Positions 1 through 33,792 of a DNA stretch of 33,792 nt are shown piece after piece. Under the pieces are notes generated by a model. The model was not told where the DNA came from, made no database searches, and saw only the letters and a list, made by a program, of their open reading frames with translations. The translations under genes and the position numbers were made by a program. The number at the start of each line of letters is the position of its first letter. Within the stretch, counting starts at the first letter, position 1. The DNA is from Elusimicrobia bacterium RIFOXYA12_FULL_57_11 (GTDB lineage Bacteria; Elusimicrobiota; Elusimicrobia; Elusimicrobiales; UBA9959): positions 1 to 33,792 of the forward strand of contig MGVB01000122.1 of assembly GCA_001800275.1 (NCBI GenBank). Direction: 5' to 3'.

Positions 1-2
1 AG

Positions 3-3000
3 CCCGCGCCGTACGTCAGCCGGCGCTTTATGGTTGACGGCACTCCGCCCGCCATAGTGATAACCACGCCCACCGCTTCGGCCGTGAGCGCCATAGCTTA
101 CCTGATGGGCACGGTGGATGCTTCCACCTCGGGGCACAAGCAGACCGAAATACGCATTTCCACCGGCACTACCCCCGACACCCGCTATTGGAAGGACGGA
201 ACCGGCTGGCTGCCCTCCCCGGATACCTGGAACACCGTGCTGCCGGGCCTTACCTGGCCCACCTCGTGGCAGTATAGCGTGGATCAGACCGCGGCCATGC
301 TTAAAGACGATACCCGCTACACCGTGTCGGCGCGGGCGCTGGACTGGGCTGGCAACTACTCCGCCGTTTATTCCACATACTCTTTCACCTATGACAGGAC
401 CGCCCCGGCGGTGGCAATATCCTCGCCGGTCGCCGCTGAAACCTACTCTGCCATAAAACCGGTAGTTATCAACGGCACCTCGCTTAACGGCCAGCTCTCC
501 CAGGACACCGGAGTCAGCACGATGGCGGTGCGGATAGTCAGAGATCCCAACGGCACTCCCGCGTATTTCAACGGTGCCTCGTTCGGCGCAAGCTCGGTGT
601 GGCTGCCAGCGCACGGCACCACGGGCAACTGGGACTACGCCAGCGCCAGTCTTACCTGGGAGAATACCACGCAGTACCGCATAGACGCGCGGGCCACGGA
701 CTTCGCCGGCAATATGACAGCGCCGGTGCAGTCTACCGTGTTTAAGTACGATATAGAAACGCCCACTTCCACGCTTACATACCCGCTGCCGGGCTATACC
801 ACCGGGTTTACGCAGATAAGCGGTACCGCCTCGGACGAACAATACGGAAGCAGGCAGTATTTTGCCGGCCTGGCCAGCGCTACCGTGAATGTAGCAGTCA
901 AGAACCTTACCACGCTGCGGTGGTGGAACGGCAGCGACTTCACCAATTCCGCGGAACCGGTGTGGTACGAGGCTTACAACAGCACCGACGTTACGCCCAA
1001 CCAGTTCAGCTACAGCCTGGACGCCGGGCTGCTGGCGTATATGGCCAACCCGGCCAACCAGAACGTAAGCTACCTGCTGGTGCCGTGGGCGTTCGACCTG
1101 GCGGAGAACCGGGAATATGGGCCCGCCGGCGGTAAGCCTACCAACGCCAATGTGCTGACCGCGGGGGTCGGGACGGTTATTACCTACGACCGGCAGAAAC
1201 CCCTTACCTACATAACGCAGCCCGCCGCTGCCGCCAGCTATTACCGGACGCTGGCGGACATCACCGGCACTGCGGGTGACAATGCCGGAATAACCGAAAT
1301 TAAGTTCACGGTGTTCCAGCTTTCGCCCAACAAGTATTACACCCCGGCAGGGTGGGTGGACGGCGCCGAGAGCGCGGCCCCGTGGCTGACGGCGGTGCCC
1401 ACGTTCACCCAGCCTACCGCCTCGTGGACCTATAATATTCAGGATTCCACCTGGACCAGCGGCTACCAGTACCGTGTTCGGGCGCGCGCCCGCGACGTGG
1501 CGGGCAACTACGACACGGTTTACGCCACCTCCACTTTCACCTACGATAGCCAGGTCCCCGGCTCCACGGTTACGGCCCCGTCCGACTGGATGCATATAAA
1601 TAACGGCGCGCTGCCGCTGGAACTCAGCGGCTCCAGCTGGGATCTGGGCGGCTCCAATGTGGACCGGGTAAATGTCTACCTGCGCAGGTCTGACGGGTCT
1701 TACTGGGACAACAGCGCCACCTGGTACCCGCCGGCCAGCCCGCAGCTGCTTACCGCTAATTTCACCAACCCCTGGACGCTGACCGTGGATAACGACATGT
1801 ACACCGGCCTCGACGGCGAGGTGTTCAGCGTGTACACCGGGGCTACCGACGGCGCCACCAACCAGGAAGCGCTGAGCCTCAAGGCGCGGTTCGTTTACGA
1901 TATCCGCAACCCGACGGCCACTATAACCTACCCGCTCAATACCGGGTTCGTAAGCCTTACCGGCAAGGTTACCGGCGAGTCGTACGACAAACCCAACGGC
2001 ATGGTAGGCGATGTGCGCGTGCGGATAAAGCAGCTTACAGGCGGAATCCCCGGCACTTACTACAACGTGGGCGGCGGAACCTGGGATGGTTCGCTGGTGG
2101 ATAACAGCGTGGTGCTGCACGGGACGCTCAGCTCCGGTGCCACCTGGTGGCAGCTTAACGCCGCGCCGTGGACCACCGGCTCCACCTACGAGGTAAGCGC
2201 CTATGCGGTTGACCGGGCCGGCAATACCCAGGTGGTCTACTCTACCGCTACCGACGTTACGGCCGACTTTACCGCGCCTACCTCTACCGTTACCTGGCCC
2301 GTACACGGCCTCTCCTACAACGTGGAGGTAAACGCGGTGTCTATTACCGCTTCGGACGCTGTAGGAACGCTGGCCGGGGTCAGGGTCTCCTACTTCAAGG
2401 TGGGGGAAGACCGCTACTGGAACCGGACCAACATGGCCTGGGATTCTACGGACGACAATCTTTTCTATAACGCGACCCTGGTGGGCGGCAATGTCTGGCA
2501 GGCTACCGGGATCTCCACCCCCAGCTGGGTGACCTCCGGCTCCGGTGAAATAGAGTACCGTATTTTCGCCCAGGCCTACGACGCGGCCGGCAACGCGGTG
2601 GCCAAGCCCGTTTTCCCGGCGGCCAATACCTCGCATATTCAGTTCAGGCTGAACCCGCCGCCGCCGGTTTCGGCTATAACCGCGCCAAATACCTTTACCC
2701 CGCACTGGAAAACCAACCCGGTGCCGGTAATAATGGGTACCGCCGTTTACTCCACCACGGTCCAGCTGAGGATAGTGGATTACGGCCCGGACCTGGCCGA
2801 AGGCGCCGGCAACGACGACCGGGTGTGGAACGGTACACAGTGGGAATCCACCGATACTTTCACCGGGTTCAGCTTCGTGGATTTCTACTCTGTATCCGCT
2901 TCCAGCTGGAACTGGAGCATAGCGCCGGAAAAATGGACCGTTAACCGCAAATACCGTGTGGTGTCTAAAGCCAAAAATGACACGGCTGGGACCGAGGAAA

Positions 3001-6000
3001 GCCCGGGCGGCGGCCGCGAGTTCGTTATAGACTCAACCGTGCCGGTGGCGGCTATCACCGCGCCTGTAACCGCTCCTGCCGGCGTGTTCGTCAAACAGCT
3101 CGCCTCGCTGACCGGTAATGTTTCCGATACGGCGCCTGGTCTGGTGCAAAGCGCTTATTTCAGGGTGAGCAACGCGGTTTCGCAGTACTGGAACTGGCAG
3201 GCCTCCACCTTTACGATAGCGACCCCGCCGTATACGGACCTGACCGCCGTGATTAATGCCGGGATAGCGAGCTATACCACGGATTATTTCCAGAGCGGCG
3301 CCGCCTGGGAAACTGATGCCCAATATACGGCCGAACTTTACATAAACGACAAAGCCGGCAATTCCGCCACGGCTTTGCCAGCGGTATTTACCATAGACCG
3401 TTCTTCACCCGTGGCGCAGGTGCTCCTGCCTCTGGACGTGAACGATTCCGGCGTACGCGTGCTGGGCGCCGTGTCCGGCACCGCTTCGGACAACAGGGAA
3501 AATGCCAACGTATACCTGGCCATGCAGCAGCTCAGCGGTTCCATGAAATGGTTCCATAACGATACACAAGGGTTCACGCTGACGCAGGCCCAGCCCAACT
3601 GGATAGCGCTACTGGGCAATACCAGCGGCTACCTGTCCGCCAGCGCCACTTCCTGGATGTACGCGCCGTTGGGGCTAGATGCCGCTTTCGTTTCGGGTTC
3701 CGAGGGAACCCCCGGTATAAAGTACCTTATACTGGTCAAGGCCGCGGACTCGGCCGGCAACGCGCAGGACTCGTTCGGCGTTACGATTTCCTCGCTGGTC
3801 ATAAAGATAGACAAGGCCGCGCCGTATCCTTTGCCGTCCGTTACCCTTCCCCTGGACGACCAAAACGGCGTCAGCGGCCGCTATAAAGGAACCGATATCG
3901 GCCAGGCCGCCTCCCAGTTCAACGGCACGGCGCGGGATTCTTATTACAGCGTAAATAATTCCACGGTAGCGGAGGTACGGATAAGGCTCTCTTACCTGGA
4001 CGCCACGGTCACCTGGTACTGGACCGGGTCCTGGCCCTGGGTTTCCGGTATAGATCCTGAAACCGCCTGGCAGCTTACCGACCTTACCGGCTCCGCGCCG
4101 GCCTGGGACTGGCGTTATGCCCCGGCTTCCAATATAACCTGGCCCCCCGGGGACTGGGAGTATAAGCTGGAAACCAAAGCCATGGACGACGCCCGCCCGG
4201 CGCAGGATTCCGGGGACGGCAACTGGACTGCCGCGCAGAGCCGCGGCGCGAACCTCAAATATTTTATAGTGGATAATACCCCGCCTTCCGTGGCCATTAC
4301 CACGCCGTCGGCCTCAGTCAACGCCCTTAACGCGTTTGCGGGGGTTTACGGTACCGCTGCGGCCGACAAGGCCGGCCACCAGTACAGCCAGGTGCGTATT
4401 TCCACCGGCCTGCCCGGCTTTGAGCAGTATTGGAACGGTTCCGCCTGGACAGGCTCGGCCGATACCTGGAACACCATCGCCGCCCAGTTTATCTGGCCGT
4501 CCTCCTGGTACTACACGGTGGACGGCGCCATGCTCAAAGATGACGTGGTATATACGGTGTCGGCCCGCGCCCGGGACTGGTCCGGCAATTATTCCGCCGA
4601 CTACTCCACCGTGGCGTTCACTTATGATATTACCGCGCCCACGCTGCAGATAAATACGCCGTTAAACGACGGCAATTATTCGGCTATCAAGCCGTCCACG
4701 TTCTCCGGCCAGGCTTTCAACACCCAGGAGTCGGCCTATACCGGGCCCAGCACGGTAACCCTGGCCGTTACGGATATAACAAACCCGGGCGACCTGTACT
4801 GTTTCAACGGCCTGGCTTTCGGCGCCTGCGCTGCCGCTTTGTGGCTGCCCGGCCAGAGCACCGCCGGCAGCTGGAGTTACGATATCCCCGTGGGTAATTT
4901 CCTGACCGACCATAAATACCGTTATCAGGCACGCGTCCTGGATTTGGCCGGCAACCCGTCCGCGGTCTCGAGCGTGGAAATAAAATACGACCTGGATATC
5001 CCGACCTCCACCGTAACCTCGCCGGCCGCGGAATACGTGAATACCCTGCCGGCGATAGGCGGCCAGGCCAGCGACGACCTGGCCAATAACAAGACTTACG
5101 AGGCCAGGCTGGGAACCTATACCGTAAAAGCCGCGTTGAAACTTTACTACGGCGGCTGGTGGAACGGCGTAGACGGGTTCGGCTCCGCCGACCCGGTCTG
5201 GTACGAAACCGCGGTGGATACCGGCGCCTATATTCTTAACAGCGTGGTCGTGAACTGGAACTGGAACGTGCCGCCTAACATCCAGACCGCTATAAACAGC
5301 CTGGGCACCACGGATTATCTGGCCGTTTCCTGGGCGTATGACCTTGCCCAGAACCGGCAGTATGGCCCGGCCGCCGGCGAACCTGCTGCCATCCCGGCCG
5401 GTACCGCCGGCCGGCTGATAAGGTTTGACAACCAGAAGCCGGTGGCCCTGGCCACCGCCCCGGCCAATGGCGTGTATCTGAGTACCGTTACGACACTGTA
5501 TGGCACGGTAGGCGATTCCGGCGCCGTAGACCGGGTGCATGTAATGGTAAAGGCCCGGGGCGCGTTCAACGCTTATTGGAAAGGCACGTATACCGGCACC
5601 TTTGGCGACTGGGATACTACTCCTGCCACCAAGTATACGCGCTGGAGCACCGCCACTTACGCCGGCGCCGCCTGGTCCATAACCCTGCCTTCCCTGGACC
5701 CGGTGAATAATTCTAAAATTTCAGTGTGGGTGCGCGCCGTAGATAAGGCCGGCAACTGGATGGATACGCCGGTTGCCGCCCAGTTGGACGGCAACCTGAA
5801 CGCCGATAATTCCGCCGCGCACCACTTCACTTTCGACACCAGCCTGCCGGTAACGGACGTTACGGTGCCGCAGGCGTATTTCGTGGCGGGGTCCACCAAC
5901 CTTGTCCGCGGCACGGCTTCCGATCCGGGCTCCGAGCCCAGCGGCGTAGACAGCGTGCAGGTACGGTTCGGCCGCTCGGACGGCGCCTTCTGGCATTTTT

Positions 6001-9000
6001 ATAATAATTCGTGGACAGGCACGGATTATTACGACGCGGATACGCTGGCCCCGCCCGACTGGACCAAGAATGTGGAGGCTTATTCGCAGACGGACGGCTA
6101 CCGCTATTCCGTCTGGCAGTACGCTTCCGACCGGGCGCTGAACAATACGGCCGGGGCGTCCTTCTCCACCTTCACCTTTGTGGTGGATATCACCACACCC
6201 GTGGCGGCCGTAACTTCTCCGGCTAACAATGAGTTTATCGGCGCCGTGCCGGCCATTACCGGCTTTGCCGACGACTCGGTTGAAAACCTCAGGGCCTATG
6301 CTGAAACAGGGCGTACTTATGAAGCGGGGATCAGCACCTTCGCCACCAACGCCATTGAGGTGGCGCTGCGTAATACCAGCGGTAAGTGTCCGGTGTCAGC
6401 TACCGTCCTGGAATGCTGGTGGAACGGTACTGCCTGGGAAGACAGGGCTTCGGCCGTCTGGTCCAGCGCCACCTTCTCCGGCGCTTCTTCGGGCACCTGG
6501 AGTTACGGCCTGCCGGCGGGCACCATTGCCGACGGTACGACTTATTACGCCCTCAGCCGTGCGCGCGACCGGGTGGGCAACCTGCAGACCGCCTACACCA
6601 CCAACTATTTTACCGGCGACGCCACGCCGCCCGCGTCCAGGGCCGTGTTCCCTACAGGCACGGTGTTCGCCGTTAACAGCATTTCCGGCCCCGCGTACGA
6701 CGTGCCGCCCGGAGAGGTGCGCGCTGCCGGGTCCGTCCTGATCTCCGTAAAAGAGATCGACGGCGCGCTCAGGTGTTATAAGGACCCCGGCGGTTTTCAG
6801 GCCTGCCCCGGGGGCGCTTATCCCGATAACAGGTGGTGGGTTTCAACGGGTACGCTTTCCGCGAACGCGGACCCCTATCAGCCCAGTACCTGGACCTGGG
6901 ACACCTCGCATATAAACTGGGCCAATAAAACACAGTACAGCGTAATAGCCCTGGCCGTGGATAAAGCCGGCAACACGAAACCTGCCGGGGGGGTTGAAAA
7001 TTCCGATATCGGGTTCTATATAAACACGCCGCAGCCCGACACCATCATAGGCTCTCCGTCTGGTTATGACGGCCAGAATTACAAGGGTACGGATATCCTT
7101 TCTGTGGCCGGGACCGGCGTCAACCTCAGGGATGTGGACAGCGTACAGGTGCGCATAAAGCGCCTGCTGGCGCCTGAGGCCTGGTGGTACCAGAATAGCG
7201 AGGTTAAGCATTGGGTGGCTTACGACACTTATACCTTTGTCAGCCACGTAGCCAATTCGTGGTCACAAACCGTGGATGGCGCGGCCGCGTTCACGATAGA
7301 CAACGCTTCCTATACTATTTCCGCTACCGGCTACAACTCCACCGGCGAAGTGGACCCCTCGCCTTCCGAGCTGACGGTAGTAATAGACAACACCAACCCG
7401 ACAGGCGCGGTGCTGGTGCCCGGCGGGCAATTTATACGGTCCATGCCCTCTGTCTCCGGTACCGCCACGGACATCGGCAATATAACGCAGCCTTCTCTGC
7501 AGAAGGAGTTCGGCGGGAACGTGTACGCCAGGATAAAGGTTATGTCCGGCGACACGGAGACCGGCTATTATTGGTTCGGTTCCAGCTTCTCCGCGGCCGG
7601 CGCCAACACGAACGCCGCCAACATAGAGACCAATTATTCCGCGCAGGAAACAGTGAGCTGGTCTACAGCCACCCTGGTGAACAACGGCCTGAAGGACGGC
7701 CGGCAGTACAAGGTTTTCCTCCTGCCCAAAGACAAGGCCGGCAATATAGAACAGAACGAGAACGACATGGCGGCTTCCTATACCATGACTTTCGACACCA
7801 CTCCCCCGGCCGCTTACCTGGCCGCCCCGGCCCACCGGCAGGTGTTCCGCAGCCTCACGGGCCTCAGCGGTACCTCTTTCGACCCGCTGGGCGCCTACGT
7901 GCCGAAATCCCGCTCCGACCTGTCCGTAGTGCAGGCGCAGCTCTATTACGAGGCAGGCAACAGCTACTGGACCAGCGCCGGCTTCTCCACGGATGTTTCC
8001 TCCTTCAATATAGTCGCCGGCACCGATATCTGGACGTATGCGCCCGCCGGCTTGTCCGACGCGCTGGTCAGCGGGAGAACTTATGTGCTGCAGGTACAGG
8101 CCGTTGACCGCGCGGGCAACGTGCAGAACGGGTTTACCGACGGCGTTTCCTCCATAACCTTTGTCTGTGATAAAACACCCCCGTCCTCCGTTATAACCAA
8201 GCCGGTCCATAAGGGAAAGTACCAGCCGTCCGGCCTTACCGGGGCCTATGCGTTAACCGGTCTGGCTTCGGACGCCCTGCTGCCTTTTGCCCCCGAGCAG
8301 TTGCATAAGGTGCAGTTCAACTTAAGCTACCTGTATGGCAGCACCACCTATTACTGGGACAGTTCAATCTTCAATAGTGCCATCTCTTCGGATACCGCCT
8401 GGCGCAGCGCCACCGGCACCGATACCTGGCGCCAGAATTTCACGGATACCAACTGGATCTCCGACAGGAACTACACCCTGCTTACCCGCGCCTTCGACAA
8501 GGCCGAACCTATGGGAACTGACGGCGGCAATATGCAGGACCCGCCCGCTATCAGCACCTTTGTGGTGGACGGCACGCCGCCGGTGTCGAGGATCTCCACC
8601 CCTGCGGCCCTTGGCTTTATACAGGGTTCCCTGGCCCAGATCTCCGGCACCAGTTTTGCCGGCATCTCGGGGCTGGACGAGCTTAAATTACAGATTTATT
8701 ACGACTATATCCCGACCGGCGACCGCTGGTACTGGACCGGCCTCTCCTGGAGTTCGCCTACCCCGGTGGACATGAACATGACTTTCGACGTGTCTCCGGA
8801 CACCGTGAGCTGGACTTACCCGGGCATTTATTCCCCGCCTACTATTTCCACCAATAACCAGGTTTACAGCCTGTCCATAGCCGGTAAGGACCTGGCCGGC
8901 AATCAGGAGGCGGTCTCGGTCATAACGGTTACCGCCGACTTCAGTTATCCTACGCTCACTATTTCCACTCCGATGGCGGGAGCTGACGCTTTCTACAGCG

Positions 9001-12000
9001 CTGTGCGGCCCATGCCGGTGATGCGGGGCAACAGCCTTGATGCGCCCGCGGGAATACTGCTGCCGATAAAGGCCGAAATAAGCAAACTGCTGCCCGGGCG
9101 GGCCGTGGAAGAGCGCTGGGATGCCGGCCAGTGGAGCGTGGCCGGTTCCACTTTCCTTATAGTTAACTCCGTGCTTAACGCGTGGGATATGGCAACGCCG
9201 CCGCTGGCTGCTAATAAACGCTACAGGACGGATATGTGGGCCAGGGATAATGCCGGCAACATAACGCCCGTGGACCAGTTGCCTGGCGCGGTTTACCGGG
9301 AATTCATCTACGATGTAAATAAACCTTCGTCCACAATCCTTGTTCCTTCCCAGGCCTGGCATAACAGGGCGCAGATAACCACGCTCCGCGGCAGTGTGGC
9401 GGACTGGGTAAATCTTTCCACGGAATCTTATTCCGGTATTGTGCCGGCCGGCATAGACATGCGCATAATAGACGTTACCGCCGGCGACAAGAATTATAAC
9501 GGGCTGGGCGCTTTCGACGATGGTACCACCGGCCGCCCGCTGACTGTAACCTATTACGGGCCCAACGACTCGCACTTCGGTTTCATGCTGAGTTCTGCGG
9601 CGGTCTGGTCGTACACGGGCGGTGTGGAAACCTGGCCGCCGGCGCTGCTGGAGAATAATCTTTACAGGGTAAGGGTGCGGGCGCTGGACCGCGCCGGCAA
9701 CCAGGAAACTTACGTGGACCGGGAGTTCCAGTACGACAACTCGGCCCCTACCACCACTGTCACCATGCCGTTGTCGCTTAACTATTCCTCGGTAGCCGTG
9801 ATCTCCGGCGCTTACGATGAGGCAGGCTCCGGCATAAACCCCGGTAACGGCGTGCAGCTGATCATAGAGCAGGTAGGCGTAGGGTACTGGAGCGGCTCCG
9901 GCTGGGACGCCGGGTTTGTGCCCGGTACGCACTGGAAGAACGCCACCTCTATAGGCGGCAACGCCTGGTCTTATACCAACGCCGCCCTTATAGCGGAGTT
10001 CGAGGCTTTGAAAGCTATTCCCGCTTCGCTGTCCTACAGACTTTATGTCAGGGGGCGCGATACGGTTGGTAATGTCAACCGGCCGGACGCGCTGCCCGCA
10101 GCCGCAGACGTGCAGTTCCTCCTTGACCCGGTGGTCCCGGTGTCTACGGTTACTTCCCCGGCGCCGGGCGCGTGGCTCAGGAACACCATCTCTTCCATTT
10201 CCGGTACGGCCAGCGACTGGAGCATGGGGACGCCCTCCGGCCTTAAGCGGGTGGAAATGCGGCTGTCGCGGCTTAATTCCCTTTCCGCGAGGACTTATTA
10301 CCATTGGGTCCTTAAAACCTGGACGACCTTTGCCTCGGACTGGGTATTCAAGCCGGCCGAAGCGGGGCCGACTCCCTGGATCAAGGATATCCCGGAGATA
10401 GCCTTCACCGATCCAGGCAACTCCGGGGATGGCTACCGCTTTGAGGTGCAGGCGCGGGCCATAGACAACACGGAAACCATAAATGACGGACCCAATACCG
10501 AGGTGGCTTACTCCACCGCTACTTTCGTTGTAGACTATTCCACGCCGCAGGTGGCCATAGCCGCGCCGGTGCATCTTTCGTACTTCAAAACAATGACCGC
10601 CATTTCCGGTACCGCAGTGGACCCTTCCCCTGTAGGGTCTGGCGGCATTCCCAGCGCCCTGGGAGCGCTGTGGGTGGAGCTTTCGGATACCGACAGGGTG
10701 CCCGCGCGTTATTGGAACTGGAACGGGGGCGCCGCCGGTTTCTGGCAGGCCGCTTACAGCTCCGGCCCCATAGCCGCCGTAGAGGGCTGGACCATCCCTA
10801 TATCTTCCCTGCCGGTTAACGCGCCGGCCTCCGCCGCTAATTCCTGGGCGGTTAACCGCTCCAGTGCTTCGTTCGTCCTGAAGGTCAAGGCGCTGGACCG
10901 CGCCGGTAATTACCTGGATTTCGGCCTTACCCAGTCCACCTTCACGCTGGACACGCAGCTGCCGGTTTCCGCCATAACCGCGCCGGCGGTGGACGACGCC
11001 GCCGAACAGGTGATAGACAGCATAACCGGCACCGCGCAGGATTTTACCGCCGGCATCTCCACCGTGCAGGTGACCATACAGCAGGACGGCATGCAGAGCG
11101 ACATTGCGTGCAATACCGGTTTTAATACCATGTACTGGGACGGCGACTCCTGGGAGCTCTCGGAAAAATGGCTGGGCGTTACAGCCTACAGCTCCGGCGA
11201 TAACTCCTGGAGCTACAATTCCACCGGGGTAGTCTGGAAGGCGCAGTGCTACTACCTTATCAAGTCCAGCGCCGCGGACAATGCTTCCAACGGTCAGGCC
11301 CCTTTCGGAACGCGCCGGTTCAAGTTCGTGCCGCCGCCATCGAATACGGGAATAACTGCCCCCAAAGACACGCTTTATTACAAGAACATATCGCTGATCA
11401 GCGGTACGGCCAATGCCGCCACCAAGACCGTGGCTCTTACTTTGAGCCGCAAAGGTTATACCGAGTTCTGGAATTTTAATACCAAGGTCTGGCAGGGCTC
11501 CCTGGTCTCCACCGCTAACGCGGTAGCCGGCGCCTGGACCTATGGCCCCCTGCCGCCGGAGCTGGTATTCGTAACCGGCTCTTCATATACTTTCACCGCC
11601 ATAGGGCGCAATTTTTCGGATGTGGACGAGACGGGCTATATAACCAACCAGGTGTTCGTTGATACGTCCGTTCCCGCGGCGCAGGTGCTGCTGCCGTCCG
11701 ACACCAGGGCCTATTATAACGCCATGCCAAGGCTGGGCGGCCTGGCGGCGGACCCGCCGGGCGGCACGCCAGCGGCCGGTATTTACAAAGTTTGGGCGGA
11801 GCTCAGGGATATGAACGGCCCTTCCGCCTTTAAATACTGGGACAATGTGTCCTCAACCTACACCGTTATCTGGAACCAGTTCAACAATCAGGACTATAAC
11901 AAGGCCGATTACTTCGTGGCCGCTTCCTCGTGGGAATACGTGGTAAGTTACCCGACGGCCGCTTTTGTGAACGGCGTACAGTACAGGGTAAAAGCGAAAG

Positions 12001-15000
12001 CCCTGGACAATACTTACAATAACACGGCCCTGGAAGGAACCGAGTCTGATTTCTCCGCGGCGGTCCCCGTAATATTCAATTTCGACATAAGCGTCCCCAC
12101 CGCGGTAGTGGCGTCCGTGGCTCCGGGCCAGTCGCGCTCGGCCGTGACGGTGGCTTCCGGCACCATACAAGAAGAACTTGTGCTGGCTAATCAGTCCGGG
12201 CAGCCCGGAGAACAGCTGCAGTCCGTAAAAGTACATCTGAAAAATAACAACTCCGGCCAGTACTGGACCGGCTCCGGGTGGAGCGGCGTAGCGTCGGTTT
12301 CTACCGACGCGGCGGTTTACCAGTCCTCCTGGGCGGCTACCGCGCTGCCGGTCTGGGCTGATGCCGTAAGCTATACAATGTGGGCCGAGGCGTCCGACAA
12401 GGCCGGCAACGCGCAGATTAATTTCGCGGGCAACGGTTCGTCGGTAACATTCACGGCGGATAACTCCGCCCCGCTGGCAGCCATAAATTCCGTTCAGACC
12501 GGAGCCCGGCTGGCCGCGCTGGCGGCCATCTCCGGCACGGCCATCGATCCCAACTGGTCCACTAATTCCGGTATAGCCGCCAAAGAAAATATACAGGTGC
12601 AGGTGTCGTACCTGTATGGTCCCGACACTTATTATTATGACAACGGCCCCGCCTTCTCCTCTTTTACGCTCACAGATACCAACTCCTGGTGGGACGCTTC
12701 GGACTGGGTGCCGCAGGGCGCTTCTTCAGGTACCTGGTCGTACGACGCATCGGGGCAGCTTGGTGCGGCTATGAAGTCCGACAGGGTTTACCGGGTAAAG
12801 GCCAGGGCGCAGGACAACGCCGTGCCGCTGCCCAACCCTGCCGTCATAACGGCGAATATTGTGGAGAAGTTCGATATCGTGTTCGACACCACGCCGCCGA
12901 CCGTGCTGGCCACGGCTCCCGTAAGCGGCGTGAAACTGAACTATGTTCCTGTGATAGGCGGTACCGCGGACGCCGTGCTTTCCGGCCTGAAGGACGTGCG
13001 CATAGACGTTTCCTCGTTCGTCTCCGGCGGCTGGGTTGCGGTAAGCGCCAATAACCCGGCCGACGGCATATGGTACAGCTCCTGGTCCTGGACCGGGCTG
13101 GCGGGCCTGGTCTCAAATACCACCTACCAGCTGGTGGTCAGGGCCCAGGATAACGCCGATAACTGGTCGCCGGTGTATTCGACCATAACTTTCGTGTATG
13201 ACATTACGCTTCCGGTGACGGTCATTGTAAAGCCGGTCGTAGAGCAATTCTACGGCGATAACCCGGCGGAGCCTGTTTTCTATCTGGACCAGCTTGCCGG
13301 TTCGGCTTCGGACGCTTTCGGTATAAGCAGGGCCGAGGTCCGGCTGTACGATGTTGTTTTCAGCTCCTATTTCCATACTACCGGCTGGGTGGTTAATGTC
13401 AGCAGCTGGCTGGCGGCCGGCGCCGCAGCCTGGCAGTACGCGCCTCCCGCGCTGGCTGACGGCCACCGCTACCGCCTTGAGGCCAGGGCTTACGACCTGG
13501 CCGGCAACCTGGGCGATCCCGCAACCGCGTACTTCTATTACGACGCCACCCGGCCGGTTTTGACGCTCGCAGGGCCGGATACCAGCGGGTTCCATAACAA
13601 CCTGCCGCAGGTAAGCGGCCAGGCTTCGGACCCTGCCAGCGGGCCGTTCAAGTCAGACATGCACCTCGCGCATATAGCCATACAGAGAAGCCCCGAATCC
13701 GGCGGCTTGTGGTGGGATGGGGCGGCCTTTACCTCCGCCGGCAGATACTGGGTGGCCTGTAACTCGTATGACTGGGGCGTAGGGCCGGATTGGGCGCTGA
13801 CCGGGGCCTCCACTCCCAGCTGGGTGAACAATACGCGCTACCGCGTTGAAGCCCGCGCCATGGACGTGGCCCGCAACACCTCCGCCAGTACCCCGCAGGA
13901 ATTCGTTTACGACACCCAGGCGCCCGCCAGTTCCATTACGGTCCCTTCCGGAGCCTGGGCCTTCCTGGGCGCGCTGCCGCTGGTGCGCGGTACGGCGGCG
14001 GATATGAATTCCCTGGGCCAGGTGCAGCAAAGCGAACTGCGGGTGAAGAGCGGTGAAAGTTCTTTCTACTGGAGCTGGGGGGATATGGATTTCACCATAG
14101 CCTCGCCCGATGCCGCCTGGTTCGTGGCTGCCACCACCGAGGCCGTGGCGTATTCCAAGTGGTTCAGCACCGGCACCCCGCCCGGCCCGCTGGGAGGGGG
14201 CATGCGTTTTGACAGCGGCATTGCCTACGAGGTGAACGCCCGCACGCTGGATAAAGCCCTGAACTACAGCGCGGTGTATGCTACCAGGACCTTCACTTTC
14301 GACGTGCACAAGCCTACCGGCACCATCAGCCTGCTGGCCGGCGCCCTGCCCGGCGCGTATCACCGCCAGGCGGGGCCGGTGTCCGGGGCGGCTTTTGACG
14401 GGCCGGCTCCGGGCGGCGCTGGTATGGCTCTCATAGACGCTGACGGCTCCCAGCTGCGTATACTTGAGAAAGACACCGGCTTGTGGTGGAGTCACGGGAC
14501 AGGGGTGTTCGATAACCCGAACGGCAGTACAGCGTGGTTCCGTGCCGGCGGCGCTTCGGAAAATTGGACGTATACCCATGCCCTGCTCAACACCCGCCTT
14601 TTCAGCGGGCGCGGCTATACGGTGCAGTACCGCGGCCGCGACAAGGCCGTGCCGGCGAATTACGGCCCTTCTTCGGACGGGCTGGATTCCGCCTTCACGC
14701 TGGACAAAGACTCTGTTACCTTTACAGCGGATACCGTGGTCCCAGTCTCTCGCGTAAGCTTGCCTGCGGACAAGGCCCAGGTAAGGGGTGTTGCCGCTAT
14801 TTCCGGCACGGCCCAGGATGCGCTCAGCGGCATTGCCGCCCCGGGGCAGGTTGCCGTAAGCGTGCAGGAAGTTTCTCCCGGCAACGCTTACTGGAACGGC
14901 GTTATTCCCGGCACGTTCACCGCCACCTTTGAAACGTTCTACCCGCTGTCCGGGGCCGGGCTGGGCGGCGCCTATGACGGCTATAACTGGAGCGTAACCA

Positions 15001-18000
15001 CGCCTACCCTTACCGACGGCTATACTTACGCCGTCCGCGTACGCGCTACGGATAACGCTATTCCCGGCGGCAACGTGGAACTTCTCATCTCGTCAAAAAC
15101 GTTCACTTACGACGGCACGGCGCCGGCCGCGCCGATAAATTCCCCCATAAGCCTTAACGACCCGCGCGGTAACGTGAACCGCCAGTCGCTTACCACCATG
15201 ACCGGCGCTATCTATGAAACGTTCACGGTCAGGTCCGCGTCGGTTTCATTCCAGGAAGCCGTGAGCGGCCTTTATTACGACACCGGCAGTTCCACCTTTA
15301 ATTCCGTGGGGGTAAAATATTCGCCCGCCGTGGTGGCCGGCGCCGCCCCTAACTACACCTGGACGCTGGCCGTGGGCCCGGATGTCTTTGTGGACGGAAA
15401 AACTTACAACCTGCGCGTTACCGCGGCAGACGAGGCCGGCAATAATATGCCGCCTTCCGCCGCTACCATGGTGCGTTACGATACCGCGCCGCCGGTGGCA
15501 CTTGTCACCTTCCCGGTGGACGGCAGCTTCCTGGATTTCCTGCCCAATGTCGCCGGTACCGCCCAGGACCCCGGGACCAACGTTTCCGGAGTTAGCGGCA
15601 CACAGATTAGCATAAGCTCCGGCCCCGCCAGCTGGTGGAACGGTTCCGTGTGGGTAGCCCAGGAGACCTGGCTTGACCCGGTAGGCTCAAGCCCCTGGAC
15701 CAAGGCCGCCCAACTGCCGCCTTCCGATAATTCCAGCGGTCTTCTGGACGGGGCGTTATATACCGTAAAGGCCAGGGCTTTCGACGTGGCCGCGAATACC
15801 CAGGCGGTCATAGCTGTCAGCAATAACTTCAGGTTCGATATCTCGAGCCCGACGGTCAGTATCACCATGCCGTTGAATACGCTGCGCTACTCCGCTATCG
15901 CTTCGGTGAACGGCACCGCGCAGGACGCGTTCAATGTAAGGTTCCCGGAGGTGCGCATTTACGACATGGATGCCGACAGGTACTGGATCGATAACACCGG
16001 TTCCTGTACGACCCCGCCGGCTGTGCCCGCGGACCACTGGGTAAACAACGCCGATAACGAGTGTGCGTTATACCCGGAGTACTGGAATATCGTAACCAGT
16101 TCTATTTCCGCCGGCGGCATCTTCGCCTGGAATTATAATTCTTCCGCGGTGCTCTGGCCGGACAGGGACAACAGGCTGCGCGTAGAAACCAGGGTCCGGG
16201 ACGAGGCAGGTAACTACAGCCTGGCAAGTTCCACTTTCAGCGTTGACGCCACGCCGCCCACCTCGCGCGTTATTTATCCGCCGGCCAACGGCGTCATCTA
16301 CTCCTCCATGGCCTCGATCAGCGGCACCTCGCTGGATTTCGCTTCGGCCGTAAGTCAGGTATCTATAAAGATGTGGTACCTCAGCGGGATGGCCACCTAT
16401 TACTGGAAAGTGGATGCCAGCGACGGGTATCATTGGGCGCTGTCCGATCCGGGCTGGGCGGGGATAAGTTTCTCCGCCAGGGCCAAGCAAACCCCGCTGC
16501 CTCCCTGGACGTACGATAACAGCGACTTTGTGACCCCCGGTGTTCTGTACGCCTGGAAAGAGTCCACCCATGACGGGCTTAACGGCAAAACCTTTAATAT
16601 CGCCACCAGGGCGCGTGACGCCACCACCAACCTCGAGGTGAATTACGGTACCAGGACCTTTACTTTCGACAACGAGCCGCCGCTCTCCGGCCCCGTGCGG
16701 CCAAGCCCGGACACCGCTTATGACAAAACATGGCTTGTAAGCACTCTTGACTTCATACACGGCACGGCTGTGGACCCGGTGAGCGGAGTGGCGGGGGTGA
16801 AGGTGTCCATACTCAGCCAGGATAACCCCGCGGCGAAATACTTCAGCGGCTCCGCCTTCGACACGGATGAAGAAACCTGGATACCGGTGGAAAAGCTGTA
16901 CCCTTCTTCCTGGACCCATAATGAGCCGCTGCTTGCCTTTGTGGATGGCAGGCATTACGTGGTCCGCTCTTCTGCCACGGACAATATCGGTCATGTGCAG
17001 GTGGTTTCCGGGGAGGCCAGGTTCCTGATAGACGCCGCGGACCCGATATCCGGGGTGGTGATACCCGCCAACGCCATGGTATACCCCGATGACAGGCGTA
17101 TAGACGGTAATTCTTCGGACCCCGGGTACACTACCGGTATAAACGGCTCAGGCTCCGGCGTTTATCCTACGCTGCCCTGGCACAAGGGAAAGGCCGAGGT
17201 GGCTGTCTTCAGAGATACCGAGCCGTACATGGCTACCCCCGGCCCGCTGATCTACGGTTCGGGTACCGGCTGGGACACTTCCGGCTACTTCTGGGACGGT
17301 TCCACCTGGACGCCTGTTTCAGCCGGGGTCAAATGGCTTGCTGCCACCGCGCCCAACGTTGTAGGCAACTGGAATTATGACGGCCTGAAATGTGACAGCC
17401 AGGCCGAGCGCGACGCCAAAACCTGCTGGGTGCGCGGTGACGCCTACGCCGCCTGGTCCAGGGTTACCGATAACGCCGGCAATTTGCAGGCCGCGGTGGG
17501 TACCGCCCCTAAATTCTATATAGCCGCCGATCCCAAGAGCCTGCGTGTGACCACCAGTAAAACTGTAATGGAAGCCGGCGAGGTCGTGGACCTTATGGTG
17601 GAGGCGATGGATACCGATGATCCCTGGGACCCGCTGGCTACCACGGCCCGCGCCTACCAGAGCAGCGTTACTTTCCATATGGACCTGCCCGTCGACGGAC
17701 CGGAGTATATGGACGACGATGATACTCTGGACCTTGTTCATGGTCTGCCCAGGGAATACAAGTTCCTTGCCAGCGATTTCGGCGTAAAGAGTTTCCAGAT
17801 AAGGCTGCGCAAGAACGGCGCCAACAGGGTGCTGTCCGCGGTGGATAAAGGTAACGGCACGATAAGGGGTTCAAAAACAGTGACGGTGGGGCCGAGCGCG
17901 GCGTACCAGATGCAGGTGATAGCAGACTATCCTGCCGGAGAGCAACCGGCCCCCGGCACACCTACCGGCAAAACCGGTACGCCCGGTCCCAAAATGGCCG

Positions 18001-21000
18001 GTACCAGCGTACCCTTCCTGGTGCAGGTTGTGGACCAGTACTGGAACCTGGTGGTCTCTTCCGCTGTTACGGCGGATATAACCGATAACGATCCTTACAA
18101 CACCTCGGCAAGTCCCGACGAGCTTAGCCGCGTTTTTGTGGGTTCCACGACCTTTAGCCGGATTTTTGTGTCCGCCGGCAGCCCGGCTAAGACAGCGATG
18201 GTGGGCGGAGTTGTTTCCAATGGGGTAACCGTTACGGCCGGCCCCGCAAAAGGCCTGCTGGCGCTGATGCAGGGCGAGACTCTGGTGCCCGGCAAGTGGG
18301 AGGTGGAACCCAAGGGGAAGGATCCTTCCTTATTGGTGACTAACCAGGTGGCTGGCTCTACTTTCAGCGTACAGGTTTACGCCGTGGACCAATACTATAA
18401 TACGGATATTTCCACCTCGTTCCCTGTTATCGCGGATATAGTAACGGACCGCTACGATACAAATCCGGCCACCCTTACCCTTACGGCCGGCGCCACGGAG
18501 TTTATCTTTACGCCCGTGGTAGCTGGCACGCACACTATCAAGGTGCAGGTGGAAACCGCGCAGTACCTGCAGCTGCCAGGCCAGACCTCGTATTACTTTA
18601 CCCCTCCGACAAACACGGTAAAGGTCTGGTGGGGCCGTCCCGTAAAGCTGCACCTGCTGGCCGAAGGTCAGACGCTTGAGCCGGGCCTGCCGCCGTATGA
18701 TTACAACCCTGCCACCGGCGGTCGTACGGGCTTGGCGGCCGCGCTCAAGGCCGGTGTGACCACACAGATGACGGTTAATCTGGTGGACCAGTACTACAAT
18801 GTCGTAAAGGGCGTGACGCCTGTCATGGCCGTTTCTTCCAATACGCCCAATATAGAAATAATGTTCCCTAACGATGCTAATATCAAGGGGCGGGGTTTTG
18901 CCCCGGATCCTTTCACAAAGGGGCTGATAGCCGGTACCACAACGTTCGTTTTCACCCCCGCTACCCGCAACCAGTCTTCCGGCCTGGCGGTCAGCGTAAA
19001 TACTTTTGGTTCGCTGTCCTTCCTTTCGGACGCGGTCGGCGGTATAACAGTCAACCCCAACGACCCGGTGCGGCTGCAGATGCTCCTGGCCACCGAAACC
19101 CCGGTGGAAGGCTCACTTGCCGGCAAGACGGGGGCGCAGGGGCCGTTGGTGGCCGGCTCCACTTATACGGTTACGGTGCGCTCGGTGGACGCTTACTGGA
19201 ACCTGTCGCCCGACGTGCGCAAAGTGCGCCTCACCTCTAACGACATCTATGCCGTGCATCCCCCGGCCCTGGACCTGGACGCCGGCGAGATAGCTATTTC
19301 AAGCTTTATCCCCAGCGCCGCCACCTCCAGCCTGCTGATAACCGCGCTGGACGAGGCCTCCGTGCTGACCTCCACTACCAGTGCAGCCATTACGGTTAGC
19401 GCCGGCGCGGCGCAAAAAATGCTGTTCGTGCTGCCGGGGCAATACCTTGTGCCCGGCAAGGTTACCGAGCCTTACGGCGTGGACGGGAACATCTCCACCC
19501 AGACCGCCGGCAACGTTTTTGACGCGGCCCTTTACGCCGCGGACGCGCGGTATAACGTGGTGCCGGGTATAAGTTCCTATATACGTATAACTTCCGACGA
19601 CCCGTATGTCCCGACCATCGGCAACTATGACATGGTCAACGGCACTATGTCAGTAAGCGCCGTCAGCCTGCGCACCGCCGGGGTGCGGCGGCTCAGTTCC
19701 AGCTGGATCAGCGGCGCTTCCATGGCGGCAGGTCAATCCGGAGCTTTCCTGGTGGACCCGAACGTGCCGGCAAAACTCAGGGTACTGGCTCCCGGCGAGC
19801 AGCGTGACCCTGGCGCTTTCTCCAATACCGGGCGCACCAGCGCGCTGGCGGATCCTCAGTTCGCGGGGACACCGTTCCCGGTAACGGTGGACGTGACCGA
19901 CGCTTACTGGAACCGCGTGCCCGCGTCTGCCCCGGGCGCCACGCAGGACGTGACCCTTGCGTTGGACGACCCGTATGCGCTTGTGGCGCCCCTGTTCCAG
20001 ACCATAGTCTCTTCCGGCACTTTCTTCGTAACGCCTATAAGGGCCGGTGTCATGCTCTCGAGTGCGAACCTGGCTATTGCCAACCCCACCTGGCTGAGCA
20101 CTACTTCGGTGAGCGTGTCACCCGGCCTTGCCACGCGGTTGCTGCTGCTGCTGCCGGGCCAGTCCACGCTGCCCGGTTCCCCCAGCGGCAAGACCGGGCC
20201 CACCGATTGGACCTTTACGGCCGGTACTGCGTTCAATGTAAGGGTGGGCGTGGTGGACCAGTATTTCAACCTGGTTCCCGACTTTCCCGCCGATGTCCGG
20301 GTCAACACGCCAACGGATATCTACGCGCCCGCGGTAACGGCCGCGTCCATAAATCCCGTCAACGGCCTTACGGACGTTGGTGCACTGTCGGTTTCACTGC
20401 GCATAGCCGCCACAGGCTACCTGAGCGCCACGGATCTGACTTCCGGCCGGGCCGAAGATCCCAACTCTTCCACCTTTACCGTAAAGCCCGCCGCCCCCTT
20501 CGGCCTGCAGCTCCTGATGCCTGGCGAGACAGCGGTGCCGGGCTGGGGTATTTATCCAGCCGGCGGCAAGGTGTCGGTATTGTCCACCCAGACCGCCGGC
20601 ACGGAGTTTAATATCAATGTCAACCTGGTGGACCGCTACAATAACCGCTATAGGGACCTGACCGCAGGCCCCACGGTATATATACGCACTTCCGACGTGT
20701 ACGACATGGACGGTTCCAGCCTGCCTCTTAATGCCGGTACCCGCCAGTTCCCGGTTACGCTGGTAACCAAGGCCGCGGCCGCAACTCTGAAGGTTGTTCC
20801 CGTGGACACCATCCCCAATTACGCCTGCGCCGGCGTGGCCTGCCGCAACGACGATGCCGCGGCCAAGGCTACCTTCAAGGTGTACGCTTCCACGGCGGTC
20901 AAGCTCGAAATAATACTGCCCGGGGAGACCCTGGAGGAGGGTAAATGCAATATTTCCCCTCCGTGCGCGGACCCTTCGATACTCCGTCCCGGTCACGGGG

Positions 21001-24000
21001 GGACGCCTGACCCTTACGTGATAGGCGATTTGAACCCGCTGTCCGCCAACGTTTATCTGGTGGATAAGTTCTATAACAAAGTGACGGATACCGTCGGCGC
21101 CGGGCAGGATTCCAACCCTGTGGCCGTGATGCCCTACGTGGGGCTTACACTGCCGCAGGAAATGATGCCATATGTCATAACCGACCTGGAACTGTCGCTC
21201 GGGCAGGCGTCGTTCGCTTTTGACGCGAAAACCGCTGTCAGCACCTATACCATTGTTGCCGCCACCGGCCCGGCCTCCCCGGTCGCCGCAGCCTCGTACG
21301 CCGCGGGCGTTTCAACCGCGGTGGTTTACCCCGGGCCCGTGGTAAGCCTCTCTTACGCTTTTGTTTCAAACATAGTGACGGCCGGGCAGCCCTTCGCGGC
21401 CACGCTGACGGCGCTTGATGCCTACGATAATACCTGCTCGACGGGGCCGAATATTTATGTGGGGACGGTCACCTTTATAGTTGAAGACCAGCCCAACCCC
21501 AACCAGGACCCGGAACTGCTTATGCCGGCTACGGCCTATTTCACTTCGGACGCCGGGGTTAAGAACCTGCCCGCCTGGTTCACGCTTAAAAAAGCCGGCG
21601 CGAATACGCTGGGCGCTGAAGATACGGAAACTCCCGCCGTAAGGGTGTTCCCGCTGGCTTCCCTGACCGTGCTTCCGGGAGTGCCAGCTATCTTCAAGGT
21701 GACGCCCAGCTTCGATAAGAGCGTGGGCGCCGGTTTCAACCAGGTGCTGACCGCGCAGCTTTCCGACGATTACGACAACAGCGTTTCCTCCGAAGGTTTT
21801 CAGGCCCATGTGGAAGTGGCCAGGGTATCCGGTCCGGCAGGCACTTTGCAGTATCAATCCGGTACCTGGCAGGATATCGGCGGTTCAACCGTTATGGCTA
21901 CTGACGCCAGCGGTGCGCTGGGTGTAACCGTGCCGCTGGCCTACAGGGTGTCCACCCAGGCCGGGGATTGGGGCATAGTGTGGATAGGCACCAGCGCGCC
22001 TTATAATCTGGATTACTACATAGCCTCCAGGCAGAATACCAGCGGAATGCTGACCACTACCGGCGGTATGCCCACCCAGTTGATCTTCCTCTCCAGCCCG
22101 GCCGTGGCTTCCGTCGGCGTCAACGAGACGCTGCCGGTGCCGCCGGGCGCGCTGTTCTCCATTGAAAGGCGCGACGTTTACGGCAATATCGTCAGCGAGT
22201 ATCCCGGTACCAGGGTCAACCTTTCCCTGCCGTCGTCGCATACCGCGGTGCACACCGCGCTGCTCCGCGACCCGGGAGTAGGAACTACCGGCGATTACGG
22301 TTTCAGGCCCGCCAGCGGCGCAAACCAGTTCATCACCTTCGTGGATATCGCTTATGGTCAAAGCCAGGCCGCCTTCCGCTACCATGACAGGAGCGCTTCT
22401 TATTCGGGGACCTCGCCCGAGGCCAATACCGGAGAAGGCGGGCGGCCCGGCCGCTGGCAGCTGGAAGCGCGTTCCGGAGCTATGTCGGCCATACACCAGC
22501 TGCAGATGAACCCGCTTAACGTGCTGAAGGTTTCACTGACCAATCCTCAGCGCCGTATGCAGGCCGGCATGGTGATCAACCCCAACGACGGCACTCCCCA
22601 GCCTTTCAAAGCCGAGCTGCGCGACCGCTTCAACAATCCCAGCGTAGCCACGGAAACTGTGCGGGTGGTGTTCTCCACCGTCACGCGCCAGGATTCGCTG
22701 ATTAATAATTCCTTCGGTTTCTCCCTGTCCAGTGAAACCATCGGCCCGGTCTTTACCGCCCCGGCCGGTTTTGTCGATATGCCGCTGGACTCGTATACGA
22801 CATCCTTCTATTATATCGATACCACGGCTTCCCTGGTGTACGCTGATCAGACCTCCACCAAGCCGGTGATAGGGGTTTCCGTCCCTTCGAAGACCGCCTG
22901 GAGCGCCTCCACGCAGGCGGTGGTGATAACCACGGATTATACCTCCCGCGTCAACATCAGGGGCGGCGCAGGCCAGCAACTGGTGGCCGGTACTACCTCG
23001 CAGGTGTTTACGCTGGCCATAGAGGACAGCTACGGTAACCCGACCCCGCTGGCCGAAGACGTTACGGGCCTCGGTATGGAATTCGCCATAACCTCTAATT
23101 CCGGTGGGCAGGTGAAGGTGGGCTATCCCGATGTGGCCGACCTGGCGCCGGCTCCGGGCACCGCCAGGCTTATGCTGGGGGAGGCTACCACCTCCTTCTA
23201 CCTGGTGGACACATTGGTCTCAAATCCCACCCACCAGCTTACGGTGGACGCCGTGGGTCAGGGCTGGGTGCCGGCGGTTTCCTCTTACGGCGTTACAGCG
23301 GCCGAGCCGCACCACCTGGCCTTCCTGACCCCGTCCAGGCGCCTTATAGCCGGCACTACGCTGCAGTACGCCAGCTATGCTGATTCCGTGGCGAAGATCA
23401 GCACGCCCACCATAATAACGGTGGCGCTGAAGGACGCTTATGATAATACGGCCACTACCTCCGCTTTGGTTAATGTGCTTTTCACCGCCGCCCGCAACGA
23501 CCCGGCTTTGAATACAACACGCGGTGGTGATTCGCCCCTCGAGGCTGTTACGCCCTCGAACCCGAACTGGAAAATGCTTAAATCCAACCCCCTGGCGATT
23601 TCTATTTTCCCAGGCGGTTCGCAGGCGAGCCTGTATATCTGGGACACCCTGACAGATGAAACCCCCAACGACGCACAGCACATGTATGTGGGAACCACCA
23701 CCATAATTTCTTCGGCCACCGCGGACAGCGGGTTCGTGTTCCCGTACGCCACGCAGGACCACTATATAACCCCGTCCACGGCGAACTATTTTACCCTGCA
23801 CCACGGTTATACCGCCGCCGCCCCGCTGCGGGTGCAGACCGCCGGGGTCATAGTACTGAAGGCGCGTGACCGCTTTGGCAACCACGCCGTAGGCGACACC
23901 TTTAACGGGCAGTACTATACCGGCAAGATAAATATGGCCAGCAACAGCGCCGGCACCGCCAGCCTGCGCGACTACAGCTCTCCTACCACCGACTATATTT

Positions 24001-27000
24001 TCACCGTAGCGGACAGGGGCAGCCGCCAGCTGCGGGTTGAAGATACCATGGTGGAAACGCTCAGGATAAACGTTACGGACTATGCAACTATAGGCCTTGC
24101 CGATACGGACCCCGCCAATATATTCGGCTATACCAACGACGGCGTACGCGGCAAGCCGGTCATGTCCGATGGCGACGTGGAACTTTCCGGCCTGGTGGTA
24201 ACCCCCACCGATATGTCGCCTGAAGATCCCCTGCCGGTGGCGAAGGCCATGATAGGTATTACCAGGCTCGCCCTTTATCAGGGGGACGGCATCTTGAACC
24301 CCGCGCCGGTGCCCATGGTCCGTCTCAGCATGAGGGTTATCCCTCCGGCCGCGCCGGCCAGCGCGCTGCGGTCCATGCAGATAAAGAATTCTGGTACGCT
24401 GCTGGCCTCGGATATAAAGTATATAGGCCTTTACGCCGACAATCTCCTCTCCGGGCAGATAGGCCTGTTCGATGGTGAAACCGTGGAGGGGGGGGCGCCT
24501 ACGGACATATTTATCGCCAGCGGTGTTTATGCCGCCGGCTCCTGGACGTTCAGCGACCTGGATACGAAAGCCCCCGTTGAGGCGCAGTTGTCCAACACCT
24601 CGCGCAGCTACTTCCTGGCCGTGCGGGTGTCTTCCACCGCCGCCAACCCGCGCAGCTTCGGGCTGGAGCTGGACAACCAGTCCTTTATTACCCTGGATCC
24701 GGACGTAGACGTGGGCGTTGCCTACAATAATTTCCCCATAGCCACCTCCACTTCCCCGGTGCGCAGCCAGCCGGCTACCGTCTATGTGCAGGGCACCGAT
24801 ATCGCCGCCTGGTGGCAGCCGGACGGGGAACCGGCTTTGGGCCAGTTCGACACTATAGAGCAGGGCCGGGCCGGAGTAGGTATGCTCAAGGTGCGAATCT
24901 GGACCGACAGCTACATCGGCACGCTCAAGGCACTGCGGGTTATCAAACAAGGCACCGGCCCGGGGTCGGACATTCAGAGCATGCGGCTTTTCCTGGACGC
25001 GGTGGACGGGGACTGGACGCAGGGCAACGGCGTTTTCGAACCTTACGTGGACAAGGAAATAACCAGTTTCACGTCGCCGCCGGTTTCGGAGCCGTATGAC
25101 CCGGAACTTTTTGTCCTTACGGTGGACGACCCGGGAACTTACGGGCGCGTGGACGGTTCCACCAGGACTTTCTTCGTGGCGTATGAACTGAAAGCCGACG
25201 CGCTGCCAGGCAGAACTCACAGCGCCAGGCTGGAGTATTCCGGCGTGAGCCTGCTGGACGGTGTTGTTTCCGCTTTCAGTCCCATAGTTTCTTCCACCGC
25301 TGCGGTGACCTCGACAAACGACCTGGTGGAGCTCTATGACGTGAACCGCGGTCCGCCTAATGACTTCCAGAAGCCCACCAATGTGACGCAGAACGATAAG
25401 AACTGCCCCGTGGCCAGGCTGACCATGAAGATAACGGGACCCAACGGTTCCGCCGTCTGGAAGGGACTGAAACTGGACCGTTGGCTGACGGCCCTGGACG
25501 CGGGCGCGTTCGTTTATAACAAGGCTTCAGACGTCACCAAGATAAGCATCTGGCAGGACTCCACCGGCAACGGCCTGCTGGACACCACCGGTACGGTGCA
25601 GGATACCGAAGTGCTTCTGGTGGGTTCGTCGAACCGGGTGTTCCCGCAGAACACGCTGGCCACCGATATTACGGTTGATACCGATACTATAAAAGTATCC
25701 AATATCCAGGTGTTCCTGCCAACGGACAGTCCTTTCCCCATAACGGATCCGGGACGGCTTATAATTAACGACGGACAGACGGACCCGCTGCTGAAAGAAG
25801 TGATCTATTATACCGGGGTCGATGTGACCAACCATTCCTTTACTGGCGTTACGCGCGGCGCCGAGGGTACCACGGCCGTTGCCTGGCCTACCGGCACGGT
25901 AATCTCCGGGCAGGCCGTCCTGCCGCTTATCGGTACCGGTTCCGTGCTGGACGGGCAGGTAATCACTCCCGCGCTCAGCGATTACTTTGTAACCTTCGAT
26001 ATGGCGGCCCGGGCCACTACTTCAGTGGGTACTACCACCGCCAATATAGGGCTTTCAATGCGTAACGAGGACTATTTCAAAATAGAAGCCCCTAAAATAA
26101 TGCGCAGCGTCAATATAGGCATACCGCCGGCGGGTAAATCCGTGTCTTTGATAGGCCGGGTGAACGAATACGCCGACAAGGTGGTAATTTCGGCCACAAA
26201 TACCGTAACGGCCGATACCCTGCAGCAGAAGAAGATCAACCAGTCCATAATCTCTATGACGGCTTATACGGACAGGTCTGACGCATTGTGGCGCTGGCTG
26301 CTGGTGCACGCCACCGGCTCGGTTATACAGGACGGCACCGCGGTAAACGATGTGAGCCTGGTAAAGGTGTGGCGCGATGAAGACCGCAACGGGATACTGA
26401 ACGCCGCCTACGACGTGTTGCTGGGCTCGGCCACCTTTGGCACCGGGCATCAGTTCGGCGGGCTGGTGGCCAAGGTCGTGTTCGACCAGCCGCACCTGCT
26501 GCTGACGGAGGCTGAAGTGCTGGCCACCGGCATTTCCCAGCGCTTCTTCATAAGCTATGACATCAACCCCCTGGCCCAGCCCAACGACGCTGCCGGCAAG
26601 CCCAGGTATCTTGGCGCTTACCTTAACGCCGCCTCGTTCCCGCAGGGCAGCCCGTCAGACGACGAGGGGGTGAATATCCTGAAGAACGCCTTCACCCTGC
26701 CTAATTACCTGGATCCCGCCTCGGCGCTGCCGTTTGTGGCCAATGTCCGCGGCGTGGTGGCGTCTTCCAGCACCGTTACGGTGCAGTCCGAATCCATCTT
26801 TGCCGGGTTCGGGGAAGTGCCCCAGAGTATTCCCGCGCCGCAGCTGGTGGGGGCGATTCCTTCTTCCGGAGATCAGGGAATTGTGGTTCTAACCTCCACG
26901 GAAGGCCTGCGCACTTCCGGCTACGTCACTGTTGATAATGAAATAATGCACTACGCGGGCCTGGATAACACGGTGCCCGCCCTGCTGGCGGTCAGCCGCA

Positions 27001-30000
27001 GCAGTTTCAGCTCCCTTGGCGGGGCGCATAGCCCGGGTGCCGAGCTGGGTGTCGAAGCCCTGCAAGGCTCCATTAACCTGCCGCTTCTGAAACTTACCGT
27101 TAAAACTGACGGCAATACCGTGCGCTGGCAGAGCGTCCGGTTCAGCAGGCGCCAGCCTAGCGGCCTTTACGGCTATGACTCGGACGCCGCCGACATTACC
27201 ATCTGGAAAGACAGCGGCAATGGGACTTTTGACCGCGACCCGCTGACCGGGGCCAATGCCTCGGATATAAGTGTGGCTACCGGCCGTTTAGGCCAGAGCC
27301 CGGACCCGCTGTCCCGGGCCACGCTTTACCTCAGGGACCCCTACCTGGGAGAGAATTATGTGCTGGTGAACGCCACGCCCACGGTGTTCTTCGTTTCCTA
27401 CAGCCTGGACAAAGCGTCCAGGTATTCGCACGAGGCGCTGGTTCCGCCAAGCGATGTGATGGGGCTGGAGGTGCAGGCCGTTACCAACCTGGCCTTCAGC
27501 CCGGTGGATGCCGGACATACGGCCTATTTCCCGGGCCTGATTCAGAGCCGGGTGCAGGTGATCATGCCCGAGCTGAACACTGTTACCGTGGAGCCTCAGG
27601 ATATTTCTCCCTCGTTCATAACCCAGAACGACAAAAACGTGGGGCTGCTGTCCCTGCGCATGGTCACAGACAAGACTTCAGCCAAAGTGGAAGCTATACG
27701 CCTGCGCAAGCGCGGCACTTCCAATGACAGCGATATAAATGTGATCAAGATATGGCAGGACTCCAACGACAACTGCCTGCTTGATTCCGTGGATACCTCC
27801 TCCGACGCTTACGGGGTGTACCCGAACCTGATGTCGTTCGGTAACGAGGCTTATTCCAACGGGATGATAAACATGGTGCTTAAGAAGCCCATTTACGTCA
27901 CCACCACATCGGTCTGCGCTTTTGTTACCTATGATATGTCGCAGTTCGCCATCATCAAGAGCAGCGCGGCGCTTACGCTGGAGTCGGCCGCCGATATAAC
28001 CGTGGGAGTGCCCGCCGTGGTGAACCTGCTCACTTACCCTGTGGACACCCTGCTTATGCCGGTCAGGGAAGTCGTTTCCGACGTGGTAATGGGCGTTTAT
28101 GATATGGCGTCGGAGCTGGTAATGGCCGGCGGGGTGCGCCAGGCGCAGAAACTCGCTCCCATGCTGCGGTTCAATTTTGTTACCGAAACCGGTAACGCGC
28201 AATGGTCTGCTATAAAGGTGCGGCGCACCGGCGCTTCCAATGATACCGCCGCGCCGTTCGGCAAGAACTCGGACGTGAAGTTCATACAGATTTACCAGGA
28301 TTTCAACCAGAACGACGCGCTGGACGTGAACGACGTGAATATTTCCGAGGCGCGCGCGGAGTTGGCCTCGGTGTTCTCCTCTACCGTGGCCTGCTCCACC
28401 ACTACGCCGTTCAATCTGGTGCTTACTTCCACTATCGGTTTCCCGTCCGAGGGCCGCCTGTACCTGGCCGAGGCCGAGCTTATTACCTATAAAGGCAGCG
28501 GTCTTACCGGTACGGGCCAGCCTTACCTTTCCGTTATCTCGAGAGGCGATATCCTGGGCGGGCTGGCCACGCCGATGCTCACTCATAAAGCGGGGACGGA
28601 GCTGCGCAAGGTGGACCTGTTCGACCAGAAAGAACTGCTGAACACCGAGACCGCCATCACGCTGGCCCGGCCGCAGACGCTGTCGCCGCTGCCGCAGACC
28701 TTCTTCGCGCTTTATGAGATAGGCGAACAGGCCGTGCAGTTGAATAAAGTGGGCCTGATGGTGCAGGACCGCTCCGCCGTTACGGTGAACATCCCGCACG
28801 ACATGTCGGTAAAGGTTTATAAGGGGATCACCCGGCTGCTGCCGAAGGGAACCTCTCCCGGGGTTTACCCCGACGACACGCAGTCGAGCCTGGTGCCTAT
28901 AATAGCGCTGAAACTGGGTGTCAGCGGCGTTACCATGGCGCCGGTGGCCAGCGGGCAGGGCGTGTCCAACGTGCCAATGTTCATGTTGCGCCTGAATACC
29001 GACAGCGAGTATCTGGCCATAGGGCAGATAAGGCTGATGCAGACCGGCACCATAGCCACCGCCACCACCACGCTTAACCTGGGTGACGGCGACCTGGCCC
29101 GGGTTACGCTCTGGAAAGACAACGGCGAGGGGGCGTTCAGCCCCGCGGTGAATACCATGCTGGGCTATTCCACACATTCCGCCACGACCCTGTTTAAAGA
29201 CGGGATAGTGCTTAACGTCTCCAATCCGAACGACGGTTTGCCGTATATTATAGTTTCCAGTTCTCCCGTTACCATGTATATTTCCTGCGACGTCAGTACT
29301 CATACCGACCAGGCCGGGATAAATACCGTGGGGCACCTGGCGGGGCTCAGCCTGGCTTCCTTCACCGGGTTGCGCGGGCCCGGCGGTATCGGCCTGAGCG
29401 TAGAACAGAGGACTACGGATAAGTTCCCCATGGGCTCCAGTGAGCTGCTTATATCCCCGGGCATAATCCCCATAACCCCGGTGTACAGCCCCATAATGCT
29501 TGACAGCAATGGCTACCCTGTTTTCGCCTCGGTTACCATAGCTGGCGTGGTTGTGAGGGGAACCGGCAACCTGCCGGTGAAAGCCGATGGGATGGATACT
29601 TTGCTGGCTTACTGGAGAAATAACCCCGTTTATCCCAACCCCCGCAATCCAAATTGCCGGGCCGAAGAGCCCCTGCTGGATATTAACAATGACGGGAGGC
29701 CGGATAACTTCGACTATTACAAAACCGGCAAATGTACAAATATCAGCCTGAACAACGCCGGCGCGCCCGCTTTCGATATAGACAACGACGGTCTGCTGGA
29801 CTACGAGTTCAATATAGACTATATACCGGATATTATACGCAACGATGGTTCCGGCAACCCGATTTACTACATGGGCGATAATGTGGACAATAAGAGCGAG
29901 CCGGTGTTCGTTACCGACCTGGGGGCGGTGACATCCGCCTGGGCTTCAAAGAGCACGGAACTGCTTGCCAAGTGGAACCCGGTCGGTTCAGGCGTGACCG

Positions 30001-31115
30001 TTGATCATTACGAAATATCCCTGGGCGCCAATTATTCCGAGCCCACCGGCATAAGGACCAGCTGGGTCAGCGTGGGGGACGCGCTGGATGGCAGCCTTAC
30101 GGGTCTTGCGCTGAACCCGGGCAATATTACCAAGCTGACCAGCCGCATAGACGGTAATTCCACGGAGTTCAAGGTCTCGTCAACGGGCGGCTTCGCGGAT
30201 TCAGGGCTGATTTATGTCGGCAACGAAATCATGCGTGTGGCCAAGGTTGACGCCATCACCTTCAGGATAGTGGAGCGCGGCGTGCAGGGCTCCTTCTCCG
30301 GGCCGCATACCTCCTGGGGCGAGACTGTTTCAGACAGGGCTTATGTGCTGAGCGTGCGCGGCGTTACCGCGGCCGGTGATGTTTATATGCCCAGCGTGAA
30401 CGGGATACCCCTGTTCATGTACCGCATCGACGTTACCAATCCCACCACCCCGGGCGCCCCCGAGCCGCAGGTGGCCAAAGGCGTCGCGTCCGGCCAGGCG
30501 TATGCCCTTAAATGGGACGCGTCCTCTGACCCGGAGTCCAATGTTATGTCGTACGAAGTACAGGAGCGTGAGGGGGACCAGCCAATCTGGAAAACAGTTG
30601 CTACCATCCCCGGGTTCAAGACCGGCGGCGCCCTGAATAATATACATACGGTGGGCGACGCCAGCGTGCCGGGCGACTCCCCCAGGCCACTGGGTAAGTA
30701 TTATACCTACAGGGTGCGCAGCTGGAACTACGCGAACAAGGCTTCAGAATGGTCGGCTATTTCAGAGCCGGCCGGTACCACCATAGGCACGGAACTGCTG
30801 GACAAGGTCTCCAACTTCCCCAACCCGGTGGATACTCGTAAGGGCGGTGTTGAGGGTCGGACGGCCATAACCTATGTGCTTAATGACAATGCCGAGGTTA
30901 CCATAACCATCTATGACCTGTTGGGCTACCTGGTGTGGGAGCGGCGCTACGGCAATGGCGAGAAGGGCGGTAAACTGGGTCCGAATTTTGTGCTCTGGGA
31001 TGGGAAGAACGATATGGGCGGGTTCGTTTCCAAGGGTGGTTATATAGTACGGGTAAAGGCTTCAAGCCCCAAGGGCAGCAAGGTTATAACAAGGAAAGTG
31101 GGTGTAATCCACTAG
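3..31115 (+). CDS. Giant multi-domain Ig-repeat surface protein with T9SS-like C-terminal sorting domain (5'-partial)
   Basis: One uninterrupted frame runs from the left edge to a TAG at 31113-31115, giving at least 10,370 residues. The ORF track starts it at ATG 30, but the frame is open upstream (PAPYVSRRF-M-VDGTPP). That junction matches internal ones such as TFVVDGTPP and YFIVDNTPP, so the true start and any signal peptide lie outside the window. Domain order: about 45 Ig/cadherin-like modules (residues ~1-5830), about 17 filamin/invasin-like Ig modules (~5830-8020), about 8 modules with acidic DxNxN/D loops (~8020-9810), a TSP3-like acidic segment, two FnIII-like domains and a FlgD/T9SS type-A-like tail (~10252-10361). 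There is no catalytic motif, and no transmembrane segment was noticed by eye. It is probably an extracellular adhesin, stalk or cell-surface filament exported by a type IX-like system. Architecture and partial status are seen in sequence; adhesin function is inferred. Confidence 0.93.
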   Translation, partial: PAPYVSRRFMVDGTPPAIVITTPTASAVSAIAYLMGTVDASTSGHKQTEIRISTGTTPDTRYWKDGTGWLPSPDTWNTVLPGLTWPTSWQYSVDQTAAMLKDDTRYTVSARALDWAGNYSAVYSTYSFTYDRTAPAVAISSPVAAETYSAIKPVVINGTSLNGQLSQDTGVSTMAVRIVRDPNGTPAYFNGASFGASSVWLPAHGTTGNWDYASASLTWENTTQYRIDARATDFAGNMTAPVQSTVFKYDIETPTSTLTYPLPGYTTGFTQISGTASDEQYGSRQYFAGLASATVNVAVKNLTTLRWWNGSDFTNSAEPVWYEAYNSTDVTPNQFSYSLDAGLLAYMANPANQNVSYLLVPWAFDLAENREYGPAGGKPTNANVLTAGVGTVITYDRQKPLTYITQPAAAASYYRTLADITGTAGDNAGITEIKFTVFQLSPNKYYTPAGWVDGAESAAPWLTAVPTFTQPTASWTYNIQDSTWTSGYQYRVRARARDVAGNYDTVYATSTFTYDSQVPGSTVTAPSDWMHINNGALPLELSGSSWDLGGSNVDRVNVYLRRSDGSYWDNSATWYPPASPQLLTANFTNPWTLTVDNDMYTGLDGEVFSVYTGATDGATNQEALSLKARFVYDIRNPTATITYPLNTGFVSLTGKVTGESYDKPNGMVGDVRVRIKQLTGGIPGTYYNVGGGTWDGSLVDNSVVLHGTLSSGATWWQLNAAPWTTGSTYEVSAYAVDRAGNTQVVYSTATDVTADFTAPTSTVTWPVHGLSYNVEVNAVSITASDAVGTLAGVRVSYFKVGEDRYWNRTNMAWDSTDDNLFYNATLVGGNVWQATGISTPSWVTSGSGEIEYRIFAQAYDAAGNAVAKPVFPAANTSHIQFRLNPPPPVSAITAPNTFTPHWKTNPVPVIMGTAVYSTTVQLRIVDYGPDLAEGAGNDDRVWNGTQWESTDTFTGFSFVDFYSVSASSWNWSIAPEKWTVNRKYRVVSKAKNDTAGTEESPGGGREFVIDSTVPVAAITAPVTAPAGVFVKQLASLTGNVSDTAPGLVQSAYFRVSNAVSQYWNWQASTFTIATPPYTDLTAVINAGIASYTTDYFQSGAAWETDAQYTAELYINDKAGNSATALPAVFTIDRSSPVAQVLLPLDVNDSGVRVLGAVSGTASDNRENANVYLAMQQLSGSMKWFHNDTQGFTLTQAQPNWIALLGNTSGYLSASATSWMYAPLGLDAAFVSGSEGTPGIKYLILVKAADSAGNAQDSFGVTISSLVIKIDKAAPYPLPSVTLPLDDQNGVSGRYKGTDIGQAASQFNGTARDSYYSVNNSTVAEVRIRLSYLDATVTWYWTGSWPWVSGIDPETAWQLTDLTGSAPAWDWRYAPASNITWPPGDWEYKLETKAMDDARPAQDSGDGNWTAAQSRGANLKYFIVDNTPPSVAITTPSASVNALNAFAGVYGTAAADKAGHQYSQVRISTGLPGFEQYWNGSAWTGSADTWNTIAAQFIWPSSWYYTVDGAMLKDDVVYTVSARARDWSGNYSADYSTVAFTYDITAPTLQINTPLNDGNYSAIKPSTFSGQAFNTQESAYTGPSTVTLAVTDITNPGDLYCFNGLAFGACAAALWLPGQSTAGSWSYDIPVGNFLTDHKYRYQARVLDLAGNPSAVSSVEIKYDLDIPTSTVTSPAAEYVNTLPAIGGQASDDLANNKTYEARLGTYTVKAALKLYYGGWWNGVDGFGSADPVWYETAVDTGAYILNSVVVNWNWNVPPNIQTAINSLGTTDYLAVSWAYDLAQNRQYGPAAGEPAAIPAGTAGRLIRFDNQKPVALATAPANGVYLSTVTTLYGTVGDSGAVDRVHVMVKARGAFNAYWKGTYTGTFGDWDTTPATKYTRWSTATYAGAAWSITLPSLDPVNNSKISVWVRAVDKAGNWMDTPVAAQLDGNLNADNSAAHHFTFDTSLPVTDVTVPQAYFVAGSTNLVRGTASDPGSEPSGVDSVQVRFGRSDGAFWHFYNNSWTGTDYYDADTLAPPDWTKNVEAYSQTDGYRYSVWQYASDRALNNTAGASFSTFTFVVDITTPVAAVTSPANNEFIGAVPAITGFADDSVENLRAYAETGRTYEAGISTFATNAIEVALRNTSGKCPVSATVLECWWNGTAWEDRASAVWSSATFSGASSGTWSYGLPAGTIADGTTYYALSRARDRVGNLQTAYTTNYFTGDATPPASRAVFPTGTVFAVNSISGPAYDVPPGEVRAAGSVLISVKEIDGALRCYKDPGGFQACPGGAYPDNRWWVSTGTLSANADPYQPSTWTWDTSHINWANKTQYSVIALAVDKAGNTKPAGGVENSDIGFYINTPQPDTIIGSPSGYDGQNYKGTDILSVAGTGVNLRDVDSVQVRIKRLLAPEAWWYQNSEVKHWVAYDTYTFVSHVANSWSQTVDGAAAFTIDNASYTISATGYNSTGEVDPSPSELTVVIDNTNPTGAVLVPGGQFIRSMPSVSGTATDIGNITQPSLQKEFGGNVYARIKVMSGDTETGYYWFGSSFSAAGANTNAANIETNYSAQETVSWSTATLVNNGLKDGRQYKVFLLPKDKAGNIEQNENDMAASYTMTFDTTPPAAYLAAPAHRQVFRSLTGLSGTSFDPLGAYVPKSRSDLSVVQAQLYYEAGNSYWTSAGFSTDVSSFNIVAGTDIWTYAPAGLSDALVSGRTYVLQVQAVDRAGNVQNGFTDGVSSITFVCDKTPPSSVITKPVHKGKYQPSGLTGAYALTGLASDALLPFAPEQLHKVQFNLSYLYGSTTYYWDSSIFNSAISSDTAWRSATGTDTWRQNFTDTNWISDRNYTLLTRAFDKAEPMGTDGGNMQDPPAISTFVVDGTPPVSRISTPAALGFIQGSLAQISGTSFAGISGLDELKLQIYYDYIPTGDRWYWTGLSWSSPTPVDMNMTFDVSPDTVSWTYPGIYSPPTISTNNQVYSLSIAGKDLAGNQEAVSVITVTADFSYPTLTISTPMAGADAFYSAVRPMPVMRGNSLDAPAGILLPIKAEISKLLPGRAVEERWDAGQWSVAGSTFLIVNSVLNAWDMATPPLAANKRYRTDMWARDNAGNITPVDQLPGAVYREFIYDVNKPSSTILVPSQAWHNRAQITTLRGSVADWVNLSTESYSGIVPAGIDMRIIDVTAGDKNYNGLGAFDDGTTGRPLTVTYYGPNDSHFGFMLSSAAVWSYTGGVETWPPALLENNLYRVRVRALDRAGNQETYVDREFQYDNSAPTTTVTMPLSLNYSSVAVISGAYDEAGSGINPGNGVQLIIEQVGVGYWSGSGWDAGFVPGTHWKNATSIGGNAWSYTNAALIAEFEALKAIPASLSYRLYVRGRDTVGNVNRPDALPAAADVQFLLDPVVPVSTVTSPAPGAWLRNTISSISGTASDWSMGTPSGLKRVEMRLSRLNSLSARTYYHWVLKTWTTFASDWVFKPAEAGPTPWIKDIPEIAFTDPGNSGDGYRFEVQARAIDNTETINDGPNTEVAYSTATFVVDYSTPQVAIAAPVHLSYFKTMTAISGTAVDPSPVGSGGIPSALGALWVELSDTDRVPARYWNWNGGAAGFWQAAYSSGPIAAVEGWTIPISSLPVNAPASAANSWAVNRSSASFVLKVKALDRAGNYLDFGLTQSTFTLDTQLPVSAITAPAVDDAAEQVIDSITGTAQDFTAGISTVQVTIQQDGMQSDIACNTGFNTMYWDGDSWELSEKWLGVTAYSSGDNSWSYNSTGVVWKAQCYYLIKSSAADNASNGQAPFGTRRFKFVPPPSNTGITAPKDTLYYKNISLISGTANAATKTVALTLSRKGYTEFWNFNTKVWQGSLVSTANAVAGAWTYGPLPPELVFVTGSSYTFTAIGRNFSDVDETGYITNQVFVDTSVPAAQVLLPSDTRAYYNAMPRLGGLAADPPGGTPAAGIYKVWAELRDMNGPSAFKYWDNVSSTYTVIWNQFNNQDYNKADYFVAASSWEYVVSYPTAAFVNGVQYRVKAKALDNTYNNTALEGTESDFSAAVPVIFNFDISVPTAVVASVAPGQSRSAVTVASGTIQEELVLANQSGQPGEQLQSVKVHLKNNNSGQYWTGSGWSGVASVSTDAAVYQSSWAATALPVWADAVSYTMWAEASDKAGNAQINFAGNGSSVTFTADNSAPLAAINSVQTGARLAALAAISGTAIDPNWSTNSGIAAKENIQVQVSYLYGPDTYYYDNGPAFSSFTLTDTNSWWDASDWVPQGASSGTWSYDASGQLGAAMKSDRVYRVKARAQDNAVPLPNPAVITANIVEKFDIVFDTTPPTVLATAPVSGVKLNYVPVIGGTADAVLSGLKDVRIDVSSFVSGGWVAVSANNPADGIWYSSWSWTGLAGLVSNTTYQLVVRAQDNADNWSPVYSTITFVYDITLPVTVIVKPVVEQFYGDNPAEPVFYLDQLAGSASDAFGISRAEVRLYDVVFSSYFHTTGWVVNVSSWLAAGAAAWQYAPPALADGHRYRLEARAYDLAGNLGDPATAYFYYDATRPVLTLAGPDTSGFHNNLPQVSGQASDPASGPFKSDMHLAHIAIQRSPESGGLWWDGAAFTSAGRYWVACNSYDWGVGPDWALTGASTPSWVNNTRYRVEARAMDVARNTSASTPQEFVYDTQAPASSITVPSGAWAFLGALPLVRGTAADMNSLGQVQQSELRVKSGESSFYWSWGDMDFTIASPDAAWFVAATTEAVAYSKWFSTGTPPGPLGGGMRFDSGIAYEVNARTLDKALNYSAVYATRTFTFDVHKPTGTISLLAGALPGAYHRQAGPVSGAAFDGPAPGGAGMALIDADGSQLRILEKDTGLWWSHGTGVFDNPNGSTAWFRAGGASENWTYTHALLNTRLFSGRGYTVQYRGRDKAVPANYGPSSDGLDSAFTLDKDSVTFTADTVVPVSRVSLPADKAQVRGVAAISGTAQDALSGIAAPGQVAVSVQEVSPGNAYWNGVIPGTFTATFETFYPLSGAGLGGAYDGYNWSVTTPTLTDGYTYAVRVRATDNAIPGGNVELLISSKTFTYDGTAPAAPINSPISLNDPRGNVNRQSLTTMTGAIYETFTVRSASVSFQEAVSGLYYDTGSSTFNSVGVKYSPAVVAGAAPNYTWTLAVGPDVFVDGKTYNLRVTAADEAGNNMPPSAATMVRYDTAPPVALVTFPVDGSFLDFLPNVAGTAQDPGTNVSGVSGTQISISSGPASWWNGSVWVAQETWLDPVGSSPWTKAAQLPPSDNSSGLLDGALYTVKARAFDVAANTQAVIAVSNNFRFDISSPTVSITMPLNTLRYSAIASVNGTAQDAFNVRFPEVRIYDMDADRYWIDNTGSCTTPPAVPADHWVNNADNECALYPEYWNIVTSSISAGGIFAWNYNSSAVLWPDRDNRLRVETRVRDEAGNYSLASSTFSVDATPPTSRVIYPPANGVIYSSMASISGTSLDFASAVSQVSIKMWYLSGMATYYWKVDASDGYHWALSDPGWAGISFSARAKQTPLPPWTYDNSDFVTPGVLYAWKESTHDGLNGKTFNIATRARDATTNLEVNYGTRTFTFDNEPPLSGPVRPSPDTAYDKTWLVSTLDFIHGTAVDPVSGVAGVKVSILSQDNPAAKYFSGSAFDTDEETWIPVEKLYPSSWTHNEPLLAFVDGRHYVVRSSATDNIGHVQVVSGEARFLIDAADPISGVVIPANAMVYPDDRRIDGNSSDPGYTTGINGSGSGVYPTLPWHKGKAEVAVFRDTEPYMATPGPLIYGSGTGWDTSGYFWDGSTWTPVSAGVKWLAATAPNVVGNWNYDGLKCDSQAERDAKTCWVRGDAYAAWSRVTDNAGNLQAAVGTAPKFYIAADPKSLRVTTSKTVMEAGEVVDLMVEAMDTDDPWDPLATTARAYQSSVTFHMDLPVDGPEYMDDDDTLDLVHGLPREYKFLASDFGVKSFQIRLRKNGANRVLSAVDKGNGTIRGSKTVTVGPSAAYQMQVIADYPAGEQPAPGTPTGKTGTPGPKMAGTSVPFLVQVVDQYWNLVVSSAVTADITDNDPYNTSASPDELSRVFVGSTTFSRIFVSAGSPAKTAMVGGVVSNGVTVTAGPAKGLLALMQGETLVPGKWEVEPKGKDPSLLVTNQVAGSTFSVQVYAVDQYYNTDISTSFPVIADIVTDRYDTNPATLTLTAGATEFIFTPVVAGTHTIKVQVETAQYLQLPGQTSYYFTPPTNTVKVWWGRPVKLHLLAEGQTLEPGLPPYDYNPATGGRTGLAAALKAGVTTQMTVNLVDQYYNVVKGVTPVMAVSSNTPNIEIMFPNDANIKGRGFAPDPFTKGLIAGTTTFVFTPATRNQSSGLAVSVNTFGSLSFLSDAVGGITVNPNDPVRLQMLLATETPVEGSLAGKTGAQGPLVAGSTYTVTVRSVDAYWNLSPDVRKVRLTSNDIYAVHPPALDLDAGEIAISSFIPSAATSSLLITALDEASVLTSTTSAAITVSAGAAQKMLFVLPGQYLVPGKVTEPYGVDGNISTQTAGNVFDAALYAADARYNVVPGISSYIRITSDDPYVPTIGNYDMVNGTMSVSAVSLRTAGVRRLSSSWISGASMAAGQSGAFLVDPNVPAKLRVLAPGEQRDPGAFSNTGRTSALADPQFAGTPFPVTVDVTDAYWNRVPASAPGATQDVTLALDDPYALVAPLFQTIVSSGTFFVTPIRAGVMLSSANLAIANPTWLSTTSVSVSPGLATRLLLLLPGQSTLPGSPSGKTGPTDWTFTAGTAFNVRVGVVDQYFNLVPDFPADVRVNTPTDIYAPAVTAASINPVNGLTDVGALSVSLRIAATGYLSATDLTSGRAEDPNSSTFTVKPAAPFGLQLLMPGETAVPGWGIYPAGGKVSVLSTQTAGTEFNINVNLVDRYNNRYRDLTAGPTVYIRTSDVYDMDGSSLPLNAGTRQFPVTLVTKAAAATLKVVPVDTIPNYACAGVACRNDDAAAKATFKVYASTAVKLEIILPGETLEEGKCNISPPCADPSILRPGHGGTPDPYVIGDLNPLSANVYLVDKFYNKVTDTVGAGQDSNPVAVMPYVGLTLPQEMMPYVITDLELSLGQASFAFDAKTAVSTYTIVAATGPASPVAAASYAAGVSTAVVYPGPVVSLSYAFVSNIVTAGQPFAATLTALDAYDNTCSTGPNIYVGTVTFIVEDQPNPNQDPELLMPATAYFTSDAGVKNLPAWFTLKKAGANTLGAEDTETPAVRVFPLASLTVLPGVPAIFKVTPSFDKSVGAGFNQVLTAQLSDDYDNSVSSEGFQAHVEVARVSGPAGTLQYQSGTWQDIGGSTVMATDASGALGVTVPLAYRVSTQAGDWGIVWIGTSAPYNLDYYIASRQNTSGMLTTTGGMPTQLIFLSSPAVASVGVNETLPVPPGALFSIERRDVYGNIVSEYPGTRVNLSLPSSHTAVHTALLRDPGVGTTGDYGFRPASGANQFITFVDIAYGQSQAAFRYHDRSASYSGTSPEANTGEGGRPGRWQLEARSGAMSAIHQLQMNPLNVLKVSLTNPQRRMQAGMVINPNDGTPQPFKAELRDRFNNPSVATETVRVVFSTVTRQDSLINNSFGFSLSSETIGPVFTAPAGFVDMPLDSYTTSFYYIDTTASLVYADQTSTKPVIGVSVPSKTAWSASTQAVVITTDYTSRVNIRGGAGQQLVAGTTSQVFTLAIEDSYGNPTPLAEDVTGLGMEFAITSNSGGQVKVGYPDVADLAPAPGTARLMLGEATTSFYLVDTLVSNPTHQLTVDAVGQGWVPAVSSYGVTAAEPHHLAFLTPSRRLIAGTTLQYASYADSVAKISTPTIITVALKDAYDNTATTSALVNVLFTAARNDPALNTTRGGDSPLEAVTPSNPNWKMLKSNPLAISIFPGGSQASLYIWDTLTDETPNDAQHMYVGTTTIISSATADSGFVFPYATQDHYITPSTANYFTLHHGYTAAAPLRVQTAGVIVLKARDRFGNHAVGDTFNGQYYTGKINMASNSAGTASLRDYSSPTTDYIFTVADRGSRQLRVEDTMVETLRINVTDYATIGLADTDPANIFGYTNDGVRGKPVMSDGDVELSGLVVTPTDMSPEDPLPVAKAMIGITRLALYQGDGILNPAPVPMVRLSMRVIPPAAPASALRSMQIKNSGTLLASDIKYIGLYADNLLSGQIGLFDGETVEGGAPTDIFIASGVYAAGSWTFSDLDTKAPVEAQLSNTSRSYFLAVRVSSTAANPRSFGLELDNQSFITLDPDVDVGVAYNNFPIATSTSPVRSQPATVYVQGTDIAAWWQPDGEPALGQFDTIEQGRAGVGMLKVRIWTDSYIGTLKALRVIKQGTGPGSDIQSMRLFLDAVDGDWTQGNGVFEPYVDKEITSFTSPPVSEPYDPELFVLTVDDPGTYGRVDGSTRTFFVAYELKADALPGRTHSARLEYSGVSLLDGVVSAFSPIVSSTAAVTSTNDLVELYDVNRGPPNDFQKPTNVTQNDKNCPVARLTMKITGPNGSAVWKGLKLDRWLTALDAGAFVYNKASDVTKISIWQDSTGNGLLDTTGTVQDTEVLLVGSSNRVFPQNTLATDITVDTDTIKVSNIQVFLPTDSPFPITDPGRLIINDGQTDPLLKEVIYYTGVDVTNHSFTGVTRGAEGTTAVAWPTGTVISGQAVLPLIGTGSVLDGQVITPALSDYFVTFDMAARATTSVGTTTANIGLSMRNEDYFKIEAPKIMRSVNIGIPPAGKSVSLIGRVNEYADKVVISATNTVTADTLQQKKINQSIISMTAYTDRSDALWRWLLVHATGSVIQDGTAVNDVSLVKVWRDEDRNGILNAAYDVLLGSATFGTGHQFGGLVAKVVFDQPHLLLTEAEVLATGISQRFFISYDINPLAQPNDAAGKPRYLGAYLNAASFPQGSPSDDEGVNILKNAFTLPNYLDPASALPFVANVRGVVASSSTVTVQSESIFAGFGEVPQSIPAPQLVGAIPSSGDQGIVVLTSTEGLRTSGYVTVDNEIMHYAGLDNTVPALLAVSRSSFSSLGGAHSPGAELGVEALQGSINLPLLKLTVKTDGNTVRWQSVRFSRRQPSGLYGYDSDAADITIWKDSGNGTFDRDPLTGANASDISVATGRLGQSPDPLSRATLYLRDPYLGENYVLVNATPTVFFVSYSLDKASRYSHEALVPPSDVMGLEVQAVTNLAFSPVDAGHTAYFPGLIQSRVQVIMPELNTVTVEPQDISPSFITQNDKNVGLLSLRMVTDKTSAKVEAIRLRKRGTSNDSDINVIKIWQDSNDNCLLDSVDTSSDAYGVYPNLMSFGNEAYSNGMINMVLKKPIYVTTTSVCAFVTYDMSQFAIIKSSAALTLESAADITVGVPAVVNLLTYPVDTLLMPVREVVSDVVMGVYDMASELVMAGGVRQAQKLAPMLRFNFVTETGNAQWSAIKVRRTGASNDTAAPFGKNSDVKFIQIYQDFNQNDALDVNDVNISEARAELASVFSSTVACSTTTPFNLVLTSTIGFPSEGRLYLAEAELITYKGSGLTGTGQPYLSVISRGDILGGLATPMLTHKAGTELRKVDLFDQKELLNTETAITLARPQTLSPLPQTFFALYEIGEQAVQLNKVGLMVQDRSAVTVNIPHDMSVKVYKGITRLLPKGTSPGVYPDDTQSSLVPIIALKLGVSGVTMAPVASGQGVSNVPMFMLRLNTDSEYLAIGQIRLMQTGTIATATTTLNLGDGDLARVTLWKDNGEGAFSPAVNTMLGYSTHSATTLFKDGIVLNVSNPNDGLPYIIVSSSPVTMYISCDVSTHTDQAGINTVGHLAGLSLASFTGLRGPGGIGLSVEQRTTDKFPMGSSELLISPGIIPITPVYSPIMLDSNGYPVFASVTIAGVVVRGTGNLPVKADGMDTLLAYWRNNPVYPNPRNPNCRAEEPLLDINNDGRPDNFDYYKTGKCTNISLNNAGAPAFDIDNDGLLDYEFNIDYIPDIIRNDGSGNPIYYMGDNVDNKSEPVFVTDLGAVTSAWASKSTELLAKWNPVGSGVTVDHYEISLGANYSEPTGIRTSWVSVGDALDGSLTGLALNPGNITKLTSRIDGNSTEFKVSSTGGFADSGLIYVGNEIMRVAKVDAITFRIVERGVQGSFSGPHTSWGETVSDRAYVLSVRGVTAAGDVYMPSVNGIPLFMYRIDVTNPTTPGAPEPQVAKGVASGQAYALKWDASSDPESNVMSYEVQEREGDQPIWKTVATIPGFKTGGALNNIHTVGDASVPGDSPRPLGKYYTYRVRSWNYANKASEWSAISEPAGTTIGTELLDKVSNFPNPVDTRKGGVEGRTAITYVLNDNAEVTITIYDLLGYLVWERRYGNGEKGGKLGPNFVLWDGKNDMGGFVSKGGYIVRVKASSPKGSKVITRKVGVIH
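36..4271 (+). repeat. Super-repeat unit I (modules 1-11 of region A)
   Basis: This is the first copy of an 11-module higher-order unit. Position-specific marks recur in later units. Module 2 contains ETYSAIKP. Module 3 has a long WWNG...VWYE segment ending AENREYGPAGG. Module 8 follows a degenerate junction (NPPPP) and lacks D-AGN. Module 10 ends AGNAQDSFGVTISS. Module 11 contains LSYLDATVTWYW and a long D-rich loop before DNTPP. The length from the first junction Asp to the equivalent Asp in unit II is 4236 nt (1412 codons). Confidence 0.75.
4272..8567 (+). repeat. Super-repeat unit II (modules 12-22 of region A)
   Basis: This copy matches unit I module by module. Module 12 (RISTG, YWNGSAW, DTWNT, WP-SW-Y, AMLKDD, TVSAR, GNYSA-YST) parallels module 1. 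Module 13 (YSAIKP, FNG-FGA) parallels module 2. Module 14 (WWNG, VWYE, QNRQYGPAAGEP) parallels module 3, and module 15 (DNQKP) parallels module 4 (DRQKP). Module 19 follows a degenerate junction (NTPQP), as module 8 does. Module 21 ends AGNVQNGFTDGVSS and module 22 has LSYLYGSTTYYW. Unit length is 4296 nt. Confidence 0.75.
8568..12884 (+). repeat. Super-repeat unit III (modules 23-33 of region A)
   Basis: This third copy is more diverged but keeps the marks in register. Module 24 has FYSAVRP, equivalent to YSAIKP. Module 30 follows a degenerate PPPS junction and has AIGRNFSDVDETG in place of D-AGN. Module 32 ends AGNAQINFAGNGSS, and module 33 has VSYLYGPDTYYYD before DTTPP. Unit length is 4317 nt. 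After this copy the register blurs: the YLSGMATYYW-type module appears at position 43, not the expected 44, which suggests loss of one module in the last stretch (12885-17513). Confidence 0.68.
17514..24090 (+). repeat. Region B: ~17 tandem filamin/invasin-like Ig modules
   Basis: The repeat signature changes here. Each module has a hydrophobic strand (LxLLLPGExxxPG), a variable linker, AGxxFxVxVxxVDxYxN, a T/S-N/S-D-x-Y strand, and an AGxxxFxxxxxxAG strand leading to the next PxKL. Module starts lie near 17515, 17900, 18246, 18640, 19067, 19410, 19770, 20130, 20500, 20897, 21340, 21685, 22075, 22528, 22948, 23310 and 23780. The D-x-Y-x-N motif and alternating strands resemble bacterial Ig-like domains of the filamin/invasin type (family knowledge). 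These modules probably form a rigid stalk segment. Confidence 0.82.
17900..21339 (+). repeat. Three-module super-repeat inside region B (3 copies)
   Basis: Nine consecutive modules follow an abc-abc-abc order. Type a linkers contain GKTG (APGTPTGKTG ~17946, VEGSLAGKTG ~19110, LPGSPSGKTG ~20170). Type b linkers are VPGK/W...(S/T)xQxAG (~18285, ~19450, ~20540). Type c linkers begin EPG, DPG or EEG and are longer; the first two contain GRT (~18680, ~19800, ~20932). Copies span about 17900-19066, 19067-20129 and 20130-21339. The third c module is the most diverged and carries an inserted Cys pair. Confidence 0.7.
25650..25914 (+). repeat. Insert-domain copy 1 (G-xLI-x-E-x-I-Y...TRGxxGT type)
   Basis: About 88 residues inserted within a region C module after its DxNxxxD loop. 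It reads as a short strand (ITVDTDTIKVS), GRLIINDG, EVIYYTGV and TGVTRGAEGTTA, then a Gly-Thr-x-Val end. The pattern is a small beta domain seen also at three other places in this protein. Confidence 0.65.
26874..27060 (+). repeat. Insert-domain copy 2
   Basis: About 62 residues: IVVLTSTEGLRTSGYVTVD, NEIMHYAG, AVSRSSFSSLGGAH and SPGAEL. It has the same order of motifs as copy 1, but sits at the start of its region C module, not after the acidic loop. Confidence 0.65.
28400..28614 (+). repeat. Insert-domain copy 3
   Basis: About 71 residues: FNLVLTSTIGFPSEGRLYL, AELITYKG, SVISRGDILGG and THKAGTEL. It lies after the acidic loop of its module, like copy 1. Confidence 0.65.
29461..29915 (+). other. 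Region D: thrombospondin-3/EF-hand-like acidic segment of the giant protein
   Basis: Two acidic loops, LLDINNDGRPDNFDYY and FDIDNDGLLDYEFNIDY, have DxNxDGxxD spacing typical of thrombospondin type-3 and dockerin-like calcium loops. A third, GDNVDNKSEP, follows. The segment links the repeat stalk to the FnIII/sorting end. Two cysteines (NPNCRAEE and KTGKCTN) could form a disulfide. Calcium binding is family-based inference. Confidence 0.6.
29916..30780 (+). other. Region E: two fibronectin type III-like domains of the giant protein
   Basis: The first domain shows TELLAKWNPV and VDHYEISLG, is interrupted by insert-domain copy 4, and resumes at AYVLSVRGVTAAG. The second shows YALKWDASSDPES, MSYEVQER and YYTYRVRSWNYANKASEWS, a canonical FnIII strand pattern. 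FnIII domains directly before a sorting tail are common in secreted proteins with T9SS-type C-termini (family knowledge). Confidence 0.72.
30149..30335 (+). repeat. Insert-domain copy 4 (inside first FnIII-like domain)
   Basis: About 62 residues: TEFKVSSTGGFADSGLIYV, NEIMRVAK, IVERGVQGSFSGPH and TSWGETV. It interrupts an FnIII-like domain, a different structural host from copies 1-3, so this unit appears to move as an independent domain. Confidence 0.65.
30781..31115 (+). other. Region F: FlgD-Ig/T9SS type-A-like C-terminal sorting domain
   Basis: The last ~105 residues read VSNFPNPVD, AITYVLNDNAEVTITIYDLLG, VLWDGKNDMG and SKGGYIVRVKA, ending KVITRKVGVIH. This is the FPNP...V-x-I-x-I-Y-D-x-x-G...W-D-G-x-N...G-x-Y order of FlgD Ig-like and Por-secretion type-A tails. 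Such a tail on a very large Ig-repeat protein suggests export across the outer membrane by a type IX-like machine. The adjacent PorV/PorQ-family gene agrees with this. Some non-T9SS bacteria use similar FlgD-like tails, so the export route is inferred. Confidence 0.8.
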
Positions 31116-31180
31116 TTTTGCCGATTGCGCGATGTTTTTTTGGATTTGCGGCCGGTTTTCTGCACTATTTGGGCGCCTCC
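31116..31180. other. Start of the 242-bp intergenic region, no clear terminator
   Basis: Directly after the giant gene there is a T7 run at 31135-31141. The bases before it (CCGATTGCGCGATG) do not form a convincing stem, so I do not call an intrinsic terminator. Nothing else recognisable is seen before the palindrome at 31181. Confidence 0.5.
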
Positions 31181-31212
31181 CTTGACATGTCAAGCGGTTG
31201 GGCCTTGACAAG
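31181..31212 (+). promoter_or_regulatory. Candidate operator: CTTGACA palindrome pair
   Basis: CTTGACATGTCAAG (31181-31194) is a perfect 14-bp inverted repeat. A second, shorter inverted element, CTTGACAAG (31204-31212), overlaps the -35 hexamer. Their centres are ~20.5 bp apart, about two helical turns, which fits cooperative binding of a dimeric regulator. The regulator is unknown. The second element could be only the -35 box. Confidence 0.4.
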
Positions 31213-31232
31213 CGGATTTAATGTGGTATACT
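31205..31232 (+). promoter_or_regulatory. Sigma70-type promoter with extended -10 for the porV-like/fliF-like operon
   Basis: TTGACA at 31205-31210 (6/6 consensus), a 16-bp spacer, then TATACT at 31227-31232 (5/6). A TGG directly before the -10 gives an extended -10. A transcript starting near 31239 would place the GEMM aptamer ~40 nt downstream of the start, as expected for a riboswitch leader. This is the strongest promoter-like sequence I see in the intergenic region. Confidence 0.75.
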
Positions 31233-31280
31233 ATTTATGGAATAAAAGCGTAATTTCTTTGTAACGCAGTGATGTTACGA

Positions 31281-31356
31281 TAATAGCAAAGCCGGTTAAA
31301 GCCGGCGGCGCAAAGTCAAGACCCGCTAAGTAAGCGGGGGTCAGACTACCGAAAAC
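31281..31356 (+). promoter_or_regulatory. GEMM-I (cyclic di-GMP-I type) riboswitch aptamer
   Basis: The order of conserved parts matches GEMM-I. AGCAAA is followed by a stem GCCGGT-TAAA-GCCGGC (31291-31306) with a UAAA, GNRA-like loop, then GGCGCAAAGTC (compare GGACGCAAAGCC). A second stem is GACCCGCT/AGCGGGGGTC (31320-31342), followed by GACTACCGA (compare GGTTACCGA). AGTC (31314-31317) pairs with GACT (31344-31347), closing the second arm as in the family. The G before CAAA agrees with the c-di-GMP-binding form over the cGAMP-binding variant, if my alignment to position 20 is right. The base expected to be the ligand-stacking A appears to be G here. The aptamer ends 2-3 nt before ATG 31358. 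Confidence 0.78.
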
Positions 31357-31357
31357 A

Positions 31358-32989
31358 ATGAAACGCATTAGCTGTAATGCTTCGTTAGCTATATACGCAT
31401 CCACGCACCGCTTCGCGGTTGTGCGTGGTTTTTTTGTTTACGGTATCGTTCTTTTTGCTGCGGTCCTCGCTCTGCTGCCTTCCGGCCTGCTTGCGCAGAG
31501 CGGCGGCCAGCCCGGGCAGTTCATGGCCTACGGCGCCGGCGCGCGCAGCCTGGGCATGGGCGGCGCGTTCTTCGCTGTAGCGGATGACGCCTCGGCCTCG
31601 TACTGGAACCCCGCGGCTCTGACCCTCCTTGAGCGTAAAGAGTTCTCGGCTATGCAGGCCAGCCTGTTCGCGGACACCACTCTTAACTTTTTCACCTACG
31701 CCCACCCCACCACCTCAAAAGGCACATGGGCCGTCAGCTTGACGCAGCTGAAATCGGTTGGGTTTGAAAAAATAGAGATAAGGGCTAACCCCGCCGGTGA
31801 TGAGATAATAGATATAAAGACCAACGGCTCTTTCGATAATGTGGAACAGGCGATGGCTTTTTCATGGGGCCGTGACGTGTCCGAAAAACTTTCTTTCGGC
31901 GTCATGGCCAAGAATATCACCCGCTCGCTGGATACCTCGGTAGACTCTTTCAAATCCCTGGATATCGCCATGCTGCAGAAATTTTCTCCCACCTACCGCG
32001 CGGCGGTAGGCGTGCAGAACGTGTTTTCCATGGCTTCGGGAGATACGGACGATAAACTCCCCATGACGGTAAAATTCGGCCAGGCCCTGAGCCTTTTCAA
32101 GGGGAGCCTTGTGTTCGGTCTGGACCTGATAAAGCCCCAGGGTTCCGACCTCAACTGGCGCTTTGGCGGTGAATACTGGCTTATGTACTGGGCAGCGCTG
32201 CGTTTCGGCGTGGTGGGGGCTCCCGGCCTGCAGGAAGCGGATTTCGGCCTTGGCATAAAATACCGGAACCTGGGTTTTGACGTGGCGCAGGGCGTGCATG
32301 CCCTGGGCTCCACCACACGGTTTTCAGTGACCATGCGCATGGGCAATTCCAGCAAGGCCAAGCACTCCACCGAGGTCCGCGAGATAGTGCGCCAGGCCAT
32401 GCAGTATTTCAAGGCCGGGTATTTCAGCCGCGCCGTGGAGAAGCTGCGGGCCGCCATGGACGCCGATCCCGGCAATGCCGAGATACGCCGCATGATAACC
32501 CGCCTGCAGGGCGCCATAGATTACGTGCCCAACGCCACCGGCGGCGAGGAAGTGCCCACCCTTACGCGGCGCGGGATCATAGCCTACGTGGACGGCAAGG
32601 ACATGCGTGCCGCCGTTAACGTGCTGCGCCACGCCTTCAACAAGGAGCCCAAGAACGACCGCCTGCTGTCGCTGCTGAACATGGTGGAAAAAGAGGGCGG
32701 GGTTTCCGAAATGACACGCAAACCCGAGGGTCCCGAGATCTTTACGTACATAGACCAGCGCACCTACGACGCCCGCCAGGCCATCTACGACGGCAAGTAT
32801 GACCTGGCCATGACGCGCGCCCAGGATATCCTGGACCTTGAACCCAATAACGAGACCGCCCTCGAGATCATGGGCAGTTCCTTCTACCTCATGGACCAGA
32901 AGGAGAAGGCGAAAGTTATCTGGGAAAGGGTGCTGGAAATCAATCCCGACAACCGCATGGTAAAAGACTTCCTTAAACAGGTCAGATAA
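31358..32989 (+). CDS. PorV/PorQ-family outer-membrane barrel protein with C-terminal TPRs
   Basis: The mature part opens with GARSLGMGGAFFAVADD-ASASYWNPAAL, the hallmark N-terminus of PorV/PorQ (UPF0164-like) proteins. Beta-barrel-like alternating strands continue to FSVTMRMG (~residue 330). From ~335 to the end are TPR-like helices (FKAGYFSRAVEKLRAAMDADPGNAEI; YDGKYDLAMTRAQDILDLEPNNETAL; EKAKVIWERVLEINPDN). PorV is the outer-membrane shuttle of the type IX secretion system that binds cargo C-terminal domains (family knowledge). The neighbouring cargo-like giant protein fits this role. The start is ambiguous. ATG 31358 gives a 46-residue signal peptide with a long n-region. GTG 31421 gives a textbook 25-residue one (RGFFVYGIVLFAAVLALLPSGLLA, cut before QS) but lies in the terminator stem. 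Neither has a good Shine-Dalgarno. The TPR extension is unusual for PorV. Confidence 0.88.
   Translation: MKRISCNASLAIYASTHRFAVVRGFFVYGIVLFAAVLALLPSGLLAQSGGQPGQFMAYGAGARSLGMGGAFFAVADDASASYWNPAALTLLERKEFSAMQASLFADTTLNFFTYAHPTTSKGTWAVSLTQLKSVGFEKIEIRANPAGDEIIDIKTNGSFDNVEQAMAFSWGRDVSEKLSFGVMAKNITRSLDTSVDSFKSLDIAMLQKFSPTYRAAVGVQNVFSMASGDTDDKLPMTVKFGQALSLFKGSLVFGLDLIKPQGSDLNWRFGGEYWLMYWAALRFGVVGAPGLQEADFGLGIKYRNLGFDVAQGVHALGSTTRFSVTMRMGNSSKAKHSTEVREIVRQAMQYFKAGYFSRAVEKLRAAMDADPGNAEIRRMITRLQGAIDYVPNATGGEEVPTLTRRGIIAYVDGKDMRAAVNVLRHAFNKEPKNDRLLSLLNMVEKEGGVSEMTRKPEGPEIFTYIDQRTYDARQAIYDGKYDLAMTRAQDILDLEPNNETALEIMGSSFYLMDQKEKAKVIWERVLEINPDNRMVKDFLKQVR
31364..31379 (+). promoter_or_regulatory. Small hairpin between riboswitch and terminator
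   Basis: GCATTA-GCTG-TAATGC is a perfect 6-bp stem with a 4-nt loop, just after ATG 31358. It may be part of the riboswitch expression platform. No clear antiterminator pairing with the downstream terminator was found by eye. Confidence 0.4.
31401..31435 (+). terminator. Intrinsic terminator in riboswitch leader / 5' coding region
   Basis: The stem is CCACGC+ACCGC pairing with GCGGT+GCGTGG (3-nt loop TTC, 3-nt bulge TGT), at 31401-31428. It is followed directly by TTTTTTT (31429-31435). This is a textbook Rho-independent terminator ~45 nt after the aptamer, so it is the likely expression platform. It lies inside the frame annotated from ATG 31358, and its 3' arm contains the alternative in-frame GTG start (31421). 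Confidence 0.8.
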
Positions 32990-33048
32990 TCCGGCCTTTA
33001 TCTTTCTGAAACCTTTCCGTAATAAGGTAAATATAGAATAGTTACTGT
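32990..33048. other. 59-bp gap between porV-like and fliF-like genes
   Basis: No hairpin-plus-T-run terminator is seen, so co-transcription of the two genes is likely. An AT-rich stretch (AAATATAGAAT) could be a weak -10, but no matching -35 is evident. AAGG at 33024-33027 is 21 nt from the next ATG, too far for a standard ribosome binding site. Confidence 0.5.
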
Positions 33049-33792
33049 ATGAAGAAGCTGCTGCTCGCTTTGTCCCTGCTCCTGCCGGCCTGCCCGGCGG
33101 CCTATGCCGCCGACGGCATGGACGCCTCCCTTATGGAAAAACAGGATTCCATGCGCCGGGAGATGGAAAACAAGATCAAGACGGAGATCCTGGACCCGAT
33201 ACTCGGGCCCGCCAAGTCGTTCGTTTTTGCCGACGTGGAAATGGAAGTGATAGCCAAGAAAGCGGAGCAGACCAAGGAGGGGCTGGGTGTAATACAGAAG
33301 TACAAGGAGAAGGGGGCGTCCACCGGCGGCGGCGACGCGGATTTCCTTTTGCCGGGCATTCCCAAGCCGCGCTCCGTGATGGCCAAGGAGGATAAGCGCC
33401 CCGAATCTTCCCAGGGGCAGCAGGCCCAGCAGGGCAAGGGCGTGCAGGAAGTGCGCTACGGCCTGGGCACGGAAGTCACCCGCTTCCAGGTTACGGTAAT
33501 CCACGATGACCGCCTGGCGCCTGACAGCCTTAAGCTGGCGCGCGAGCGGATAGACGATTTCCTTGTTCCCTATAAGATCCGCGGGTCAGGCGCGCCGACA
33601 GTGGTTTTTAAGCCCACCAAATTTAAGGGGTATAATATCCTTGACGATATGAAGCGCCCGGGGGTGTACCTCCCGCTGCTTTACGCGGGGCTTTTCCTGC
33701 TGTTGCTGCTGTTCCTGTTCGGGCCTTTGTGGGGATTTTTCCGGAAATATGTGCAGGCGCTGCTGTCCAAGCCCGGGGCCGAGGTCAATATA
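33049..33792 (+). CDS. FliF C-terminal-like membrane protein with signal peptide (3'-partial)
   Basis: This gene is missing from the ORF track because the frame is still open at the window end (248 codons). Start ATG 33049 gives a signal peptide, MKKLLLALSLLLPACPAAYA, cut before ADG. Residues ~35-80 (NKIKTEILDPILGPAKSFVFADVEMEV...EQTKEG) match the FliF M-ring segment of the form RIxxILxPIVGxGNVxAxVxAxLDF...EQTEExY. A Q/G-rich linker (SSQGQQAQQGKG) follows. Residues ~135-195 (VTRFQVTVIHDD...LKLARERIDDFL...IRGSGAPTVVF) match the FliF strand-helix-strand before its last membrane helix. A transmembrane helix (LPLLYAGLFLLLLLFLFGPLWGFF, ~205-229) and a basic cytoplasmic start follow. The FliF N-terminal membrane helix and YscJ-like ring domains are absent. 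It is likely co-transcribed with the porV-like gene. Confidence 0.8.
   Translation, partial: MKKLLLALSLLLPACPAAYAADGMDASLMEKQDSMRREMENKIKTEILDPILGPAKSFVFADVEMEVIAKKAEQTKEGLGVIQKYKEKGASTGGGDADFLLPGIPKPRSVMAKEDKRPESSQGQQAQQGKGVQEVRYGLGTEVTRFQVTVIHDDRLAPDSLKLARERIDDFLVPYKIRGSGAPTVVFKPTKFKGYNILDDMKRPGVYLPLLYAGLFLLLLLFLFGPLWGFFRKYVQALLSKPGAEVNI

Follow-up and report, generated by a model that had tools for sequence, protein, structure and literature searches.

GldLM, the motor of Bacteroidota gliding, powers both the T9SS and gliding. Within the flagellar motor, MotA meets FliG through the charge pairs R90-D288/D289 and E98-R281 (PMC12505986). Laboratory fusions of FliF to FliG assemble 34/35-mer rings (PMC11481574), and ring formation by a laboratory FliF-FliG fusion is described in a second report as well (PMC6079021). 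It has been raised as a possibility that rotor proteins serve other functions in the absence of a filament (PMC12199754). Elusimicrobia have been noted to lack flagellar genes (PMC7031533). Here we describe a gene cluster of this phylum that probably encodes a non-flagellar ion-driven rotary motor, in which a natural FliF(RBM3)-FliG fusion would act as rotor and torque would be passed to outer-membrane partners, likely in a machine of the gliding type. No description of a natural FliF-FliG fusion with MotAB in non-flagellates was found in the literature searched, although preprints and subscription journals could hold one.

The window, that is the whole stretch of 33,792 nucleotides analysed here (the first part of contig MGVB01000122.1 of Elusimicrobia bacterium RIFOXYA12_FULL_57_11), ends inside a forward-strand open reading frame that starts with ATG and continues for 248 codons without meeting a stop (Table 1). 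That it has no stop there is due only to a run of 21 N (33793-33813) in the contig, which is 55,751 bases long in all. The original prediction had drawn attention to this unlisted frame and interpreted it as a stand-alone 'minimal FliF'. The frame was borne out, but the gene does not stand alone, as it runs past the gap into sequence matching FliG_M (7.5e-8) and FliG_C (1.2e-25), followed by TPRs. As assembled, the parts before and after the gap are in different frames, the gap length being nominal; in relatives about 65 residues lie between the points that match its two sides, all within one ORF. Indeed, a single ORF covers both parts in 22 aligned long-form relatives, and the order in relatives is signal peptide, FliF RBM3, one membrane helix, FliG_M and FliG_C, with TPRs in the long form. 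Three further loci of the same genome encode a signal peptide-FliF_C-FliG fusion as one ORF (short paralogues). Judged from the relatives and paralogues, the fusion probably extends across the gap in RIFOXYA12_FULL_57_11 itself, and we take the window ORF to be the predicted N-terminal third of a natural FliF-FliG-TPR fusion of roughly 640 aa. A chance or spurious ORF was ruled out by identities to relatives that reach 75%, together with low dN/dS. Over eight pairs dN/dS was 0.05-0.21 for the fusion gene and 0.06-0.27 for its FliF part; the fusion gene is under purifying selection.

Table 1. Features of the window and of the adjoining part of the same contig.
Feature	Position	Strand	Remarks
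Giant surface protein with Ig-like repeats, at least 10,370 aa	3..31115	+	Single ORF; 5' open at contig end
PorV/PorQ-family outer-membrane barrel with C-terminal TPRs	31358..32989	+	Directly upstream of fusion; NF033709
N-terminal 248 codons of predicted FliF-FliG-TPR fusion gene	33049..33792	+	Signal peptide, RBM3, membrane helix
Signal peptide MKKLLLALSLLLPACPAAYAA	33049..33111	+	Cleavage site judged by eye; alignment of relatives
Periplasmic ring domain resembling FliF RBM3, alpha-beta-(low-confidence insert, FliF beta-collar position)-beta-alpha-beta	33115..33618	+	Model, Foldseek, profile-profile
Single C-terminal membrane helix, FliF TM2 equivalent	33658..33768	+	Model helix residues 204-240; sequence
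FliG_M/FliG_C/TPR	33815-34795	+	Beyond window, same contig
Coiled-coil protein, 693 aa	34894-36975	+	Beyond window, same contig
MotA	37327-38154	+	Beyond window, same contig
MotB	38175-38912	+	Beyond window, same contig
Lipoprotein	38916-39677	+	Beyond window, same contig

Taken by itself, the window protein provides weak direct evidence of FliF at the sequence level. Pfam gave no FliF match to it and, at E<=1, only one spurious match, while a PF08345 search of its own genome returned the three other loci and not the window locus. The window family as a whole, when compared by profile with five FliFs, matched them at E=2e-7 (93.6%) and matched the short paralogues at 3e-23; the latter match FliF by profile-profile comparison at 1.5e-13 and pass the PF08345 (YscJ_FliF_C) cut-off at 6e-11. 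In an AlphaFold2 model of the window protein, built from a 30-row alignment (mean pLDDT 72.5), a predicted alpha-beta unit, a low-confidence insert and a beta-alpha-beta unit precede the membrane helix, which in the model is the RBM3 arrangement with the insert at the position of the FliF beta-collar. A Foldseek search of the PDB with this model placed FliF first (E=7e-6), and ranks 2-16 were all FliF RBM3/MS-ring structures. As the window model is only partly confident, the TM-scores stay modest, at about 0.3 by query and up to 0.5 by target. These data confirm that the window protein comprises the FliF C-terminal RBM3 ring domain and a membrane helix, as the original prediction had proposed, and both of the motif regions on which that proposal drew are present. 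Its further claim, that a signal peptide replaces the N-terminal membrane helix and YscJ-like domains, is visible in the sequence: RBM1, RBM2 and the first helix are absent from the fusion, with the signal peptide in their place. The single-span topology with a cytoplasmic tail also held; the tail had been expected to bind FliG, but is itself FliG.

With respect to this tail, a profile of the full fusion matches the FliG structure 1lkv at 4e-57, spanning the M and C domains, and aligns to FliG only from the M domain onward, no match to FliG_N being found. By Foldseek the fusion model matches FliG (3.6e-11) and also MotAB-bound FliG_C, with a TM-score of 0.94 by target. In 30 long forms the acid at the FliG D288 position is always Glu, the R281 position is Gly in 27, and the K264 and R297 positions are variable. 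Since only some of the FliG charges in contact with MotA are retained, the stator interface of the fusion would be related to, and not identical with, that of flagellar FliG. The MotA encoded in the cluster aligns end to end with MotA of solved structure (1.7e-50; Pfam, 9e-28) and retains the Glu of an 'SLE'-like motif preceded by a basic residue, which we take to be the counterparts of E. coli E98 and R90. The accompanying MotB matches the Pfam plug (1e-11) and OmpA (7e-20) families and keeps the membrane Asp. Both proteins score below the NCBI equivalog cut-offs; by their sequence features, a cytoplasmic FliG-contacting region in MotA and a transmembrane Asp and OmpA domain in MotB, they can be classed as a MotAB-type stator.

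The gene order around the fusion is conserved across the phylum. A single pattern-based contig scan, which was not exhaustive, yielded 79 loci, all of them titled Elusimicrobia, Elusimicrobiota or Endomicrobia or belonging to nameless MAGs. Counted by tblastn, with only loci with enough flank in the denominators, PorV-TPR lies upstream of the fusion in 63/65 loci and the coiled coil downstream in 62/65. MotA is followed by MotB in 42 of 49 (7 of the 49 testable loci gave no MotA within 9 kb), the lipoprotein is present in 36/49, and the C terminus of the giant protein lies upstream in 35 of 62. At the window locus the upstream barrel scores 104.8 bits against NF033709 (cut-off 90) and reaches neither the PorV nor the PorQ equivalog cut-off, the giant protein has a FlgD_ig/T9SS-CTD-like C terminus, and unrelated genes, such as mnmA-like and ddl-like ones named by reading the sequence, lie 3' of the lipoprotein. 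Contig C122 also carries two tandem similar secreted serine-protease-like genes (L006:860-1873 and 2104-3186). The partners of the three paralogous loci are MotA, a coiled coil, MotB, a histidine kinase, a response regulator and PorV-TPR at C8 (L007), a kinase and a coiled coil at C34 (L008), and MotA with two MotB genes at C115 (L009). Across 150 phylum genomes FliG_C occurs in 48, with 1-5 copies each, and nearly all of the frames are 475-725 aa; two far longer FliG-containing ORFs with extra parts were also seen (L083, 1,244 aa; L084, 944 aa).

Among the same 150 genomes FlhA, FliM/FliN and YscJ_FliF (PF01514) over cut-off were each detected in one genome only, G032, with a single sub-threshold PF01514 match in G090. 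G032, one of the 48 genomes with FliG_C, is a true flagellate whose flagellar gene cluster (G032:C2, L085), unlike anything in the other 149 sampled genomes, provides a positive control for these searches. Flagellin over cut-off was found in none of seven genomes (the source genome, five of the same genus and CP096137.1); the closed chromosome CP096137.1 carries the fusion, its single FliG_C lying within a frame of 703 aa, and neither FlhA nor flagellin was found on it. According to the original prediction, a full flagellar operon with a separate normal fliF in the vicinity would speak against it. Neither was found close to the window gene, and the neighbourhood together with the FlhA, FliM/N and YscJ_FliF searches rules out a flagellar operon there; on this point the prediction stands.

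It had further suggested the base of a non-flagellar rotary or secretion device, and had pointed downstream as the place to look for FliG- and MotA/B-like genes. The FliG domains, MotA and MotB were found there, beyond the gap, and make a rotary device the likely context. The motor parts are well supported by homology and synteny. About 30 copies of the fusion would form a periplasmic RBM3 ring with one membrane helix per copy, a number suggested because FliF and laboratory FliF-FliG fusions form such rings. The FliG domains would hang below the ring in the cytoplasm, where MotA5-MotB2 units, anchored to peptidoglycan through MotB, would push FliG_C and so turn the ring. Direct fusion would remove the need for FliG_N, and the lack of FliM/FliN suggests that the motor has no CheY-type switch. 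With export gate, rod, hook, filament and FliM/FliN switch all lacking, torque would have to leave via the periplasmic ring, toward the PorV-TPR barrel, the lipoprotein and the giant surface protein. The TPRs of the cytoplasmic tail and of PorV may be docking sites, and the coiled-coil protein may serve a cytoplasmic structural role. The final output would most likely be movement of surface adhesins (gliding-type motility), or else the energising of secretion.

It could be argued that the motor replaces GldLM and energises secretion through a T9SS-like SprA/PorV translocon, rather than driving adhesin motility. Of the 150 genomes, 129 encode a SprA-like translocon protein, about 1,750 aa in length, among them all 48 that are FliG-positive, and GldL over cut-off was found in none of the 150 (the only weak match is in FliG-negative G033); the known T9SS motor seems to be missing from the phylum. 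A PorV-family gene beside each cluster type and the T9SS-CTD-like end of the giant neighbour would fit such a role. It should be emphasized, however, that the SprA-like protein also occurs in 81 of the 102 genomes without FliG. The link to the T9SS is thus not specific, and SprA does not everywhere depend on the motor, since in those 81 genomes SprA works without it. Moreover, the clusters come with PorV paralogues of their own, and a genome often has several of these. The SprA-containing genomes that lack FliG favour surface-protein movement rather than general secretion, although they do not settle the matter, and we regard a secretion motor as unlikely.

Considerably less probable is that the ring built by the fusion is static or serves secretion, like that of SpoIIIAG in the sporulation channel, and that the MotAB-like genes do other work. 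When the sequence profile of the RBM3 part was compared with the PDB, SpoIIIAG was the best match, although at only E=0.034, and by fold it ranked 21 in the Foldseek search; such a ring, however, would hardly be fused covalently to FliG_M and FliG_C, the stator-contacting part, nor have MotA-MotB in its own cluster at 42/49 loci. That the fusion is a functionless remnant of a lost flagellum is scarcely credible, for although the gene set of G032 indicates that flagella occur in the phylum, this reading is contradicted by dN/dS and by phylum-wide synteny with non-flagellar partners, and sits badly with the long open frames of the gene, present 1-5 times per genome, and with the added signal peptide and TPRs.

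A rotary motor with a fused rotor, the reading we prefer, would constitute a conserved, testable case in which stator and rotor are under selection without a flagellum and are encoded beside outer-membrane proteins. It bears on the origin or re-use of flagellar motors, and on possible ways for environmental bacteria without flagella to move or to power their outer membrane. The cluster would be a variant of the MotAB-driven rotary motors, and there is a fair chance that it proves a categorically new system once the output is known. The fuller proposal, of a categorically new flagellum-independent nanomachine in which an RBM3-FliG rotor moves PorV and giant adhesins, with several versions per cell in non-flagellate Elusimicrobiota, is put forward tentatively, as slightly short of an even chance.

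Compared with characterized systems, the cluster shares an RBM3-like domain with the SpoIIIAG sporulation-channel ring, by a weak profile match, but SpoIIIAG has neither FliG nor a stator. The engineered FliF-FliG fusions of Salmonella and Vibrio are likewise covalent and form rings, as is predicted here; they are, however, laboratory constructs with full-length FliF, whereas the cluster fusion is natural and lacks RBM1 and RBM2. The Myxococcus Agl-Glt gliding motor resembles the cluster in its MotAB-like motor, its cytoplasmic coiled-coil partner and the absence of a flagellum; no FliF/FliG ring is known from it. With GldLM/PorLM, which serve the T9SS and gliding in Bacteroidota, the cluster would have in common an ion-driven motor that is associated with giant surface proteins and with outer-membrane proteins of the SprA/PorV type; it differs in its MotAB-type stator and FliG-type rotor ring, and GldL was not found in FliG-positive genomes. 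Finally, the RBM3 ring domain, the second FliF membrane helix, FliG_M, FliG_C and the MotA/MotB homologues are those of the flagellar motor. In contrast with that motor, FliM/FliN, FlhA and flagellin are absent from the cluster-bearing genomes tested and FliG_N is lacking, while the cluster fuses FliF to FliG, has a signal peptide in place of TM1, RBM1 and RBM2, carries a TPR tail and adds an outer-membrane PorV-TPR partner.
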